A stretch of DNA of 64,000 nt from a bacterium (lineage in GTDB: Bacteria; CAIWAD01). Positions within the stretch are counted from its first letter, which is position 1. The number at the start of each line of letters is the position of its first letter. A model generated the notes under the pieces. That model was given only the letters and a program-made list of their open reading frames with translations. It was not told where the DNA came from and did not search any database. The position numbers and the translations under genes were made by a program. The stretch spans positions 1 to 64,000 of the forward strand of contig JAUXWS010000059.1 of assembly GCA_030685015.1 (NCBI GenBank). Direction: 5' to 3'. Below are positions 1 to 64,000 of this stretch, in pieces.

Positions 1-333
1 GGAAGCCTCGTCACCAGCGATGGCCTGTCGTGCTTCAGCGAAGTCAGGGTTCAAGGCTGCGATCACCAATCCGTGCTCGTCAAGGGAGACCGGACCATCA
101 TGAACACGATTTTTTACTGGACCAGCACCGTGCTGGCCAACCTGAAGACCAGCTTGTTGGGAGTGTATCACCAGGCAAACCGCAAGTATGTCCATCGCTT
201 CTTTGCCTTGTTCCAATACCGGTTCAACCGCCGCATGAATCTGGTCTGCCTCATCACCGGCACTCTGCGCCTGGCAGCAAGATCGGCACAGCGACCCCTG
301 AGGACCCTACGACTGGCTGATTCTCCTGCGTAA
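1..333 (+). CDS. IS1595-family (ISXO2-like) transposase, C-terminal part, cut by window edge
   Basis: The open frame runs from the first base to the TAA at 331-333 with no start inside the window, so the N-terminus lies upstream. The translation has the typical end of ISXO2/IS1595 DDE transposases: a 'SDG' block containing a catalytic Asp near residue 7, then a 'NLKTSLLGVYH' stretch, then 'FQYRFNRR' followed by an Arg/Leu-rich tail. Such enzymes cut and paste short insertion sequences. The terminal inverted repeat should lie just after the stop codon, but I cannot identify it without the other end. The last 80 bases are also read on the opposite strand as the tail of the neighbouring lipoprotein gene, which suggests insertion into or next to that gene. 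Confidence 0.75.
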   Translation, partial: GSLVTSDGLSCFSEVRVQGCDHQSVLVKGDRTIMNTIFYWTSTVLANLKTSLLGVYHQANRKYVHRFFALFQYRFNRRMNLVCLITGTLRLAARSAQRPLRTLRLADSPA

Positions 334-949
334 TCGGGACGCGGTAAGCGCCAGCGCCGGCCCGCAATGGCACGGTGTCAGCACCGGGTTGGGCGCGGGC
401 ACCCGACTGGAAGAGCCGGGAAGCGCTGGGTGCTTTGGCATTGAGCCAGAGGAATCCGTGCTCGGCCCACACGTCAAGCTCCAGTGTGTCCGGGGGCGCC
501 TCGCCCTGAACAAGCCGTCCGGATCCGGAAAACTCGCCACCTATGCCGGCAAGAGCGTCAAAGGCTTCGCAATCGGTCGGCGCGTCCAGAGAGGAATCCC
601 AATACCAGCGACGGTCGCCAACTTCCCAGGATTGACGCAAAACCCGACCGGAGTCCAGCAGGGCGATCGAGTATGAGTGTTCGTCCTCCGTGTCCGGGTT
701 GATGATCAGGCTGTCCCCGCGCAACGTGTAGGGAATGACACTTTCTACACACGCCTCTTCCCAGTAGACCGGGCGTCCTGGCGAGGTGAACCGGAGGCTG
801 TCATCCGTGCCGGCGACCATCCATCCCACGCTGGACATATCAAAACTCAGCCAAGCCACCTCGTCGGAGGGTAGACCGGACGTTGTGGTCTCGTCTTCAT
901 TTTCACAGGCCAGGAAGAGCGCGATTAGCAGGAGGGTCAAGCGCTTCAC
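254..949 (-). CDS. Lipoprotein of unknown function, tail probably altered by the insertion sequence
   Basis: A 231-residue protein with a short hydrophobic leader and a lipobox ending in Cys15 (LALFLAC), followed by an acidic, Thr-rich linker. It is predicted to be a membrane-anchored lipoprotein. I recognise no domain. The GTG start overlaps the TGA of the upstream antitoxin gene (GTGA), so the two are probably cotranscribed. The final 25 or so residues are encoded within the end of the transposase gene on the other strand, so the native C-terminus was probably lost or replaced when the element inserted. Whether the protein still functions cannot be told from the sequence. Confidence 0.6.
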   Translation of the reverse strand: MKRLTLLLIALFLACENEDETTTSGLPSDEVAWLSFDMSSVGWMVAGTDDSLRFTSPGRPVYWEEACVESVIPYTLRGDSLIINPDTEDEHSYSIALLDSGRVLRQSWEVGDRRWYWDSSLDAPTDCEAFDALAGIGGEFSGSGRLVQGEAPPDTLELDVWAEHGFLWLNAKAPSASRLFQSGARAQPGADTVPLRAGAGAYRVPITQENQPVVGSSGVAVPILLPGAECR

Positions 950-1218
950 GGGTTGTCCCCATTGTTGATGGAAGATCCGTTGGACAAGCTGGGGCTCTTC
1001 GTTCGCTCCAGCCGCTCCGCCAGCCAGACCTTGATGATCGCCTGCCGCGACACGCCCAGGCGGCCCGCCTCGCGGTCCAGGGACTCGATCATCCAGACCG
1101 GGAAGTCCACGTTGACACGGCGGTGCTCCTGGCCGGGGCGGCGGGCCGTCTTCAAGTCCAGCGCCTCCAGCGCGCTCTCGCCTTTGTCGAAGCGCTGGTC
1201 AAGCGCCTTGGCTTTCAT
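946..1218 (-). CDS. BrnA/CopG-like ribbon-helix-helix antitoxin, apparently orphan
   Basis: A 90-residue protein. Residues 10-65 match the CopG-type antitoxins paired with BrnT toxins: an 'ALDLKTARRPGQE' lead followed by 'RRVNVDFPVWMIESLDREA' and 'SRQAIIKVWLAERLE', the ribbon-helix-helix. Family members bind their own promoter and neutralise an RNase toxin. The ATG at 1218 is preferred because a GAGGAG Shine-Dalgarno lies about ten bases upstream and the homology starts there. The toxin gene should lie immediately upstream on the same strand, but only a fragment is present (see 1242-1325). The C-terminal 20 residues (Ser/Asn-rich) are unlike the family and may be a neutral extension. Confidence 0.8.
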   Translation of the reverse strand: MKAKALDQRFDKGESALEALDLKTARRPGQEHRRVNVDFPVWMIESLDREAGRLGVSRQAIIKVWLAERLERTKSPSLSNGSSINNGDNP

Positions 1219-1241
1219 AAAGCTTCTTCTCCTCATTCCCA

Positions 1242-1325
1242 TTAGCGCCGCACCGAGATGAAGTCTATGCCGTGCTTGGCCAGGTTGGCGCGGCTCTTGT
1301 TGGCGTCGAGTTCGAAGTCCTTTGC
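1242..1325 (-). pseudogene. Remnant of brnT-like toxin gene
   Basis: Directly upstream of the antitoxin, the minus strand reads DFELDANKSRANLAKHGIDF, close to the N-terminus of BrnT toxins, followed by SVRR and a TAA at 1244-1242. Upstream the frame closes at a TGA after only a few codons and no start codon is present. About 27 codons remain of a toxin that is normally around 90 residues, so the RNase domain is lost. The antitoxin therefore has no local partner. The remnant is short, but the match plus its position next to a BrnA-like gene make the call fairly safe. Confidence 0.7.
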
Positions 1326-1733
1326 CCCTCACCCCTTGGTGCCGAATTAATACCAGACGGCAACCATTATTGCCATCAATCGGACATGCGTCGTCACGAA
1401 TCTTGGCGACCGCGCTTCAGGCGCTTGCCCCGGATCGCCAAGGGCGGCCATGTCCGCGCGCACCAAGTGCCCGCCAGATGATGCACGCATCTGGCGTCTG
1501 CATCCTCTCCTGTCCAAGCAGGTGAGCAGGTCTTCCACCGTGGCCGCAGCGCCCAGGGAGCCCTTCCGGCCGTCCACGGCGGACATCGTCCCCGCTCTGC
1601 TCCAGCAGTTCGCCGCCGGCCTGGAGAAGGACGGGTGTCGCGCCGCTGTCTTCAATCCGTCGTCGCCATTTCCGCCTTTGCCACATTGCCCACGGCGCCG
1701 CACTCCCGCGACGCCTTCCCACAGGAGGATCCC
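1326..1733. other. Intergenic stretch without a recognisable gene
   Basis: About 400 bases between the toxin remnant and rubrerythrin. Open frames exist on both strands but none shows a recognisable domain, a convincing start or a ribosome-binding site. No clear hairpin terminator or sigma70-type promoter was seen. It may be decayed sequence connected with the adjacent insertion sequence and the broken toxin gene. Confidence 0.4.
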
Positions 1734-2231
1734 ATGAGCGAAACCACCCATGACCTGAAGGAGGCCTTCGCCGGCGAGAGCCAGGCCAACCAGAAGTACC
1801 GGGCCTTCGCCAAGCAGGCCGAGAGGGATGGCTTCCCCAACGTGGCCAGGCTCTTCCGCACCACGGCGGAGGCGGAGCGCATCCACGCCGAGGGGCACCT
1901 GGGCGCCCTGGGCGGCATCGGCGCCACGGCGGCCAATCTGGAAGCGGCCATCGACGGCGAGACCTACGAGTTCGAGAGCATGTACCCGCCCATGCTGCAG
2001 CGAGCCCAGGCGGCCGGCCACAAGGCGGCGAAGATGTTCAAGTACGCCGTGGAGGCGGAGGCCGTGCACGCCCGGCTCTACACCGCCGCGCTGGAGGCCG
2101 TGCGCCAGGGCAAGGATCTGGACGTGGAGGACTTCTACCTCTGCCCGGTCTGCGGCCACATCGAGTTCGGACGGCCCGAGGCGCCCTGCCCCATCTGCGG
2201 GGTGAAGGCCGCGGCCTACGTGCTGGTGTGA
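1734..2231 (+). CDS. Rubrerythrin
   Basis: A 165-residue cytoplasmic non-haem iron protein. Residues 5-130 form the ferritin-like four-helix domain with Glu-containing motifs (GESQAN near 15, AEAERIH near 45, EAEAVHARLY near 110) that bind the di-iron centre. Residues 136-152 carry the rubredoxin-like CPVCG and CPICG pairs that hold a single iron. Rubrerythrins reduce hydrogen peroxide in anaerobes and microaerophiles. The ATG at 1734 is chosen because AGGAGG lies just upstream and homologues begin there; an open frame extends further but has no homology. The next gene starts two bases after the stop, suggesting cotranscription. Confidence 0.95.
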   Translation: MSETTHDLKEAFAGESQANQKYRAFAKQAERDGFPNVARLFRTTAEAERIHAEGHLGALGGIGATAANLEAAIDGETYEFESMYPPMLQRAQAAGHKAAKMFKYAVEAEAVHARLYTAALEAVRQGKDLDVEDFYLCPVCGHIEFGRPEAPCPICGVKAAAYVLV

Positions 2232-2232
2232 C

Positions 2233-2706
2233 GTGACGAGCCCCCTGGAAGCCCTGCCCGCCCTGCGTCTGCCGGGTGGGCTTTTCCAGCTTGAGGCGGC
2301 GGATTTCTGCGCCTGGCCCGGTTACGCCCTGCTGCGGCCGGCGTCCGGCGTGGCGTCGCCGGCGGCCTTCTCCCCGGCGGAGGCGGCCGCCCTGGGTCCC
2401 GCCTTGGCACGGGTGGTGGCGGCCCTGGAGGCGGCCACGGGCGCGGAGCGGGTCTACCTGCTGGCCTTCGCCGAGGTGGACCGCCGCTTCCATTTGCATC
2501 TCCTGCCGCGCACCCGTCTGTTGGCGCGGGGCTGGGCGGCGGCGGCGGGGATCGACCCGGCCGCCCCCGTGGATGGACCAGCCCTCTTCGTCTGGACGCG
2601 GACTCACTGTGTCACGGCGGCCGACCTGCCGCCCGGCGCGCCGGATCGCGCGGTCGTCTGGGGGGAGCTGGCGCGTCGCTGGACGGAAGACACCGGCGGA
2701 TTGTGA
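2233..2706 (+). CDS. HIT-like (histidine triad) family protein
   Basis: A 157-residue protein starting at a GTG two bases after the rubrerythrin stop. The central block YLLAFAEVDRRFHLHLLPR fits the HIT motif HxHxHxx followed by PR, and the preceding 'VYLLAFAE' strand matches nucleotide-binding HIT proteins, which hydrolyse or transfer nucleotidyl groups. Compared with the canonical triad the first His is Arg, while the middle (nucleophilic) and third His are kept. No start-proximal Shine-Dalgarno is visible outside the rubrerythrin coding sequence, so translation may be coupled. The next gene follows within 20 bases, so rubrerythrin, this gene and the dehydrogenase form a likely operon. Confidence 0.7.
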   Translation: MTSPLEALPALRLPGGLFQLEAADFCAWPGYALLRPASGVASPAAFSPAEAAALGPALARVVAALEAATGAERVYLLAFAEVDRRFHLHLLPRTRLLARGWAAAAGIDPAAPVDGPALFVWTRTHCVTAADLPPGAPDRAVVWGELARRWTEDTGGL

Positions 2707-2722
2707 GACAAGGAGGTGCGCC

Positions 2723-3769
2723 GTGAGGGCCGTTGTCATTCCCCGCCACGGCGGGCCGGAGGTGCTGGAGCTGCGCGAGCTGCCGCCCGTGCCGGATCCG
2801 GGACCCGGCCAGGTCCGGGTGGACGTTCGCGCCGTCGCCCTCAACCACCTGGACCTCTGGGTGCGGCGCGGGCACGCCGGCCTCCGGGTGGAGCTGCCCT
2901 ACGTGCCCGGCAGCGACATCTGCGGCGTGGTGGGCGCCGTGGGCGAGGGCGTCACGCGCGTGGCGCCCGGACAGCCCGTGGTGGCCTTCCCGGCGCTTTA
3001 CTGCCATGGCTGCGCCGCCTGCCTGGCCGGCCGCCACAACCATTGCCGCAGCTTCGCCATCCTGGGCGAGCACGCCCCGGGTGGACTGGCGGAACAGATC
3101 CTGCTGCCCGAACGCAACCTCTACCCGCTTCCCGCCGGCCTGTCCAGCGAGGAGGGGGCCGCCTTCCCGCTGGCCTGGCTGACCAGCTGGCACATGTTGG
3201 CGCGCAAGGTGGCGCTGGCGCCCGGCGACTGGGTGCTGATCCAGGCCGCGGCCAGCGGCACGGGCCTGGCCGCCCTGCAGATCGCCCGCTTGTTCGGGGC
3301 GCGGGTGCTGGCCACGGCCGGCTCGGCGGAGAAGTGCGCCCGGCTGGTGGCCATGGGGGCGGAGCGGACGGTCAACTATCGTGAGCAGGACCTCAAGGCG
3401 GTGGTGAAGGAGGCCACGGGCGGCCGCGGCTGCACGGTTGTGGTGGACCACCTGGGGGCCACGACCTTCTCGCTCTCCCTGTCCTGTCTGGCCCGCGAGG
3501 GCACCTATCTGACCTGCGGCGCCACGACGGGCCCCGGCTTGACCTTCGACGCGCGCCATCTCTTCATCAAGCACCAGCGCATCATCGGCAGCACCATGGG
3601 CGACGCCGGGGATTTCCAGGCCCTGCTGGCCCACATGGGGCCGGCGCCGGGGGGCGGCCTGCATCCGGTTGTCCACCGCGTGTTCCCCATGGCGCAGATC
3701 CGCGCCGCGCATGAGGAGCTGGAAAGCCGCGGCGTGGTCGGCAAGGTGGTGATCCGCGTGGGCGTATAG
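2723..3769 (+). CDS. Zinc-type alcohol dehydrogenase / quinone oxidoreductase family protein
   Basis: A 348-residue medium-chain dehydrogenase/reductase. The N-terminal GroES-like catalytic domain shows 'NHLDLWVRRG' near 45-55, 'PGSDICGVV', and a Cys-rich CHGCAACLAGRHNHC segment at about residues 94-108 that would hold the structural zinc. The Rossmann domain has an AAASGTGLAALQIA dinucleotide-binding turn near 180. Members reduce aldehydes, ketones or quinones with NAD(P)H; the substrate cannot be assigned. The GTG at 2723 is supported by an AAGGAGG ribosome-binding site 6 bases before it. It follows the HIT-like gene closely and is probably in the same operon. Confidence 0.9.
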   Translation: MRAVVIPRHGGPEVLELRELPPVPDPGPGQVRVDVRAVALNHLDLWVRRGHAGLRVELPYVPGSDICGVVGAVGEGVTRVAPGQPVVAFPALYCHGCAACLAGRHNHCRSFAILGEHAPGGLAEQILLPERNLYPLPAGLSSEEGAAFPLAWLTSWHMLARKVALAPGDWVLIQAAASGTGLAALQIARLFGARVLATAGSAEKCARLVAMGAERTVNYREQDLKAVVKEATGGRGCTVVVDHLGATTFSLSLSCLAREGTYLTCGATTGPGLTFDARHLFIKHQRIIGSTMGDAGDFQALLAHMGPAPGGGLHPVVHRVFPMAQIRAAHEELESRGVVGKVVIRVGV

Positions 3770-3888
3770 TCGGCGATTGTCGCCATTCCTTTTGCGCTTT
3801 CGTTCGCAATCAGCCGGTCACTCCTTATTTTGTGCGGCTTGTGACGGGATATGCCGTGGTTTTCGAATAGTGAAGGAGGAAATCAACC

Positions 3889-5667
3889 ATGTGGGGGTCC
3901 AAGTTGCTGACCCTGCGGGCCAGCGTGATCACGCTCGTAATCTTCACGTTGGCCACGGGATGCGGCAAGAACCTGGAAAGCGCCGTCGCCACGGTGGGCG
4001 GCGAGATCATCACGGTGGACGACCTGCGCCAGGAAATGGTCCGCCAGTACCGCACCGAGAAGGAGGCGGCCCGCAAGTCGCTGGAGCAACGGGAGAAGGC
4101 TCTGGAGAATTTGATCGAGCGGCGGCTGAAAGTGGCCGGCGCCCGCGCCGAGGGCTACTTCGACACACCGGAGGTCAAGGAGCGCGAGGCCACGCTGCTC
4201 ACCGAAACGATCATCAATCGCCTCTACGAGGTCAAGATCCTGGAGGCGGTGGTTTCCGACCAGGTGCTGCGCGACACCTACGACAGGCAGGCGACCGAGG
4301 TGCAGGCTTCGCACATCCTGTTCAAGTGGGTGACGGACAGCGCCTCCGTGCGCCAGAGGGCGCTAGAGGTGCAGCGCGAGATCCGCAACGGGCTTCCCTT
4401 CGCCGACGCGGCGGCCCGCTACACCGAGGAGCCGGGCGGCCAGGAGCGCAAGGGAGACCTGGGTTGGTTCAGCTGGGGCCGCATGGTGCCGGAGTTTCAA
4501 GAGGCCTGCTGGGCCCTGCAGGAGAACGAGATCTCGGCTCCCCTGGAGACGCGTTACGGCATTCATCTCATTCATTTGACCGGCCGCCGCACGGTGGAGA
4601 GCCGGCCCACCTTCGAGGAGCAGAAGGAGAGCCTGAAGGAGATGGCCCGTAACAACATGCGCGAGCAGATCATGGCGGCCGGCAACACCTATCTCGAGGA
4701 CATGAAGCGGGATCTGGGCTACAAGCTGGAGGAGGCGCGCGTGCCGCAGTTGTTGGCCGACATCCAGGCCAACATGCAACCTGAGCTCAAGCTGCAGGAA
4801 ATCTTCCAAAGCCTGGCCGAGGGCGCCTGGAAGGACCAGGTCATCGCGTCCTGGAAGGGCGGCCAGATGGACATGGCGGGCCTGGCCAAGAGCATGGAGC
4901 GGAATTTCCGACCGGCCTCCTCCATCACCACACCCCGCGACGTGGAAGACATGGTCAACAACGCCTCCATCCACCCCATGCTGACGGCGCGGGCCAAGGC
5001 GGAGGGGCTGGACAAGGACAAGGACGTGCTGAAGAACGTCCAGCAGCAGCTTGAGAACAACGTGGTGATGACCTACGAGCGGGAGCGGATCAAGGGCAAG
5101 GTGGAGGTGGGCGAGGACCAGATCGCCGCCTGGTTTGCCGCCAACCCCAACGACTACATGCATCCGCAGATGGTCCGCGTGCAGGAGGTCTACGTCGCGG
5201 ACCGCGACCTGGCGCAGAAGCTGGCCGAGCGGGCCCGCAAGGGCGAGAACTTCGGCAAGCTGGCTAAGCAGTACACGGAACGTCCGGACCGCAAGGGTAC
5301 GGACGGCACGCTGGAACCCTTCCAAGCCGGCCGCTATGGCAAGATGGGTGAAGCGGCCTTCGCCATGGCCGTGGGCGATGTGAGCGACCCGCTGCCCATC
5401 GGCCGCAACTGGTCGGTGATCAAATTGCTGGAAGTGATTCCCCCCAAGCCCAAGGCGCTGGACGAGGCCCGCACCTCCATCCGCATGAAGCTGGAGCGGG
5501 AGGCGCGCGCCAACCGCCACGATGCCTGGCGCCAGGAGATCGAACAGAAGGTGCCCGTCGTGCTCTACAAGGAGAAACTGACCACCCTGTTTGCCGACGT
5601 GAAGGACATGGGCGAGCAGGGAGACCGCGCCACCCGCGAGGCGGAGGCCACGCCGGACGAGCGTTGA
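3889..5667 (+). CDS. Peptidyl-prolyl cis-trans isomerase lipoprotein with two parvulin domains (SurA/PrsA type)
   Basis: A 592-residue exported protein. The leader (residues 1-24) ends at Cys25 in LATGC, near a lipobox though position -3 is Ala, so it is probably lipid-anchored. Residues 30-125 form a SurA-like helical chaperone part. The first parvulin (PpiC) domain spans about 140-245 (QASHILFK, GDLGWFSWGRM, YGIHLIHL) and the second, more divergent, about 415-515. Such proteins assist folding of outer-membrane and secreted proteins. The start has an excellent AAGGAGG site. The gene stands alone between a 119-base intergenic region and a strong terminator, so it is probably its own transcription unit. 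Confidence 0.92.
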   Translation: MWGSKLLTLRASVITLVIFTLATGCGKNLESAVATVGGEIITVDDLRQEMVRQYRTEKEAARKSLEQREKALENLIERRLKVAGARAEGYFDTPEVKEREATLLTETIINRLYEVKILEAVVSDQVLRDTYDRQATEVQASHILFKWVTDSASVRQRALEVQREIRNGLPFADAAARYTEEPGGQERKGDLGWFSWGRMVPEFQEACWALQENEISAPLETRYGIHLIHLTGRRTVESRPTFEEQKESLKEMARNNMREQIMAAGNTYLEDMKRDLGYKLEEARVPQLLADIQANMQPELKLQEIFQSLAEGAWKDQVIASWKGGQMDMAGLAKSMERNFRPASSITTPRDVEDMVNNASIHPMLTARAKAEGLDKDKDVLKNVQQQLENNVVMTYERERIKGKVEVGEDQIAAWFAANPNDYMHPQMVRVQEVYVADRDLAQKLAERARKGENFGKLAKQYTERPDRKGTDGTLEPFQAGRYGKMGEAAFAMAVGDVSDPLPIGRNWSVIKLLEVIPPKPKALDEARTSIRMKLEREARANRHDAWRQEIEQKVPVVLYKEKLTTLFADVKDMGEQGDRATREAEATPDER

Positions 5668-5689
5668 TCCGCCCCCTCCTGACACAACG

Positions 5690-5723
5690 AAGCCCCGACG
5701 GTCCGCCGCCGGGGCTTTTTCTT
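5690..5723 (+). terminator. Rho-independent terminator after the parvulin gene
   Basis: AGCCCCG and CGGGGCT pair around a 12-base loop and are followed by a T-rich tail (TTTTCTT). It lies 24 bases after the parvulin stop and just before the 3' end of the convergent TonB receptor pseudogene. Confidence 0.85.
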
Positions 5724-5737
5724 ATTCCGTGGGTCAT

Positions 5738-7424
5738 TCAAGGGTTGGGTGCTTGCATGGACCAGGCAAGGGCCAAGCGCAGCAGACGGCCGGGCTCCAT
5801 GACCGGCTGGCCCACGGCGAAGGGATCCCGCGCACAGGACAAGTGGCGATGGTAGGTGCGATCCAGCAGATTCTCCACCTCCGCCGCCAGGGACCAACGT
5901 CCGCCCGCCCAGCCCACCCCCAGATCCACGCGACTCCAGGACTCGGCGGGTCGCTCCCCAGAGCCGGGTCCACCCGTCCCTGCCGCGCGGTCCAGACGCC
6001 GCGGACCCAAGGTCGCCAGCCCGCCCAACCCGGCAGGCGGAACAGCAGATTGAGATCAGCCGGAGCGACTTCGGCCAGGGGCTGGTCCGCATCCTCGTTC
6101 CTTCCCCAGTTCCAGGACGCGCGTAGGCGCCAGCGGGCGCCTTCCCCCGTCAGGACTGCGCCCAACATCGTGGCGCGCACACCCTGCCAGCCCAGGGCCG
6201 TGTCGCCGTCCAGCAGGCTGCGCTGGCCGCCTCAAGGGCGCCGGCGAACCAGCCTCCGCCCGTGCGGTGCTGTGCTCCCCACGCCAGGGCGGCGGGCAGG
6301 AAAAGGCGGCGATGGGGCGGATCCACGCGCAAGCGGCCCTGCTGCGCATCCACCCGGTCGATGTCGCCCACTTGGTCCAGCACGAGACCCATTCGTCCGG
6401 ACAGCCAGCCGAATCGCCCCAGGGCCAGCTCCTGTTGCCAACTTCCGGAAAAGCGCCGCAGGTCGGGGATCATGTGGTTGCGGATGCCCGCCGCGGGAAT
6501 GCGGTTGACGAGATCCCAGCGCATCCACCAGAAGTCGAGGCGCGGGGTCGAGCAGCCGAGGGTCGTGATGTCGGCATCCGAAATCATCGAGGGGCGCAGG
6601 GGCGACTGGGCCGTGGGCTGGCGCAGGCCATCGTCCATCAGGTGGTCGGTCCGGTTGAAGTAGACGCGGCGGTCGCCCTGGGCCAGATAGCCGCCCCAAT
6701 GGCTGGTGCGCCGCTCGTCCATTTTCAGATAGGGAAAGGGCACGTCGCGGGACCGCTGGAGGAAGGCGCCGACCTCCAGGCGACCCAGGGCGCCGGTCCA
6801 GTGGCCCTCACGGGCACGCAGGTCGGGAAGGTCGACATAAGGGTAGAGCCCGACGAAAACGCGGCCCTCGTCGTCCTTGTAGGCGCGACTTTCCAACGCG
6901 CGAATGGACAACCGGTGGCCCAGGCCCTCCACCGCCGCGCCGACCTCGCGCGCGCTTCCCGCCAAAATTGTCGTCTTGAGACCGGCCATGGCCGCCATGT
7001 CCCGGCCCGGGCGCCGCCGATGGTATTGGACCAGGCCGCCCAAGCCGGCCGACGCCGCCTGGCCGGAGCGGTGCAAGTCCAGGGATTCCATCTCATCGCC
7101 GCTGAAGCGGGTCAGGGCATTGTCCATGCGGTTCGGACAGGCGGGCGGATGGCGCTCGCCATCGATGCGGATCTCGAGATCCTGCCGGGTGAGTCCCTCC
7201 ACACCAAGATCCATGGACAGCAGATCGCCGCGCCTGATGAGGTCGATGCCGGCCTCTTCGAGGGCGTGGTCCAGCGTCGAGCCGCCCAGGGCCGTGCTTG
7301 TTTGGCCGGGACGCGGGGCGGGGGCCGTCACGGTGACAGACTCCAGCTGGTGGAGCCAACAGCTGTCCAAGATGGTGGCTGTCGCAGGAAGGACAAGGGC
7401 CAGGGCAAGGACCAGCCGGATCAT
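5738..7424 (-). pseudogene. TonB-dependent outer-membrane receptor (copper-receptor-like), broken by two frameshifts
   Basis: Read on the minus strand, one receptor is spread over all three frames. The first segment (7424 to about 6230) has a signal peptide, a plug-like domain with RIDGERHPPACPNRMD and 'DLHRSGQAASAGLGGLVQYHRR', and barrel strands. Homologous sequence continues in a second frame (about 6230-6000: LRASWNWGRNED, ADLNLLFRLPGW) and a third (about 6000-5738: RVDLGVGWAGGRWSLAAEVENLLDRTYHRHLSC), ending in the typical 'NLLDRTY' and a final aromatic barrel strand. The Cys-Pro-Asn-His/Arg-Met-Asp type motif resembles NosA/OprC copper receptors. The ATG at 7424 has an AGGGGAG site. Both frameshifts could be real decay or sequencing errors in GC-rich DNA. 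Confidence 0.75.
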
Positions 7425-7438
7425 CAGGCTCCCCTCAA

Positions 7439-7470
7439 ACACGATAAATGATAACAAATATTCAAGTAGG
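7439..7470. promoter_or_regulatory. AT-rich, Fur-box-like stretch between divergent genes
   Basis: Between the TonB receptor (minus) and the CHRD gene (plus) lies an AT-rich segment with GATAAATGATAACAAATATT, resembling three loose GATAAT hexamers of a Fur-type operator. This is a weak match by eye only; a metal-responsive site would fit a TonB receptor promoter. Confidence 0.25.
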
Positions 7471-7599
7471 GGCGGGGAAGGTGGTGGCTGTGAAACGGTT
7501 CACCAATGGAGATAATTCTTGACATGACTGTGCCATGGTCGTAGGTTGAATATGGACCGAAAAAGTCCAACAAAACATCACAGCAGAAAGGGAAAGACG

Positions 7600-8325
7600 A
7601 TGACCACCAAAACGAACGCACTTGCAGCGCTGTTCGTGACCATGGGGATGGGGACCTCAGCGGCGTTGGCTGAGACTTATGTCGCCCATTTGAGCGGGTT
7701 GAACGAAGTGCCGCCCAACGCCTCTCCTGCCCACGGCATGATCACCGCCGTCCTGACCGGCAATTCCTTGGCGGTGTCTGGCCATTACGGCGATCTCGTC
7801 GCCAGCTACACGGCGTCGCACATCCACCAGGCGCCGGCCGGCGTGAATGGCGGGGTGGTCTTCGGCCTGACGCCGACACCGGACAGCCCCACCGCCGGGA
7901 GCTACGATCCGGCGGGCAACACCTTCCTCCTCAGTGCCGCCCAGCTGACGGCACTCCAGACCGGCCTGTTCTACGTCAATGTGCACAGCACCCAGTTTCC
8001 GGGCGGCGAGATCCGCGGCCAGCTCCTGGAGGAGGTGGTGACCAGCGCCAATGAGGGACCGGCTCTCTTTGTGCTGGCGCAGAACTATCCCAATCCCTTC
8101 AATCCGGCCACCACGTTGCGCTTCGTGATGGACGAGACGGGTCCGGCCCGCCTGGCCGTGCACAACATCATGGGACGGACCGTGGCCACTCTGATTGACG
8201 GCCTGCTGGAGCGGGGCGAGCACCAGCTGACCTTCGATGCGGCCGGCCTGCCCAGCGGTCGCTACACCTACACGCTGGAAGCCGGGGGGCGGAGCGAGAC
8301 GCGCGGCATGTTGCTGCTACGATGA
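7600..8325 (+). CDS. Secreted CHRD-domain protein with type IX secretion sorting domain
   Basis: A 241-residue exported protein with a signal peptide (residues 1-24, cut after ALAE or so). Residues 25-145 match the CHRD domain: 'YVAHLSGLNEVPP', 'ASHIHQAPAGVNGGVVFGL', and 'FYVNVHSTQFPGGEIRGQL'. CHRD domains are beta folds found in chordin and in many bacterial secreted proteins of unknown role. Residues 160-241 are a Por-secretion-type C-terminal sorting domain: NYPNPFNPATTLRF, then GRTVATL and a terminal strand, directing export by the type IX system. The ATG at 7600 is preferred over an upstream in-frame ATG because the signal peptide begins there and AGAAAGGGAAAG precedes it. Confidence 0.88.
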   Translation: MTTKTNALAALFVTMGMGTSAALAETYVAHLSGLNEVPPNASPAHGMITAVLTGNSLAVSGHYGDLVASYTASHIHQAPAGVNGGVVFGLTPTPDSPTAGSYDPAGNTFLLSAAQLTALQTGLFYVNVHSTQFPGGEIRGQLLEEVVTSANEGPALFVLAQNYPNPFNPATTLRFVMDETGPARLAVHNIMGRTVATLIDGLLERGEHQLTFDAAGLPSGRYTYTLEAGGRSETRGMLLLR

Positions 8326-8354
8326 ATCTTTCTCCTTCCTAATCAGGGGAGGAC

Positions 8355-8386
8355 GGGGCCGGTTCCACGGAGTTGGGGCCGGCCCC
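8355..8386 (+). terminator. Terminator-like hairpin after the CHRD gene
   Basis: GGGGCCGG and CCGGCCCC form an 8-bp stem around a 16-base loop about 30 bases after the stop codon. Only a weak T-rich tail (ACTTCTT) follows, so strength is uncertain. Confidence 0.5.
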
Positions 8387-8457
8387 ACTTCTTGCCTTCG
8401 TGCCCGGTCTTCCGCATCATGGGACCACGCGTTCGCACCACAACGAAGGGGCGGCCC

Positions 8458-9021
8458 ATGTCGCGCTTCAATCATGTGCCCATCATGATCTGCCTGTTGG
8501 TGTCGGCCTGCGGCGTTCGCGTGGACCACGAGGCGGCGCAAACCCTGCGCATGGAGGCCGGCTCACCGGGCATCACGGTGTTGCCGGTCATGGTGCGGAA
8601 CCTCGACGAGGTCGCCCCCGACACCGCTCTCACCAGCCGGCTGGCCGAAGGGCTGGAAGCCGGCGCCCTCGTGCACCTGCATCCGGAGGCCGTTGCCCTG
8701 TCGCCGGGTTGGGACAGGGGGCACGCGGGCATGTGGTCGCGCAGTGTCCGGGAGTTCCGGACCTGGCGCCGCCATCACCCGGTTGCCACCAATCACGCCC
8801 TGCTGGTGGAATGCCTGATGGGGACCCGGGTGGTGGGCGCCGTCCACGTCCTGGTGGTGGACCGCGCGGGCCGGCTGGCCTGTGGCCTGCTCCTGGGGCA
8901 GGACGATCCACTCTATCAGGACATGGCGCCGCAATCGGCGGAAGAGTGCGTCCAGCTGGCCCTGACGGCCCTGCGGCGGGAGCTGGTGCCCGCCCGGGCC
9001 CCAGAGGCTCCGTCACCCTGA
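8458..9021 (+). CDS. Small lipoprotein of unknown function
   Basis: A 187-residue protein with a classical lipoprotein signal (hydrophobic ICLLVSAC, lipidated Cys18). The mature part has a mixed alpha/beta look: 'GITVLPVMVRNLDEVAPDTALTSRLAEGLE', 'NHALLVECLMGTRVVGAVHVLVVD'. The pattern of an expected-outcome strand followed by a helix and a 'LLVECLMG' strand resembles proteins that compute a periplasmic beta-alpha domain (for example GNA1162- or TolB-N-like folds), but I cannot name the family. The ATG at 8458 has an AAGGGG site. No clear operon partner is seen; the next gene begins 93 bases later. Confidence 0.6.
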   Translation: MSRFNHVPIMICLLVSACGVRVDHEAAQTLRMEAGSPGITVLPVMVRNLDEVAPDTALTSRLAEGLEAGALVHLHPEAVALSPGWDRGHAGMWSRSVREFRTWRRHHPVATNHALLVECLMGTRVVGAVHVLVVDRAGRLACGLLLGQDDPLYQDMAPQSAEECVQLALTALRRELVPARAPEAPSP

Positions 9022-9114
9022 TTCAGCGGCGCCCATCCGAACATTTGCTTCCGGCGCCCGGGAGTGGCGCCCCAGGCAGGTGCGCGCGACGGTTCAATGA
9101 AGTGGGAGGATAAC

Positions 9115-9495
9115 ATGGATGCGGGATTGCGCCGCCGGTTGACATGGTTGCCGCGGGTCCTCATGTTGATCATCGCCGCCTTCCTCTCTGTCTTCGCGCT
9201 GGACGCTCTTCAGCCGGGACAGGGAGCTGTCAGGCGGGCGCTGACACTCGCCCTTCATCTCATTCCCGCCGGCATGGTGGTCCTGACGGCCGTGGCGTCC
9301 TGGCGGCGCGAATGGATTGGAGCGATCGTATCCCTGGGGGCCGGCGCCTGGAGTCTTGCCCTTTGGTCCGGGCACTGGAGCGCCAAGGCGGGCCTGGGCG
9401 GCGCGCTCCTCCTTGCGGGTCTGCTCTACGGGGCGGCCTGGATCCTGCGCCTGTGGGAGTCGCGGAAGGGCCGGCCAGCGGGACAAGACGCGTAG
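9115..9495 (+). CDS. Small four-helix integral membrane protein, uncharacterised
   Basis: A 126-residue protein with four predicted membrane segments (about residues 12-32, 43-62, 67-85, 90-110) and a basic C-terminal tail. The first segment 'RVLMLIIAAFLSVFALD' is typical of a widespread family of small hypothetical inner-membrane proteins. No catalytic motif is visible. The start is set at the ATG preceded by GGGAGGATAAC; an upstream in-frame ATG lacks such a site. The stop codon abuts the inverted-repeat element at 9495. Confidence 0.6.
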   Translation: MDAGLRRRLTWLPRVLMLIIAAFLSVFALDALQPGQGAVRRALTLALHLIPAGMVVLTAVASWRREWIGAIVSLGAGAWSLALWSGHWSAKAGLGGALLLAGLLYGAAWILRLWESRKGRPAGQDA

Positions 9496-9657
9496 CAGTC
9501 TGTCGGGCTTGGCCGCTTCGCGGTCTTCATCGCCCCTGCCGGCCCCATTCGACGCAGGTTTCTTGCGAGTAAATGCCATTACGCGACGCGAAATCTCCGC
9601 CGAATGGTCCGCGACATGGGCGCGAATCCCATCCAAGGTCCAAGCCCGACAGACTGC
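9495..9657. repeat. Inverted-repeat element bounded by an 18-bp perfect inverted repeat
   Basis: GCAGTCTGTCGGGCTTGG (9495-9512) is the exact reverse complement of 9640-9657. Between the arms lies a GCGGTCTTCA block that recurs at 37379 and, at about 9613-9633, GACATGGGCGCGAATCCCAT, a variant of the hairpin core found again at 9712-9728 and 37411-37429. The element starts within the stop codon region of the preceding gene and is one member of a dispersed structured repeat family in this window. Confidence 0.7.
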
Positions 9658-9668
9658 TGGCAGCCAGG

Positions 9669-9745
9669 CGGGCTTGGTCTCGTCTCGGTCTCCTTCGCCC
9701 AGGGTCTTCGACACGGGCGCGAAGCCCAGCGAAGACCCAAGCCCG
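9669..9745. repeat. Second copy of the structured repeat, nested hairpins
   Basis: Outer arms CGGGCTTGG and CCAAGCCCG, middle arms GGGTCTTCG (9702-9710) and CGAAGACCC (9730-9738), and an inner GGGC-GCGAA-GCCC hairpin are nested in one another. The inner core ACACGGGCGCGAAGCCCA is shared with the copy at 37403-37439, while the middle arms differ in a base-paired manner. It ends 8 bases before the mfd stop codon, so it may act as the 3' end of the mfd transcript. Confidence 0.7.
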
Positions 9746-9753
9746 GCATGTTG

Positions 9754-12700
9754 TCAGGAAGGTGCGGACTCGCCCAGTTCGCGCAGGATCTCGCGTGCCT
9801 GCTGAAGGCGGCTGGGCCAGTCCAATCCGCGCTGATCCAGCTGCAGGGCCATCTGGCCCTGGGCCGCGATCTGCACGGGCCAGGCGGCGTCCAGGTGCCG
9901 CACGCGACCCAGCCAGGCCTGGGCGGTGCTTTCATCGGGGGCGGCCGGCTTGAGCAGCAAACGCTCCTGTCGCAGATCGACCAGGGCGCAGAGCGCGGCG
10001 CGACCCAGGGCCTGCAACTCCACCAGCTGGAAGAGCATCCAAGCCTCGGCGGGCAGGCTGCCGAAGCGGTCGGCCACTTCGCCGCGCAGCCGCTGGACCT
10101 CGTCCGCGCCTTGCGCCTGCTGGAGGCGGCGATAGAGATTGACGCGCTCGCCGGCATCCTCCACATAGGACGCGGGCAGCAAGGCGTCAACGGGCAGCTC
10201 CACTTGGCATTCGATGCGGGCCGGCCGCTCCACTCGGCTCTCCTCGTCCTTGAGTTCGAGAATGGCCTCCTCCAGCAAGCGGTTGTAATGCTCGTAGCCC
10301 ACCGCCGAGATGTGACCGCTCTGCTCGGAGCCGAGGATATTGCCGGCCCCGCGGATCTCCAGGTCGCGCATGGCGAGCTTGAAGCCGCTGCCCAGATCAG
10401 TGAACTCGCCGATGGTGTGCAGGCGCTTCTTGGCGTCGGGCGTCATCTGGAAGGCGGACGGCGTGAGCAGGTAGGCATGGGCCTGACGGTGGCTGCGGCC
10501 GATGCGGCCCCGCAGCTGGTAGAGCTGGGCCAGGCCGAAGGTGTCGGCGCGGTTGACGATCATCGTGTTGACGTTGGGGATGTCCAGGCCCGTCTCGATG
10601 ATCATCGTGCTGACCAGGACGTCGAAGTCCCTCCGCATGAACTCGTACATCACTTTTTCCAGCTGGACGCCGCTCATCTGCCCATGCGCCACGGCGAAAC
10701 GCGCCTCGGGTACCAGCTCACGCAGTTGCGTCACGATGGTGTCGATGCTCTGCACCCGGTTGTGCACGAAGTAGACCTGGCCGTTGCGGTCCAGCTCGCG
10801 CAGGATGGCGCTGCGGATGACCCGCGGGTTCCAGGGCAGGATCTCCGTCTCGATGGGCAGGCGGTTGGATGGCGGCACATTGACGAGGCTGAGGTCGCGG
10901 ATGCCCAGCATGGCCATGTCCAGAGTGCGGGGAATGGGCGTGGCTGTCATCGTGATGACATCCAGGTTGGCCTTGAGCTGCTTGATTCTCTCCTTGTGCA
11001 GGACGCCGAAGCGCTGCTCCTCGTCCACCACCAGCAGCCCCAGCTTGTGGAAGACAACATCCTTTGAGAGCAGGCGATGGGTGCCGATCAGCACGTCCAC
11101 TTTGCCGGCCTTGAGCTCGGCCAGCACCAGCTCCTGCTCCTTGCGCGTGCGGAAGCGGCTGAGCACCTCGACCCGGGCCGGATACTCGGCGTAGCGCGCA
11201 GAGAAGGTGTTGTAATGCTGCTGGGCCAGAATGGTGGTGGGCACCAGCACGGCGGCCTGAAGGCCGTCACTCACCGCCTTGAACACGGCGCGCACGGCCA
11301 CCTCGGTCTTGCCGAAGCCCACGTCGCCACAGATGAGGCGGTCCATCGGCCATGTCGCCTCCATGTCCTCCTTGCAGGCGGCAATGGCGGCCAACTGGTC
11401 CGTCGTCTCTTCGAATTCGAAGGCAGCCTCCATCTCCTTTTGCCAGATGGTGTCGGCGCCGAAGGAGATGCCCTGGCTCATGCGGCGGCGGGCGTACAGC
11501 TCGATCAGCTGCTTGGCCACGTTCTGGATCGAAGCCTTGGTCTTGCGCCGGGTGCGCTCCCATTCGCCGGTGCCCAGGCGCGAGAGCTTGACGACGGTCT
11601 CCTCGCCCGCCGAGTACTTCTCCACGTCGCGGAAATGCTCCAGGCGGACGTAGACGCGATCGTCGTTGGCATAGCGCAGCTTGAGCACCTCCCGCTCGTG
11701 GCCGTTGACCTTGATGGCGGTGAGGCCCTCGAAGATGCCAATGCCGAATCGGACGTGGACGACGGCATCGCCCGGTTCCAGGTTCTCGATCCGCCGCAAG
11801 GCCGTGGCGCGCCGGAAGCGCTTGATGTGACGCCGGACGCGCGGTCGGCTGAAGATCTCGTGATCGGTGTAAACCGCCAGCCGGGCGTCATGCCAGACGA
11901 ATCCGCGGTGCAAGGTGCCCACCGAGAGCGGCACGCGCTCCTCCGACAGGCCCACCTCCTCCAGGATCTCCCGCAGGCGCTCCCGCTGGCCAAGATTGTC
12001 GCAGAGGATGGCCGTGCGATAGCCCTCGTCATGCAGGCCGCGCAGGTTGGCGGTCAGCAGCGCCAGATTGCGCATGAAGGATTCCTGGCTTCGCGCGCGA
12101 AGATTGAGGACCTGTTCGTCATCCGGGCGCCGGCCCGCATGAAACACCAGACGAGAGTGACGCAGGAGATGGCCGATCACCTCGCCAGTGGACAGTCGGG
12201 GCTGGTCCCCGGCCAACCTGGGCTCCGAGCCGCCGGACGCGACGAGTTCAAGCTGGGATTTCACATGATCCAGAGGCGGACCGGCGACCAGGGTATCCTT
12301 GCGCAGCAAGCAGAACAGATCGGCCTCTGCCTCCGCCTCGTCGTCATGGAGGGCCAAGGTCACATTGGCCAAAAGGGCAAGACTGGTTTGCTGGCTGGGA
12401 TCGAATGCGCGGATGGATTCTATCTCGTCGCCGTAGAACTCCAAACGCAAAGGATGTTCGTGACCCCACGGATATAGATCCAGTATGCCGCCGCGTACGG
12501 CATACTGTGCGATATCCTCCACGGTGGATACCCGTTCAAAGCCTGCTCGCTCCAGTGTTTCAATGAAGTCATTGCGGGATAGAGACATGCCCGGCTCAAG
12601 CATGTGCATGCCACCATCCACGGTTTGCGGGCGAGGATGGAGCTCCAGCAGCTGGCGAAGGTTTGCGACCAGAACCAGGGGGTCGCCCAGACGCAGACGG

Positions 12701-13038
12701 CGGTAGATTTCGATAAGGGCGCTGCGCTGTTCAAGGGGAAGGCCCCGCTCATCGTGATGGGCGGTGTCACGGGCCGGAAGCGCGAAGACACGATCCTGAC
12801 CCATGAGCAAAACCAGGTCGTCCACCAGTTCCTCTGCCTCGTGGCTGTCTATGGCCATCACCAGCCCCGGTCGATTGGCCAGGGCATTAGCGAGGATGAC
12901 AGCACGCAACGAAGCGGCCGCACCGGCCACCTCTGCCAGCATTCCCTGCTCAAGCAGGCTGGTGAGGCGGTCCAGAGGAGGCGTCGCCGCGGCCAGCGAG
13001 CGCAGATGGTCCAGGAAGCTACTTGGCGAGATATTCAT
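9754..13038 (-). CDS. mfd: Transcription-repair coupling factor Mfd
   Basis: A 1,094-residue ATP-dependent translocase that removes stalled RNA polymerase and recruits UvrA. Order of domains: UvrB-like N-terminal part with 'RGGILDLYPWGHEHPLRLEFYGDEIESIRAFDP' (about 195-230), the RNA-polymerase-interacting domain 'EPGDAVVHVRFGIGIFEGL' (about 430-450), the RecG-like helicase with Walker A GDVGFGKTE and box DEEQRFG, 'TATPIPRT', 'ETGLDIPN' and 'QLRGRIGRS', and the C-terminal TRCF domain. Slightly shorter than E. coli Mfd (1,148). The ATG at 13038 overlaps the end of rsmG by 20 bases, so translation is probably coupled to it. Confidence 0.97.
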   Translation of the reverse strand: MNISPSSFLDHLRSLAAATPPLDRLTSLLEQGMLAEVAGAAASLRAVILANALANRPGLVMAIDSHEAEELVDDLVLLMGQDRVFALPARDTAHHDERGLPLEQRSALIEIYRRLRLGDPLVLVANLRQLLELHPRPQTVDGGMHMLEPGMSLSRNDFIETLERAGFERVSTVEDIAQYAVRGGILDLYPWGHEHPLRLEFYGDEIESIRAFDPSQQTSLALLANVTLALHDDEAEAEADLFCLLRKDTLVAGPPLDHVKSQLELVASGGSEPRLAGDQPRLSTGEVIGHLLRHSRLVFHAGRRPDDEQVLNLRARSQESFMRNLALLTANLRGLHDEGYRTAILCDNLGQRERLREILEEVGLSEERVPLSVGTLHRGFVWHDARLAVYTDHEIFSRPRVRRHIKRFRRATALRRIENLEPGDAVVHVRFGIGIFEGLTAIKVNGHEREVLKLRYANDDRVYVRLEHFRDVEKYSAGEETVVKLSRLGTGEWERTRRKTKASIQNVAKQLIELYARRRMSQGISFGADTIWQKEMEAAFEFEETTDQLAAIAACKEDMEATWPMDRLICGDVGFGKTEVAVRAVFKAVSDGLQAAVLVPTTILAQQHYNTFSARYAEYPARVEVLSRFRTRKEQELVLAELKAGKVDVLIGTHRLLSKDVVFHKLGLLVVDEEQRFGVLHKERIKQLKANLDVITMTATPIPRTLDMAMLGIRDLSLVNVPPSNRLPIETEILPWNPRVIRSAILRELDRNGQVYFVHNRVQSIDTIVTQLRELVPEARFAVAHGQMSGVQLEKVMYEFMRRDFDVLVSTMIIETGLDIPNVNTMIVNRADTFGLAQLYQLRGRIGRSHRQAHAYLLTPSAFQMTPDAKKRLHTIGEFTDLGSGFKLAMRDLEIRGAGNILGSEQSGHISAVGYEHYNRLLEEAILELKDEESRVERPARIECQVELPVDALLPASYVEDAGERVNLYRRLQQAQGADEVQRLRGEVADRFGSLPAEAWMLFQLVELQALGRAALCALVDLRQERLLLKPAAPDESTAQAWLGRVRHLDAAWPVQIAAQGQMALQLDQRGLDWPSRLQQAREILRELGESAPS

Positions 13039-13612
13039 GGGCGACTTTTTCCGCAGCCAAGGGGTGGGATGCCTGTAGCTCAAGATCATAGATGCGGGCA
13101 GGGGTCGGCGCCTCGGCGCCACCCATGAGCAGGTAGCGGACCCCGGGGCGGCGCCAGCGGCGGGTCCAAGCAGCCAACATGCGGGGATCCTTGACGAAGC
13201 GGGCCACGAAGAGGTCCGGGGCAGGACGGTCGCGCACCTTTTCGATCCGGGCGTGCAGCACGTCCACATGATTCAATTGAAGGGACTCAGTCACACGGGT
13301 GAGGAACTGGCATTTTTTCAAATACCGGTCGATCAGCAGGTAACGATGAGCGGGCAGCATGATGGCCAGGGGGATTCCCGGAAGGCCGCCCCCGGAGCCA
13401 AGATCAACCACGGAAAGCGGCTCCGCATTGAGCATGGGCAGGCTGGCCATTTTCAAGCAGGGAGCCAGCATATCCTGCTTGAAGCGGGATAGTGCCGTTG
13501 GTGATACAAGGCCCAACCGTTCATTGTCGGCGAGGAGCATCAGCTCAAATGAAGCCAGTTGCTCCAGTTGGCCGCCGGTGGGAAGGGAGGGACTTGGTTC
13601 CACGTGGAACAC
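13019..13612 (-). CDS. rsmG: 16S rRNA (guanine-N7)-methyltransferase RsmG (GidB)
   Basis: Residues about 75-90 hold the AdoMet-binding motif VVDLGSGGGLPGIPLAI, and 'FLTRVTESLQLNHVDVLHARIE' and 'FVARFV' follow as in RsmG, which methylates G527 of 16S rRNA. I place the start at the GTG at 13612 (197 residues): it is preceded by AAGGA and lies after the mnmG stop codon. A TTG at 13669 would give 216 residues but would overlap mnmG. The first codons of the chosen frame are a parS site. The gene follows mnmG, the standard arrangement near bacterial origins. Confidence 0.92.
   Translation of the reverse strand: MFHVEPSPSLPTGGQLEQLASFELMLLADNERLGLVSPTALSRFKQDMLAPCLKMASLPMLNAEPLSVVDLGSGGGLPGIPLAIMLPAHRYLLIDRYLKKCQFLTRVTESLQLNHVDVLHARIEKVRDRPAPDLFVARFVKDPRMLAAWTRRWRRPGVRYLLMGGAEAPTPARIYDLELQASHPLAAEKVAHEYLAK
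13596..13611. promoter_or_regulatory. parS site (ParB-binding), 15/16 match
   Basis: GGTTCCACGTGGAACA; its complement is TGTTCCACGTGGAACC, one of the known natural parS variants. It overlaps the 5' end of rsmG. ParB spreads from such sites and recruits SMC for chromosome segregation, so this marks the origin-proximal region. Confidence 0.85.
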
Positions 13613-13629
13613 TCCTTGCACTGTGGAGA

Positions 13630-15606
13630 TCAGGCCCCTGGGAGCAGTCGCCGCTGCAGGTGTACCCAAAGGGCCTGGACATCCGTCGGATTGACGCCTC
13701 CAATGCGCGAGGCTTGGCCAAGGCTGTGTGGCTTCACGCGGCCCAGATGTTGCCGTGCCTCGGTGGAAAGTGAGGAGACGGATGCATAGTCCAGATCCTT
13801 TGGCAAGGCCACGCCTTCATTGCGGCGAAAATTCGCCACAGCCCGATGCTGTCGCTCGATGTAGCCTGCGTATTTGACATCCAGTTCAATGCCAGCAAGC
13901 AGATCCTCGTCTGCCTCCGCCGACCAATCAGGACCAGCCGCGGTGAGCAGCGCATTCAGCTTGACATCCGGACGACGCAACCACTCCGCCGCACGTTGGG
14001 ATCCTGAGCAGGGTGGCTGGTCCAGCATGGATTGGGGACTTTCTGGGCCATCTGGCTCCCCGGTCGAAAGAATCTGGCGGATGACGCCCGCCGGCAGGCT
14101 GCTTCGCATCAGCCAGTCCACAATACGCTCGCGCAGGCTTCGACGATGCAACAGTGTTTGCCAACGCCACTCCTCCAGCAGGCCGCATCGACGACCGTAC
14201 TCCATCAAACGCTCGTCAGCGTTGTCTTGCCGCAGCAGAAGCCTGAACTCCGCCCTTGACGTGAACATGCGATAGGGTTCCAGCAGGGATTTGTTGACAA
14301 GATCGTCAACCAGGACGCCTATGTAGGCCTGATCGCGGCCCAGCACCAGGGGGTCCTTGCCGTCAAGCAGGGCGGCGGCGTTGATGGCGGCCAGCAAGCC
14401 TTGGGCCGCTGCTTCCTCATAACCCGATGTCCCGTTGATCTGACCAGCCAGGAACAGGTTCGGAATCTCATGGAGGGACAAGCCGATGTTGATCTGCCAG
14501 GCGGGGAAATAATCATACTCGATCGCATAACCCGGTCGAATCAGTCGAACATGTTCGAAGCCCGGTACCGTGCGCAGCGCCCGCCATTGGATCTCCTCTG
14601 GCAGCGACGTGGAGAAGCCGTTGACATACATCTCGCGCCCGTCAAGTGACTCTGGCTCAAGGAAAAGCTGATGCCGGTCCTTGTCGGCGAATCGAACAAC
14701 CTTGTCTTCGACGGAGGGACAGTAGCGGGGACCGATGCTCTCAATCCGGCCCGAGTACATGGGCGAGAGATGGAGATTCTCCCGCAGGAGACGGTGGGTT
14801 TCCTCGGTTGTCCAAGTGAGATGACATGGCAACTGGGGAAGATTCACCAGGTGCTCATAGAAACGAAAAGGCCTGGAGGGTGTGTCGCCCGGTTGAAGCT
14901 CGAAAGAGGAGAAATCGATGGACTCGCGGTCCACCCGCGGTGGCGTCCCCGTCTTATAGCGGGCCACGGCAACGCCCATCCGCTCCAGTGCGGCGCTGAG
15001 TCCGTGGGCTGGAGGCTCGCCGGCCCGCCCGCTGGCGCGCTGCTTGTCACCAACATGGATGAGGCCATTGAGGAAGGTGCCGGCGCAGAGGATGAAGGCG
15101 CGCCCTGGTATCTCGGTGCCGTTGTCCAGCAAAACGGAACGAATCCGCCCCTTATCAAACGCGAGATCCACAACCTGGCCCTGACGGAGATCCAGCCCGG
15201 GTTGATTGAACAGTATTTGTGTGGCCATCCGCGCATAATGCCACTTGTCGCACTGGGCGCGGGGCGACCAGACGGCGGCGCCCTTGGATCGATTCAGCAT
15301 GCGGAACTGGATTCCCGAGAGGTCGGCCAGACGCCCCATCTCTCCACCCAGTGCATCTATCTCGCGCACCAACTGGCCTTTGCCCACGCCCCCAATGGCG
15401 GGGTTGCAGGACATCTGCCCAATGGTTTGCAAGGACATGGTGATGATCAGAGTGCGCAGGCCCATGCGGGCACCGGCCAGGGCCGCCTCGATACCGGCAT
15501 GACCGGCTCCGACAACCACCAAGTCATAAGGCGGGCCGGGAATGTTCCACGTGGAACATGGGTGGGGCGGGTACACACTAGAGGCGCTCGTCACGTGTCG
15601 CCTCAC
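13630..15606 (-). CDS. mnmG: tRNA uridine-5-carboxymethylaminomethyl synthesis enzyme MnmG (GidA)
   Basis: A 658-residue FAD enzyme that with MnmE modifies U34 of tRNAs. FAD motif VVVGAGHAGIEAALAGARMG begins near residue 30; 'CNPAIGGVGKGQLVREIDALGG' and 'GLFLAGQINGTSGYEEAAAQG' type blocks and the C-terminal 'EARQHLGRVKPHSLGQASRIGGVNPTDV' are all present. The GTG at 15606 overlaps the mnmE stop (GTGA), giving about 20 residues more than usual before the FAD motif; an alternative GTG at 15576 would restore normal length. A perfect parS lies inside the first codons of either version. Confidence 0.96.
   Translation of the reverse strand: MRRHVTSASSVYPPHPCSTWNIPGPPYDLVVVGAGHAGIEAALAGARMGLRTLIITMSLQTIGQMSCNPAIGGVGKGQLVREIDALGGEMGRLADLSGIQFRMLNRSKGAAVWSPRAQCDKWHYARMATQILFNQPGLDLRQGQVVDLAFDKGRIRSVLLDNGTEIPGRAFILCAGTFLNGLIHVGDKQRASGRAGEPPAHGLSAALERMGVAVARYKTGTPPRVDRESIDFSSFELQPGDTPSRPFRFYEHLVNLPQLPCHLTWTTEETHRLLRENLHLSPMYSGRIESIGPRYCPSVEDKVVRFADKDRHQLFLEPESLDGREMYVNGFSTSLPEEIQWRALRTVPGFEHVRLIRPGYAIEYDYFPAWQINIGLSLHEIPNLFLAGQINGTSGYEEAAAQGLLAAINAAALLDGKDPLVLGRDQAYIGVLVDDLVNKSLLEPYRMFTSRAEFRLLLRQDNADERLMEYGRRCGLLEEWRWQTLLHRRSLRERIVDWLMRSSLPAGVIRQILSTGEPDGPESPQSMLDQPPCSGSQRAAEWLRRPDVKLNALLTAAGPDWSAEADEDLLAGIELDVKYAGYIERQHRAVANFRRNEGVALPKDLDYASVSSLSTEARQHLGRVKPHSLGQASRIGGVNPTDVQALWVHLQRRLLPGA
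15543..15558. promoter_or_regulatory. parS site, perfect palindrome
   Basis: TGTTCCACGTGGAACA is a perfect 16-bp palindrome of the parS type, inside the 5' end of mnmG. Together with the site at 13596 it gives two ParB sites 1.95 kb apart in the gid region, as in many bacteria. Confidence 0.9.
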
Positions 15607-16943
15607 TTCCCGACACAGAAGCGGGCGAAGATGCGAGGGTAGATCTCTTCCAGATTATCCCAGCCCAGAATCTCGCCCAAACAACCAAGGGCCTCGTGCA
15701 GGTTGGCGGCGGTCAGGGCGCGATCCTCACCCTCGCTGATGGACGTGATGAACCGCTGTAGGGCCTCTAGTGCCAGACCCAACAATTGATGATGGCGGGA
15801 GTGTGAGACGACCATCTCCAAGTGCTGCCAATCCTCGCTCAGCAGGCGGGACCCCATCTCGGCTCTCAGCTGCTCAAGCCCGACACCGTCCTTGGCGGAG
15901 ACGACGAAGCCGCCCATGTCGGCGTTGGGGGGCAGCAAGTCGGACTTGGTCCACACCAACAGGGCGCGGGGATCATCGAGCAATTCCGCCAGGGGATGGC
16001 CACCCGGTGCAACCAGGTGCAGGACCAAGTCCGCGCGCACCAGAAGCTCCCGTGTCCGTGACATGCCCAGTCGTTCCACCCGATTATCAGCCTCGTGCAA
16101 GCCGGCGGTGTCCCACAGCGTGGCACTGAGGTCGCCCAGACGCAGCGATTGGGAGACTGAGTCCCTCGTGGTGCCGGGTTCGGCATCCACCAGCACGCAG
16201 TCGTGGCCGACGAGGGCATTCATCAAGGTGGACTTCCCTGCATTGGGCGCACCGGCAAGCACCACATTGGCGCCATCAGCCAAGCGTCCGATCCGCCAGG
16301 ACTCTCGCCATGCGCGAACCTTCCCGCTCAAGGCCTGCGCCGCATCAATCAGGACATCATCAGGCGCCGGCGTGATCTCATGCTCGGCGAAGTCCAACTC
16401 GGCCTCCACCAGGCTGATTAGGTTGAGCAGCTGATCGCAAAACTCCTGCATCAGGCGCCCCGGTTGTCCCGCCAAGCCGCGCAAGGCCAATTGGTGGGAA
16501 AGGGACGAGCGGCTCTCGATCAGGGCGAGAGCCGCCTCCGCCTGGGTGAGGGACATGCGGCCATGCTCCACGGCTCGTCGTGTGAACTCCCCCGCCAGGG
16601 CCATTTCCGCCTCGCGGCCCAAATCCTCAAGGACGCGGCCGACGATCCAGGGCGACCCGTGGAGATGGAACTCCACCACGTCCTCACCCGTGTAGCTGCA
16701 GGGCGCGTGGAAGGCGAGGACGATGGCCTGGTCCAGGCGCTGGCCCTCCAAATCGTTCAGCCAGCATAACTTGGCGCGGGCATGGAGAAGCGAGGCGGGG
16801 CGGGGCTGTTCAGTCAGTGGAGCGACGATCCGTCGGCACGCAATGTCCAGGGCCCGTGGCCCGCTCATCCTGACAATGGCGATGCCGGACCTGCCCGGAG
16901 GCGTGGACAAGGCCACGATGGTATCGCGGTGTCCGGACAGCAT
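15603..16943 (-). CDS. mnmE: tRNA modification GTPase MnmE (TrmE)
   Basis: A 446-residue GTPase, partner of MnmG in wobble-uridine modification. The N-terminal tetrahydrofolate-binding domain starts 'TIVALSTPPGRSGIAIVRMSG'; the G domain has GAPNAGKST (about 224-232), the G2 region 'PGTTRDSVSQ', DTAGLHE and 'TKSD'; the protein ends in CVGK, the Cys-containing tail required for activity. The ATG at 16943 is 6 bases after the yidC stop. Its stop overlaps the mnmG start, so yidC-mnmE-mnmG-rsmG-mfd is a continuous minus-strand array. Confidence 0.97.
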   Translation of the reverse strand: MLSGHRDTIVALSTPPGRSGIAIVRMSGPRALDIACRRIVAPLTEQPRPASLLHARAKLCWLNDLEGQRLDQAIVLAFHAPCSYTGEDVVEFHLHGSPWIVGRVLEDLGREAEMALAGEFTRRAVEHGRMSLTQAEAALALIESRSSLSHQLALRGLAGQPGRLMQEFCDQLLNLISLVEAELDFAEHEITPAPDDVLIDAAQALSGKVRAWRESWRIGRLADGANVVLAGAPNAGKSTLMNALVGHDCVLVDAEPGTTRDSVSQSLRLGDLSATLWDTAGLHEADNRVERLGMSRTRELLVRADLVLHLVAPGGHPLAELLDDPRALLVWTKSDLLPPNADMGGFVVSAKDGVGLEQLRAEMGSRLLSEDWQHLEMVVSHSRHHQLLGLALEALQRFITSISEGEDRALTAANLHEALGCLGEILGWDNLEEIYPRIFARFCVGK

Positions 16944-16949
16944 GATGCA

Positions 16950-18788
16950 TCAACCGGCCTTCTGCTTCCGCTTCATGGTCAGGGCCGGCGCGGGCGCCTG
17001 GACCGGGGCCGGCGGCATGGTTCCGCCGGTCATCCACTGTTGCTGGGCAGCGGACAAGAGGTTGAAAAGAGTATAATAGAGAGTCAAGCCAGAGGGTAAC
17101 TGGTTGAAGATGAACAACATCATGACGGGCATGATGTACAACATGGTCTTCTGCGTCTGGTCAGTGATGGTCATGCGCATCATTAGGAAACTGGACACAC
17201 CAAAAATGATGGCCAGCAGAGAGACATGATTCCCATACAGGGGCAGTGAGAACGGCAAGGCCAGGACCGAGTCGGGCACCGACAGGTCGGTGATCCACCC
17301 CACAAAACTGGCGCCGCGCAACTCGAAGGCGCCGCGAAAAACAAAGTAGAGGGCGAAGAGCAGCGGCATCTGCAGCAGGTTGGGCAGACATCCGCCGAAA
17401 GGGTTCACCTTGTGCTCCCGGAAGAGTTTCATCGTCTCTTCCTGCAGCTTCTTGGGGTTGCTGCCGTACTTGCGCTTGAGCTCTTCCTGCAGCGGCCGGA
17501 TCCGCTGCATCTCCTTCATGCTGCGATGGCTCTTGGCGGTGAGTGGCCAGACGGCGAGCTTCACGAGAACGGAGAACAGGATGATGATGACGCCGTAGTT
17601 GCTGATGAATAGATTCAGCTTGGTGAAGACCCACAGGACAATGGCGGCAAAGGGCTTGATCAACGGCCACATGAAACCCATGAAGCCCAGGCTGGTGCGG
17701 GTCATGATGCTCTGCTGGAGGGAGGGGTCCATGTCGGCCAGCGCGTTCTTCTGAAGCGGTCCCAGATAGAGGGCGAAGCTCTGGCTGAGGGCGTGGTCCA
17801 GATCCAGCTGCAACTCCAGGTCGAAGGCGTATTCCCCGTGGGCATCGGCGCCGCCCGGGTCGCTTTGGCGCCCCGTGAAACGGACTTGGTCGGCCTTGAC
17901 GTCCAGCGGCACCAAGGCAAGCTGGAAGTACTTGTTGCGGGTGGCCACCCAATGCACATTGCCTTTGCGGATGTCTTCACCGGATTCCGCCTTGCGGCCC
18001 AGACGGAAATTGGCCATCTCGCCGCCCACCAGCGCCAGGGCCTCTGTGTACATGTTGTCCTGCATGGCGCTGGACTCGGTCAGATGGAGGCCGCTTTCCC
18101 AGCGCAGGCCCCAGCGGAGATGACGGATCGGCTCACTCAAATCCTGCACTTGGATGAGCACATCCATGCGATAACTGTCGTCCCGCAGGACGTAGCGCTT
18201 GACCAGGCGCCCGCCGTCGGAACCGGTGTAGGCAAATTCGACAAGCTGCTCCCCGTTCGCCGGCACGATGGTGATGTCCGGCAGGGGGCACTCGAAGAGG
18301 AAGGTGGCTGTGTCCACCTGGCGGCCGCCCAGATTGAATTCGGGGATGAGATTGGCGCGACCTTCGTCGATCAACACAACGGTGTCGCCCCAGTAGCTCT
18401 TGAGTCCTTTCAGTTCGTGGCGGACAATCGTGGCGCCACGTGTGCTGAACACTACGTCGTAGAGCTTGGTGGACACGCGAAGCTGGCGCTCCTCCGGCCG
18501 GCCCGCCGGGAAGTCGAAACCCTGGCCGGACCCGGGGTTGATGGCCACAGGATCCGGCGCCGCCTCAAGGCCGGCCACCGTTTCTTGTCGAGCGTCCTTG
18601 GTCGCCAGGCCGGGTGCCTCATCGGGTCGGACCGTCGCTTCGGCCACCTTGTCCGCCTTGGCTGCGGCAAGCTCCTCGCTGGTGGGCATGCCGATCCAGC
18701 GGCGATAGGTATCCGTGCTCATGAAGAGAGCGATGATGCCGATGATGATGAAGGCCAGCACCGAACGCTTGTCGAGGCCGCTTCCCAT
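16950..18788 (-). CDS. yidC: Membrane protein insertase YidC
   Basis: A 612-residue insertase of the Gram-negative type. An N-terminal membrane segment (about residues 8-26) is followed by a Gln/Ala-rich linker, a large periplasmic beta-supersandwich domain (about 75-340), and the conserved membrane core with 'GVIIILFSVLVKLAVWPLTAKSHRSMKEM', 'NPFGGCLPNLLQMPLLFALYFVFR' and 'FNQLPSGLTLYYTLFNLLS'. The C-terminus is basic (KRKQK). It inserts inner-membrane proteins alone or with SecYEG. The ATG at 18788 is preceded by AAAGGAG; an upstream in-frame ATG would overlap yidD. Confidence 0.97.
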   Translation of the reverse strand: MGSGLDKRSVLAFIIIGIIALFMSTDTYRRWIGMPTSEELAAAKADKVAEATVRPDEAPGLATKDARQETVAGLEAAPDPVAINPGSGQGFDFPAGRPEERQLRVSTKLYDVVFSTRGATIVRHELKGLKSYWGDTVVLIDEGRANLIPEFNLGGRQVDTATFLFECPLPDITIVPANGEQLVEFAYTGSDGGRLVKRYVLRDDSYRMDVLIQVQDLSEPIRHLRWGLRWESGLHLTESSAMQDNMYTEALALVGGEMANFRLGRKAESGEDIRKGNVHWVATRNKYFQLALVPLDVKADQVRFTGRQSDPGGADAHGEYAFDLELQLDLDHALSQSFALYLGPLQKNALADMDPSLQQSIMTRTSLGFMGFMWPLIKPFAAIVLWVFTKLNLFISNYGVIIILFSVLVKLAVWPLTAKSHRSMKEMQRIRPLQEELKRKYGSNPKKLQEETMKLFREHKVNPFGGCLPNLLQMPLLFALYFVFRGAFELRGASFVGWITDLSVPDSVLALPFSLPLYGNHVSLLAIIFGVSSFLMMRMTITDQTQKTMLYIMPVMMLFIFNQLPSGLTLYYTLFNLLSAAQQQWMTGGTMPPAPVQAPAPALTMKRKQKAG

Positions 18789-18801
18789 GGAGGCTCCTTT
18801 G

Positions 18802-19023
18802 TCAGGGAAGGTCAAGACCGCCGCGGGAGAACGGGTGGCAGCGCAGCAGACGCCACAAGGTCTTCCTCAGAGCGGTTGCGAAACCATACTTGCCAAACGC
18901 CTCGTGGGCGTAGGCGGAACACGTCGGATGGAACCGACAGCGGGACGGCAGCAGGGGCGACAGGCTAACCTGGTAGAGGCGGATGAGACCTTGCATGGCC
19001 CGGCGGGGCAGGGAAAAGCTCAT
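18802..19023 (-). CDS. yidD: Membrane protein insertion efficiency factor YidD
   Basis: A 73-residue protein with the family signature: '[31 protein letters not shown]' with its conserved Cys residues and a 'ALRKTLWRLLRCHPF' amphipathic helix and 'GGLDLP' end. It helps YidC-dependent insertion at the inner face of the cytoplasmic membrane. The 5' end overlaps rnpA by 59 bases in another frame, and yidC follows after 13 bases. The first ATG is used; an internal ATG at codon 10 is possible. Confidence 0.95.
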   Translation of the reverse strand: MSFSLPRRAMQGLIRLYQVSLSPLLPSRCRFHPTCSAYAHEAFGKYGFATALRKTLWRLLRCHPFSRGGLDLP

Positions 19024-19360
19024 TCAGGTCCCTCAACAGGCCGCGCCAGTCAGCCACGGCGAGCGGCTCCGAGCCACGTTGACGGCGATCCGAAGCCCTC
19101 AGCAGGAAAAGCAAATCGCGATCTGTCGGAAAGCGATCCCGGTGTCGGCGGTAGAGTTCCCGCAGCCGCCGCTTCTGCAGGTTGCGCCGCACGGCGTTGC
19201 CATAGCGACGGGGCACAAGGAAAGCGGCCCGCGGCCGCTCCGATGGTGCCAGGTAGATGGTGATGTACCGCCCGCGGCGACGGCCACCGTGCTGCAGCAG
19301 TTCGCGGATCCGGTTGGAGTCCTTGAGGATCCGGCACCGGGGGAGCCGCTCATCGAGCAA
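18965..19360 (-). CDS. rnpA: Ribonuclease P protein component
   Basis: A 131-residue basic protein; the signature '[25 protein letters not shown]' is the RNA-binding RNR motif region of RnpA, and 'DLLFLLRAS' matches the following strand. It binds the RNase P RNA and helps mature tRNA 5' ends. The start is a TTG at 19360, overlapping the rpmH stop by 11 bases; no ATG or GTG is available in the right place. The C-terminal 20 residues (Pro/Gly-rich) lie inside yidD and may be a non-conserved tail. Confidence 0.93.
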
Positions 19361-19496
19361 GGCTGACCGTCAGGCGCTTGCGCCCCTTGCGACGACGGGC
19401 GGACAGCACATTGCGACCGCCGGGTGTAGCCATGCGCGCGCGGAAACCGTGCTTGTTGCGGCGCTTGCGGTTGCTGGGCTGAAAGGTGCGCTTCAT
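19350..19496 (-). CDS. rpmH: 50S ribosomal protein L34
   Basis: A 48-residue, highly basic protein, [20 protein letters not shown] followed by a [11 protein letters not shown] block and a basic tail, an unmistakable bL34. It is the first gene of the rpmH-rnpA-yidD-yidC-mnmE-mnmG-rsmG-mfd array. The ATG at 19496 is the only start. A good promoter lies 43-66 bases upstream. No strong Shine-Dalgarno is seen (only GGAG ten or so bases upstream). Confidence 0.98.
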
Positions 19497-19538
19497 GACA
19501 TGACTCCGTATCCAGGTCGTTGATCAGCAAAGACCAAG

Positions 19539-19567
19539 AGTTTACAATCCCTCCACTGGCAATGCAA
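19539..19567 (-). promoter_or_regulatory. Predicted sigma70-type promoter for rpmH
   Basis: On the minus strand TTGCAT and TAAACT are separated by 17 bases, with transcription expected to start about 35 bases before the rpmH ATG. It lies back to back with the hrcA promoter in a 160-base divergent region. Confidence 0.55.
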
Positions 19568-19597
19568 GCTGCTCCTCATCAACATGATCGCCATCAC

Positions 19598-19626
19598 TTG
19601 ACTGGCGCAGGGCATTCCTCTATTAT
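19598..19626 (+). promoter_or_regulatory. Predicted sigma70-type promoter for hrcA-grpE-dnaJ
   Basis: TTGACT (19598-19603) and TATTAT (19621-19626) are separated by exactly 17 bases, 32 bases before the hrcA ATG. No CIRCE inverted repeat (TTAGCACTC-N9-GAGTGCTAA) is visible near it, unusual for an hrcA operon. Confidence 0.7.
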
Positions 19627-19657
19627 TTCCAGTTCCATCACGGAAGGACGTGGATGC

Positions 19658-20737
19658 ATGAAGAGCACGACCGCCATACCGGCGAAGCATGTCCCCGGTC
19701 TCACTGATCGGGAAGCCGAAGTGCTCCGTTATGTTATTCATAATTTCGTGATGACGGCCAACCCAGTTGGAAGCCGTACACTTTCGAAAATTCAGAGCCT
19801 GGACCTCGGCGCCGCCACCATTCGCAATGCCATGGCCGATTTGGAGGAAAAAGGCCTGCTGGCCCATCCCCACACCTCCGCGGGTCGCGTCCCGACGGAT
19901 CATGGTTACCGGGTCTATGTCAACCACCTGATGGAGCAGGAGCGCATCTCCCGGGAGGAGTGTCAACTGATCCAGCAGAACGTGGACGAGCTGATGCCCG
20001 ATGTGGAGGCCATCCTCGAGCGCACCGCCCAGCTTTTGTCCCGCATCGGGCGGAACCTGGGCATCGTGCTGGCCCCCGCCTTCGAGGAAGGGGTGCTGGA
20101 ACGGCTTGATCTGGTGCCGCTGGGCGGGTCGCGCGTGCTGGTCGTGATCACCGTCGCGTCGGGGCTGGCCCGTACCGTCACCTTGGAGATTGAAAGCCGG
20201 GTGGATGGGGCCGATCTTCTCCCGCTCGCCCGCATGCTGCAGCAGCGACTGGCTGGCTTGACCCTGCGCCAGATCCGCGACACCATCGCCGACCGGCTGG
20301 CGGACGTGCGGGAAGGCGCCGGCGTGGCGCGGCTCTTCATTGACAGCGCCGACCGCCTCTTCGCACCCAGCGCGTCCCAGGGCGTGATCATGGATGGGGC
20401 GCGCAACATCCCGGACATCCCGGAATTCCGTGAGGACGGCTTTCGCAGCATCCTTGAGATCTACGAGGATCGCGACATCATCCTTCACCTGCTGACCAGC
20501 AAGATCGGCGAGGACATCAGCGTCCTCATCGGCCGCGAGCACGCCGAGGAGCGCGCCGCCGACTACAGCCTGATCACGGCATCCTACCACGTGGGCAGCC
20601 TGCCGGGAGCCCTGGGCATCATCGGACCGCGACGCATGAACTATTCGCGGCTCATGCATCTCGTCAAGTACACGGCGGATCTCATCAGCAGCAGATTCGC
20701 CCAGGACAGAGACAAGGATACGGCCAGAATCGGATGA
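19658..20737 (+). CDS. hrcA: Heat-inducible transcription repressor HrcA
   Basis: A 359-residue repressor. The N-terminal winged helix carries 'LTDREAEVLRYVIHNFVMTANPVGSRTLSK', 'AATIRNAMADLEEKGLLAHPHTSAGRVPTDHGYRVYV', the family's hallmark; the C-terminal GAF-like part has 'DISVLIGREH' and 'ADYSLITASY', 'LGIIGPRRMNYSRLMHLVKYTADLIS'. HrcA normally represses chaperone operons by binding CIRCE. The ATG at 19658 is at the start of homology and follows GGAAGGA. It overlaps grpE by 4 bases (ATGA), and dnaJ follows, so autoregulation of the whole operon would be expected, although the usual operator is not seen. Confidence 0.96.
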   Translation: MKSTTAIPAKHVPGLTDREAEVLRYVIHNFVMTANPVGSRTLSKIQSLDLGAATIRNAMADLEEKGLLAHPHTSAGRVPTDHGYRVYVNHLMEQERISREECQLIQQNVDELMPDVEAILERTAQLLSRIGRNLGIVLAPAFEEGVLERLDLVPLGGSRVLVVITVASGLARTVTLEIESRVDGADLLPLARMLQQRLAGLTLRQIRDTIADRLADVREGAGVARLFIDSADRLFAPSASQGVIMDGARNIPDIPEFREDGFRSILEIYEDRDIILHLLTSKIGEDISVLIGREHAEERAADYSLITASYHVGSLPGALGIIGPRRMNYSRLMHLVKYTADLISSRFAQDRDKDTARIG

Positions 20738-21327
20738 GCAAGCACAAGAAACCACACACAGGAAGTCCTCCCCCGGACCCCGGTCCGCCACCCGCCGGCT
20801 CAGGACAGGACTTGGCCAATGGCGCGGCGGAGGCCTGGACGGAGGAGGTGCCGCCAGCCAACCCGATGGACGGGGCGCAGGAAGCCCTCCGCCTGCGCGA
20901 GGAACTGACCCTGGCCAACGACCGCCTGCTGCGGCTGCGCGCCGAGTTTGACAACTATCGCCGCCGCACCCAGCTGGACCAGCTGCGCGTGCGCGACCAG
21001 GCGGTGGATCGGGTCGTGCTGGCCTTGCTGCCGGCACTGGACGACCTGGAGCGGGTGCGGCAGACCGCCACTCCCGAAATGGACCTGGCGACCCTCTTCC
21101 GCGGTCTGGACCTGGTGTTGGACAAATTCGCCGCCCAACTGGAGCAGGTGGACGTGCGAGCCTTCAGCGCCTGTGGCGAGCCATTCGACCCGACGCGGCA
21201 CGAGGCCCTGTCCATCAGTCAGGATCCCGCGCGGGAGGACGACGTGGTGGTTGAGGAGCATGTGCGGGGCTACCTGCACGGCGAGACGGTGATCCGCCAC
21301 GCCCAGGTGATTGTCAACAAGCGGTAA
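20734..21327 (+). CDS. grpE: Nucleotide exchange factor GrpE
   Basis: A 197-residue DnaK cochaperone. After a disordered Pro-rich N-terminus (1-50) comes the long coiled coil with 'LRLRAEFDNYRRRTQLDQ', then the C-terminal beta domain 'FSACGEPFDPTRHEALS' and 'EEHVRGYLHGETVIRHAQVIVNK'. The ATG overlaps the hrcA stop and dnaJ follows after 3 bases. dnaK itself is not in the window, so the operon is hrcA-grpE-dnaJ with dnaK elsewhere. Confidence 0.97.
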   Translation: MSKHKKPHTGSPPPDPGPPPAGSGQDLANGAAEAWTEEVPPANPMDGAQEALRLREELTLANDRLLRLRAEFDNYRRRTQLDQLRVRDQAVDRVVLALLPALDDLERVRQTATPEMDLATLFRGLDLVLDKFAAQLEQVDVRAFSACGEPFDPTRHEALSISQDPAREDDVVVEEHVRGYLHGETVIRHAQVIVNKR

Positions 21328-21330
21328 GGC

Positions 21331-22455
21331 ATGTCCAAGCGCGACTACTACGAAATCCTGGGTGTGCCGCGGGACGCGTCGGGGGCGGACATCAAGAAAG
21401 CCTATCGCAAGCTGGCCCTCACCTATCATCCGGACCGCAACAAGGACCCGGACGCCGAGCAGAAGTTCAAGGAAGTGTCGGAGGCCTACTCCGTCCTTTC
21501 GGATGAGCAGAAGCGCCCCCAGTACGACCGCTTTGGCCACGCCGCCACCCAGGGCTTCGACAGCGGGCCGCAGCCCGACTTCGACCCCTTCGACCTCTTC
21601 CGGTCTTTCTTCTCGCAGGCCGGCATGGGCGGCTTCGAGGAGCTCTTCCGCGGCGGTGGGCAAACACAGGAGCGCGGGCGGGATCTCCAGTTGACCTTGC
21701 ATCTCAGCCTGGAGGAGATCGCCCAGGGCGTGGAGAAGCGGATCAAGATCAAGATCCAGAAGCCCTGCTCCACCTGCAACGGAAGCGGCGCCGCCGATGG
21801 TTCGCGACCGGAGCCCTGTCCTGTCTGCCATGGACAGGGCCGCGTGCGTCAGGTGTCCCGCAGTTTTCTCGGCATGATCGAGAACATCGTGGTCTGCCAG
21901 AACTGCGGCGGCGAGGGGCGCGTCGTGCGCAGCCCATGCCGGAGCTGCCAGGGCAGCGGCCTGGAAAAAGGCGACACCACCGTGTTGATCAAGGTTCCGC
22001 CCGGCGTGGAGGACGGCAATTACATCCGTCTGCGCGGGCAGGGCAACCACGGGCCGCGCGGCAAGGCGCGGGGCGACGTGGTGGTGGTGCTGCGCGAGCA
22101 GGAACACGACGTCTTCGAGCGCCACGGCGACGACATCCTGCTGGAGCAGGCGGTCAGCATCCCGGTGGCCGTGCTGGGCGGCGAAATCAAGGTCCCCGTG
22201 CTGGGAGGCGAGGCCTCGCTCAAGGTCCCCGCCGGCACGCAAAGCGGCACGCTGCTGCGCATGAGAGGCCAGGGCATCCAGGGCCGGGGCGGTCGCCGGG
22301 GCGATCAGGTGGTGCGCATCCACCTTTACACACCTAGGGAACTCGGGGCGGAAACGCGGCGATTGTTCGAGAAGCTGCGCGGCATGGAGGATGTTTCGCC
22401 CCAAGGGACGAGCAAGAGCTTTTTCAAAAAGCTGGTCAACCACATCTTCGGCTGA
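21331..22455 (+). CDS. dnaJ: Chaperone DnaJ
   Basis: A 374-residue type I DnaJ: J domain with HPD at residues 33-35, a Gly/Phe-rich linker, four zinc-binding CxxCxGxG repeats ([32 protein letters not shown]) and the C-terminal substrate-binding domains. It stimulates DnaK ATPase and holds unfolded proteins. It starts 3 bases after grpE and is followed closely by a comEA-like gene, possibly within the same transcript. Confidence 0.98.
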
Positions 22456-22475
22456 AAGGCAAGTTCAGACGGGGA

Positions 22476-22979
22476 TTGGTAGGTTTGAAACAGTGGTTGA
22501 CGCCTGAGGAGCGCCGCGCCGCCGCGGTGGTGATCGCCCTGGTGGGCGCGGGATATTTGATGCTTGGGTGGCGGGTTTGGCGGGAGCCGGACCCTCCATT
22601 TCCGCTTGACAGCCTTGACCTTGCCTTCATGCGGACAGGCGCCGCACTGGCCGCCGACAGTGGCGCGCCGAGTGGCGCCGGGCCGGCCGCGGCCAGCCTG
22701 GCCGGACCGACACAAGCGCTGGACCTGAACCATGCCGACAGCCTGGCCCTGCTGGAGCTGCCCGGCATCGGGCCGACCAAGGCCGGCGGCATCCTGGCCT
22801 GGCGGCGTCGACACGGGGCCTTCCGACGGGTGGAGGATCTGATGGAAGTGCCGGGCATCGGACCCGCCACCTTCGCACGACTACAGGGTCAGGTGGGGAT
22901 TGGCAGCGACAAGGTCGCGTCCGGAACCCCGGCTTCGCCGCCTCAACCAGCCGGCGCCGGCCGCCGCGACGCAAAATGA
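22476..22979 (+). CDS. ComEA-like helix-hairpin-helix protein, membrane anchored
   Basis: A 167-residue protein: one N-terminal membrane segment (about residues 16-33), an Ala/Gly-rich linker, then two helix-hairpin-helix motifs, 'LDLNHADSLALLELPGIGPTKAGGILAWRRRHGAF' and 'VEDLMEVPGIGPATFARLQ', as in the DNA-binding ComEA of natural competence. The start is TTG at 22476 or 22485; neither has a clear ribosome-binding site. Its stop overlaps the next start (ATGA), so it heads an operon with two unrecognised membrane-anchored proteins. DNA uptake or a secretion/pilus role is an inference. Confidence 0.8.
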   Translation: MVGLKQWLTPEERRAAAVVIALVGAGYLMLGWRVWREPDPPFPLDSLDLAFMRTGAALAADSGAPSGAGPAAASLAGPTQALDLNHADSLALLELPGIGPTKAGGILAWRRRHGAFRRVEDLMEVPGIGPATFARLQGQVGIGSDKVASGTPASPPQPAGAGRRDAK

Positions 22980-24382
22980 CAGGAGCGCCCATGGCGGCCG
23001 TGCAGAAGTCCCCGGGTGGCAGCATCGTGCTGAAAGTGCTGATCGCGATCCTCATCGTGGTGCTGGGCTACACCATCTGGTTCCCCAAGCAGCAATGGCA
23101 ACAGCAGGCGCGGGATCTGAAGACCGCCCAGCTGCGGCTGGAGAACCTCCACAACGCCGGCAGTCTCTTCGTCTATTTCAACAAGCGCTATCCCCATTCC
23201 ATCGATGAGATCGTGAGCGCCCTCGACACGACCTTCATTGATGCCGAGCCGGTCCATTTTGAGATCGAAGTCAAAATGAACATGGATCTGATGGCGGAGC
23301 GGGAGGACCTGCTTCGGGTCGAGTTCCGCACGGAGGAGGACGAACAACGCCTGACTCAATTACAGGCCTTGATTCGCGACAGCCTCCTGGTGACCACGGA
23401 AGACACGATGCGCATCAAGGACTTCACGATTCATGACCTGGGCCGCAACACCGTGGCTCAACCGGATGGTGGCGGCCTGGACCTCTACCAGGTGCGCATC
23501 GTGGCCCAGGTGAAGCCGCTCTACGCGGGCATCGGCTCCGACACCCTCTGCCTGGATTCCGAGCACCCCATCACCGTCATCGAACGCAAGGCGGGCGACC
23601 TCAGCCGCGACCTGTGGGCGTCCACCCAGGGCAAGTTCATTGCCCGTCCCGGTACGACATCACTCTTCGCCGCGGGACCCAGCGCGCGAATGCCGGTGAA
23701 ATCCTACAGCCTCAGCCTGCCCCTGGACGAGATCGGCGTCTGCCCGACCACGAAGCAGCCCTTCCTGATGAAACACGTCTGCAAGTACGGTTTCAAGGGC
23801 GCCTACCGTTTCACCATTGACGGCGCCGCGGGCGAGCCCATCACCACGCCCGGCCAACAGCACGCCTTCCTGGGGGCCTTGAAGGATCTAGCCTCGACGG
23901 CCATCGGAACCGTGTTTGGCGTCTTGGCGGATTCGGCCATGACGGCTGGCAACGCCCAGTACCGCATTCCCGATGAAACCCAGGTTGCGGTCACGGTGAA
24001 GGAGACACTGGCCCTTCTGCCAAAGCTTAAGCCCCGCCAGGAGCTGGTGGCCACGGCCGACCAGTCCCGGGTGGCCGGGGTGGATTCTCTTGACTATTAC
24101 ACAGCGGACGCCCTGCGCACGGACCTGCTCTTCCCCGAGTTCCAGGGCAAGCTGGCGGAGCCCTTCAACCGGCTGCTGGCCGACGAGCGCATCAAGGATT
24201 TGGTGGCAAGAGTGCGCATGCAGCCGGCCCTCGATGCGGTCAAGGTTGACACGGTGGGCCTGGCCGTGTACAGCCCGATCACGGGCGAGGAGAAGTATCA
24301 GAGAGGTCTGAAGCGGCTCTTCGAGGTGAAGCCGCCGGAGAACCACGGGTACATCTACAACGGCACCAAATCGTGGGAATGA
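22976..24382 (+). CDS. Membrane-anchored protein of unknown function
   Basis: A 468-residue protein with one N-terminal membrane segment (about residues 18-34), then a coiled-coil-like helix (QQWQQQARDLKTAQLRLENL), and a large soluble, presumably periplasmic, part. I recognise no domain. It contains 'YFNKRYPHSIDEIV' and four Cys, two in a CPTTK...HVC arrangement near 245-258 that could bind metal or form a disulphide. Translational overlap (ATGA) on both sides ties it to the comEA-like gene and to the following PilM/PilN-like gene, so the three probably work together at the envelope. Confidence 0.6.
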   Translation: MTGAPMAAVQKSPGGSIVLKVLIAILIVVLGYTIWFPKQQWQQQARDLKTAQLRLENLHNAGSLFVYFNKRYPHSIDEIVSALDTTFIDAEPVHFEIEVKMNMDLMAEREDLLRVEFRTEEDEQRLTQLQALIRDSLLVTTEDTMRIKDFTIHDLGRNTVAQPDGGGLDLYQVRIVAQVKPLYAGIGSDTLCLDSEHPITVIERKAGDLSRDLWASTQGKFIARPGTTSLFAAGPSARMPVKSYSLSLPLDEIGVCPTTKQPFLMKHVCKYGFKGAYRFTIDGAAGEPITTPGQQHAFLGALKDLASTAIGTVFGVLADSAMTAGNAQYRIPDETQVAVTVKETLALLPKLKPRQELVATADQSRVAGVDSLDYYTADALRTDLLFPEFQGKLAEPFNRLLADERIKDLVARVRMQPALDAVKVDTVGLAVYSPITGEEKYQRGLKRLFEVKPPENHGYIYNGTKSWE

Positions 24383-25599
24383 TCAACCATCTGGTTGATG
24401 TTGCGCTGTTTGAAGATCGGATTGTCCTCCACGGCGCCGAAGGTGCCGTGGAGGCCCCTCTTGCCTACCAGATTCATTCCAAGCTGATCCAGACCGGCGA
24501 ACTGGCCCGCCTCATCGCCGAACACCTGCGTGATGACCATGGCATCGAATTGCCCGGGGCCGGCACCCGCATCCGCCTTCGGCTGCCGCCCGTCTGGGGC
24601 CAGGTCTGTCTGCGCCTGCCCTACACAGGCATAGAATCCCTGCGGCATCCAATCCATCACGTGGCCTGGGAGCTTGATTGCAACGCCCCGGAACAATCCG
24701 AGCAATACCTCTTCGACTTCCAGGAAGTCGCGGGAGATGATCAGGTCCAGGCCGTCGCCGGCGAGACACGCCTCCTGGCCGTGCGCCACAACCTGGTCCA
24801 GTTCTGCCGGACGATGGCCGACGAGCTGGGCTGGATCCTGGTGGAACTGGCGCCCCTGGGCGACGAGCCGGTTGTCTTCCGCCTGGATCTTGAGCGGGCG
24901 CGGAACTTGCAAGAACGGCTTGCGGCCGAACGGTTTGAACCTGTGACGCCCTGGCGCGGCCTGGCGCCGGTTCTGGCGGGGATCCTGTTGCTGACCGTCG
25001 CCGCCGGATGGATGATCATGCGCCGGGGCAGCTCGTCCAGGGACGAGGCGCCGGTGGTGGCCGCGTTGTCGCAAGCCCCCGCCGAGTCCCTGCACGTCCA
25101 GCCGCTACAGCCGGCTGTGGCCGACACCCTGCCAGCATCACTGGAGCCAGCGCCGACGGGCGACACGGGGACCTGGGTCGGTTTGCTGCGCGAACTGGCC
25201 GCCCACGAGACGGAGCTGCCGGATTTCATGGTGCTGGATGCCGGCGGCATGCTCGTCCGGGTGGAGCATCCGCCCGGTCGTCGCCTGACCGAGGTGCTGG
25301 GCAGGCCCTCCCGCGTGAGCCGCGTGGGTCCCACCACCTATTTCCTGGAATTCTCGGAGGTCCTGCCTGGCGGGATGGCGGGTGAGGACGCCACCCGCCC
25401 CGTGCGACGCTTCGCCGTGGCCAGTCTGGCGGAACTGGCCGGCCAGCTTGATCCTCCGCCGGTGCGCCTTACCCTTCAGCGGCGCCGGGCGGAGCAACCG
25501 GGCAAGGGTACCGCTTGGCGCTTCTCCCCCGACCATCCGCGCGGCGCCGCCCTGGGGTGGCAGGTCACCCTTCTCCCGGGCAAGGCCGGGCGGCCCTGA
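24379..25599 (+). CDS. Single-pass membrane protein, possibly with a PilM/GspL-like N-terminal fold
   Basis: A 406-residue protein. Residues 1-190 are soluble and strand-rich with 'DRIVLHGAEG', 'RIRLRLPPVWGQVCLRLPYTGIESLRHPIHHVAWELD' and 'QAVAGETRLLAVRHNLVQFCRTMADELGW', a pattern reminiscent of the actin-like PilM/GspL domain. A membrane segment follows (about 200-220, GLAPVLAGILLLTVAAGWMIM), then a Pro-rich linker and a C-terminal globular part. The topology resembles a PilM-PilN or GspL-type fusion. This is inference from layout; similarity is too weak to name it. Its stop overlaps the rsmD start. Confidence 0.5.
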   Translation: MINHLVDVALFEDRIVLHGAEGAVEAPLAYQIHSKLIQTGELARLIAEHLRDDHGIELPGAGTRIRLRLPPVWGQVCLRLPYTGIESLRHPIHHVAWELDCNAPEQSEQYLFDFQEVAGDDQVQAVAGETRLLAVRHNLVQFCRTMADELGWILVELAPLGDEPVVFRLDLERARNLQERLAAERFEPVTPWRGLAPVLAGILLLTVAAGWMIMRRGSSSRDEAPVVAALSQAPAESLHVQPLQPAVADTLPASLEPAPTGDTGTWVGLLRELAAHETELPDFMVLDAGGMLVRVEHPPGRRLTEVLGRPSRVSRVGPTTYFLEFSEVLPGGMAGEDATRPVRRFAVASLAELAGQLDPPPVRLTLQRRRAEQPGKGTAWRFSPDHPRGAALGWQVTLLPGKAGRP

Positions 25600-26180
25600 T
25601 GCAGATCCTGTTCGGCCAGCACAAGGGGCGCCGCCTGAAGACGCCGCCCGATGAGCGCATCCGACCCACCACGGGGCGCATGCGCGACTGGTTGGGCAAC
25701 GTCCTGCGCGACCACTTCCCCGAGTCCATGGTACTGGACCTCTTTGCCGGCTGCGGGGGCTTGGGTCTGCTCGCCCTCAGCATGGGGGCCCGGCAGGTCA
25801 CCTTTGTAGATCGGGCGCCGCTGGCCGTGCGGCTGATAGAACACAACCTGCGCCATCTTGGCGAGGAGTCCACCGGGGTCGTCCTGCGCCTTGAGGTCGG
25901 CAGCTTCCTGCGGCGCCGTCCGACCCAGCGCTGGGACGTGATTTTTGTCGACCCTCCGTATGACGAAACGGACTATCCACGACTGATGACAGCCCTTGGC
26001 CAAGCCGATATCCTGACCAACAAAGGACTGCTGGTGGTGGAGCACCCGTCGCAGCTGAAGCCAGCGGCCGAAGGATTGATTTTGTTGAGGGCCAAGGCTT
26101 TTGGGCGCAGCACGATCAGCCTCTTTCAACAAAGGCGGGAACCGGGCGACGGATCCGCAGATCCTCATCGACCGGATTGA
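25599..26180 (+). CDS. rsmD: RsmD family 16S rRNA (guanine-N2)-methyltransferase
   Basis: A 193-residue Rossmann methyltransferase. Motif I is DLFAGCGGLGLLALSMGA, and motif IV VFVDPPYDE (read IFVDPPYDE) is the N2-guanine catalytic loop. The N-terminus 'GQHKGRRLKTPPDERIRPTTGRMRDWLGNVL' is the RsmD signature. It modifies G966 of 16S rRNA in E. coli. The ATG at 25599 overlaps the preceding stop (TGATG). Its C-terminal 25 residues overlap the start of the HDOD-GGDEF gene in another frame. Confidence 0.92.
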   Translation: MQILFGQHKGRRLKTPPDERIRPTTGRMRDWLGNVLRDHFPESMVLDLFAGCGGLGLLALSMGARQVTFVDRAPLAVRLIEHNLRHLGEESTGVVLRLEVGSFLRRRPTQRWDVIFVDPPYDETDYPRLMTALGQADILTNKGLLVVEHPSQLKPAAEGLILLRAKAFGRSTISLFQQRREPGDGSADPHRPD

Positions 26181-27660
26181 CGATCTCCCCTCCCTTTCGC
26201 CCGTCATCAACCGGGTCACCCAGCTCATCAACAGCGGGGACTCCCAGGCCAAACAAGTGGCCGAGCTGATCGGCGCCGACCCGGCCCTTTCCTCGCGCAT
26301 CCTCAAGGTGGTCAACTCCGCCTTCTACGGCCTGCAGCACCAGGTGAGCAGCATCCAGCGGGCGGTGGTCATTCTCGGCTTCGACACGGTGCAATCCATC
26401 GTCATCTCGGCCGGCGTGGTGGACGTCATGTTCAAGACGGGCACGGCGCTGCATGACATGCGGATCATCTGGGAACGTAGCCTGTTCTCCGCCGTGACGG
26501 CACGCAAGATCGCCCAGGTCCTGGGTCGTCCGCCTCTGGACGAGTGCTTCATGGCAGCCCTGCTCATGGACGTGGGCATGCTGGCCCAACTCAAGCTGCA
26601 CGGCGAGACCTATGCCCAGGTGATCCACGACGAGGTGGCGGGCGGGCAGGACATCGTGCTGGCGGAAGTGCAGGACTTCGCCGTGTCGCACGAACGCCTG
26701 GGACAGTGTCTGCTCGAGCGTTGGGACATCCCGGACCTGCTCTCCCGACCCATCCTTTATCACCACGACCTGGCCGGCAGCGAGGGCGAGCCCGAGGATG
26801 TGCGCGCCATCTGCCGCGTGGTGCACCTGGCCCGGCAGGCCGCCAACATCTTCTACAGCCCGGCCAAAGGGGCGGCGATCGCCGACTACAAAGTGAAGGC
26901 CGCCCGCATGATCTCGATGAGTCCCGGCGAGGTGGACGAGTTCTTCCGCTCCATCCGAGAAGAGGTGTTGGATGTTGCCCGGCAATACGGGCTGGACCTG
27001 CCGGGACTGAAGAGCTACACGGAGATCCTGGACGTGGCCAACCAGGAGCTGACCCAAATCAACAAGACCTACGAGCAGCTCAATCGGGAGCTGGCCACGG
27101 CGCGCCGGCAGGCCGAGGAGCTGGCGCACAGCCTGAAGGCGGCCAACGAGAAGCTGCAGCGGATGGCCTCCGTGGACGAGCTGACCGGGCTCTTCAACCG
27201 CCGCTACTTCGACGAGTTCTTCAGCCGGGAGTTCACCCGCTGCCAACGCTACAAGCGCCCCTTGGCCTGCATCATCATCGACATCGACCACTTCAAGAGA
27301 GTCAACGACACCTATGGGCATCAGCAGGGGGACGAGGTCCTGCGCGAACTGGGCGAGCGCCTGCTGGCCCTGCTGCGCGGATCGGATGTGGCAGTGCGAT
27401 ACGGCGGGGAGGAGTTCGTCGTGCTCCTGCCGGAAACGGGCCTTTACGCGGCGCGGGTCGCCGGAGAGAAGATCCGTCGCGCCGTGGCGGTGGAGCCCTT
27501 CCGCCATGTGTCGGGGCAGGGCTTGCCCATCACCATCAGTCTGGGCATCGCCGTCTACGATGGCAGCTCGGGCGCCCAGACCCCGGAGGAGCTGCTCAAG
27601 CGCGCCGACACCCTGCTCTACAAGGCCAAGGCGGACGGCCGCAACCGCTGCTGTTTCTGA
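26101..27660 (+). CDS. HDOD-GGDEF protein, predicted diguanylate cyclase
   Basis: A 519-residue signalling protein. Residues about 20-225 form an HDOD domain ('LPSLSPVINRVTQLIN', 'DPALSSRILKVVNSAFYG', 'AVVILGFDTVQSIVIS'); 300-350 is a coiled coil; 355-515 is a GGDEF domain with 'DELTGLFNRRYFDEFF', the metal-binding 'DIDHFKRVNDTYGHQQGDEVL' and an intact active site GGEEF, so it should make cyclic di-GMP. The start is the TTG at 26101, which overlaps rsmD by 80 bases; no ATG or GTG lies nearer the homology, so the exact start is uncertain. It converges on the cysteine synthase-like gene 12 bases away. Confidence 0.9.
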   Translation: MGAARSASFNKGGNRATDPQILIDRIDDLPSLSPVINRVTQLINSGDSQAKQVAELIGADPALSSRILKVVNSAFYGLQHQVSSIQRAVVILGFDTVQSIVISAGVVDVMFKTGTALHDMRIIWERSLFSAVTARKIAQVLGRPPLDECFMAALLMDVGMLAQLKLHGETYAQVIHDEVAGGQDIVLAEVQDFAVSHERLGQCLLERWDIPDLLSRPILYHHDLAGSEGEPEDVRAICRVVHLARQAANIFYSPAKGAAIADYKVKAARMISMSPGEVDEFFRSIREEVLDVARQYGLDLPGLKSYTEILDVANQELTQINKTYEQLNRELATARRQAEELAHSLKAANEKLQRMASVDELTGLFNRRYFDEFFSREFTRCQRYKRPLACIIIDIDHFKRVNDTYGHQQGDEVLRELGERLLALLRGSDVAVRYGGEEFVVLLPETGLYAARVAGEKIRRAVAVEPFRHVSGQGLPITISLGIAVYDGSSGAQTPEELLKRADTLLYKAKADGRNRCCF

Positions 27661-27672
27661 GTGCCGCCCCGC

Positions 27673-28659
27673 TCAGGGGAAGACCGCCTCGGGATCATAA
27701 CCGTTGGCGCACATCCAGTCATCGTCGAGGAACTTGCTCAGGTAGCGCTCGGCGCTGTCGCAGAGCACCACCACGACCGTCTGTTCCCTGGTCATGGTGC
27801 GGGCCGCGCGGCGGGCGGCAGCGAGGATGGTGCCGCTGCTGCCGCCCACCAGGATGCCCTCCTCGCGAATGATGCGGCGGGCCCAGTGGAAACTCTCGGC
27901 GTCGCGGATCTCATGCACCTCGTCCACGACACCCAGGTTGAGAGTGTCGGGCTTGTAGTCCAGGCCGATGCCCTCCACTTGATAAGGCCCCCCCTCCACC
28001 AGGTCGCCCGTGTCGAAGAAGCGCTTCAGGCTGCTGCCCGCCGGATCCGCGCCAATGATGCGGATGGCCGGGTTCCTCTCCTTGAGGAAGAGGCCGCTGC
28101 CGCTGATGGTGCCGCCTGTCCCCATGCCCATCACGAAGGCGTCCACCCGCCCATCCGTGTCACGCCAGATCTCCGGCCCCGTCAAGCGATAGTGGCAGTC
28201 CGGATTGGCCTGGTTGCTGAACTGGCCGGCCAGGGCCGCACCGGGCGTCTCCGCCGCGATGCGTTCCGCCACCCCCGAGTAGCTCTCAGGGTGGTCGTGG
28301 GGCAGCTCCGTGCGGGTGCGGATGACGGTGGCCCCGAAGGCGCGCAGCATCAGTTCGCGCTCCCGGCTCATCTTCTCCGGCATCACGATCACGCAGCGGT
28401 AGCCCCGCTGGGCGCAAACCATGGCCAAACCGATCCCCGTGTTGCCGCTGGTGCCCTCCACCACGGTGCCACCCGGCTTGAGCAGTCCGCGCCGCTCCAG
28501 ATCGTCCACCAGGGCCACGGCCACCCTGTCCTTGACGCTGCCGGTGGGTCCGAAACGTTCCACCTTGGCCAGGAAGACAGGGGCCAAGTCCGCGCAGACG
28601 CGGTTGAGTCGCACCAGGGGCGTGTTGTTGGCCAGGGAGAGGATGGAGTCGTGGATCAT
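27673..28659 (-). CDS. PLP-dependent cysteine synthase / cystathionine beta-synthase family protein
   Basis: A 328-residue fold-type II PLP enzyme. Lys43 in GPTGSVKDR binds PLP, GTSGNTG (about 69-75) binds its phosphate, and 'GMGTGGTISGSG' and 'VLCDSAERYLSK' complete the active site. It makes cysteine from O-acetylserine or cystathionine from serine; there is no C-terminal CBS domain. The ATG overlaps the upstream SpoIID stop (ATGA). A longer in-frame extension upstream has no homology and lies antisense to SpoIID coding sequence. Confidence 0.93.
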   Translation of the reverse strand: MIHDSILSLANNTPLVRLNRVCADLAPVFLAKVERFGPTGSVKDRVAVALVDDLERRGLLKPGGTVVEGTSGNTGIGLAMVCAQRGYRCVIVMPEKMSRERELMLRAFGATVIRTRTELPHDHPESYSGVAERIAAETPGAALAGQFSNQANPDCHYRLTGPEIWRDTDGRVDAFVMGMGTGGTISGSGLFLKERNPAIRIIGADPAGSSLKRFFDTGDLVEGGPYQVEGIGLDYKPDTLNLGVVDEVHEIRDAESFHWARRIIREEGILVGGSSGTILAAARRAARTMTREQTVVVVLCDSAERYLSKFLDDDWMCANGYDPEAVFP

Positions 28660-30269
28660 GGGGCCTCCGCTTGTCTGATCGCCACCAGCGCGGTGTGCGG
28701 ATAGTAATGGGCCAGGATCTCCCGCCAGGGGCGACCCTCCAGCGCCATGCGCGTGGCGCCCAACTGGCAAAGGCCCACGCCGTGGCCCCAGCCCTTGCCG
28801 CGGATCAGCAGCGTGTCCCCCTCCCAGTCCAGCACGATGGCCGCGCTGTAGAGGCAGGTGGCGGACAGGGCGAGGCGAATGGCCAGCTCCTTGCCCAGGG
28901 TGAAGTCCCCGGCATCGGTGCGGACGAGCAGCCGGCGCAGGCGGCCGGAGGCGCCGCGCTCCAGGGGCGTCAGATCCAACAAGCGCCGGAAGGCTTTCCC
29001 GGTCGTGCGGCGGATGTGGGCGGCCGCCTCGTCGCGGGTAAGCTCGACGCGCCAGCGGTAGAAGCCGTCGCTGAAAGCCAGGCCGGGTGGCAGCTTGAAC
29101 TCCTCGGTGTTGCACCAGACGGACTCGGCCGCCAGGATCCAGTCCCGCCACGCCTCTTCGCTGGCCGGCCGCACAAAGCCGGGATCCGGCACGCAGGTAT
29201 CCCGGAAGCTTGGGAGGTAGGGCACCGCCTGGTCCTCCCAGACGTGCTCGTAGGCTTCCACGATGCCGCCGCAGCTCTTGGAGTAGCGGGCGTCGCACAC
29301 GCGGCCGGCGTGGGTCAGCACCACTCCCCGCGTGTCCTGGGCCGCCTCATCGCTCGCGGCGGCGATGGCGCCGCAGCCGCGGAAGCACTGGCAATGGTCG
29401 TCGGCGCAGATGTCGAAAGGCTCCCCGGCGTGATGGCGGCCGCGGGTGGCGAGCAGGGTGCTGCGCGCCGCCACCGTCTGGGCCCGCAAGAGGTCGGGCG
29501 GCGAGTCCGCCGTCATCTCCGAGGAGTTGACACTGGCCAGGTAGCGCTCGAGGTCCAATTCGTTGATGAGGCCGATCCGCCCCGACGGCTCGATCCACGC
29601 CTCCAGCGTGTCCTCGTAGGCCAGCGTCTCGCGGTGATCCCAGTGGAAGCCGATGCCGACCCGCACCTCGCCAACCCGCGCTGCTTCGCCCTGCGGCACG
29701 AGGAAACGGAGGGGACCCGCCGCCTCCACGCGGCGCCCGTCCTTGTCGCACAAGGCCAACGTGCCCTCCGCCGCCAGCACCGTCCACCGACAGCGGGCCG
29801 GGGCCTGGAGGTGCCAGAGGGGCGGGTCGATTCCAGCGGTGCGGGTCGGCAGGTCGCCCAGGGCCCTTCGCACCCGCTCGAGGAGCGGGTCGTCCCCTGG
29901 CCACGGCTGCTCGCGGAGCATGTGCTCGCCGGGCTGGGCGGCGCAGGGCTCACCCAGGGGAAGGGCCAGCAGCCACGTGGCTGGCGCGGTCGCCAGCGGC
30001 CAGGCGGCGCCCCGGGCATGGGCGCGCAGCTCGACGGCCAGACCTGCCCGCCTGAGCTGGTCGGCGGCCTCCTCGGCCAGAGGCAGGTCGGCGCACTCCA
30101 GAACTTTGATGGCTTGCTGGATCTGTCCCGTGCGAGTTGCGGAGCACGCCAAGCGCCAGTCGCCGGACAGCGGCCAATCCCGGCCGTCACTCCAGGCCCG
30201 TGTGCCGGCCGGGAGCCTTAGCTGGACATCCTCGCGCTGGTGCAGAAAGCCGATGCGGACGCGCTCCAT
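28656..30269 (-). CDS. SpoIID/LytB-domain protein
   Basis: A 537-residue protein with the SpoIID/LytB domain, a peptidoglycan glycan-strand-cleaving fold (lytic transglycosylase in SpoIID). Signature parts: 'INELDLERYLASVNSSEMTADSPPDLLRAQTVAARSTLLAT' (about 240-280), 'QCFRGC', 'VCDARYSKSCGGIVE', 'GKGWGHGVGLCQLGATRMALEGRPWREILAHYYPHTAL' at the C-terminus. No signal peptide is seen on the chosen start, which is odd for a cell-wall enzyme. The ATG at 30269 is preceded by AGGTGAG. Confidence 0.88.
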   Translation of the reverse strand: MERVRIGFLHQREDVQLRLPAGTRAWSDGRDWPLSGDWRLACSATRTGQIQQAIKVLECADLPLAEEAADQLRRAGLAVELRAHARGAAWPLATAPATWLLALPLGEPCAAQPGEHMLREQPWPGDDPLLERVRRALGDLPTRTAGIDPPLWHLQAPARCRWTVLAAEGTLALCDKDGRRVEAAGPLRFLVPQGEAARVGEVRVGIGFHWDHRETLAYEDTLEAWIEPSGRIGLINELDLERYLASVNSSEMTADSPPDLLRAQTVAARSTLLATRGRHHAGEPFDICADDHCQCFRGCGAIAAASDEAAQDTRGVVLTHAGRVCDARYSKSCGGIVEAYEHVWEDQAVPYLPSFRDTCVPDPGFVRPASEEAWRDWILAAESVWCNTEEFKLPPGLAFSDGFYRWRVELTRDEAAAHIRRTTGKAFRRLLDLTPLERGASGRLRRLLVRTDAGDFTLGKELAIRLALSATCLYSAAIVLDWEGDTLLIRGKGWGHGVGLCQLGATRMALEGRPWREILAHYYPHTALVAIRQAEAP

Positions 30270-30347
30270 GCTCACCTGTTCATTATGGATCAAGGCAGGA
30301 ATCCGTGGCGGGAAGGTAGCAGTTGCCCCGGCGCGCCGGCCGCGCCA

Positions 30348-30995
30348 TCAGCTTCCCGGCGGCGTGGGCCACTGCAGAAGGCCGTAGCCCAGCAGGTTGA
30401 CGGCGCCGTGGATCAGGATGCCGGGCAGCAGGGAGCCGCTGCGCTCGCGCAGGAGGCCCAGCAGCAGTCCCAGCAGGAGGAGGGAGGGAAAGGCCCAGGG
30501 ATTTGCGTGTGACACGGCGAACAGCAGGGCCGGGACCGCCACCGCCCCGCGCGGGAAGTGGCGCTTCCACAGCCAGGGAAGCAAGCCGCGGAAGAAGATC
30601 TCCTCCATGATGGGCGCCACGATCAACAAGGATGCGCCGATGAGCAGGGCTTCGGCCGGGCTGCCGGGCACGAGGGCCTGGCGGAGGGTCTCCTCCAGGT
30701 CGGATGGCATGGGAAACAGGTGGTTGACAAGCAGGGCGACAAGGGCGTGCAGCACGGCCGCCAGCGGCGCCAGCAGGACGGCGCCCAGCAGCCAATTCCG
30801 CGGGAGGCGGGGAAAGGGCAGGATCTCCGGCCGCAGGATCGGCGGAGTGGCCAGCAGGGCGGGCAGGCCCAGCAACAGCTCCGCGAACAGGACGCCCAGG
30901 CGGCTGCCGATGGGACCGCTGCCTGCGGCGGGCAGAATGAGCAGCCCGGCCCAGGGGATGAGCCACACGGCGGGCGGAAGGTCAGGGCGCGCCAT
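30348..30995 (-). CDS. CPBP-family intramembrane glutamic endopeptidase (CAAX protease-like)
   Basis: A 215-residue integral membrane protein with about six hydrophobic segments and the three conserved motifs of the ABI/CPBP family: EEIFFRG (about 131-137), FAVSHANPW (about 157-166) and HGAVNLLG near the end. The paired Glu and two His form the active site in Rce1-like proteases. Its ATG overlaps the end of the SpoU methyltransferase gene by 14 bases. Substrate unknown. Confidence 0.9.
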   Translation of the reverse strand: MARPDLPPAVWLIPWAGLLILPAAGSGPIGSRLGVLFAELLLGLPALLATPPILRPEILPFPRLPRNWLLGAVLLAPLAAVLHALVALLVNHLFPMPSDLEETLRQALVPGSPAEALLIGASLLIVAPIMEEIFFRGLLPWLWKRHFPRGAVAVPALLFAVSHANPWAFPSLLLLGLLLGLLRERSGSLLPGILIHGAVNLLGYGLLQWPTPPGS

Positions 30996-31728
30996 GCCGG
31001 GCCAACCATTGCTGCCAGGCGCAGATGGCCAAGGCGTGTCCCACGTTCAGGCTCTCCGCCTGTCCGGCGCCGGGGATGCGCAAACGGCCGGCGAGCAGCT
31101 CCGCCGGCAGGCGCAGGCCATGGCTTTCGCTCCCCAGGACGAGCACCTCTCCCTCTTGGAAGAGGTGTTCGTGGAGGGGCCGGTCGCCGCCGGCGTCCAG
31201 ACCCAGCAGACGGACTCCTTGCTCTCTGGCCCACGCCGCGAAGTCCGCCGGCTCCCACACACGGCAATCCGCCAGATGGAAGACGGCGCCCATGCCCGCC
31301 CGGATGCCGCGCGGACTCCAGGGATCGGCGCAGGGCGCCAGCAGCCAGACGCGGTCGAGGCCGAACCACAGGGCGGTGCGCAGCATGGTCCCCAGATTGC
31401 CAGGATCCTGCACGCCGTCGAACACCACCCGGGGCGGGGATCGATCCGGTGGCGACCGCCGGGGCATGGGGCCGGCCAGCAGAAGGCCCTCCGGATGCGG
31501 TTGGTCCGCCAGGCGTGACAACTCGTGGGGGCGCGGGCGACGCAGGCGATCCTCGCGATCGGCCCGCTGCCAGACATCCTCGCCCAGCAGACCCTTCAAT
31601 TCAGGTTCGAGTTCTTCCCCGACCAGGATCAGGTCAGGCCAGGCTCCGGCCCGCAGGTACTCCACCGCGCACTTGATGCCCGGCACCAGCACACAGCCCG
31701 CCTCGCTCCGGCCGGCCGGCCGCAGCAA
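30982..31728 (-). CDS. SpoU (TrmH) family RNA 2'-O-methyltransferase, start uncertain
   Basis: A SPOUT-fold methyltransferase with the three motifs: 'VVFDGVQDPGNLGTMLRTALWFGLD', 'VLVLGSESHGL' and 'IPGAGQAESLNVGHALAICAW'. It adds 2'-O-methyl groups to tRNA or rRNA. The listed start is a TTG at 31728 (248 residues). The same frame continues upstream and encodes RRLAKNEFLSLGALLRPAGR, which looks like the normal N-terminus of this family, but no ATG, GTG or TTG is found before the frame closes, so either a rare start codon is used or the 5' end is damaged. Confidence 0.88.
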   Translation of the reverse strand: MLRPAGRSEAGCVLVPGIKCAVEYLRAGAWPDLILVGEELEPELKGLLGEDVWQRADREDRLRRPRPHELSRLADQPHPEGLLLAGPMPRRSPPDRSPPRVVFDGVQDPGNLGTMLRTALWFGLDRVWLLAPCADPWSPRGIRAGMGAVFHLADCRVWEPADFAAWAREQGVRLLGLDAGGDRPLHEHLFQEGEVLVLGSESHGLRLPAELLAGRLRIPGAGQAESLNVGHALAICAWQQWLARHGAP

Positions 31729-31819
31729 CGCACCCAGGGACAGGAATTCGTTCTTGGCAAGACGACGCAGATGGCACCTCCGCCGGATGCGCCGGCGTCG
31801 TGGTCAGGGCACGCTCGGG

Positions 31820-32284
31820 CTAAAGGTCCAGAAAATCCCGCTCCGCCTCCGCGAAGCCCAGGATGACCGCTTCGGGCGTTGCCTGCTCCGCGAGGCGCTG
31901 GCAGAGGCCGTGGCGGGCCAGGCGGGAAATGCGCGCCAGCAGTTTGAGATGGCCGCCCGAATTGCCCGGCGGACTAAGCAGCAGGAGAACGAGCCGGGCC
32001 GGGCCATCGGGCGCACCGAAATCGACGCCATTGTCGAAGAGTCCGGCCGCCACCAGGCCCTCGGGCAAGAGCAGGCAATTGCAATGGGGAATGGCCACCC
32101 CGGCGCCGATGCCGGTGGCATACTCCCGCTCCCGTTCCAGGACCAGGGGCAGGGCCCGCTCCGGTTCCTTCAGCGCGCCGGTCGCGGCCAGCAGCTGCAC
32201 AAGCTGTCTGATGGCATGGCTGGCGTCGGCGGCCTTGGCGCCGACCAGGACGTGTTCGGGTCGCAAAAGCTGGGAGAACTTCAT
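31820..32284 (-). CDS. PTS EIIA-type (PtsN-like) protein
   Basis: A 154-residue protein of the fructose/mannitol EIIA (PTS EIIA type 2) family. The phospho-acceptor His67 sits in GVAIPHC; 'ATGIGAGVAIPH' and 'LVLLLLSPPGNSGGHLKLLARISRL' match the family. Without sugar permease genes nearby it is more likely a regulatory PtsN-like protein than a sugar carrier. Start at 32284; it is divergent from cutA, 83 bases away. Confidence 0.85.
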   Translation of the reverse strand: MKFSQLLRPEHVLVGAKAADASHAIRQLVQLLAATGALKEPERALPLVLEREREYATGIGAGVAIPHCNCLLLPEGLVAAGLFDNGVDFGAPDGPARLVLLLLSPPGNSGGHLKLLARISRLARHGLCQRLAEQATPEAVILGFAEAERDFLDL

Positions 32285-32367
32285 GCCGACGCTTCCTTCG
32301 ATGATGTGAAATTAGGAAACGACCTTGAGGATGAAGAGGCGGCGGACCAGCCACATGAGGATGGATC

Positions 32368-32703
32368 ATGAGAGGAATGCGGATCGTGCTGACCACGGTG
32401 GGCAGCGCCCGCCAGGGCAAGGACATGGCGCGGCAGCTGGTGGAGGAGGGCCTGGCCGCCTGCGTGACACTGCAGCCGGGCTGTGTCTCGATCTATCCAT
32501 GGGAGGGCCGGCTGGAGGAGGAGCCGGAGTGCCTCATGTTCATCAAGACCGTGGATGAGCGGCTGGAGGCGCTGGAGCAGCGCCTGTCCGCCATCCACCC
32601 CTATGAACTGCCGGAATTCGTGGCACTGGAGCCCGCCGCGGTGGGCGAGGCCTACCTGGCCTGGGTCCAGTCGCTCTGCCAGGAAAAGCCGCTTGACGAT
32701 TGA
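32368..32703 (+). CDS. cutA: Divalent-cation tolerance protein CutA
   Basis: A 111-residue CutA1 trimer-forming protein: 'RIVLTTVGSARQGKDMARQLVEEGLAACVTLQPGCVSIYPWEGRLEEEPECLMFIKT' and 'AIHPYELPEFVALE'. Members bind copper and other ions; the physiological role is unclear. The start is at 32368, or possibly the ATG three codons on, which has GAGAGGA immediately upstream. The following MarR gene's promoter overlaps the cutA stop. Confidence 0.93.
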   Translation: MRGMRIVLTTVGSARQGKDMARQLVEEGLAACVTLQPGCVSIYPWEGRLEEEPECLMFIKTVDERLEALEQRLSAIHPYELPEFVALEPAAVGEAYLAWVQSLCQEKPLDD

Positions 32704-32732
32704 TTGCAGGAAAAGTTTCGGCTCTTTATATT
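32704..32732 (+). promoter_or_regulatory. Predicted promoter giving a leaderless marR transcript
   Basis: TTGCAG (32704-32709) and TATATT (32727-32732) are 17 bases apart. The expected transcription start, about 7 bases after the -10 box, coincides with the A of the ATG at 32739, and no Shine-Dalgarno lies before that ATG. Confidence 0.55.
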
Positions 32733-32738
32733 TCACCC

Positions 32739-33404
32739 ATGAAAGCAAAATCACCCTCAGAAGCCCAGGTGACGGCCTTCCAGCACTTGATGGACCAGTT
32801 CACCCTGCTGACGGACCGCGCCAACTTCGTCCGGCAGCGCTGCAGCGGCTTGGGCCGGATGGAGTGCCTCACCCTTCAGTTGCTTGAGCGTTTCCGCCAA
32901 AACAAACCGGAGATCCGCCGCCGCATCGCCCTGCGCCAGCTGTCGTCCACGGAGGAGAACCAGCATCTGCCGCGCTGCATGCGCCAGAGCTACCGAGATG
33001 GCATGCTGCGCAAGGAACAGCTGGAAACGCTGCCCCGGGACATGTCCATGAAAGCGCTGGCCGATGAGATTGGAGTGGCTTGCAGCCGCATGACGCGCAT
33101 CGGCGACACCCTCTCCGACGAGCGCGATTCACTGTCCGGCGCCATGCGCGGCAAGGGCCTGATTCATCGCGAGCCCTCTTCGGACGACCGCCGGGTCATT
33201 CTCATCCGCATCACGGACGAGGGTTCGGCCCGGGTGCGCAGCCAGATGGGCCATGCCGGACGCATCACCCGCAAGCTGATTGAGCAGATCCCCCCCGCTG
33301 AACGGGAGCTGGTGAGGAAAGGCATGGAGACCTATCTCGCCGCCCTGGAGAACATCCTGCCCATGATGTTGGAGACAGCGGGCGGTGAACCAGAGGAATG
33401 CTGA
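32739..33404 (+). CDS. MarR-family transcriptional regulator
   Basis: A 221-residue winged-helix regulator, longer than usual (about 150). The C-terminal half has the MarR core: 'MSMKALADEIGVACSRMTRIGDTL' (recognition helix) and the wing 'LIHREPSSDDRRVILIRITDEG'. The N-terminal 100 residues are Arg-rich and helical, without a recognised domain. The ATG at 32739 is chosen from the promoter position; an in-frame ATT/ATG further up lies inside cutA. Thioredoxin follows 25 bases after the stop, so a link with redox or stress response is possible. Confidence 0.82.
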   Translation: MKAKSPSEAQVTAFQHLMDQFTLLTDRANFVRQRCSGLGRMECLTLQLLERFRQNKPEIRRRIALRQLSSTEENQHLPRCMRQSYRDGMLRKEQLETLPRDMSMKALADEIGVACSRMTRIGDTLSDERDSLSGAMRGKGLIHREPSSDDRRVILIRITDEGSARVRSQMGHAGRITRKLIEQIPPAERELVRKGMETYLAALENILPMMLETAGGEPEEC

Positions 33405-33429
33405 CAGAGCCAATCCATAAGGAGATCCA

Positions 33430-33744
33430 ATGAGCATCATCAAACTGGACGAAAGCAATTTCCAGGGCACGGTTGACAGTGGCCTGACCCTGGTGGATTT
33501 CTGGGCCGAGTGGTGCGGACCCTGCCGCATGCTGGCACCCGTGCTGGAGAAGGTGGCGGCCACGCCGGACCTGGGCGCCAGGGTCGGCAAGGTCAATGTG
33601 GACGAGAACCAGGCCCTTGCCTCGCGCTTCAACATCCGCGGCATCCCCACCATGATCCTGTTCAAGAACGGGCAACCGGTGGACCAGCTGGTGGGCATGA
33701 CGGGCGAGCAGAACATCCTGGACCTCATCTCCCGCAACAAGTAA
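33430..33744 (+). CDS. trxA: Thioredoxin
   Basis: A 104-residue thioredoxin with the active site WCGPC (Cys29, Cys32), 'VDFWAEWCGPCRMLAPVLEKVA', the cis-Pro motif 'GIPTMILFKNG' and 'GMTGEQNILDLI'. It reduces protein disulphides in the cytoplasm. An AAGGAG site precedes the ATG. It follows the MarR gene and precedes an outer-membrane protein that has its own start region. Confidence 0.96.
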   Translation: MSIIKLDESNFQGTVDSGLTLVDFWAEWCGPCRMLAPVLEKVAATPDLGARVGKVNVDENQALASRFNIRGIPTMILFKNGQPVDQLVGMTGEQNILDLISRNK

Positions 33745-33859
33745 CCCTACGCCGGGCGTCAGACCCCGTGGCGCCTGATGCGGCACATTTTCATTTGACT
33801 GCTGCATGTTCTCTCGGCGGGTGTCGATAATTGCGGCACCCAATGAGAGGAACAATCAA

Positions 33860-34972
33860 ATGAAGCATGGATCCGACTCCCTTGGACGGACTCTGATCGC
33901 CGGCGCCTTGGCGGTCCTCCTGCAGGCCGGGGCATCACGCGGGCAGACGCTGGAAGAAACCCTCAACGACCTGTCAGCCGACGCGGCGGCGCAGTATGTC
34001 GCCCCCATCTCCTCCGCCCTTGGCGCCAATCTCAACTCCGGCTGGTTCCACCGCGCTCCCAAGGCCGACAAGCTGGGCTTCAACCTTGAAGCAGGCGTCG
34101 CCCTCATGGGCTCCTTCTTCCCAACCGACGCCAGCCATTTCGACGTGCAGGGCCAATTCCGTTTTTCCAACGGGCAGGCCGGACAACTGGTTGACGAGTA
34201 CGAGCGGACCGAGGGATATTTGCCAGCCAGCGTGCGCAACGAGCTGGTCCGGCAGCTGACGGGCCAGAACAGCACGGTGCGCATCTCGGGGGCGACAGTG
34301 ATTGGCGCGCCCACGGACTCGGTCACCGTCGCTTTCGGTGGGGACACCTACACGGCCTTCGGCAACCCCTACACCCTGCCCGCCTACGACTTGAAACTGC
34401 CCTTCGGCGGTTTCGGGGGCTTGGCCGACATCAGCCTGCTTCCCTTCGTGGCGCCCCAGTTGACCCTGGGCACCTTCTACGGGACGCAGTTCACCCTGCG
34501 TTACCTGCCGGCCGTCGAGCTGGACAGCGACCTGGGTGAGTTCAAGTACTTGGGATTCGGCATTCAGCACAACCCGGCGGTCTGGCTGGACATGAAGCTG
34601 CCGGTGGACGTGGCGGCCAGCCTCTTCACGCAGAGCATTCAGGTGGGCGACATCTTCGACTGCAGCTCCTTCGCCCTGGGCCTGAACGCGAGCAAGACCT
34701 TTGGCTGGCGCTTCCTCAACCTGACGCCCTACGCCGGCCTCATGTACGAGGACGCCAGCATGAAGGTGTCCTACGATTTCATCGTCGAGGTTCCCACCGA
34801 TGTGGATCCCGCCGGACAGGTGGTGCAGCCGGTGAGTCTCGACCTGGCCAGCGACAATACCATGCGACTCACCCTGGGCACGAACATCCGCCTGGGCATC
34901 ATCAATTGGAATCTGGACTACAGCATCGCCACCTACTCGGCCGTCAGCATGGGTGTCAGCCTGGCCTTCTGA
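33860..34972 (+). CDS. Outer-membrane beta-barrel protein (DUF6588-like)
   Basis: A 370-residue exported protein with a signal peptide (about residues 1-30, cut after ASRG/Q). The mature part begins with a helical 'LEETLNDLSADAAAQYVAPISSALGANLNSGWFHRAP' segment, then alternating aromatic beta strands ending in the terminal 'VSMGVSLAF' strand with C-terminal Phe, as in outer-membrane barrels. The N-terminal segment matches a family of Bacteroidota-type outer-membrane proteins of unknown role (from memory DUF6588). The ATG at 33860 follows GAGAGGAA. A perfect 26-bp palindrome lies after the stop. Confidence 0.7.
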   Translation: MKHGSDSLGRTLIAGALAVLLQAGASRGQTLEETLNDLSADAAAQYVAPISSALGANLNSGWFHRAPKADKLGFNLEAGVALMGSFFPTDASHFDVQGQFRFSNGQAGQLVDEYERTEGYLPASVRNELVRQLTGQNSTVRISGATVIGAPTDSVTVAFGGDTYTAFGNPYTLPAYDLKLPFGGFGGLADISLLPFVAPQLTLGTFYGTQFTLRYLPAVELDSDLGEFKYLGFGIQHNPAVWLDMKLPVDVAASLFTQSIQVGDIFDCSSFALGLNASKTFGWRFLNLTPYAGLMYEDASMKVSYDFIVEVPTDVDPAGQVVQPVSLDLASDNTMRLTLGTNIRLGIINWNLDYSIATYSAVSMGVSLAF

Positions 34973-34996
34973 TCCCGATCTTCAACAGCAGGAATC

Positions 34997-35022
34997 CAGA
35001 GGGCGGCCGCGGCCGCCCTCTG
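34997..35022. terminator. Perfect 26-bp GC-rich palindrome, possible factor-independent terminator without T-tract
   Basis: CAGAGGGCGGCCG is followed directly by its reverse complement, centred at 35009/35010, 25 bases after the outer-membrane protein stop. No T-run follows. It could terminate transcription or protect the 3' end of the mRNA. Confidence 0.45.
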
Positions 35023-35082
35023 CGCGATGTCCCACCCCCCTGTTACTTGTCCTGTAGTTGAAATCCAGGAAAGGAGACAGGG

Positions 35083-35247
35083 ATGCTACCGCAGAAAGAC
35101 CTTTGGGTGCCGGCCACCAAGAAGGAGCTGGTGCGCAGCTTGTCCAGCGTTTACCGCGGGCAGGAGCAGGCCTTTGCCCACATGCCGAAGAAGCAATTGC
35201 TTGCCATCTTCTTCTACCTGCGGCGCCGGCATGGACTGTTCTCGTGA
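35083..35247 (+). CDS. Small basic protein, 54 residues, unknown
   Basis: Begins MLPQKDLWVPATKKELVRSL and ends in RRRHGLFS. It starts at an ATG with an excellent AAAGGAGACAGGG site. The helical, amphipathic middle (KKELVRSLSSVYRGQEQAFAHM) and the hydrophobic 'LLAIFFYLRRR' end look like a folded helical hairpin or a peripheral membrane peptide. No homologue comes to mind. It ends 44 bases before the first WYL regulator and is probably the first gene of that operon, where it could be a signal or partner of the regulators. Confidence 0.65.
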   Translation: MLPQKDLWVPATKKELVRSLSSVYRGQEQAFAHMPKKQLLAIFFYLRRRHGLFS

Positions 35248-35291
35248 CGCTGCGGGCATCCGGAGGTGATCGAGAAAGTCCCGGGAGGGGA

Positions 35292-36293
35292 ATGACGCCG
35301 CAAGAACGCCAACTCACGTTGGTTGCCTACCTGCAGCATCACCGCTTCGGGCGCACGCTGGATGAGATCCTCACCGACATCCCGGCCTATGGAGCGGGCG
35401 AATCCGGCCGCAAGAAATTCCAGCGGGACCGGTCCCTGCTCAAGGAGCTGGGCTTGCCCTTGCACTGCATGGAGCAGGAGGGCTTGAGCGAGGACGGCAA
35501 CCTGCGCTACGTCTACCTGTTGGACCGCCGCGAGGTCTTCGCCCGGGGACTGCGGCTCTCGCCAGGCGAGCAGCGCGGCCTCGTCGCTCTCTGCGACACC
35601 CTGATGGAATGGCCTGACTTCCCCTTTCGTGAGTGGATTGACTCCGCCCGACAGAAACTGTTGGCCGCCCGCAGCGGGCAGCCCGTCGAGGAGGCGCTGG
35701 TCCGGCGTCTGCCGCCGTTGCCGCGGCTGGGTGACCGCGAGGAGCTGGCCGTGCTGGAGCCCGTGCTGACGGCCCTGGAGCGGGGAACCTGCCTGCGCTT
35801 TGAATACCAGGGGCTGCATCACGACCGGGCGGACACCCGCACGGTCCATCCCTGGCGCTTGCTGGCGTGGCGGGGCAACTGGCTGCTGCGCGCTTTCTGC
35901 GACCTGCGAAAGGAACCCCGCAGTTTTCTCCTGCGCCGCATGCAAGATCTGGAACTGACCGACCGGCCCGCCCGCCCGGCCCCGCCCCACGAAGAAGCGT
36001 CGGGGGTGGCCGCCTGGGAGTTGGGTCTGGGGGAGGGGCGCGACGCAACCGTGGAGTTCGAGGCCGCCGTGGCCGGTCTGGTGGAGCGGGGCCTGGCCTC
36101 CGTCACGCCGCCTTGCCGCCTGGAGCGCAGGACCGATGGGCGCCTGCACGTGGTCCTGCCGGTGGAGGAGGCCGGAGCCTTCTTCCGCTGGCTGCTGGCC
36201 TGGGGACGACAGGCGCGGCTGCTGAGACCGCCCGCCCTGCAGGAAGAATTGGCTCGCTGGTTGAGCCGTTCCCGCGGCGAGGAGGCCGCATGA
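35292..36293 (+). CDS. WYL-domain transcriptional regulator (PafB-like)
   Basis: A 333-residue protein: an N-terminal helix-turn-helix ('LTLVAYLQHHRFGRTLDEILTDIPAYGAGESGRKKFQRDRSLLKELGLPL', residues 5-60) and a WYL domain ('LRFEYQGLHHDRADTRTVHPWRLLAWRGNWLLRAFCDLRKEPRSFLLRRMQDLELTD', about 160-215) followed by a C-terminal WCX-like extension. WYL regulators sense nucleic acids or small ligands and control stress, DNA repair or defence genes. The ATG at 35292 follows GGGAGGGG. It overlaps the next gene by 4 bases (ATGA), giving a PafB-PafC-like pair. Confidence 0.88.
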   Translation: MTPQERQLTLVAYLQHHRFGRTLDEILTDIPAYGAGESGRKKFQRDRSLLKELGLPLHCMEQEGLSEDGNLRYVYLLDRREVFARGLRLSPGEQRGLVALCDTLMEWPDFPFREWIDSARQKLLAARSGQPVEEALVRRLPPLPRLGDREELAVLEPVLTALERGTCLRFEYQGLHHDRADTRTVHPWRLLAWRGNWLLRAFCDLRKEPRSFLLRRMQDLELTDRPARPAPPHEEASGVAAWELGLGEGRDATVEFEAAVAGLVERGLASVTPPCRLERRTDGRLHVVLPVEEAGAFFRWLLAWGRQARLLRPPALQEELARWLSRSRGEEAA

Positions 36294-37258
36294 GCAGGAC
36301 GCTGGATCTGCGCACCATCCTCAACCTCTTGCCCCGCCTGGCCCACCTGGACGGTCGTCCCATTGAAGAAGCCTGCACCGAGCTGGAGTTGTCGCGGCCG
36401 GAGCTGCTCGCCCTCATCCAGAGCGCCAGCTCCCTGGCCTGGGGCGGCCATGACGAGGGGGAATTGATCGACGTGTGGGAGGAGGAGGGCCGCCTCCATG
36501 TCCACACGGGCGGCCTCTTCGAGCGGGCCGTGCGCCTGCTGCCGCCGGAGCTGCTCGCCTTGCGCCTGGGAGCCGCCCAGCTGGCGGCGGCCGGACTGGC
36601 GGCAGACCTGGACCTGGAAACGCTGCTGGGCCGCATCGAGCACGGCCTGGGCGGCGACGAGCCGGGCGTGGCCGAGCGCCTTCGCCAGCAGGTGGGCTCG
36701 CAAGTGGACCCCGCCCTGGATGCCGCCCTGTTGGACAAGGTGCTGGACGCGGCCCGGGAGCGACGCCTGTTGCGGATGTGGTACTACAGCCGCAACTCGG
36801 ATCGTCTGCGCCCGCGCCTGGTTGAACCCTGGAAGCCTTTCCAGGAGCACGGCATCTGGTACCTGCAGGCCCTCGACCGGGACCAGCAGGCGGAGCGGAT
36901 CTTCCGCCTGGACCGCATCGTGGAGTTGAGTGTCCTGGCCGAGAGCTTCCCCGAGCCGCCCGCGGAGCGCCTCAAGCAGTGCCGGCTCTTCCAGGACGAC
37001 GGGCCGGGACGCACACGGGTCCGGCTGGAAGGTTCGCTGGGGCGCTTGGCGCGGGAGCAGTCCTGGCCCGACCTCCGCGAGGAGGGTGGGCGCTTCTACC
37101 TTGATCTCCGCCACACAGCGGGCGACCCGCTGCTCCGCTACCTGCTATCCTGGGTGCCCGACGTGGTGGTGGAAGGGCCGGAACTACGCGCCGAGTGGCT
37201 GTCCCTGCTGGACGAAATGGCGGAGCGGCACTGCGGCTCCAGGACCCTTGAGGCGTGA
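36290..37258 (+). CDS. WYL-domain transcriptional regulator (PafC-like)
   Basis: A 322-residue partner of the preceding gene. An N-terminal helix-turn-helix-like part ('TILNLLPRLAHLDGRPIEEACTELELSRPELLALI') is followed by a WYL domain 'RLLRMWYYSRNSDRLRPRLVEPWKPFQEHGIWYLQALDRDQQAERIFRLDRIVEL' (about 160-215) and a C-terminal extension. In actinobacteria PafB and PafC act as a heterodimer activating DNA-damage genes independent of LexA; whether this pair does so is inference. Start overlaps the PafB-like stop. Confidence 0.86.
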   Translation: MSRTLDLRTILNLLPRLAHLDGRPIEEACTELELSRPELLALIQSASSLAWGGHDEGELIDVWEEEGRLHVHTGGLFERAVRLLPPELLALRLGAAQLAAAGLAADLDLETLLGRIEHGLGGDEPGVAERLRQQVGSQVDPALDAALLDKVLDAARERRLLRMWYYSRNSDRLRPRLVEPWKPFQEHGIWYLQALDRDQQAERIFRLDRIVELSVLAESFPEPPAERLKQCRLFQDDGPGRTRVRLEGSLGRLAREQSWPDLREEGGRFYLDLRHTAGDPLLRYLLSWVPDVVVEGPELRAEWLSLLDEMAERHCGSRTLEA

Positions 37259-37378
37259 CGCTGTCCTGGCAACGGCCTCATTGAGAGCGCAAGAAATGCG
37301 ACACTCCCCCCGGGCTATTGGCTTTTATTCATGGTCCCCGACGGCCGGATCCCCGGGAGAAGGCTGAACGGGCCGCGG

Positions 37379-37439
37379 CGCGGTCTTCACTGCCCCGCCG
37401 AAGGACCCTTGACACGGGCACGAAGCCCATTGAGGGTCC
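37379..37439. repeat. Third copy of the structured repeat, hairpin with covarying stem
   Basis: A GCGGTCTTCA-CTGCCCC block, shared with 9520-9536, precedes a hairpin: GGACCCT (37403-37409) pairs with AGGGTCC (37433-37439), enclosing the conserved ACACGGGCACGAAGCCCA core with its own GGGC/GCCC stem. Compared with the copy at 9702-9738 the outer stem is rewritten but still pairs. It lies in a 216-base gap between the WYL operon and the antiporter gene, 36 bases before the antiporter ATG. Confidence 0.7.
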
Positions 37440-37474
37440 AGTTCCAATCATTGCATGGCGTGAGGTAGCCGGAC

Positions 37475-38773
37475 ATGGAGACCGCCATCTTCATCACTAT
37501 TGTCGGTATGCTTGTCTTTCTTGCCCACCTTTTCTCCGGACTCTTCCAGGCAACACGCATTCCCGATGTGCTTCCCCTTGTCCTGATCGGAGTTGTGATC
37601 GGCCCGGTGGCCGGCCTGATCTCGCCGGGGGATTTCGGCCGCATTGGCCAGATCTTCACCACGGTGGCCCTCGTGATCATTCTGTTCGAGGGCGGCCTGG
37701 GCTTGAAGTTCGCCACCCTGCGCGCCTCTCTGGGGCGCGGCATGCTGCTCACCGTGCTCAACCTGCTGGGAACGATGGTGGTGACCACGGTCCTCTCCTT
37801 CACCCTGTTGCGCTTGACCCTGCTGGACGGCCTGCTGCTGGGCGCCATCCTGGGCGGCACGTCCTCCGCCGTGGTGATCCCGATGATCAACAAGCTGCGC
37901 ATCACGACTCGGGCGCGCACCACGCTGCTGCTGGAGTCAGCGATCAGCGACGTGCTGTGCATTGTCCTGGCGCTGGCCCTGATCAAGGCGGCGGCACTCC
38001 AGCGCTACGAACTGGCGCTGATGGCCAGACAGATCGGACTGTCCTTCCTGGTGGCGGCCGTGATTGGTGGCATGGCCTCGCTGGCGTGGTCCTACCTGCT
38101 GCAGCGGGCCAGAAAATTGGACAACAGCATCTTTCTCACGCCGGCCTTCGTCTTCGTGGTTTTTGGCGTGACGGAGCTGAGCGGGTTCAGCGGCGCCATC
38201 GCCGCTCTGGTGTTCGGACTGATCCTGGGCAACGTGCAGGACATGCGATGGCGGGTTGCCTTCATCCAGCGGCTTGCGGAGGTGAAGAGGGAGCACCTCA
38301 ATGAGACGGAGAAGCTCTTTCTATGCGAGATCGTCTTCCTGCTGAAGACCTTCTTCTTTGTCTACCTGGGCTTGTCCATCCGGCTGACGCACGAGTGGTT
38401 GATCCTGCTTGGACTGGTGATGACCTTCGGGCTCTATGTCATCCGCCTGTTCGTCGTGAGACTGGCCGTCAGCCGCATCACGCCACGCTACGACGCCACC
38501 ATCGCCTCGATCATGATTCCCAAGGGCCTGGCCGCGGCCGCGCTGGCGTCCCTTCCGCTCCAGGCGGGGATGGCCTCCGGCGCCGCAATTCAGGACGCTG
38601 TGTATGCCGTGGTGTTGTTCAGCATCATCGGCACGGCCGCGCTGGCCTTTGCCGCCGAGCGCAACCTGCTGCGCTGGCCTTACAACACGTTGTTCGCGGG
38701 GTATGGAGAGTCCTCAGGCGAAGCGCCTGTCATCGAGAGCGAGAGTCCGAATCCGCCCATCGATTCCTTGTAG
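37475..38773 (+). CDS. CPA1-family cation:proton antiporter (NhaP-like)
   Basis: A 432-residue integral membrane protein with about 12 hydrophobic segments. 'VLIILFEGGLGLKF' type (VIILFEGGLGLKF, about 68-80), 'LLGAILGGTSSAVVIPMI' and 'LLESAISDVLCIVLALALI' (the acidic pair region near 150-158) and 'SIMIPKGLAAAALASLPLQ' match the monovalent cation:proton antiporter family. It exchanges Na+ or K+ for H+ at the inner membrane. The gene sits between the repeat at 37403 and the convergent glutaryl-CoA dehydrogenase, 4 bases away. Confidence 0.9.
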   Translation: METAIFITIVGMLVFLAHLFSGLFQATRIPDVLPLVLIGVVIGPVAGLISPGDFGRIGQIFTTVALVIILFEGGLGLKFATLRASLGRGMLLTVLNLLGTMVVTTVLSFTLLRLTLLDGLLLGAILGGTSSAVVIPMINKLRITTRARTTLLLESAISDVLCIVLALALIKAAALQRYELALMARQIGLSFLVAAVIGGMASLAWSYLLQRARKLDNSIFLTPAFVFVVFGVTELSGFSGAIAALVFGLILGNVQDMRWRVAFIQRLAEVKREHLNETEKLFLCEIVFLLKTFFFVYLGLSIRLTHEWLILLGLVMTFGLYVIRLFVVRLAVSRITPRYDATIASIMIPKGLAAAALASLPLQAGMASGAAIQDAVYAVVLFSIIGTAALAFAAERNLLRWPYNTLFAGYGESSGEAPVIESESPNPPIDSL

Positions 38774-38777
38774 GCAG

Positions 38778-39941
38778 TCAAGCAAAACTGGCGATGCCCG
38801 TCACGGCTTGGCCCAGAACGAGGCCGTGGATGTCGTGCGTCCCCTCGTAGGTGAGGACGCTCTCCAGGTTGAGCAGGTGTCGACCGGTCTGGTACTCCAG
38901 GCTGATGCCGTTGGCGCCCAGCATGGCGCGGCAGGTGCGGGCCGTCTCCAGCGCCATGGCCACGTTGTTGCGCTTGGCCAGGCTGATCTGGGCGGGCGTC
39001 ACCTTGCCCTCGTCCTTGAGCTGGCCCAGCCGCAGGGCGAGGCCCTGGGCGGCGGTGATGGCCGTCAGCATGTCCGCGAACTTGGCCTGCTGCAGCTGGA
39101 AGGAGGCCAAGGGCCGGCCGAACTGGCGGCGCTCCTGCTGGTAGCGCAGCGCCTCGTCGAAGCAGGCCTGGGCCGCACCCACCGCCCCCCAGGCGATGCC
39201 GTAGCGGGCCTGGTTGAGGCAGGACAGCGGCCCTTTCAGCCCCTCGACGCCGGGCAGGATGGCCTCCCGCGGCAGACGCACGTCCTGGAAGACCAGCTCA
39301 CTGGTGACGCTGGCGCGCAGGCTGAACTTGCGCTTCTGCAGCGGTGCGCTGAACCCCGCCTGGCCCCGCTCCACGAGGAAGCCCCGCACCACGCCGTCCA
39401 GCTTGGCCCAAACCACCGCCACGTCGGCGATGCTGCCGTTTGTGATCCACATCTTGGCGCCGTTGAGCAGGAAATGATCGCCCCGGTCCTCGGCGCGGGT
39501 CTCCATCCCGCCCGGGTCGCTCCCATGGTCGGGTTCGGTGAGTCCGAAGCAACCGACCGCCTCGCCCCTCGCCAGCGCGGGCAGCCAGAGGTCCTGCTGC
39601 TCCCGGCTGCCGTAGCGCCAGATGGGGTACATGACGAGACCGCTCTGGACCGAGAGAAAGCTGCGCAGGCCGCTGTCCCCCCGTTCCAGCTCGCGGTTGA
39701 TGAGGCCGTAGGCCGTGTGGCTGAGGCCGGCGCAACCCCAGCCGTCAATGGTGGCCCCGAAGAGCCCCAGCTCGCCCATCTCGCGGGCCAACTCCAGCGG
39801 AAAGCGGTCCTGCTCGAAGCAATCCGCCACCAGCGGCATGAAACGCTCGCCCACCCAGCGGCGCACTTCCAGGGCGACGGCCAGCTCCTCCTCGCGCAAG
39901 AGGGCGTCGTGGGCGTAGAAATCAAGGGCCTTGTAGGACAT
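38778..39941 (-). CDS. Acyl-CoA dehydrogenase, glutaryl-CoA dehydrogenase type
   Basis: A 387-residue FAD enzyme. 'GCFGLTEPDHGSDPGGMETRAED' and 'WITNGSIADVAVVWAKLDG' are the flavin-binding beta-domain motifs; 'QERRQFGRPLASFQLQQAKFADM' and the C-terminal YEGTHDIHGLVLGQAVTGI contain the catalytic Glu366. The latter sequence is typical of glutaryl-CoA dehydrogenase, which converts glutaryl-CoA to crotonyl-CoA in lysine/tryptophan breakdown; other acyl-CoA substrates cannot be excluded. The ATG at 39941 follows AAGGAG. It runs alone on the minus strand, divergent from the sensor kinase. Confidence 0.9.
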   Translation of the reverse strand: MSYKALDFYAHDALLREEELAVALEVRRWVGERFMPLVADCFEQDRFPLELAREMGELGLFGATIDGWGCAGLSHTAYGLINRELERGDSGLRSFLSVQSGLVMYPIWRYGSREQQDLWLPALARGEAVGCFGLTEPDHGSDPGGMETRAEDRGDHFLLNGAKMWITNGSIADVAVVWAKLDGVVRGFLVERGQAGFSAPLQKRKFSLRASVTSELVFQDVRLPREAILPGVEGLKGPLSCLNQARYGIAWGAVGAAQACFDEALRYQQERRQFGRPLASFQLQQAKFADMLTAITAAQGLALRLGQLKDEGKVTPAQISLAKRNNVAMALETARTCRAMLGANGISLEYQTGRHLLNLESVLTYEGTHDIHGLVLGQAVTGIASFA

Positions 39942-40094
39942 GGCGTGCTCCTTCCTGGGCGCGGTTCCGCCGCGCCCGGCCAATATGCCAGTCGACGACG
40001 GCGCTTTCTTGCCCGGTCCCGTTCCAGGTGATATGATAAGGCGCACAGGAGGTGCGATCCCCTGTCGTGGCAACTGTTTCCAGAAAGGGCTGAC

Positions 40095-41243
40095 GTGAAG
40101 AAAGGCGGCCGCATCGGGCACCGTGTTCCCACCTACGTCTTCGTGGGACTGATGACGCTGGCGCTGGCCCAATCCACCTGGTGGGTGATCTACCAAGTGG
40201 GGGAAAGCGCCCGCACCCGCGACCTGGAGCTTAAGATCCTCGAGGAGCGGGCCCGGCTGGCGGAGCGGGACTTGCAGGCGGTGGGTCGACCCCTGGATGC
40301 CGACGAGCAAACAGTTTTCCTCCGGCGCTTTCCCGGCCTGGCCCTGATGGCCACCGACAGCTCGGCCACCGGCCTCAGCCCGGTGGTGGGCAGCGAGCGT
40401 TTACGCCAGGCCTGGTCCGAGGCGGCGCGACGCACCCGCATGTTCGTGCTGGAGGGCGCCTTTTTCACCCTGCTCATCATGCTGGCCGTCCGCTACCAAC
40501 TCAAAGCGCAGCGCAGCCTGGGCGACGCCGTGCGACAGCAATCCAATTTCATCAGCGGCGTGACCCACGAGCTGAAGTCGCCCCTCACCTCCATCCGGCT
40601 CTATGCGGAGCTCCTGGAAAATCCTGACATCAAGCCCGAGGCCCGCTTGCGGGGGGCGGCCGTCATTCGCGAGGAGGCGGACCGCCTGTCCGCGCTGGTG
40701 GAGCAGATCCTGCGGGCCAGGGCGCTGGACGCCCGTGAAATGCGCCTGGAGTTGCGGCCCCTGGAGTTGCAGGCCTGGCTGCAGGATCGCGCCGTCGCCA
40801 TCGAAGGCCGTCTGCGCGTCCATGAGCGCCAGCTGGAGCGGTCCGGGGCCGCTCTTCCCGAGAGCCTTGGGCCGTTCTGGGTGCTGGCCGACGAGGAGGC
40901 GCTGGACCTGGTGATCGGCAACCTGGTGGACAACGCCATCAAATATTCGCCGCGCCCATCGCGGATCAGCCTTGGGTTGGAACGGCAAGGGCCCTGGGCC
41001 GAGCTGTGGGTGGCCGACGAGGGCGTGGGTTTCGAACCGCAGGAGAGTCGTCGTCTCTTTGACCGTTTCTACCGGGGAGGAAGCGAAATGACCCGCCGCG
41101 CCAAGGGTACGGGCCTGGGGCTTTACCTTGTGCGGGAGTTCGCGGAGGCGATGAATGGCCGCGTGCTGGCGGAAAGCGACGGTCCCGGGCGCGGGGCCCG
41201 TTTCGCCGTGCTGCTGCCGCTTCACCCAAATGGAAAGGTCTGA
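40095..41243 (+). CDS. Sensor histidine kinase
   Basis: A 382-residue membrane kinase: first membrane segment about 13-32, a sensing region of about 80 residues, second segment about 117-134, HisKA dimerisation domain with phospho-acceptor His158 in 'SGVTHELKSPLTSIRLYAELL', and an HATPase domain with N box 'LVIGNLVDNAIKYSP', 'ADEGVGFEP' and 'GTGLGLYLVREFAEAMNG'. It starts at a GTG at 40095 preceded by AAAGGG. Two bases separate it from the response regulator gene, its likely partner. Signal unknown. Confidence 0.95.
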   Translation: MKKGGRIGHRVPTYVFVGLMTLALAQSTWWVIYQVGESARTRDLELKILEERARLAERDLQAVGRPLDADEQTVFLRRFPGLALMATDSSATGLSPVVGSERLRQAWSEAARRTRMFVLEGAFFTLLIMLAVRYQLKAQRSLGDAVRQQSNFISGVTHELKSPLTSIRLYAELLENPDIKPEARLRGAAVIREEADRLSALVEQILRARALDAREMRLELRPLELQAWLQDRAVAIEGRLRVHERQLERSGAALPESLGPFWVLADEEALDLVIGNLVDNAIKYSPRPSRISLGLERQGPWAELWVADEGVGFEPQESRRLFDRFYRGGSEMTRRAKGTGLGLYLVREFAEAMNGRVLAESDGPGRGARFAVLLPLHPNGKV

Positions 41244-41245
41244 TC

Positions 41246-41953
41246 ATGGCGGGCATTCTCATCGTGGAAGACGAGGAGCATATCGCCGAGGCGCTCCAGC
41301 TGCACCTGGAGGCCGCCGGGCACAGCTGCCGACACGTGGACAACGGCGACACGGCGCTGCGCGTGATCATGGAGGGGGGCCACGACATCGTCCTGCTGGA
41401 CGTCATGCTGCCCGGGCTGGATGGATTCGAGGTCTGCCGGAGGGCCCGCGAGCAGGGCGCCCGGCTCCCCATCCTCTTCCTGACCGCCAAGGATCTGGAA
41501 AGCGATCGCGTCCTTGGCCTGGAACTGGGCGGCGACGATTATCTGACCAAACCCTTCAGCACGAGGGAGCTGCTGGCCCGCATCGACGTCATGCTTAGGC
41601 GGCAATCCTGGTACAATCAGCCTCCCGCCGTCGGCACAAGTCTCCGCTTTGGGGGGCATGAGGTCAACTTCGAATCCTACGAAGCGAAGCTGGCCTCCGG
41701 CGAACGGGTCCGCCTCACCCAGAAAGAATGCATGCTGCTCAAGCTGCTGGCGGAAAAGGACGGCATGGTGGTGGAACGGGCCGAGATCCTGGATCGCATC
41801 TGGGGCTACGAACATTACCCCAGCACGCGGACGGTGGACAATCTGGTGCTGCATCTGCGCAAGTACTTTGAGCCGGACCCGGCCGAACCCCGTCACTTCC
41901 TCTCCGTCTACCGGGTGGGCTACCGCTTCGTGCGGACGCCCGAGACCGACTAG
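41246..41953 (+). CDS. OmpR-family response regulator
   Basis: A 235-residue two-domain regulator. Receiver with acidic pocket (Glu8, Asp9), phospho-acceptor Asp52 in LLDVMLPGLDGFEVC, and conserved Lys in 'DYLTKPF'; DNA-binding winged helix with 'LTQKECMLLKLLAEKDGMVVERAEILDRIWG' and 'RTVDNLVLHLRKYFE...FLSVYRVGYRFV'. Its partner kinase lies immediately upstream. The stop is 75 bases before dsbD, whose transcription it may influence. Confidence 0.96.
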   Translation: MAGILIVEDEEHIAEALQLHLEAAGHSCRHVDNGDTALRVIMEGGHDIVLLDVMLPGLDGFEVCRRAREQGARLPILFLTAKDLESDRVLGLELGGDDYLTKPFSTRELLARIDVMLRRQSWYNQPPAVGTSLRFGGHEVNFESYEAKLASGERVRLTQKECMLLKLLAEKDGMVVERAEILDRIWGYEHYPSTRTVDNLVLHLRKYFEPDPAEPRHFLSVYRVGYRFVRTPETD

Positions 41954-42028
41954 CCGGACAGCGGGTCAAGCAGCACATCCAGGCGATCCGGCGCGACTGG
42001 CCGGGCACACTCAATTCAGGACGCCGCC

Positions 42029-43867
42029 ATGCGAAGCATCCACATCCTGCTGCTGAGCGCCATGCTCGCCTTCCGTGTCCTGGCCGGTCCCTCGCCGGAG
42101 GCGGTGCCGGCTGCGGCGCCCGCCTTCGATCCGGTGCAGGCCGTGCCCGTCGAGGCCTTCCTCTCCCACGACAAAGTGGCCCCGGGAGAGCCGGCCCGCG
42201 TGGCCGTCGTCTTCCGGGTGCCCAAGGGTTACCACATCACGGACATCAAGTACGAGATGTTCTACGTCGAGGCCGACACGACGGAGCGGCTTCGCCTGGA
42301 CAGCCTTGTCTACCCGATGGGCGTGACCGAGCACGAGGAGCAGATTTATCGGGGCGATGTCACCGTCTTCGGCCAAGTGGCCCTGCAACCAGGTCCGGCC
42401 GAGGATCTGGAATGGACCTTGCGCGCCGGTTATCAGATCTGCAGCGAGACGGGCGACCTCACCTGCTACATGCCGGTGGACAAGGAATTCAAGCTGATGG
42501 TGCCGGTGGCGGCGTCAACGGCGGAGATGAAGCCCCGGCATGCCGAGATCTTTGGTTGGAATGAAAGGGCAAGGGGCGCATCCGATCTTGGGACGCCGGC
42601 GGAAGGCTTGGAGGGTCGGCTGCAGGCCGCCCTGGAGGCGGGCTCGTGGCTGGCCTTCCTGCTCGTCTTCCTGGGCGGCGTGCTCAGCAGCCTGACGCCC
42701 TGTGTCTATCCGGTCATTCCCATCACCATCTCCTTCATCGGGGCGCGCAGCAAGGGCCGGCTGCACGGCTTCATCCAATCGCTCTTCTTCGTGGCGGGCA
42801 TGGCCCTCGTCTACAGCGCGCTGGGCGTGGCGGCGGCGGCGACGGGGGGCAGCTTCGGCGCCATCGGTCAATCGCCCGTGGTGCAGGCGGTCATCGCGGC
42901 CATCTTCCTTGTCTTCGCCGCCAGCATGTTCGGCGCCTTTGAGATGCAATTGCCCTCCAGCGTGTCGGAGAAGCTGCAAGGAGGCAGCCGGTCGGGACCC
43001 ATGGGCGCCGTGCTGATGGGGGCGATCACAGGCTTCATTGCCGCGCCCTGCGTGGGGCCCATCATCGCGGCGCTGCTGGTCTTCATCGCCGCCACCCAGA
43101 ACCTCGCCCTGGGCTTTTTTCTCATGCTGAGCTACGCGCTGGGCATGGGAGTGCTCTTCCTCGTCATCGGGACCTTCGCCGGGGCGCTCAACAGCCTGCC
43201 CGGCGCCGGCGGCTGGATGGAGACCGTGAAGAAGTTCTTCGGCGTGGTGATGGTGGCCATGGCCATCTACTTCCTGCGGGACATCATTCCCGCCGGCTGG
43301 ATGTCCTGGTTGGCCGGATCCGGATTGGTGGTGTTCGGCATCTTCACCGGCGCCTTCGATCCCGTGCCGGAGGAGAGCGGCACGGGCCCGCGCCTTTTCA
43401 AGGCAATGGGTTGGATCGCCCTGCTCATCGGCGCCCGCTTCCTGCTCTTCGGTTTCGGCGGCCCTGTCTCGGCGGGGCCTGGTCTTACCATTGACGCGCG
43501 GCCGGAACTTGAATGGGAGATTTCCTCCCCCGATGCCGACCGCCATGAAAGGCTGCTTGCCGAGGCCGCCGCGGCCGGACAACCGGCCCTGATGGATTTC
43601 TGGGCCACGTGGTGCGTCCAGTGTCGCGAGTTGGACCACAAGACCTGGAACGATCCGGCGGTCTTTGCCGAGGGGCAGCGTTTCCGGCGCATCAAGATGG
43701 ACATGTCGAAATCCGACAGCGAGTGGGCCAGGGCGCAGAACAGCGCCTTCCGGGTGGTGGGCATGCCCACCGTGGTTTTTTATGACAGCCAAGGGCGCGA
43801 GGTCAAGCGCTTCATGGGCTACCAGAAGCCGGAGGCTGTGTTGGACCTGATGCGCGGCGTCAACTGA
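42029..43867 (+). CDS. dsbD: Thiol:disulphide interchange protein DsbD
   Basis: A 612-residue protein with the three DsbD modules: a periplasmic N-terminal domain after a signal peptide (1-20) with Cys138 and Cys146; an eight-helix membrane domain (about 205-480) with Cys225 in LTPCVYP and Cys341 in AAPCVGP; and a C-terminal thioredoxin-like domain with the pair WCVQC (Cys529, Cys532). Together they carry electrons from cytoplasmic thioredoxin to periplasmic partners. A trxA gene is 8.5 kb upstream. The dinB-like gene starts 3 bases after its stop. Confidence 0.95.
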   Translation: MRSIHILLLSAMLAFRVLAGPSPEAVPAAAPAFDPVQAVPVEAFLSHDKVAPGEPARVAVVFRVPKGYHITDIKYEMFYVEADTTERLRLDSLVYPMGVTEHEEQIYRGDVTVFGQVALQPGPAEDLEWTLRAGYQICSETGDLTCYMPVDKEFKLMVPVAASTAEMKPRHAEIFGWNERARGASDLGTPAEGLEGRLQAALEAGSWLAFLLVFLGGVLSSLTPCVYPVIPITISFIGARSKGRLHGFIQSLFFVAGMALVYSALGVAAAATGGSFGAIGQSPVVQAVIAAIFLVFAASMFGAFEMQLPSSVSEKLQGGSRSGPMGAVLMGAITGFIAAPCVGPIIAALLVFIAATQNLALGFFLMLSYALGMGVLFLVIGTFAGALNSLPGAGGWMETVKKFFGVVMVAMAIYFLRDIIPAGWMSWLAGSGLVVFGIFTGAFDPVPEESGTGPRLFKAMGWIALLIGARFLLFGFGGPVSAGPGLTIDARPELEWEISSPDADRHERLLAEAAAAGQPALMDFWATWCVQCRELDHKTWNDPAVFAEGQRFRRIKMDMSKSDSEWARAQNSAFRVVGMPTVVFYDSQGREVKRFMGYQKPEAVLDLMRGVN

Positions 43868-43870
43868 AGC

Positions 43871-44437
43871 ATGAGTGCCGAGCGAACAATCATGCACGCC
43901 CAGCTGCAGTCGGTGATGGAGGACCTGCAACGGTCCGAAGATGAACTGCATGCCTTTGCGGCCGGGGCGGATGAGGATGGGTGGAACCGTCGGCCAGGGC
44001 CGCGGCGCTGGTCGGCGTCAGAATGTGTGGAGCATCTCAACCTCAGTTCGGAAGCCATCCTGCCCGAGTTCTGGCGCGCCATGGAGAGGGCGCGATCCGC
44101 CGGCGAGGCGACGCCGCGTCCCCTTCGCCTGGGTTTGACGGGTTGGCTGCTGGTGAAAGGATCGGGGCCCGGCTGGAGCCCACGGGTGAAGACGCGCACT
44201 GGATTCGAGCCGCGTCATCATGGCTCCGTGGGGGACGTGCGGGACCGCTTCCTGGCGCTGCAAGATGAGCTGCGAGTCTGCCTGCGGGCCGCCGATGGCC
44301 TGGCCATCGATCAAGCCCGGGTCATCTCGCCCTTTGACGGTCGGGTATCCTATAACCTCTACGCCGGGTTCAGGCTGGTGGCCGCGCATCAGGCGCGGCA
44401 CTTGAGGCAGGCGGGGGAGGCGCTGGGGTTGCGGTAG
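43871..44437 (+). CDS. DinB-family (DUF664-like) protein
   Basis: A 188-residue four-helix DinB/YfiT-type protein. The 'GWNRRPGPRRWSASECVEHLNLSSEAILPEF' block with its conserved His and the C-terminal 'LVAAHQARHLRQAGEALG' with the metal-binding HxxxH match the family; many members are metal-dependent thiol transferases. It follows dsbD by 3 bases. Its TAG stop lies inside the left arm of the palindrome at 44433-44462, so the stop and final residues may come from that repeat. Confidence 0.85.
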   Translation: MSAERTIMHAQLQSVMEDLQRSEDELHAFAAGADEDGWNRRPGPRRWSASECVEHLNLSSEAILPEFWRAMERARSAGEATPRPLRLGLTGWLLVKGSGPGWSPRVKTRTGFEPRHHGSVGDVRDRFLALQDELRVCLRAADGLAIDQARVISPFDGRVSYNLYAGFRLVAAHQARHLRQAGEALGLR

Positions 44438-44462
44438 GGACGCGACGCGTCGCGTCCCTACC
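44433..44462. repeat. REP-like perfect palindrome, left of the RAYT gene
   Basis: A perfect 30-bp palindrome with arms GGTAGGGACGCGACG and its complement. The left arm contains the dinB TAG (44435-44437) and the right arm contains the TAG of the transposase gene on the opposite strand (44458-44460). It pairs in sequence with the palindrome at 45052-45085. Confidence 0.85.
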
Positions 44463-45042
44463 AGGTGTCGCGGTCGCAGAGGCGGTGCCAGAGTACGTTG
44501 TCCCCCACCAAGGCCCTCATGCTGGACAGCTCCCGCCTGCTGCGAATCACCCGTTCCAGGAAACGACCCTGCCAGATGACATCATCTGGCCGGCCGGGTC
44601 CTCGTCGCCACTCCCTGGTGCAGGCGGCCTTGAATCCGCGGATCATGGTGGGCAAAGTCTGACGGGTCGGGGCGCCGAAGGCCTCGCACTGCCGGGATTG
44701 CCCTGGTTGGATGATCATCAGGATGCCGTGGAAATGGGTGGGCATGACCTGATGAAGGTCCAGACGCAGGCCGGGATAATGCTCGGGCAGGGTCTGCCAG
44801 AGACGATCCACCAGTTGCCCAAGCTCTGACAGCCTGATGCGGTTCCCCACGGTCGAGCCGAACAGGGGACGGGCCGCCGCGGTCCCGATGGAGACATAGT
44901 AGGCGCCACGCTGGCCATAATCAAAGCCGCGCAGGCGGATGCTGCGTCGATTGTGCATGGGGCGCCAACCGCGGCCCGGTCTTTCTGGTTCTGATGGTGC
45001 CCGGGGAATTCCAGCCTTCCGCAGGAGCCGTCGGACTTGCAT
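44458..45042 (-). CDS. REP-associated tyrosine transposase (RAYT, Y1_Tnp / TnpA_REP)
   Basis: A 194-residue member of the single-strand HUH-type (IS200-like) RAYT family. 'IRLRGFDYGQRGAYYVSI' is the usual N-terminal strand, 'LHQVMPTHFHGILMI' carries the HUH-type metal-binding pair, and 'IIRGFKAACTREWRR...VIWQGRFLERVIRSRRELSSMRALVGDN' contains the C-terminal part with the catalytic Tyr region, although the usual 'Y' of the 'YI..NP' motif appears changed (MRALVGDN). RAYTs cleave and move REP palindromes. Flanked by two perfect REP-like palindromes, exactly the expected arrangement. The GC content matches its neighbours. Confidence 0.88.
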   Translation of the reverse strand: MQVRRLLRKAGIPRAPSEPERPGRGWRPMHNRRSIRLRGFDYGQRGAYYVSIGTAAARPLFGSTVGNRIRLSELGQLVDRLWQTLPEHYPGLRLDLHQVMPTHFHGILMIIQPGQSRQCEAFGAPTRQTLPTMIRGFKAACTREWRRGPGRPDDVIWQGRFLERVIRSRRELSSMRALVGDNVLWHRLCDRDTW

Positions 45043-45051
45043 GACACCAGC

Positions 45052-45085
45052 ACCGTAGGGACACGATGCATCGTGTCCCTACGGT
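45052..45085. repeat. REP-like perfect palindrome, right of the RAYT gene
   Basis: A perfect 34-bp palindrome with arms ACCGTAGGGACACGATG and complement. It shares the GTAGGGAC...GTCCCTAC ends with the copy at 44433, while the middle differs in a paired way (GCGACG/CGTCGC against ACGATG/CATCGT), which indicates selection for the hairpin. Confidence 0.85.
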
Positions 45086-45118
45086 CGCTTCGCTCCACAT
45101 CCGTGCTAACTTCCCCCC

Positions 45119-45754
45119 ATGAACATAACCGAGATATTCCACTCCCTGCAAGGCGAAGGCCCCCACCAGGGCTTTCCCACCGTCTTCGTGCGCTTCACCG
45201 GCTGCGACCTTCGCTGCTCCTGGTGCGACACGGCCTATGCCTTCCATGGCGGACGCGCCATGACGATCGAGGAAATCCTGGCGGCTGTGATGGCCTTCCG
45301 GTGCCGGCGCGTCTGTCTCACCGGCGGCGAACCCCTGCTGCAGAAGGATCTGCCCCGGCTGGCGGAAGCCCTGGTGGACAATGGCTTGCTTGTATCGGTG
45401 GAGACAGGGGGACATCGCCCGCTTGCCACCCTGCCTGCCCGCCTGACGCTGGTGGTGGATGTGAAATGTCCAGGCTCCGGCGAAGGCGGCCGCTTCCTTG
45501 AGGAGAACCTGCGTCTGCTCAAACCAGGCGACGAGCTGAAGTTCGTGGTGGCGGACTGGGCCGACCTGGATTTCGCGCTTGAATTCTGCCGCAGCCGCCA
45601 GATACCGGCCGGCGTGACCAGTCGCATCTCACCGGCCTGGGGCGCCCTGGACCTTCCCGAATTGGCGCGCCGCATCCTGGCAAGCGGTCAGGATGTGTCC
45701 CTGGCCCTGCAGCAACACAAACTCATCTGGGGAGCGGAGGCCCGGGGCGTATGA
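45119..45754 (+). CDS. queE: 7-carboxy-7-deazaguanine synthase QueE
   Basis: A 211-residue radical SAM enzyme with the QueE-type cluster motif CDLRCSWC (Cys29, Cys33, Cys36), 'SLQGEGPHQGFPTVFVRFTGC', the SAM-binding 'TGGEPLLQ' and 'VETGG'. It rearranges 6-carboxytetrahydropterin to 7-carboxy-7-deazaguanine in preQ0/queuosine synthesis. Its stop overlaps queC (ATGA), which performs the next step, so they form an operon. Confidence 0.95.
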   Translation: MNITEIFHSLQGEGPHQGFPTVFVRFTGCDLRCSWCDTAYAFHGGRAMTIEEILAAVMAFRCRRVCLTGGEPLLQKDLPRLAEALVDNGLLVSVETGGHRPLATLPARLTLVVDVKCPGSGEGGRFLEENLRLLKPGDELKFVVADWADLDFALEFCRSRQIPAGVTSRISPAWGALDLPELARRILASGQDVSLALQQHKLIWGAEARGV

Positions 45755-46431
45755 TGGAGCGGGCGGTCGTGCTGGTCTCGGGGGGCATGGACAGCTGTGT
45801 CACCCTGGCGGAGGCCCTGGCCTCGGGTCGTGAGCCCTGGCTCATGCACGTGCAGTACGGACAGCGCACCCAGCGCCGAGAGCGACAGGCCTTCGAGGCG
45901 CTGGCCGAGTTCTACCACATCCCGGACCGCCGCCGCCTGGTGGTGGACATCTCCCATCTGGCCGCCATGGGCGGTTCCTCCCTGACCGACCCCGATGAAG
46001 CCGTCAGCGACGGGCGCCTGGATGCCCCCGGTGTCCCCCGCACCTACGTGCCCTTCCGCAATGGCAACCTGCTGGCCATTGCCGGCAGCTGGGCCGAAGT
46101 CATCGCCGCCACCACTATTTGGCTGGGCGTGGTGGAGGAGGACGGCTCCGGCTACCCCGACTGCCGCCTGGACTTCATCCGGGCCATGGAGTCGACTTTG
46201 CGCCTGGGCACCGCCGGCGCCGGCGGGATTCGCATCGAGACGCCCCTCATCAAGCTGGACAAGGCCGGCATTGTTCGCCGCGGCATGGCGCTGGAAGCGC
46301 CCTTCCACCTTACCTGGAGCTGTTATCGCGCCCAGGAGGAGGCCTGCGGAACCTGTGACTCCTGCCTGCTGCGCCTGCGGGGCTTCCGGCTGGCTGGGCG
46401 GCCGGATCCCATTCCCTACGCAGCGCCCTGA
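45751..46431 (+). CDS. queC: 7-cyano-7-deazaguanine synthase QueC
   Basis: A 226-residue ATP-dependent enzyme with the PP-loop SGGMDS (residues 10-15), 'YGQRTQRRERQAFEALAEFY' and the zinc-binding Cys191, Cys199, Cys202, Cys205 in 'WSCYRAQEEACGTCDSCLLR'. It converts 7-carboxy-7-deazaguanine to preQ0. The upstream queE and downstream terminator define a two-gene unit. Confidence 0.96.
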   Translation: MMERAVVLVSGGMDSCVTLAEALASGREPWLMHVQYGQRTQRRERQAFEALAEFYHIPDRRRLVVDISHLAAMGGSSLTDPDEAVSDGRLDAPGVPRTYVPFRNGNLLAIAGSWAEVIAATTIWLGVVEEDGSGYPDCRLDFIRAMESTLRLGTAGAGGIRIETPLIKLDKAGIVRRGMALEAPFHLTWSCYRAQEEACGTCDSCLLRLRGFRLAGRPDPIPYAAP

Positions 46432-46457
46432 TCCCCCGCCGGGCGGGCGGAACAAGT

Positions 46458-46488
46458 GGGAAGCCCGCGCAGCTGGCGCGGGCTTCCC
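46458..46488. terminator. Hairpin terminator between convergent queC and the C10 protease gene
   Basis: GGGAAGCCCGCGC pairs with GCGCGGGCTTCCC around a 5-base loop. It sits between two converging genes and could stop transcription from either side; a T-run is missing. Confidence 0.55.
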
Positions 46489-46514
46489 GGGGGGGGATGC
46501 ACCTCAACGCGTCT

Positions 46515-49004
46515 TTATTTCAGCAGGTGAAGAATCTGTGTCTCAACTCCCTGGGCTGTCTGCAGGGCGACCAGGTAGGCGCCGCTGGCCAGGTGCGAGG
46601 CCTCCCAGCGGACTTCGTGGCGACCGAGGGCCACCAGGCCGTTGACCAGTTCGGCCACCTGCTGGCCGGCGATGTTGTAGACGGCCAGGCGCACGGCGCC
46701 GGTCTCGGCCAGATCGAAGACAAGGGTCGTGGCCGGGTTGAAGGGGTTGGGGTAGGCCGCGCCGAGGGCCGTGGCCTGGGGCAGGTCCGTCGTTGCGGCC
46801 AAGGCGTCGCCGCTGGCGCCGGAATGAAGGGAGTTCGGATCGCGACGGAGCTTGGGGGTCGTCTTGGGGGCGAAGGTCAACTCGATGGAGACGGTGTCGG
46901 AGTTGGCCACGCCATCGGTCACGAAGTAGGTGAAGTTGAGGGCGGACCCGGCGTTGTCGGCGTAGACCGTGAAGACATCGCCCTCAATGGGCTGGCTGTC
47001 CACCACGTAGGTCAAGGGATCGCCGTCGGCATCCCAGGCCACCAGCTGGATCTGCTGCATGCCCGGGTTCTGGAGGTGCGTGAAGACAGGGCGGACCTGC
47101 GGCACGTCATTCACGGACAGGACATTGACGATCAGGCTGGCGGGCTGGCTGCAGCCGACGCCGTCGCAGGCTTGGTAGATGAAGACAACCTGGCCGTGGA
47201 AGTTGGCCGCGGGCATCCAGGTGAAGAGGTCGCCGGCCAGGGGTGTGCCGTTCACGGTGTAGGTCAGCGGATCACCGTCCGGGTCGTGGCCGCTCAGCTG
47301 GACCACCAGCTCCTCATCCTCCAGCGTCTCCACCGTGATGGTGGCGACGATGGGCAGTTGATTGGTCTGCAACACGGTGACGGTGATGGTCGCCGGATCG
47401 CTGCAACCGCTGCCGTCGCAGGCCGCGTAGGTGAAGACATGGACACCGGCGGAGGTTGGCGTCCAGCTCCAGATGTTGCCAAAGATGGGCAGACCGTTGA
47501 CGGTGTAGGAGAGGGCGTCGCCGTCCGGATCACTTCCCGCCAGGGTCAGGCTGATGGGCTCTCCCACCACCGCCGCGAGGGCCACCGATTGGACCGTGGG
47601 CAGCTGGTTGACGCTTGACACGATTACGACAATGCCAGCCGGCTGGCTGCAGCCGCCCTGGTCGCAGGCCTGGTAGGTGAAGGTGAAGGTGCCGTTGGTG
47701 TTGAGCGGCGGGGTCCAGGTCCACACATCGCCAGCCAGCGCCTGCCCGTTGACACGGTAGCTCAGGGGGTCGTTGTCCAGGTCGTAGCCCACCAGGGTGG
47801 TCGTGATCGTCTCGTTCTCGGCGCACTGGAAGAAGAGGGAGGGCACGACGGGGACGCGGTTGACGGACACGCCAATGGGGGCGATGCCGACCACGGCGCC
47901 CTGGACGCTGTTGAAGGTGTAGTTGCCCGGGCTCAGGTCGGTCAATTCGAAGTAGCCGTTGTAGCTCCCGCTCCAGCCCCAGTTGATGTGGAACCAGGTG
48001 CCGTTCTGCACGCCGTCCACGTTGAAGGCGTGGCCGCCGGCGGGACCCTGGCCGCGATAAACCATGGGGCGGCCCGCCGCCAGCTCGGAGAGCAGCATGG
48101 ACTGCCAGGTGTCGGCGGCATAAGAGGAGCGCCACACCATGCGGGTCGTGTCTCCGTAGCGGAAGTGGTTGCGCAGGGCCGTCACCACCATGCTGCTCTG
48201 GGCCGAGGAGCCGGAGGGGCCGTAGTTCATGCGAACCGACACGCCGGCCTCGTAGAGCAGTTGGCGGACATCCGGATTGCTCGCCGCGGGAGTGATGGCG
48301 TCCCAGTCGTAAGAGACGGTGTTGAAGTCCACCGTGATCTGGCCGTAGGTGCTGTGCTCGTAGCTCTGGACGTTTTGTCCCTGGTTGGGCCAGTTCCAAT
48401 AGTCCAGCACCTGGGCCAGCGCCACTGCCACGCAACCCACGTAGGCATGGCCGCCGGGTCCGGCCGCATCGGCCGGGCACTGGCTGTTCCAGGCCGAGCC
48501 CTGGCTCCACATGGCCTGGATGAGGGGCGGCACGTCGTCGCCGGGCTCGGTGCGCAGGGCGCCGTCGGCACCGGTTCCGCCGTCCGACAACAAATCTTCC
48601 CAGCGGACGCGGGCCGGCTCGCTCTCACCGCCGCGGGCGCGCAGTTTCAGCACTTCCTGCTCCTCGGCCTGCAACCAGTCCACCAGTTGCGGGGGCAGGT
48701 CGCCTTCCGGCAGGGGCTGGTCGGACCAGCCGATGACGGGCAGCAGGGCGTCGTCGCCGCTGGCCAGCACCCAGCCGCCACCCACCAGGGCTGCCAGGTA
48801 GAAGACCGGCTGGTCGGCGTCCCAGGCCAGGGGCCGCAGCTGACCCACCTGATGATTGGAGAGCAGGTCGCTGCCAGCGGCAAAGCGCTCGGCCATGACG
48901 CGCACATCATTGGCCGCCACGGGCGCGGCCTCCAGGGTTGCGCTGGTCAGGGTGGTCAGCAGGCCGGCGGTGGCCAAGGTGCGGGTGATCGTGGTGCGTG
49001 TCAT
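46515..49004 (-). CDS. Secreted C10-family (streptopain-like) cysteine protease with repeats and type IX sorting domain
   Basis: An 829-residue exported protease. Signal peptide 1-26, propeptide 27-155, then the C10 peptidase core: oxyanion Gln168 in WSQGSAWN, nucleophile Cys191 in GGHAYVGCVAVALAQVLDYW, catalytic His325 in GGHAFNVDG and 'WFHINWGWSGSYNGYF'. Residues 395-690 hold three repeats of about 100 residues with 'DPDGDALSYTVNG' and 'YAACDGSGCSDPA' motifs (cadherin-like beta sandwiches, each with a Cys pair). The C-terminus is a YPNPFNPATTLVF sorting domain with 'GAYLVALQTAQG'. It would be cell-surface or secreted by the type IX system, like gingipains. Confidence 0.92.
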   Translation of the reverse strand: MTRTTITRTLATAGLLTTLTSATLEAAPVAANDVRVMAERFAAGSDLLSNHQVGQLRPLAWDADQPVFYLAALVGGGWVLASGDDALLPVIGWSDQPLPEGDLPPQLVDWLQAEEQEVLKLRARGGESEPARVRWEDLLSDGGTGADGALRTEPGDDVPPLIQAMWSQGSAWNSQCPADAAGPGGHAYVGCVAVALAQVLDYWNWPNQGQNVQSYEHSTYGQITVDFNTVSYDWDAITPAASNPDVRQLLYEAGVSVRMNYGPSGSSAQSSMVVTALRNHFRYGDTTRMVWRSSYAADTWQSMLLSELAAGRPMVYRGQGPAGGHAFNVDGVQNGTWFHINWGWSGSYNGYFELTDLSPGNYTFNSVQGAVVGIAPIGVSVNRVPVVPSLFFQCAENETITTTLVGYDLDNDPLSYRVNGQALAGDVWTWTPPLNTNGTFTFTYQACDQGGCSQPAGIVVIVSSVNQLPTVQSVALAAVVGEPISLTLAGSDPDGDALSYTVNGLPIFGNIWSWTPTSAGVHVFTYAACDGSGCSDPATITVTVLQTNQLPIVATITVETLEDEELVVQLSGHDPDGDPLTYTVNGTPLAGDLFTWMPAANFHGQVVFIYQACDGVGCSQPASLIVNVLSVNDVPQVRPVFTHLQNPGMQQIQLVAWDADGDPLTYVVDSQPIEGDVFTVYADNAGSALNFTYFVTDGVANSDTVSIELTFAPKTTPKLRRDPNSLHSGASGDALAATTDLPQATALGAAYPNPFNPATTLVFDLAETGAVRLAVYNIAGQQVAELVNGLVALGRHEVRWEASHLASGAYLVALQTAQGVETQILHLLK

Positions 49005-49706
49005 GTTTTCCTCCCGGTTACGGACCCGCTAGAGGCGAGGATCATGCCAGTTTTCACCCGAGACAAGCCGTTGATAGACAAGGGGAACACCTCGTGAACT
49101 CGTCCGAATATGGCGCAGATGAGCCAAACAAAGCTGAGAGGGGTCTGGTTCAAATGCGCCAAACTTTTGCGGACTCGCGAATTCTCGCCTCTCTGGACGA
49201 TGAGAAATGGGGCCATGGCGGTGGCGATCAACCATTGGAGGGAGGGCCAAGTAAGGGCCAAAGGAAGGCTGGCGTCGTTATACGCATGATGATCTTGTTG
49301 TCCAGCAACCAGATTGATCCAGACGGGGGGGGATCCTTGTCTGATCGGCGGACTTTGGAAGGGAGGCTGCGCCGTGCTCCTGCGCTCCTGGCCTGCCGCA
49401 ATGAAGGAAGGTCGCGGTCGGATCTGCTGATTTGAACCAAACACAGGCCAATCGGTCTGTACATGCCGTGCCAAGCCTGGTCCGGTCAGAGCCGGGGTCG
49501 CGCCATGGCCTTATCTTGCAGGCGCCAGCAGGAGAGTGAATGGACACGCCACGCCTCACCCACCGTCTTCACGGCTCGATTCGCCGGGCGGTCCCGTCCG
49601 ATGCGCCGGCCAGGGTCGGCGAACAGGACGCGCCATTGGATCCAGTCCAGGCAAACCCATTTGGCGAGGTGGGTCCGCCCCAACCCGGCTGCCGCGGACA
49701 GGATCG
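49005..49706. other. 700-base region without a recognisable gene
   Basis: Between the C10 protease and the K+ channel. Some frames are open for 100-150 codons on both strands, but they show no domain, no consistent codon bias and no convincing ribosome-binding site. The first half (49060-49340) is AT-richer than its neighbours. I see no clear tRNA, repeat or terminator. It may hold a promoter for the channel operon or decayed coding sequence. Confidence 0.4.
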
Positions 49707-50855
49707 ATGAGACGACAGCGGCTGTTCGCGGACCATCGCGGCGCGTGGCGGCTGGGCGCGGCGCTGGCCGCTCTCATCGTCGGCAGCTGCGCCCTGTTCT
49801 GGTGGCTGGAGCGCGGCCAGGGTCAACTGCGCACCCCGCTCGATCTTGTCTACTGGTGGGTTGTCACCACCACCACCGTGGGATATGGCGACATCTCGCC
49901 GCACACGCAGGGCGGCAAACTGGTGGTCATCCTGGTCGTCCTCGCCGGCGTGACAGTGGTGGCCACCGTGGCGGCCCGGGTAGGAGGCGCCTTCCTGCAG
50001 AAGCGGCTACTGCAATGGAGAGGATTCGGACGCATGGACCATCTGGGCGGACACACGCTTGTCTGCGGTTGGAGCGAAGACCTGGACGGGATTCTCCAGG
50101 CCCTGGTGGAGCATGGCCCTGGCATCCGCGCCGACCAGATCGTGCTGGTGTGCGGCCAGGAACTGGACCGCCTGACGGCGCTGAAGAGCCGGCCCGAGCT
50201 GTCCGGCCTCCATCTTGTCTCCGGCGACGTCACCCGGGTGGCGGACCTGGAGCGCGCCGGGGCGGCGCGGGCGGCCACGGCCCTGATCCTGGCCGACGAC
50301 CTGGACCCGGCGCCCGACTCGCGCACCCTCCTTGCCGTCATGGCCTTCCGTCAACTCAACCGCGAAGCCCATCTCTGCGCCGAGGTGCGCGAGCAGCGCT
50401 TCGTGCGCTACGTGGTGGAAGCCGGGGCCGACGAGCTGATCGACCCCGGAGCCTTCCGCCGGGCCATGGCGGCCCAGGTCCTGGCCTCGCCGGGCATGGG
50501 CCGCGTCTTCGAGGACCTGCTGCGGGTGGATCACGGCGTCCGCATGGGCTTCGAGGAGATCCCCGCCTCGCTGGTTGGACAGAGTTACACGGAGTTGAAT
50601 CGTCGCTATGTGGAACGGGAGGGCGTGACTCTCATCGGCCTGCTGGAGAATGTGGGCAGCCCGCTGCAGATCAAGCGGGAGGCCCTGCGCGAGGCGCAGA
50701 AGACACCGGATGTCAGCCGCTTGGTCAACCGCCTGCGGGAGGCCAAACAAGTGCAAGCCCACCATCCCGTCCTCTGCCCCGCGCCCGACCATCCCTTGCG
50801 GCCGCACACCTTGGCCGTGGTGGTGCGGCGTTCCACCGGGGAGGACCCGACATGA
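49707..50855 (+). CDS. Two-helix potassium channel with RCK/TrkA-N domain
   Basis: A 382-residue channel. One membrane helix (about 14-33), the pore with K+ selectivity filter TVGYGD (57-62), and a second helix (about 70-92) are followed by an RCK domain ('HTLVCGWSEDLDGILQALVE', 'DQIVLVCGQEL', 'RAATALILADDLDPAPDSRTLLAVMAFRQL', 'HLCAEVRE') and a TrkA-C-like end. The NAD-like GxGxxG is not intact, so the RCK domain may bind Ca2+ or another ligand. The ATG at 49707 has a GACAGGAT site; a longer in-frame 5' extension is not supported. The next gene, a cyclic-nucleotide-binding protein, overlaps by 4 bases. Confidence 0.88.
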   Translation: MRRQRLFADHRGAWRLGAALAALIVGSCALFWWLERGQGQLRTPLDLVYWWVVTTTTVGYGDISPHTQGGKLVVILVVLAGVTVVATVAARVGGAFLQKRLLQWRGFGRMDHLGGHTLVCGWSEDLDGILQALVEHGPGIRADQIVLVCGQELDRLTALKSRPELSGLHLVSGDVTRVADLERAGAARAATALILADDLDPAPDSRTLLAVMAFRQLNREAHLCAEVREQRFVRYVVEAGADELIDPGAFRRAMAAQVLASPGMGRVFEDLLRVDHGVRMGFEEIPASLVGQSYTELNRRYVEREGVTLIGLLENVGSPLQIKREALREAQKTPDVSRLVNRLREAKQVQAHHPVLCPAPDHPLRPHTLAVVVRRSTGEDPT

Positions 50856-51367
50856 GGATTACTCCGGAGACGCTGCCGCTGCTCGGCGCCTTTCCCCTGA
50901 CAGCGCCGCTGGCCGGCGATCCCGCCGCGCTGGAGTTGCTGGCCGGGATCTTGGAGGAGCGCCGGTACCGTGCCGGCGACCAGATCGTGCACAAGGGGGA
51001 GCGGGGCGATTGCGCCTTTCTGCTGGTGGACGGCGAGGTGGAAGTGCTGGACTACACGATGGACCGGGAGCCCTACACGCGGGCCGTCCTGGATTCGGCG
51101 GAGCATCCGCTCTTCGGCGAGGTGGCGCTTGTGGGAGACGGCGAGCGCATTGCCACGGTGGAGGCGCGCACGAACTGTCTCTGCTGGGTGCTGCGCCGGG
51201 AGGCCTTCGAAAGGCTGGGCGACCAGCACCCCCGCGTGGGACTGGCCTTGCTCCGCCACGTGGCGCACCTGCTGGCGGGGCATCTGCAGAAGACCAATCG
51301 GGATGTCCTTCACCTCTTTGAAGCCCTGGTGCTGGAGATCGAGCAAAAGGCGGTGGGCGGCCGCTGA
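50852..51367 (+). CDS. Cyclic nucleotide-binding (cNMP) domain protein
   Basis: A 171-residue protein that is almost entirely one cNMP-binding beta barrel: 'FPLTAPLAGDPAALELLAGILEERRYRAGDQIVHKGERGDCAFLLVDGEVEVLD' and 'LFGEVALVGDGERIATVEARTNCLCWVLRREAFERL', including the phosphate-binding cassette FGEVAL. No helix-turn-helix or enzyme domain follows, so it is not a CRP-like regulator. Its ATG overlaps the K+ channel stop, which suggests it acts as a separate regulatory subunit of the channel, a split version of cyclic nucleotide-gated channels. rmuC follows 9 bases later. Confidence 0.85.
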   Translation: MRITPETLPLLGAFPLTAPLAGDPAALELLAGILEERRYRAGDQIVHKGERGDCAFLLVDGEVEVLDYTMDREPYTRAVLDSAEHPLFGEVALVGDGERIATVEARTNCLCWVLRREAFERLGDQHPRVGLALLRHVAHLLAGHLQKTNRDVLHLFEALVLEIEQKAVGGR

Positions 51368-51376
51368 GGAGATGGA

Positions 51377-52768
51377 ATGATCGGGATCCTGACTCTGGCA
51401 TTTGTCGCGCTGGCCGTGATCCTATTGGTGATCGGGCTCCTGCGCCGTCCGCGAGTCGAGCTGGACCACACAGCATTGCGCGATGAGCTGGACAGGCTTG
51501 GGCAGAGACTTCGGGAGGAGGGCGCCACCCAGCGCCGGGAAGCGGAGGAGGGCGCCCGCGCCCTGCGCGAGGAACTGGGGCGCATGGTGCAGGAACTGGG
51601 ACGAACGCTGCGGGAGCCGATCAGCGCTCTGGGCGAGATCCAGCAGCGTCAGTTGACGGACTTCGGGACGAGCCTGGAGCAGTTGCGTGTCACGTTGTCC
51701 GACCAGGCCGGCGCGCAGCGCAAGGAGCAGGCCGACCGCCTGGACACGCTTCGCCAGGAACTCGCCGGTCAGTTGACCCTGATCAGGACGGGCGTCGCCG
51801 AGCAGCTGGACAAGCTGCGGGAGTTGAACGAGACGAAGCTCGAGGAGATGCGGCGCACGGTGGATGAGAAGCTGCACGACACGCTGGAGAAGAGACTGGG
51901 CGAATCCTTCCGACAGGTCAGCGAGCGCTTGGAGCAGGTCCAGCAAGGGCTGGGGGAGATGCGCGGATTGGCCGCCGGCGTGGGCGACTTGAAGAAGGTG
52001 CTGCAGAACGTGAAGACGCGCGGCACCTGGGGCGAGGTGCAGTTGGGCAGCCTCCTTGAGCAGATGTTGACTCCCGACCAGTACCAGCGCCAATACAAGC
52101 CCCGGCCCCGCTCGGCGGAGGTGGTGGAGTTCGCCGTGCGGCTTCCCGGAAGGGGTGAGGGGGACGACCCCGTCTTCCTGCCCATTGACGCCAAGTTTCC
52201 CAAGGAGGACTACGAACGGTTGGTGGACGCCTCCGAACAGGGCGATGTGGCTGGCGTCGAGGCGGCCGTGCGCCAGCTGGAGCAACGCATTCGGCAGGAG
52301 GCGCGCGGCATGCGCGACAAGTACATCGTGCCGCCTCAGACAACGGACTTCGCCATTCTCTACCTGCCGACCGAAGGTCTCTACGCGGAAGTGTTGCGGC
52401 GACCGGGACTGGCCGACCAGGTGCAGCGCGAGAGCCGGGTCATGATCGCAGGCCCAACGACCCTGGCCGCCCTGCTCAACAGCCTGCAGATGGGTTTTCG
52501 CACCCTGGCCATCGAAAAGCGCTCCAGCGAGGTGTGGCGCATGCTGGCGGTGGTCAAGCGCAAGTTCGAGGGCTTCCGCGACACGCTGGAGAAGGCGCAG
52601 AAGAAGATCGGCGAAGCCGGCAAGGTGCTGGCCGACGCCCAGGACGACACGCGCATCATGGGGGACAAGTTGCGCAAGGTGGAGGCGCTGCCCGGGGCGG
52701 AGTCCCGTCCCACCCAGGAATGGATCGAGGGTCAGGAAACATCACGGGAAGCGGACGATGAGGTGTGA
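51377..52768 (+). CDS. rmuC: RmuC-family DNA recombination protein
   Basis: A 463-residue protein: one N-terminal membrane segment (2-21), a coiled coil (about 25-200) and the RmuC nuclease-like domain ('GTWGEVQLGSLLEQML', 'LPIDAKFPKEDYERL', 'GMRDKYIVPPQTTDFAILYLPTEGLYAEVLR', 'VMIAGPTTLAALLNSLQMGFRT'). RmuC limits DNA inversions at short repeats. The gene follows the cNMP-binding gene after 9 bases, an unusual partnership for a DNA protein. Confidence 0.95.
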   Translation: MIGILTLAFVALAVILLVIGLLRRPRVELDHTALRDELDRLGQRLREEGATQRREAEEGARALREELGRMVQELGRTLREPISALGEIQQRQLTDFGTSLEQLRVTLSDQAGAQRKEQADRLDTLRQELAGQLTLIRTGVAEQLDKLRELNETKLEEMRRTVDEKLHDTLEKRLGESFRQVSERLEQVQQGLGEMRGLAAGVGDLKKVLQNVKTRGTWGEVQLGSLLEQMLTPDQYQRQYKPRPRSAEVVEFAVRLPGRGEGDDPVFLPIDAKFPKEDYERLVDASEQGDVAGVEAAVRQLEQRIRQEARGMRDKYIVPPQTTDFAILYLPTEGLYAEVLRRPGLADQVQRESRVMIAGPTTLAALLNSLQMGFRTLAIEKRSSEVWRMLAVVKRKFEGFRDTLEKAQKKIGEAGKVLADAQDDTRIMGDKLRKVEALPGAESRPTQEWIEGQETSREADDEV

Positions 52769-52769
52769 C

Positions 52770-53255
52770 ATGACATGGATAAACACGTCAAGCACCGGCG
52801 GACGATGGATCGGCCTCCTCGTCGTCGGGCTCCTCCTGGCAGGGTGTGGCGCCCACCGAATCCAGCCGCGCGCACCGGGGGATTGGGTGGTGGAACTCGT
52901 CGAGTTGCAGGTGGGCGCTTCGGACTTCCACGTGTCCAGGAGGGGTCAAGCACTGGACTTGGCGGTCCGGGTCCTAGAGGATGGAACAGCACTCAAGGCC
53001 TCCGGCCCGGAGCGCCTCTCCGGCCGCCGTGGTCAGCGGATTCTGGATCAGCCAATGGCCTGGCTGATCCGCTACGATCCTCAGCGCACATACCAGGTGC
53101 TTGTCGTGGAGAAGGGCTTCGCCTCGCGACGAGCCAAATGGGAACTGCCCCCCACTCCCCGATTGAATGAGTGGCCCTTTGCCGGGAAAGACGGTCTGCT
53201 GCCTTTTGGAAAGGAGTCTTACCTGAAGTTCCGGGTGCGACGCATCGACGACTGA
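52770..53255 (+). CDS. Small lipoprotein of unknown function
   Basis: A 161-residue protein with a clear lipobox (VGLLLAGC, lipidated Cys). The mature part includes 'GDWVVELVELQVGASDFHVSRRGQALDLAVRVLEDGTAL' and 'PMAWLIRYDPQRTYQVLVVEKGFASRRAKWELPP', suggesting a small beta sandwich such as a C2-like or Dictionary-type fold. Starts at 52770 (or an ATG 4 codons earlier that overlaps the rmuC stop). Probably the last gene of the channel-rmuC unit, followed by a terminator. Confidence 0.55.
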   Translation: MTWINTSSTGGRWIGLLVVGLLLAGCGAHRIQPRAPGDWVVELVELQVGASDFHVSRRGQALDLAVRVLEDGTALKASGPERLSGRRGQRILDQPMAWLIRYDPQRTYQVLVVEKGFASRRAKWELPPTPRLNEWPFAGKDGLLPFGKESYLKFRVRRIDD

Positions 53256-53300
53256 TTGATCACGAGCAATGCGCAAACCGCGCAGCGGCCTGGAATGAAT

Positions 53301-53325
53301 AGGCCCCGGACCAGCCGGGGCCTTT
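53301..53325. terminator. Terminator hairpin between convergent lipoprotein genes
   Basis: GGCCCCGG and CCGGGGCC pair around ACCAG; on the plus strand CTTTGCC follows, and on the minus strand the stem is followed by TATTCATT. It lies 45 bases after the plus-strand lipoprotein stop. Confidence 0.6.
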
Positions 53326-53344
53326 GCCATGGATGGGGGTGGAG

Positions 53345-53641
53345 CTACTTGGTCACCTCGACCGAGCGGCAGGAGATCGTCACGTAGGAGGTGAAGAAGC
53401 TGATGAGCACGTCGTCGACGTTGTAGACCGTCTTGATCTGGTAGTCCTTGGCATCGCCGGCGAGGACGGCCGAATCCACGTTGTTCAGCGGCACCAGGCC
53501 GAAGAGCACGTACCACTGCTTCTGCTTCTTCTTGACGACATCACCCTTCTGGGAACCGGCGCCGATCTTGTGGACGTGAGCCGTGCAGCTTGCCAGCAGG
53601 GCAAGGATCAGGAGCGGGGCGAACACTTTGGCCAGCTTCAT
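53345..53641 (-). CDS. Bor-family lipoprotein
   Basis: A 98-residue lipoprotein: signal ending in LLASC (Cys20), then 'HVHKIGAGSQKGDVVKKKQKQWYVLFGLVPLNNVDSAVLAGDAKDYQIKT', typical of the Bor family (phage lambda Bor relatives, outer-membrane lipoproteins linked to serum resistance in E. coli). Many chromosomal members exist in other phyla with unknown roles. It is 11 bases downstream of the next lipoprotein gene and likely cotranscribed. Confidence 0.75.
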   Translation of the reverse strand: MKLAKVFAPLLILALLASCTAHVHKIGAGSQKGDVVKKKQKQWYVLFGLVPLNNVDSAVLAGDAKDYQIKTVYNVDDVLISFFTSYVTISCRSVEVTK

Positions 53642-53652
53642 GGAACAGCCTC

Positions 53653-54261
53653 CTACTCTGGGGTGGAAGTGGATGGAAAGGACATGGAGCCGAGCGAGGA
53701 TTCGATCAGCTCCACTTGGGTCTCGTAGATCTGGCGAGGCACCAGGAAGTCCAGGAGCAGGCCGTTCGCCAGCATCAACTTGAAGTTGACGATCAGGCTG
53801 TCCTGCACCAGGCTCTGCAGACAAAGCTGGTCCTGCAGGAGGTAGGTGGCGTGCTGCAGGGCCTTTCCGGCGAACCTCTCGTCAAGCCGCTGCCGCTGTC
53901 GGCGCTCCTCCTCCCGCCAGGTGCGCACGCTGTCGCTTTGCCAGCGCGAGAGCACCAGGGTGCAACCCTGCCTCGCATTCAGGAAGACCGCTTCAAGGTT
54001 CAAGATGACGGACTGATCCTGGTCCTCCCGCAGCAGGCCCGCCAGCTGGCCCAGACGCGTGGAGTCCACCTTGTCCCAGCCCGCGGGCGCCTGGAAGCTG
54101 AAGGCCGGTTCCGCCAGGGAGAAGGACTCGCCCAACAGGTGGGGCGAGAGGGTGAACGCCATGAGAAGAGGCGGCTCCTCGGCGGGCGGCGCCGAATTGG
54201 AGCAGGACAGGCCCATGACCAACAGCAGCGCCAGGAGGACGCATCGACGGACAAGCGACAT
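53653..54261 (-). CDS. Lipoprotein of unknown function
   Basis: A 202-residue lipoprotein (lipobox VMGLSC, Cys20). The mature part has a strand-helix pattern, 'FSLAEPAFSFQAPAGWDKVDSTRLGQL', 'CTLVLSRWQSDSVRTWREEERRQRQRLDE' and 'SLIVNFKLMLANGLLLDFLVPRQIYETQVELIESSLGSM', resembling proteins with a DUF1795/PsbP-like fold ('F.APAGW' opening and a closing 'ESSL.S' helix). Not identified. It is followed by the Bor-like gene, 11 bases downstream. Confidence 0.6.
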   Translation of the reverse strand: MSLVRRCVLLALLLVMGLSCSNSAPPAEEPPLLMAFTLSPHLLGESFSLAEPAFSFQAPAGWDKVDSTRLGQLAGLLREDQDQSVILNLEAVFLNARQGCTLVLSRWQSDSVRTWREEERRQRQRLDERFAGKALQHATYLLQDQLCLQSLVQDSLIVNFKLMLANGLLLDFLVPRQIYETQVELIESSLGSMSFPSTSTPE

Positions 54262-54523
54262 TTCGACTCCCGTTAAGGCAGCGCCAACTTAGCACAACCC
54301 TGGCTGGCCGCGGCAGGACAGCCAAGCCGCTCACCCTGTCGCCATTGATTCGACTTTGTGTGGAGGTGGTCGATCACTTTGCCGGAGCGATGGTGCGTGG
54401 CAGCGGAGATACCAGTCCCGACGGAAGGGCAAGGCCTGCCACCGGCCTGGTATCAGACAACTCCCGCCCACCGGTTGCGCCGATCAAAGATGCACCGACA
54501 CCCTCTGGGCCAGACCACTCACC

Positions 54524-55294
54524 CTACTTGAATGTGATGAGCGCCAGCGCCGCCCCGGCCGGATCTGTCACCGTGCAGAAGCGGCCCACGCCCGGCACGT
54601 CCATGGGCGGCACGCAGAGCCCGCCGCCCAGGGCCTCCACCCGCGCCGCCGCGGCGTCCACGTCGGGCAACGAGACATAAGGCGTCCACATGGCGGGAGC
54701 CGGACCCATCTCCGGCGTCAGGGCCATCATGCCTCCCACCTGGGTCTCGCCGGCCAGGAAAAGGGTGTATTCGCCCATCCCGGCCACGGGCATGGATTTC
54801 GTGGTCCAGCCCAGCAGCGCGGAGTAGAAGGCGACGGCCCGCGCCGGATCGCGCGTCATCAATTCCCGCCAGCAGAATGCGCCCAGGTGCTGTTCCGGTT
54901 CGGTGGACGGCTTCAGGAAGCGCATGGCGGCGAAGAGGACGCCCTCCGGATCCTTCAGCACCGCGCTGCGACCCACCTCCGGGATATCGTGGGGCGGCAT
55001 CACCACGGATCCCCCCAGCTCCACGGCGCGGCGGGCGGTCCCGTCCACATCCGCCACGTTGACATAGCAGAGCCAGCCGGTCCACTCGCCGGTCTCCTGC
55101 CGCGAATGGGGCTGGGCGCCGGCGACGTAGGCCCCCTCGGGACCGAAGAGGGTGTAGACGCCGCCGCCCGGCAGCGGCCAGTCCCGCGTGGCCCAACCGA
55201 TCAAGTCCTGGTAGAAGGGCACGGCGGCGGGCAGGTCCGCACTCTGCAGTTCCTCCCAGCAGAATCCGCCCTGCGGTGTCAGACGCTCGTTCAT
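54524..55294 (-). CDS. Two-domain VOC (glyoxalase/bleomycin resistance-like) protein
   Basis: A 256-residue protein built of two tandem VOC domains: residues 8-125 ('GFCWEELQSADLPAAVPFYQDLIGW', 'LKDPEGVLFAAM') and 137-256 ('GAFCWRELMTRDPARAVAFYSALLGWTT', 'VTDPAGAALALITF'). This arrangement resembles the VOC proteins that include hydroxylase- or 27-kDa antigen-like members of unknown substrate. The ATG at 55294 has GGGAGGACAG. It is divergent from selC by 150 bases and stands alone. Confidence 0.88.
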   Translation of the reverse strand: MNERLTPQGGFCWEELQSADLPAAVPFYQDLIGWATRDWPLPGGGVYTLFGPEGAYVAGAQPHSRQETGEWTGWLCYVNVADVDGTARRAVELGGSVVMPPHDIPEVGRSAVLKDPEGVLFAAMRFLKPSTEPEQHLGAFCWRELMTRDPARAVAFYSALLGWTTKSMPVAGMGEYTLFLAGETQVGGMMALTPEMGPAPAMWTPYVSLPDVDAAAARVEALGGGLCVPPMDVPGVGRFCTVTDPAGAALALITFK

Positions 55295-55410
55295 CTGTCC
55301 TCCCAATGGCTGTCCGTGTGTGACGGGCCCCTGGCGCGGCCCGCCCGCAACCTACCAAGGCGGGCCCGGTGGCACGAGAGGAAGCTGCGCCGCGCGGCGG
55401 ACAGCTTCCC

Positions 55411-55439
55411 TTGCGGCGCCAGTGGGGGATGGCTATGTT
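55411..55439 (+). promoter_or_regulatory. Predicted promoter for selC
   Basis: TTGCGG (55411-55416) and TATGTT (55434-55439) with a 17-base spacer; the expected start of transcription (about 55446) coincides with the 5' end of the tRNA. Confidence 0.55.
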
Positions 55440-55447
55440 CCAGCCAC

Positions 55448-55545
55448 GGGAATGGATGCCGACCTGGTGGAGGCCGCGGCCTTCAAAGCCGTTGCGGGGC
55501 AGTGCACCTGTCCTGGCTGGGTTCGATTCCCAGACGTTCCCGCCA
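55448..55545 (+). tRNA. selC: tRNA-Sec (anticodon TCA), selC
   Basis: A 98-base tRNA-like gene with encoded CCA. The acceptor stem GGGAATGG pairs with ACGTTCCC (7 of 8 pairs), the anticodon loop CTTCAAA contains TCA and closes a GCGGC/GCCGT stem, a long variable arm pairs GGGCAG with CTGTCC, and the T arm CTGGG-TTCGATT-CCCAG is complete. The D stem reads GCCGAC/GGAGGC with a tandem G-A mismatch. The 8+5 layout and overall sequence closely follow E. coli selC, so it inserts selenocysteine at UGA. selA, selB and selD are not in the window. A terminator and a restriction island follow. Confidence 0.85.
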
Positions 55546-55548
55546 AAA

Positions 55549-55572
55549 GGGCTCCCGCCGGGGAGCCCTTTT
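55549..55572 (+). terminator. Rho-independent terminator of selC
   Basis: GGGCTCCC pairs with GGGAGCCC around CGCCGG... and is followed by TTTT, starting 3 bases after the tRNA CCA end. A textbook tRNA terminator. Confidence 0.85.
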
Positions 55573-55610
55573 CGCGCCGATCCGGCCAGAAGGCTCTCTA
55601 CCGTGGACCT

Positions 55611-55638
55611 GTTGCTGTCCCGAAGACAAGACAGCAAC
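55611..55638. promoter_or_regulatory. 9-bp perfect inverted repeat upstream of res, possible operator or integration-related site
   Basis: GTTGCTGTC (55611-55619) and GACAGCAAC (55630-55638) are exact inverted repeats with a 10-base spacer, between the selC terminator and the res gene. The spacing fits a dimeric regulator. Function is inferred from position only. Confidence 0.4.
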
Positions 55639-55710
55639 TCGGACGAGGGCGATGTCCTCTTGCCAAGTTGATTCAAGGGCGGACCACTCACTGAATCCGT
55701 ACCTTCTGCC

Positions 55711-58425
55711 ATGGCACTACATCCTGCATTTCCTGTTTCCCCCTTTGCCGTGCTGGATCCAGAACACCGCTGGTTTCCTGCAGCGGAGGATCTGCGCACC
55801 GCGTCCATGGGCAAGCTGCTGCCACCCTTGGTCAGCCAGATCCGCCGTGAGGTGAAAGCCTGGAGGGAAACCGGCTATCCTGGCGCGTCCCCGACGTCAG
55901 CCGCCCTGTTGAACTGGTGGTTCGGTCGGGACCATCAGATCGAGCTGGTCGACGGGAGCCTGAAGGAGTTCCACTACTACTTCGCTCAGCGGGAGGCGGT
56001 GGAGTCCGTCATCTGGCTCCACGAGGTCCGGCAGGTGCATGACACGTTCGACCTCTTGCGCTTCGACGCCACCGGACAGGTATCGGCCGGCATGTTCGAC
56101 GAGGACTGGCCGCGCTATGTCATCAAGATGGCCACGGGCGCCGGCAAGACGAAAGTGTTGTCCCTGCTGATCGCCTGGAGCTACTTCCACAAGCTCTACG
56201 AGTCCGACTCCCGCCTGTCGCGCAATTTCCTCGTGATCGCGCCAAACATCATCGTCCTGGACAGACTGCGCGTGGACTTCGACGGCCACCGCATCTTCTT
56301 CACGGATCCCATTCTGCCCGACAACGGCCACGAGGGTCGTGCCTGGCGCGACGACTTCCAGTTGACCCTGCACATCCAGGACGACGTGCGCGTCGTGCGC
56401 GACGTGGGCAACCTCTTTTTGACCAACATCCACCGGGTCTACCTGTCCGATGTACCGGAGCCATCGCTGGATGACGATGACCTCCGCGACTACTTCCTCG
56501 CTCCTTTTGGCGATCGGCCGACGGGCAAGACCACGGACAGCCGCGCGGATTTGGGCGAGATCGTCCGCGACATCGACGAACTGGCCATCTTCAACGACGA
56601 GGCACACCACATCCACGACCCGCGGATGGCCTGGTTCAAGAGCCTGCAGGACATCCACCACCAACTCCTGCAGCGGGACCGCCGCCTGGCCTTGCAGGTG
56701 GACGTCACCGCCACGCCCAAGCACGACAACGGCAGTCTTTTCGTGCAGACCGTCTCCGACTATCCTTTGGTGGAGGCCATCCACCAGGGCGTGGTCAAGC
56801 ATCCCGTCCTACCTGACGCCGCCAGCCGCGACCGCCTGCAAGAGGTGCCCAGCGCCATCTTCTCCGAGAAGTATGTCGACTTCCTGCGCCTTGGCATCGA
56901 GGAGTGGCGCAAGAGCCGGGAAGAGCATGAGCGGCTTGGCAAGAAGGCCGTCCTTTTCGTGATGGTGGACGACACGAGGAATTGTGACGAGGTGGGCGAG
57001 GAGCTGCAGAAGCTCTGCCCCGAACTGCAGGGCGCCGTGCTTGTCATCCACACCAAGAAGAACGGCGAGATCTCAGAGGCCTCCAGCGGCCGGGACAAGG
57101 ACGAGCTGGACAAGCTGCGGCGGGAGTCCCGCAACATCGATTCCTGGGAGAGCCCCTATCGGGCAATCGTCTCCGTGCTGATGCTCAAGGAAGGCTGGGA
57201 CGTGCGCAACGTGACCACCATCGTCGGGTTGCGCGCCTACTCCTCCAAGTCCAACATCCTGCCCGAGCAGACGCTGGGCCGCGGCCTGCGCTGCATGTAT
57301 CCCGGCACCGGGATGCGGGAGACCGTTTCCGTGATGGGCACGCCGGCTTTCATGGAATTCGTGGAGTCGATCCAGAGCGAAGGCGTCACCTTCGAGCGCG
57401 TGCCCATGGGCGAGGACGTGGAGCGCAAGGACTCGCTGCTGGTGGAGGTCGAGAACGAGTCGTCCACCAAGGATCTCGAGACCCTGGACATTGATCTGCC
57501 CCGCCTGAGCCGTCGCTTCCAGCGCGACTACCGCGACCTGGAGGAGCTGGAACCGACCGCGCTGCCCGCCGCCAGCTTTCCCCTGAAGCCATTCTCGGCG
57601 GACGAGTTGCGCATGATCGTCTTCAAGACCCTGCTGGACGGAGAGATCGATCACACGATCACCCTGGACGGCCTGGGCGTGGCAGACTACCGCTCCGTGG
57701 TGGGCTTTTTCGCGCGCTCCCTGCTGAACGACCTGCGCCTCGTGGGCGGCTACGACATCCTCTTCGGCAAGCTCAAACAGTACCTCCGCGACAGTCTCTT
57801 CGCCACCGCTCCGGTGGAGCTGGAGGACCCGGTGGTGCTGCGCAACCTGGCCGAGCCGGAGGTGGTCAAGCGCGTCCTGGAAATCTTCCGCGCCGCCATC
57901 AACGCCCTCACTGTGCGCGACCAGGGCAACTGCCGCATCGAGGATCGCCTGCGCCTGCGTCAAGTCCGACCCTTCCGCACGGACTGGCGCCCACACCTGA
58001 CGCCGCGCAAGTCGCTCTTCAACCGTATCGTCGGCGAGGCGCACGCCGAGGGCCTGGAGTTGGCCTTCGCCCGCTTTCTGGACGAGGCCCCCGACGTGGT
58101 CGCCTTCGCCAAGAACTATCACGCCGTCGGTTTCAAGATTGACTACGTGAAGAGCGACGGCGACATCTCCGCCTACCTGCCGGACTTCCTGGTGAAGACG
58201 GTGGACGGCACGGTCTGGATCGTGGAGACCAAGGGCCGCGAGGAGCTGGAGCTGCCGCGTAAAATGACTCGCCTGGCCCAGTGGTGCGCCGACGCCAGCG
58301 TCGCCGAAACAGATGGACGCCGCTACGACTTCGTCTACGTTGACGAGGAGGGCTTCACGAAGCACAGGCCCACCACCTTTGCCGCGCTGGCGGCGGGATT
58401 CCGGGAGTACAAGGATCTGCCATGA
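55711..58425 (+). CDS. Type III restriction-modification system, restriction endonuclease subunit (Res)
   Basis: A 904-residue SF2 helicase-nuclease. N-terminal 'FAVLDPEHRWFPA' block is typical of type III Res; Walker A MATGAGKTKV (140-149), a DEAH-like box 'NDEAHHIHDPR', 'DVTATPKHDNGSLF', 'SVLMLKEGWDVRNVTTIVGLRAYSSKSNILPEQTLGRGLR' (motifs V-VI) and a C-terminal PD-D/ExK nuclease 'YLPDFLVKTVDGTVWIVETKG' (Asp825, Glu839, Lys841) are all present. It cleaves DNA after ATP-driven sliding when two inverted recognition sites lack methylation. No ribosome-binding site precedes the ATG. A 4-base overlap links it to the next gene. Confidence 0.93.
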   Translation: MALHPAFPVSPFAVLDPEHRWFPAAEDLRTASMGKLLPPLVSQIRREVKAWRETGYPGASPTSAALLNWWFGRDHQIELVDGSLKEFHYYFAQREAVESVIWLHEVRQVHDTFDLLRFDATGQVSAGMFDEDWPRYVIKMATGAGKTKVLSLLIAWSYFHKLYESDSRLSRNFLVIAPNIIVLDRLRVDFDGHRIFFTDPILPDNGHEGRAWRDDFQLTLHIQDDVRVVRDVGNLFLTNIHRVYLSDVPEPSLDDDDLRDYFLAPFGDRPTGKTTDSRADLGEIVRDIDELAIFNDEAHHIHDPRMAWFKSLQDIHHQLLQRDRRLALQVDVTATPKHDNGSLFVQTVSDYPLVEAIHQGVVKHPVLPDAASRDRLQEVPSAIFSEKYVDFLRLGIEEWRKSREEHERLGKKAVLFVMVDDTRNCDEVGEELQKLCPELQGAVLVIHTKKNGEISEASSGRDKDELDKLRRESRNIDSWESPYRAIVSVLMLKEGWDVRNVTTIVGLRAYSSKSNILPEQTLGRGLRCMYPGTGMRETVSVMGTPAFMEFVESIQSEGVTFERVPMGEDVERKDSLLVEVENESSTKDLETLDIDLPRLSRRFQRDYRDLEELEPTALPAASFPLKPFSADELRMIVFKTLLDGEIDHTITLDGLGVADYRSVVGFFARSLLNDLRLVGGYDILFGKLKQYLRDSLFATAPVELEDPVVLRNLAEPEVVKRVLEIFRAAINALTVRDQGNCRIEDRLRLRQVRPFRTDWRPHLTPRKSLFNRIVGEAHAEGLELAFARFLDEAPDVVAFAKNYHAVGFKIDYVKSDGDISAYLPDFLVKTVDGTVWIVETKGREELELPRKMTRLAQWCADASVAETDGRRYDFVYVDEEGFTKHRPTTFAALAAGFREYKDLP

Positions 58426-60113
58426 CGTCGACCCAGCTCCATGATTTGCTTAAGAAGCTCCTGGTCGATTGGGAGGGCGAGTGTGTGGAGTTCAAGCGAA
58501 CTATGGAGGACTCCAACGCGGCGCGGATGGGCGAGTACTTCTCGGCGCTAAGCAACGAGGCCAACTTGAGGAGCCGGGAGTCAGCGTGGCTGGTCCTGGG
58601 CGTGGACAACAAGACCAAAGCGGTCGTCGGCACAGTTTACCGCCGCGACCACGCGTACTTGCACACTCTCAAGCACTCCATGAAGCAGGGATCCGGTTTC
58701 ACGTTTCGCGAGATTCATGAGTTGCAGACTGACAAGGGTCGGGTCTTGCTCTTCGAGATTCCACCCGCGCCTCGTGGCATTCCAGTCCCGTGGAATGGGC
58801 ACTACTATGCCAGAAGTGGCGAGAGCCTTGTGGCCTTGGATATCGCCAAGCTCGACGAGATTCGTAGGCAGGCGGCTTCCGAGGATTGGTCGGCCGCGGT
58901 CTGTGAGCGGGCCACATTAGATGATCTTGATCCCGCTGCGCTGGAGAAGGCTCGCAGTGTGTTCCTAACCAAGCATGGCGTGCTGGGTGGAGGAAACCTA
59001 CCGGACGATGAGATCCGTGGCTGGAGCAATCTGGAGTTCTTGAACCGCGCGCGGCTGACGATTGATGGCCGGTTGACGCGGGCAACCCTGATTCTACTGG
59101 GGAACCCGCAGTCAACACACCATTTGAGTCCTTACGTCGCCGAGATGACTTGGAAGTTGGAAGGCGAACAGCAGGACTACGAGCACTTCGCTCCGCCCTT
59201 CCTGCTCAGTACCTCCCGCTTGTTCCAGCGTATTCGCAACCTGCGTCTTTCCCTCTTGCCCGCGGGCCAGCTGGTCCCTGTTGACGTTCTTAAGTACGAT
59301 CAGCAGATCGTTCTCGAGGCGCTGCACAACTGCATCGCACACCAAGACTATCACAGCTGCGCGCGGGTCGTGGTCATCGAGCGCCCAGGTGAACTTGTGT
59401 TTGTAAACGCGGGCTCCTTCTTCGATGGCCAGCCGCTGGACTATGTCCTTGGAGATCGAGTGCCGCAGCGCTACCGCAATCGTTTCTTGGCCGAGGCCAT
59501 GGGTCAGCTCCGCATGGTGGATCGCATGGGTCTCGGCATTCAGCAGCTGCTTTTCCTCAAGCAGGCCCAGCGTCGGCTGCCGCTGCCGGATTATGACTTG
59601 AGCGACCCCGCCAACGTGAAGCTCACTCTGCCCGGACGCTTCATCGATGAGAACTACAGCCGCGCCTTGCTGGTCAACGGGGATTTTTCGCTGAAGGAGA
59701 TCCTGGCCCTGGACCGCGTGCAGAAGCGGTTGCCCATTGACGACGCCACCTTGCGGGACCTGCGGCGGAAAGGCTTGGTGGAGGGGCGCAAGCCGGCTCT
59801 CCACGTGTCGGCCGGAGTCGCCGCCGCCACGGGGAACAGGGCCAACTACATCCTGACCAAGCGGCAGGATGACGCACACTATCAGCGTTTGATCCTCGAC
59901 TTCATCGAGCAGTTCAGGGCAGCTAGTCGCGATGAGTTGCGCACCATGCTTGCTGGCAAGTGGCCCGAAATTCTCTCCGAGAAGCAACGTGAAGACAAGC
60001 TCCACAATCTCCTGACCGCCCTAAAACGCATGGGAAAAATCGAACGAGTCGGGGGCTACCAAAGCGCCAAGTGGAGGCTTGCGTCACGGTTGAACCCAAC
60101 TGACAGGCATTGA
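58422..60113 (+). CDS. AlbA_2 (Schlafen)-like / HATPase regulator inside the R-M operon
   Basis: A 563-residue protein. N-terminal AlbA_2 (Schlafen AlbA-like) domain (about 15-140; 'GECVEFKRTMEDSN', 'ESAWLVLGVDNKTKAVVGT', 'IPVPWNGHYYARSGESLVAL'), a middle part with 'TRATLILLGNPQ', a RecG-type HATPase-like segment ('QIVLEALHNCIAHQDYHSCARVVVIERPGELVFVNAGSF', about 305-345), and a C-terminal winged helix-like tail with 'LRTMLAGKWPEILSEKQREDKLHNLLTALKRMG'. Such proteins are annotated as ATP-binding transcriptional regulators and often sit in defence islands. AT-richer codon use than the flanking genes suggests a separate acquisition. Start overlaps the res stop. Confidence 0.85.
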   Translation: MTSTQLHDLLKKLLVDWEGECVEFKRTMEDSNAARMGEYFSALSNEANLRSRESAWLVLGVDNKTKAVVGTVYRRDHAYLHTLKHSMKQGSGFTFREIHELQTDKGRVLLFEIPPAPRGIPVPWNGHYYARSGESLVALDIAKLDEIRRQAASEDWSAAVCERATLDDLDPAALEKARSVFLTKHGVLGGGNLPDDEIRGWSNLEFLNRARLTIDGRLTRATLILLGNPQSTHHLSPYVAEMTWKLEGEQQDYEHFAPPFLLSTSRLFQRIRNLRLSLLPAGQLVPVDVLKYDQQIVLEALHNCIAHQDYHSCARVVVIERPGELVFVNAGSFFDGQPLDYVLGDRVPQRYRNRFLAEAMGQLRMVDRMGLGIQQLLFLKQAQRRLPLPDYDLSDPANVKLTLPGRFIDENYSRALLVNGDFSLKEILALDRVQKRLPIDDATLRDLRRKGLVEGRKPALHVSAGVAAATGNRANYILTKRQDDAHYQRLILDFIEQFRAASRDELRTMLAGKWPEILSEKQREDKLHNLLTALKRMGKIERVGGYQSAKWRLASRLNPTDRH

Positions 60114-60217
60114 TTAACCGAAGCAAGCAACCGAGTCGATGGGATAACATTTTGATTATCAACGGCCTTCCTCTGGTAACTCACTGACAAGAACGGACCC
60201 GAAAACCGAGAGCACCC
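60114..60217 (+). promoter_or_regulatory. Spacer before mod with an AT-rich imperfect palindrome
   Basis: GATAACATTTTGATTATC (60143-60160) is an imperfect palindrome in the 104 bases before mod. It may be an operator for the preceding regulator. No ribosome-binding site is obvious before the mod ATG (only AACCGAGAG). A separate mod promoter in this gap is plausible, since methylation should precede cutting. Confidence 0.35.
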
Positions 60218-62572
60218 ATGGCCCGCATCCCCACCCTGGACTTGAGCGACAGCGAGAAGCGCGACATCATCCAGTTGATCCAGAAGGACCGGCCCCTGCC
60301 CGACAAGTACCGCTTCCTTCTCTTCGAGGACAAGCGGCAGGTGGAGCTGGTCTGGAACGGCAAGAGCCGCGAGGTCTGCACCACGGTGCTGCCCTTCCAG
60401 AGTCTGGAGCACATCGACGAGCCACGCAAGGAGGCGCCGGCCGATCCCCAGTTCGGCCTCTTCGACACCCGCGGCCGGCAGGTGCAGGGCTGGACCAACA
60501 AGCTCATCTGGGGCGACAACAAGCTCATCCTCTCCAGCCTGAAGGGCGGCGCGCTGCGCCGCCAGATCGAGGAGGCGGGCGGGCTGAAACTGATCTACAT
60601 CGATCCGCCCTTCGACGTGGGCGCGGACTTCAGCGTGGACATCGAGATCGGCGGCGAGAGCTACCACAAGGAGGCCAACCTCCTGGAGCAGATCGCCTAC
60701 CGCGACACCTGGGGACGCGGCGCGGACTCCTTCATCGCCATGATCTATGAGCGCTTGATCCTGATGCGTGATCTGCTGGCGGAAGATGGGAGCATCTATG
60801 TGCATTGTGATTGGCGGGTAAGTGGATACCTAAGGTTGGCATTGGAAGAAACGTTCGGCCGCGACGCGTACCGCAACGAGATCGTCTGGCAGCGAACAAA
60901 TGCGCATAACGAAACTGGCCAGTATGGCCGCGTGCATGACACAATCCACTTCGCATCAAAGTCCTCCGTCGGCTACATCTGGCATCCGGACCTTGTGTCA
61001 TTCTCTGAGGAACAACTGGCGCGCTATAAACAGGACGATGCTGGCCGCTACTACACGATGCAGGATATGACGGCACCACGCCCTAACAGCAATTCGGGAA
61101 AATTTGAGTGGCGCGGAACCCTCCCATCTCAAACACGAGGTTGGGGCTACACAATCGATCAACTTGAGTCGTGGTGGGCAGAAGGTCGAATCGCAACAAA
61201 GCGCGACGGCACACCAAGGATGGATGGTCTGATTGTTTATCTCGACGATAAGGCAGGCCAAGCTCCTCAAACGATTTGGTCGGATGTATCACGCGTGACA
61301 AACACAGGATCAGAACGACTTGGCTACCCAACTCAGAAGCCCGAAGCTTTGCTAGAACGCATCATCCAGGCCAGCAGCAACCCCGGCGACCTCGTCGCCG
61401 ACTTCTTCTGCGGCAGCGGCACCACCGCCGCCGTGGCGGAAAAGCTGGGGCGCAAGTGGCTGGCCACGGACCTGGGCAAGTTCGCCATCCACACCACGCG
61501 CAAGCGCCTCATCGGCGTGCAGCGGCAGCTCCAGGCGGAAGGCAAGGGCTTCCGCGCCTTCGAGATCCTCAACTTGGGCCGCTACGAGCGCCAGGCTTAT
61601 ATCGGTTTGGAGTGCGGCAGCTCGCTGCCGCTTTCAAAGCGACGGCAAGCCGTCGCACTCCAAAGAGAACGCGAGTTCCGCGAGTTGATCCTGCGCGCCT
61701 ACCAGGCCGAGCCCCTGGCCGACCAGAGCTTCTTCCACGGCAAGAAGGCCGGGCGCCTGGTGGTCACCGGCCCCATCAACCTGCCCGTCGGCCGCCTCTT
61801 CGTGGAGGAGGTGATCACGGAGTGCCGCAAGCGCGGCGCCAGCCGGGCGGACATCCTCGCCTTCGAGTTCGAGATGGGCCTCTTCCCCGCGGCGCTGGGC
61901 GAGGCCAAGGAGAAGGGCATCGATCTCCAGCCCAAGTACATCCCGGCGGAGGTCTTCGACAAGCGCGCCGTGGACAAGGGCCAGGTCGTCTTCCACGACA
62001 TCAGTTTCGTGGAGGCCACGCCGCGTTACGACCCGGCGGACAAGCTCGTCCTGCGCGTGGAGCTGACGGACTTCTCCGTGTACTACACCCAGGCCGGCCT
62101 GGACGAGGTGACAAAGGAGCTGAAGGAGGGCAAGAGCCAGATCCTCTGCCACGAGGGCCAGCTCTGGAAGGTGGGCAAGAGCAAGGAGGGCGTCGTCACC
62201 CGCGAGCGCCTCACCAAGCAGTGGACAGACTGGATCGACTACTGGGCCGTGGACTTCAACTACATGAGCCGCAAGGAGATCATCCAGGTGCGCAAGGACG
62301 AGGGCGTGCAGGAGGAGAAGCCGCTGAACTCCTTGCTGGACGAGAGCGCGGTCGCCCCGCCCTTGCCCTTGGAGGACTTCGAAGAGCGCTGGACGGGCGG
62401 CTACATCTTCGAGAACGAGTGGCAAAGCTTCCGCACCCGCCGCGAGCGCAACCTGGAGCTGGTCAGCGCCCCGCATCGCTACCACAAGCCCGGGCGCTAC
62501 ACGCTGGCGGTCAAGGTCATCGACATCTTCGGCAACGACACCATGATCCTTGTGCCGGTCTCCGTCGGCTGA
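60218..62572 (+). CDS. Type III-like site-specific DNA (adenine) methyltransferase (Mod)
   Basis: A 784-residue beta-class N6-adenine methyltransferase. The catalytic YIDPPF (Asp129-Phe132) precedes the AdoMet motif DFFCGSGTTAAV (397-404), the beta-class order. The region between holds the target-recognition domain (about 220-370); after 405 comes a long C-terminal part including 'GSERLGYPTQKPEALLERI' just before the AdoMet motif. It methylates the recognition site and, with Res, sets specificity. The block 60740-61350 is AT-richer than both flanks, and a 59-bp double-hairpin element is inserted in frame at 61606-61664 (residues 464-482). The C-terminal 200 residues are longer than typical Mod subunits. 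Confidence 0.93.
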   Translation: MARIPTLDLSDSEKRDIIQLIQKDRPLPDKYRFLLFEDKRQVELVWNGKSREVCTTVLPFQSLEHIDEPRKEAPADPQFGLFDTRGRQVQGWTNKLIWGDNKLILSSLKGGALRRQIEEAGGLKLIYIDPPFDVGADFSVDIEIGGESYHKEANLLEQIAYRDTWGRGADSFIAMIYERLILMRDLLAEDGSIYVHCDWRVSGYLRLALEETFGRDAYRNEIVWQRTNAHNETGQYGRVHDTIHFASKSSVGYIWHPDLVSFSEEQLARYKQDDAGRYYTMQDMTAPRPNSNSGKFEWRGTLPSQTRGWGYTIDQLESWWAEGRIATKRDGTPRMDGLIVYLDDKAGQAPQTIWSDVSRVTNTGSERLGYPTQKPEALLERIIQASSNPGDLVADFFCGSGTTAAVAEKLGRKWLATDLGKFAIHTTRKRLIGVQRQLQAEGKGFRAFEILNLGRYERQAYIGLECGSSLPLSKRRQAVALQREREFRELILRAYQAEPLADQSFFHGKKAGRLVVTGPINLPVGRLFVEEVITECRKRGASRADILAFEFEMGLFPAALGEAKEKGIDLQPKYIPAEVFDKRAVDKGQVVFHDISFVEATPRYDPADKLVLRVELTDFSVYYTQAGLDEVTKELKEGKSQILCHEGQLWKVGKSKEGVVTRERLTKQWTDWIDYWAVDFNYMSRKEIIQVRKDEGVQEEKPLNSLLDESAVAPPLPLEDFEERWTGGYIFENEWQSFRTRRERNLELVSAPHRYHKPGRYTLAVKVIDIFGNDTMILVPVSVG
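61606..61664. repeat. REP-like double-hairpin element inserted in frame in mod
   Basis: Outer arms TTTGGAGT and ACTCCAAA enclose two hairpins, GCGGCAGC-TC-GCTGCCGC and GCGACGGC-AA-GCCGTCGC, separated by TTTCAAA. Bases 61606-61664. It adds residues IGLECGSSLPLSKRRQAVAL, unlike the surrounding Mod sequence, and leaves the frame open. Elements of this type are common intergenic repeats in several phyla; inside a coding sequence it is unusual. Confidence 0.8.
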
Positions 62573-62575
62573 TCG

Positions 62576-62974
62576 TCAGAGCTCAGGTTCGAAAAGAGGA
62601 AGTTTCCGGACCAGCTGGATGGCATCGTCCAGGGCAAGGCCCGCCTCGATCGAGATCCACTGCCCCGTGTGCCGCTGCCAGGCCAGGGTGAACCAGGGGC
62701 CGGTGCTGTTCTCCAGCCGCGCCACCGACGACTCGAAACGTTCTCGGACGCCGTCGCGCTCCGGAGTCTCGTAGATGGTCATGATGTAGAGGAATCGCCC
62801 TCGCCGCCGGGTGATGTAGTCCACCCGCTGATTGAAGGGGCAGGCTGGATCGAAGGCGGGCAGGGTGGGCCGGTAGCGCTCCTCCACCAACTGCTGAAGA
62901 GCCGCCAGGGCGGCGGATTGCGCCGGCGTCCCCACCTTTGGACGAGCCGCTTCCTTGACCCAGATGCGATTCAT
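62576..62974 (-). CDS. Protein of unknown function, 132 residues
   Basis: Soluble, mixed alpha/beta, with an N-terminal helix ('PAQSAALAALQQLVEERYRPTLPAF') and strands ('QRVDYITRRRGRFLYIMTIYETP', 'VARLENSTGPWFTLAWQRHTGQWIS', 'SIEAGLALDDAIQLVRKLPLF'). The fold suggests a small ligand-binding or antitoxin-like protein, but nothing is recognised. The ATG at 62974 has GGGAGGCAG just before it. It converges on mod with 3 bases between stops and may belong to the chromosomal background rather than the island. Confidence 0.6.
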   Translation of the reverse strand: MNRIWVKEAARPKVGTPAQSAALAALQQLVEERYRPTLPAFDPACPFNQRVDYITRRRGRFLYIMTIYETPERDGVRERFESSVARLENSTGPWFTLAWQRHTGQWISIEAGLALDDAIQLVRKLPLFEPEL

Positions 62975-63009
62975 CTGCCTCCCGGATGTTTTGACCAAGC
63001 CTTTGGCTG

Positions 63010-63399
63010 CTAGCCCTCCCGACGCAGCTCCCGCCCCTTGACGATGACAAAGGCGATGAGGGCGACGGCGAAGAAGAGGAGGAGCATCCAGGCGATGGCG
63101 CCCAGGGTGCCGATGGCCGTCTGGTAGTTCTCCAGCACCAGCCGCTCGCTGGTCAGGGCCAGGGCCTGGCCCAGCTTGTCCTCCGGCATGACGTAGCGCT
63201 CCAGGGAGTGGACGCGCACGCCGCCGGAGACGCCCACCACGATCATGGCGAAGGACAGGTAGCGCTCCCAGGCGGCGGCGATCTCGTCCGCGATGATGCG
63301 CTGGAGGATGCGCCCCACCGGATTGCGGAAAGCCCGCGCCACGGCCGCGGAAAGAACCAGGGCGATGACCAGGGTGAGTCCCATCAGGGCAAAGAACAT
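63010..63399 (-). CDS. Small integral membrane protein, unknown
   Basis: A 129-residue protein with three hydrophobic segments (about 3-22, 48-68, 96-118) and an amphipathic middle ('RNPVGRILQRIIADEIAAAWERYLSFAMIVVGVSGGVRVHSLERYVMPEDKLGQAL'). The C-terminus is basic (VKGRELRREG). The ATG at 63399 has a perfect AAGGAGG site. Upstream lies a hairpin repeat of the GTGTCCGAC family, 19 bases before the ATG, possibly affecting expression. No family recognised. Confidence 0.6.
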   Translation of the reverse strand: MFFALMGLTLVIALVLSAAVARAFRNPVGRILQRIIADEIAAAWERYLSFAMIVVGVSGGVRVHSLERYVMPEDKLGQALALTSERLVLENYQTAIGTLGAIAWMLLLFFAVALIAFVIVKGRELRREG

Positions 63400-63417
63400 G
63401 TCAACCTCCTTGGACAG

Positions 63418-63440
63418 GTGTCGGACGAAGGGTCGGACAC
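63418..63440. repeat. GTGTCCGAC-type hairpin, first copy
   Basis: GTGTCGGAC and GTCGGACAC flank a 5-base loop, 8 of 9 pairs, preceded by TTGGACAG. The same unit recurs at 63679-63701. It sits within the 5' leader of the small membrane protein gene on the minus strand. Confidence 0.65.
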
Positions 63441-63671
63441 TCCGGCAAGATATGCCGACGCCGGCACTTTGCCGGGAACCCCGCCCGGGAATCAGCTTGT
63501 CGATCGGGTAAGGCGCGGAGGTCGTCCGGTGGCCGAGTCGCGCCCGGTCAGCGTGTCGCGGACACGGCCGGGGGGCCGAGGTTGGACAGAGAGGCCGCCC
63601 CTGTGGGCCATTGGCTGGCTGGACAATGATGGTGTGCGGCTCCATCACCGGAGATCGACTGTCGAACTTTT
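63441..63671. other. Gap between the two hairpins, no gene recognised
   Basis: About 230 bases of GC-rich sequence with short open frames only, part of a 410-base stretch without a gene before 63810. No promoter with good spacing was seen. It may hold the promoter of the membrane protein gene and of the exported protein at 63810. Confidence 0.35.
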
Positions 63672-63678
63672 TGGACAG

Positions 63679-63701
63679 GTGTCCGACCCATGGTCGGACA
63701 C
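63679..63701. repeat. GTGTCCGAC-type hairpin, second copy
   Basis: GTGTCCGAC and GTCGGACAC pair perfectly around CCATG and are preceded by TTGGACAG, as in the copy at 63418. The loop differs while the stem is kept. Confidence 0.7.
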
Positions 63702-63809
63702 CTCGGCAGCTTGTGCCCAGTCGGGCTCCTGCGAGTGGCCCAAGACTTCCTTCCCTAAAGGGCAATTCCCATGTTGGCGGCACTTCACGCCTGTCACATG
63801 GAGCGTCCC

Positions 63810-64000
63810 ATGAGATCCCTGTTGCCCCTCTTCTGCCTGGCGCTGTCCACCCTGGAGGTCCGGGCCACCGTTCCCCAGCGCCCGGAACAGCTCTGGGAGG
63901 GCCCTGTGGTCGAGCGCCCCCGGCGGGAGGCCGGCCCCGCCCGCGAGATGCCGGCGCCGCTGGGGCCTTTCTGCTGGCTGCGCGAATACGAGCAGATCAG
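63810..64000 (+). CDS. Exported protein, N-terminal part, cut by window edge
   Basis: Only the first 63 codons are in the window. The start reads MRSLLPLFCLALSTLEVRAT, a signal peptide probably cut after VRA, followed by a Pro/Arg/Glu-rich stretch (PQRPEQLWEGPVVERPRRE) and 'LGPFCWLREYEQI'. The ATG at 63810 has GGAG 6 bases upstream; another in-frame ATG lies 12 bases earlier. No domain can be recognised from this part. Confidence 0.55.
   Translation, partial: MRSLLPLFCLALSTLEVRATVPQRPEQLWEGPVVERPRREAGPAREMPAPLGPFCWLREYEQI

Follow-up and report, generated by a model that had tools for sequence, protein, structure and literature searches.

The host gene and the element within it

The window, by which we mean the whole stretch of 64,000 nucleotides analysed here, holds a type III restriction-modification locus (55711-62572), in which a SLFN_AlbA_2 / RecG-C-like protein is encoded between res and mod. 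The closest solved structures to the window Mod are those of a type III Mod (6k0w) and of EcoP15I (4zcf). The open reading frame of mod and its two motifs are intact, and the protein presumably still works. The features of the locus are:

55711-58425, plus strand: res, type III-like restriction subunit, upstream of mod (PF04851 ResIII; PADLOC REase_III)
60218-62572, plus strand: mod, type III-like DNA methyltransferase, 784 amino acids, intact open reading frame (PF01555 N6_N4_Mtase, 4.6e-40; PADLOC MTase_III, 1.4e-112)
60602-60613, plus strand: catalytic DPPF motif of Mod, intact (translation)
61406-61423, plus strand: FCGSGT motif of Mod (AdoMet binding), intact (translation, orthologue alignment)
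61604-61666, plus strand: codons 463-483, linker after the FCGSGT domain, where the element gives 20 codons and orthologues have 17 native ones
61606-61664, no strand assigned: REPIN-like element (inverted REP doublet) of 59 bp, read in frame, beginning with base 3 of codon 463 and ending with base 1 of codon 483
61606-61613, plus strand: left end of the element, TTTGGAGT, containing the GGAG tag (sequence; an end common to the family but fixed by the search pattern)
61614-61631, plus strand: hairpin 1, GCGGCAGC-TC-GCTGCCGC (sequence, fold, covarying family stems)
61632-61638, plus strand: centre of the element, TTTCAAA, self-complementary (sequence; the centre has 7 or 8 bases in 54 of the 72 fitting family members)
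61639-61656, plus strand: hairpin 2, GCGACGGC-AA-GCCGTCGC (sequence, fold, covarying family stems)
61657-61664, plus strand: right end of the element, ACTCCAAA (sequence)

The earlier note on this DNA had described a 59-bp element with two GC hairpins and matching ends, inserted as a REP-like double hairpin in frame within Mod, and this description is borne out. Read from the sequence, the element runs TTTGGAGT-hairpin-TTTCAAA-hairpin-ACTCCAAA, with matching ends of 8 bp each and two hairpins having GC stems of 8 bp and loops of 2 nt; its translation had also been given correctly, the frame reading IG-LECGSSLPLSKRRQAVALQ. The two REP hairpins stand in inverted orientation, as in REPINs, and the element can be specified as an inverted REP doublet of a RAYT-linked family. 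The canonical REP tag GT[A/G]G is absent before its foot, the bases there being those of TTTGGAGT with GGAG. The element folds far better than its shuffles (z of about -5.6 as DNA and of -7.0 as RNA), and as a single strand it has alternative folds, namely an outer stem with two hairpins or one long hairpin. In the predicted model of Mod, a weak one (mean pLDDT 62), the first arm is a low-confidence loop and the second a helix entering the C-terminal part of the protein.

The RNA fold is very stable (-38.5 kcal/mol) and a role of REPs at the RNA level is a frequent topic (PMC3733652), both of which would suit a selected regulatory element whose hairpin tunes the translation or decay of the mod message. 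However, the element lies in the middle of the open reading frame, is absent from all other mod orthologues examined and belongs to a family whose copies lie for the most part outside genes and otherwise in unrelated ones, and we consider such a role highly unlikely.

Elsewhere in the window, positions 45052-45085 form a perfect 34-bp palindrome, ACCGTAGGGACACGATGCATCGTGTCCCTACGGT, which has GTAG feet and resembles the 'double-foot' GTAG REP. An inverted pair, AGGTGTCGGACGAAGGGTCGGACAC at 63416-63440 and GTGTCCGACCCATGGTCGGACACCT at 63679-63703, separated by 238 nt, is possibly a further REP-like family.

Replacement of the native Mod linker

The segment NLGxYER...LILxAY comprises 41 residues in all 26 orthologues with a standard linker and 44 in the window Mod; in distant orthologues the linkers are shorter (25-39 residues) and variable. 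The closest orthologue, with 63% identity, aligns to the window Mod without gaps up to residue 462 (82% identity over residues 380-462) and again from residue 483 (70%), and between these matching flanks it has 17 codons against the 20 of the window Mod. Because its flanks adjoin with 17 codons where the window Mod has 20, the element stands, relative to the orthologues compared in sequence, in place of about 50 bp (about 17 codons) of native linker. The earlier statement that the element adds about 20 residues has hence to be corrected to a net gain of 3 with the loss of the native linker. The residues of the element occur in no Mod orthologue examined, and the finding named in advance as counter-evidence, orthologues with the same residues encoded by unrelated DNA, did not turn up.

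The variability of the linker among distant orthologues might be taken to mean that this is a native linker resembling a double hairpin by accident. We regard the chance of this as negligible, since the 59 bp match the family plan described below at both ends and in both stems and since native linker DNA shows no likeness or microhomology to the element above that of shuffles.

No closely related mod gene with an empty site was found, the best orthologue being the one at 63%, and for this reason the boundaries of the element and the order of events, including whether the replacement took one step or two, are deduced. The comparison with Mod orthologues that the earlier note had proposed thus settled the 20 against 17 codons and left the exact boundaries as a deduction. 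The phylum of the window comprises five genomes only, and the two of the same genus lack the element, which left no near relative to show an empty site. For the next-best Mod host, the phylum has three genomes.

Two courses lead to such a replacement. The element may have been exchanged for the native linker in one step, or a clean, frame-breaking insertion may have been followed by a deletion of about 50 bp, or preceded by it. Clean insertion can occur in this family, to judge from a CcsA-like protein which, compared with its relatives, has a clean gain of exactly 20 residues, and the linkers of distant orthologues imply that deletions are tolerated in this region. On the other hand, the deletion would have had to stop precisely at the edge of the element and leave it intact, and the 26 nearer orthologues all keep their 41 residues. 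Weighing these points we give the two-step course an even chance.

A family of related elements in many phyla

The genome of the window contains two copies of the element in all, which answers the call of the earlier note for a copy count. The second copy (C95:75264-75322) has a gene for a histidine ammonia-lyase on one side and one for an alpha-amylase-like protein on the other (both named from the sequence) and is 86% identical, its stems being different yet complementary. It is flanked (L002 1397-1650) by two copies of another repeat, GTGCAGCCGCCCGTGGGGCGGAGGCGCGGGACACCCG...GGGGTCCACCGC. An assembly artefact, in which two sequences were joined through a shared repeat in the metagenome bin, deserves consideration in a genome of 105 contigs, as such repeats can misjoin contigs; nevertheless, both flanks of the element match one Mod orthologue at adjoining positions and in frame, and only one further copy exists in the genome, with 14% of its bases different, which makes this explanation a very improbable one.

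The element was found in none of the four other genomes of the phylum, two of them of the same genus. A broad sample of 386 genomes gave two further genomes with one or two copies, and a scan of 84,980 species genomes gave at least 119 stretches, with 121 copies among the matches listed; by record title, the matches listed extend over more than 10 phyla. Copies per genome ranged from 1 to 35 among the genomes counted. Reversed control patterns yielded 0 matches in the 386-genome sample and in the genomes counted. No match was found in the plasmid and phage collections, and in IMG/VR a 55-bp copy is present on two contigs of a single phage, where it lies at the N-terminus of a terminase large subunit. 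Because of the second copy in its own genome, the stretches elsewhere and the empty reversed controls, the element is not a product of chance; the same copies, together with the covarying stems of the family, rule out a chance or convergent linker.

Among 102 distinct copies, 72 fit one plan. The arms vary between genomes with compensatory changes, 90.5% of the pairs being Watson-Crick pairs (a value somewhat raised by our demand for 6 of 8 pairs in the fit to the plan) against 63.5% for shuffled partners. The ends were fixed by the search pattern and their constancy is therefore partly imposed, while the covariation of the stems is not. On this sequence evidence the element is a member of a GGAG-tagged, REPIN-like family with the shared ends TTTGGAGTGCG/CGCACTCCAAA. 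No published description of the TTTGGAGTGCG repeat family was recognisable among the titles listed by a literature search with the end strings, which covered few subscription papers, and the family seems to have been undescribed so far.

In-frame copies with homologous protein around them make up about 6 of the 121, the rest lying mostly outside genes. Such in-gene copies occur in ThiC (L093), a PD40-propeller protein (L111), a membrane TPR protein (L124), the CcsA-like cytochrome c assembly protein mentioned above (L141), an M28 peptidase (L090) and the tail of an amino-acid permease (L075). Many and mostly extragenic copies, which are typical of REPINs, are seen in donor-like genomes (35 in one Anaerolineales MAG, and about 6 of the 121 sampled copies in genes), as against the two copies of the window's genome. 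The loop of ThiC looks in sequence like a recurrent landing place, three genes that are about 90% identical (L334, L335 and L336) having three different palindrome-bearing sequences at the same loop. ThiC was considered as an empty-site control and rejected, its loop being too variable. At the N-termini of two phage terminases (L044 2727-2830 and L175 about 1350-1500), one carries the element and its 80%-identical relative a different GC-rich repeat at that place.

Linkage of the repeat to a RAYT subfamily

RAYT genes flanked by the same repeat, as expected of REPINs, were found at six genomic loci of other genomes (L130, L133, L135/L278, L154/L279, L157 and L265) and not in the window's own genome; at L130, L133 and L157 the repeats lie on both sides of the gene. 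Within a comparison set of 35 Y1_Tnp loci, drawn from 14 genomes with the repeat and from that of the window, the repeat lies within about 500 bp of the Y1_Tnp gene only at L265, L278 and L279, and these belong to one RAYT subfamily (about 47-55% identical to one another, the others 20-32%). The RAYT proteins tested score above the curated cut-off of the NCBIfam REP-associated tyrosine transposase family, match the solved TnpA-REP structure 4er8 and all have the HYH motif. At L265 (1291-2559) the RAYT open frame continues in frame from a dethiobiotin synthetase-like protein (named from its sequence) through the REP.

The repeat had previously been taken as distinct from a RAYT-flanking family, a claim that was not confirmed: the repeat flanks RAYT genes elsewhere, and no Y1_Tnp gene was found on the contig of the window (C59), the matches of the own genome lying on contigs C41, C94, C6, C19, C100 and C76. 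A Pfam search across the genome, tblastn and a motif scan all failed to reveal a RAYT on the window contig, and the repeat-linked subfamily has no member in the own genome (best match 26% identity). Viral contigs gave no RAYT, and plasmids nothing beyond one 28% match. Since the subfamily is missing from this genome and the copies number only two and differ in their stems, the element looks there like an immigrant or a relic.

For the palindromic elements of Rickettsia (RPEs) we know of no linkage to RAYTs. The element could be an unrelated palindrome of the RPE or MITE kind, moved by something other than a RAYT, given that RPEs behave in the same way, being palindromic, in frame and tolerated in proteins (PMC2229807), and given that the own genome has no matching RAYT. 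Yet the repeat is present at six RAYT loci and RPEs measure 105-146 bp against the 59 bp of the element, so that we attach very little probability to this origin.

Proposed origin of the element in Mod

We think it very probable that a REPIN-like GGAG element, with a RAYT as its likely helper, landed in the mod linker in place of about 50 bp and was tolerated there without acquiring a selected role. Two inverted REP half-units with the ends of the family would constitute a miniature mobile element, presumably mobilised by the distinct RAYT (HUH tyrosine transposase) subfamily. An ancestor would have gained the copy, most likely on DNA taken up horizontally or with the help of a RAYT that was later lost, and this copy would have landed in the linker after the FCGSGT domain, with 59 bp entering and about 50 bp leaving, a gain of 9 bp that kept the frame. 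Its survival in mod would be due to a linker that tolerates foreign sequence and to a frame free of stops; the second arm, LSKRRQAVALQ, has the look of a charged helix, as the native sequence does. On this reading the element is a REPIN-like immigrant in a tolerant Mod linker, without the canonical REP tag and, in the window's genome, without the copy number of a REPIN.

A further proposal, speculative and in our judgement rather unlikely, is that the widespread GGAG REPIN/RAYT family may insert by trading itself in one step for tens of nucleotides of single-stranded target and so exchange linkers of proteins in frame; palindromic elements would then land repeatedly at, and displace each other from, loops such as the Mod linker, the ThiC loop and the phage terminase N-termini.

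Comparison with known systems

With the REPINs mobilised by RAYTs (PMC3116915) the element shares the inverted REP pair, the short spacer, the many copies in some genomes and the association with RAYTs. Canonical REPs carry the tetranucleotide GT[A/G]G 0-2 nt 5' of the hairpin foot (PMC3686654, PMC6006769), whereas the tag here is GGAG; REPs have been described as species-specific (PMC6006769), whereas the ends of this family are common to many phyla; and the window's genome has two copies only and no matching RAYT. The HYH motif of the RAYTs linked to the family has been reported for subclass 2.8 (PMC6006769), which was described with GT[A/G]G tags and differs in this from the GGAG family.

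The earlier note had treated an in-frame REP inside a gene as exceptional, but precedents have been published (PMC3733652, PMC6006769, PMC2229807). A catalogue of 2013 lists REPs and dimers of REPs that are read in frame within genes and encode 20-30 residues, among others in Verrucomicrobia (Opitutus) and Rickettsia (PMC3733652). Like these intragenic dimers of the GTAG and CGTC super-families, the element lies wholly within a real gene and keeps its frame; its tag is different, however, and its 20 codons bring Mod a gain of only 3 residues, the native linker being missing. In-frame REP insertions reported in 2018 within tnpA-REP genes of subclass 2.4 likewise keep the frame and occupy peripheral loops (PMC6006769), while the host here is a restriction-modification methyltransferase and the RAYT subfamily another one. 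RPEs, known in protein genes since 2000 and similarly fused in frame within conserved proteins, among them a guanylate kinase that stays active, are longer than the element and unrelated to it in sequence (reviewed in PMC2229807).

Genes with REPs or REP dimers read in frame are therefore already known; new are the GGAG family that spans phyla, the RAYT that goes with it and the replacement of the linker. REPIN/RAYT biology is extended by a family with a RAYT subfamily of its own and a different tag, in which the ends stay the same over many phyla and the stems drift; these constant ends and drifting stems offer a direct test of the guide sequence required by the RAYT. The case of Mod indicates further that an in-gene REP need not be inserted cleanly and can come to stand where native protein sequence was.
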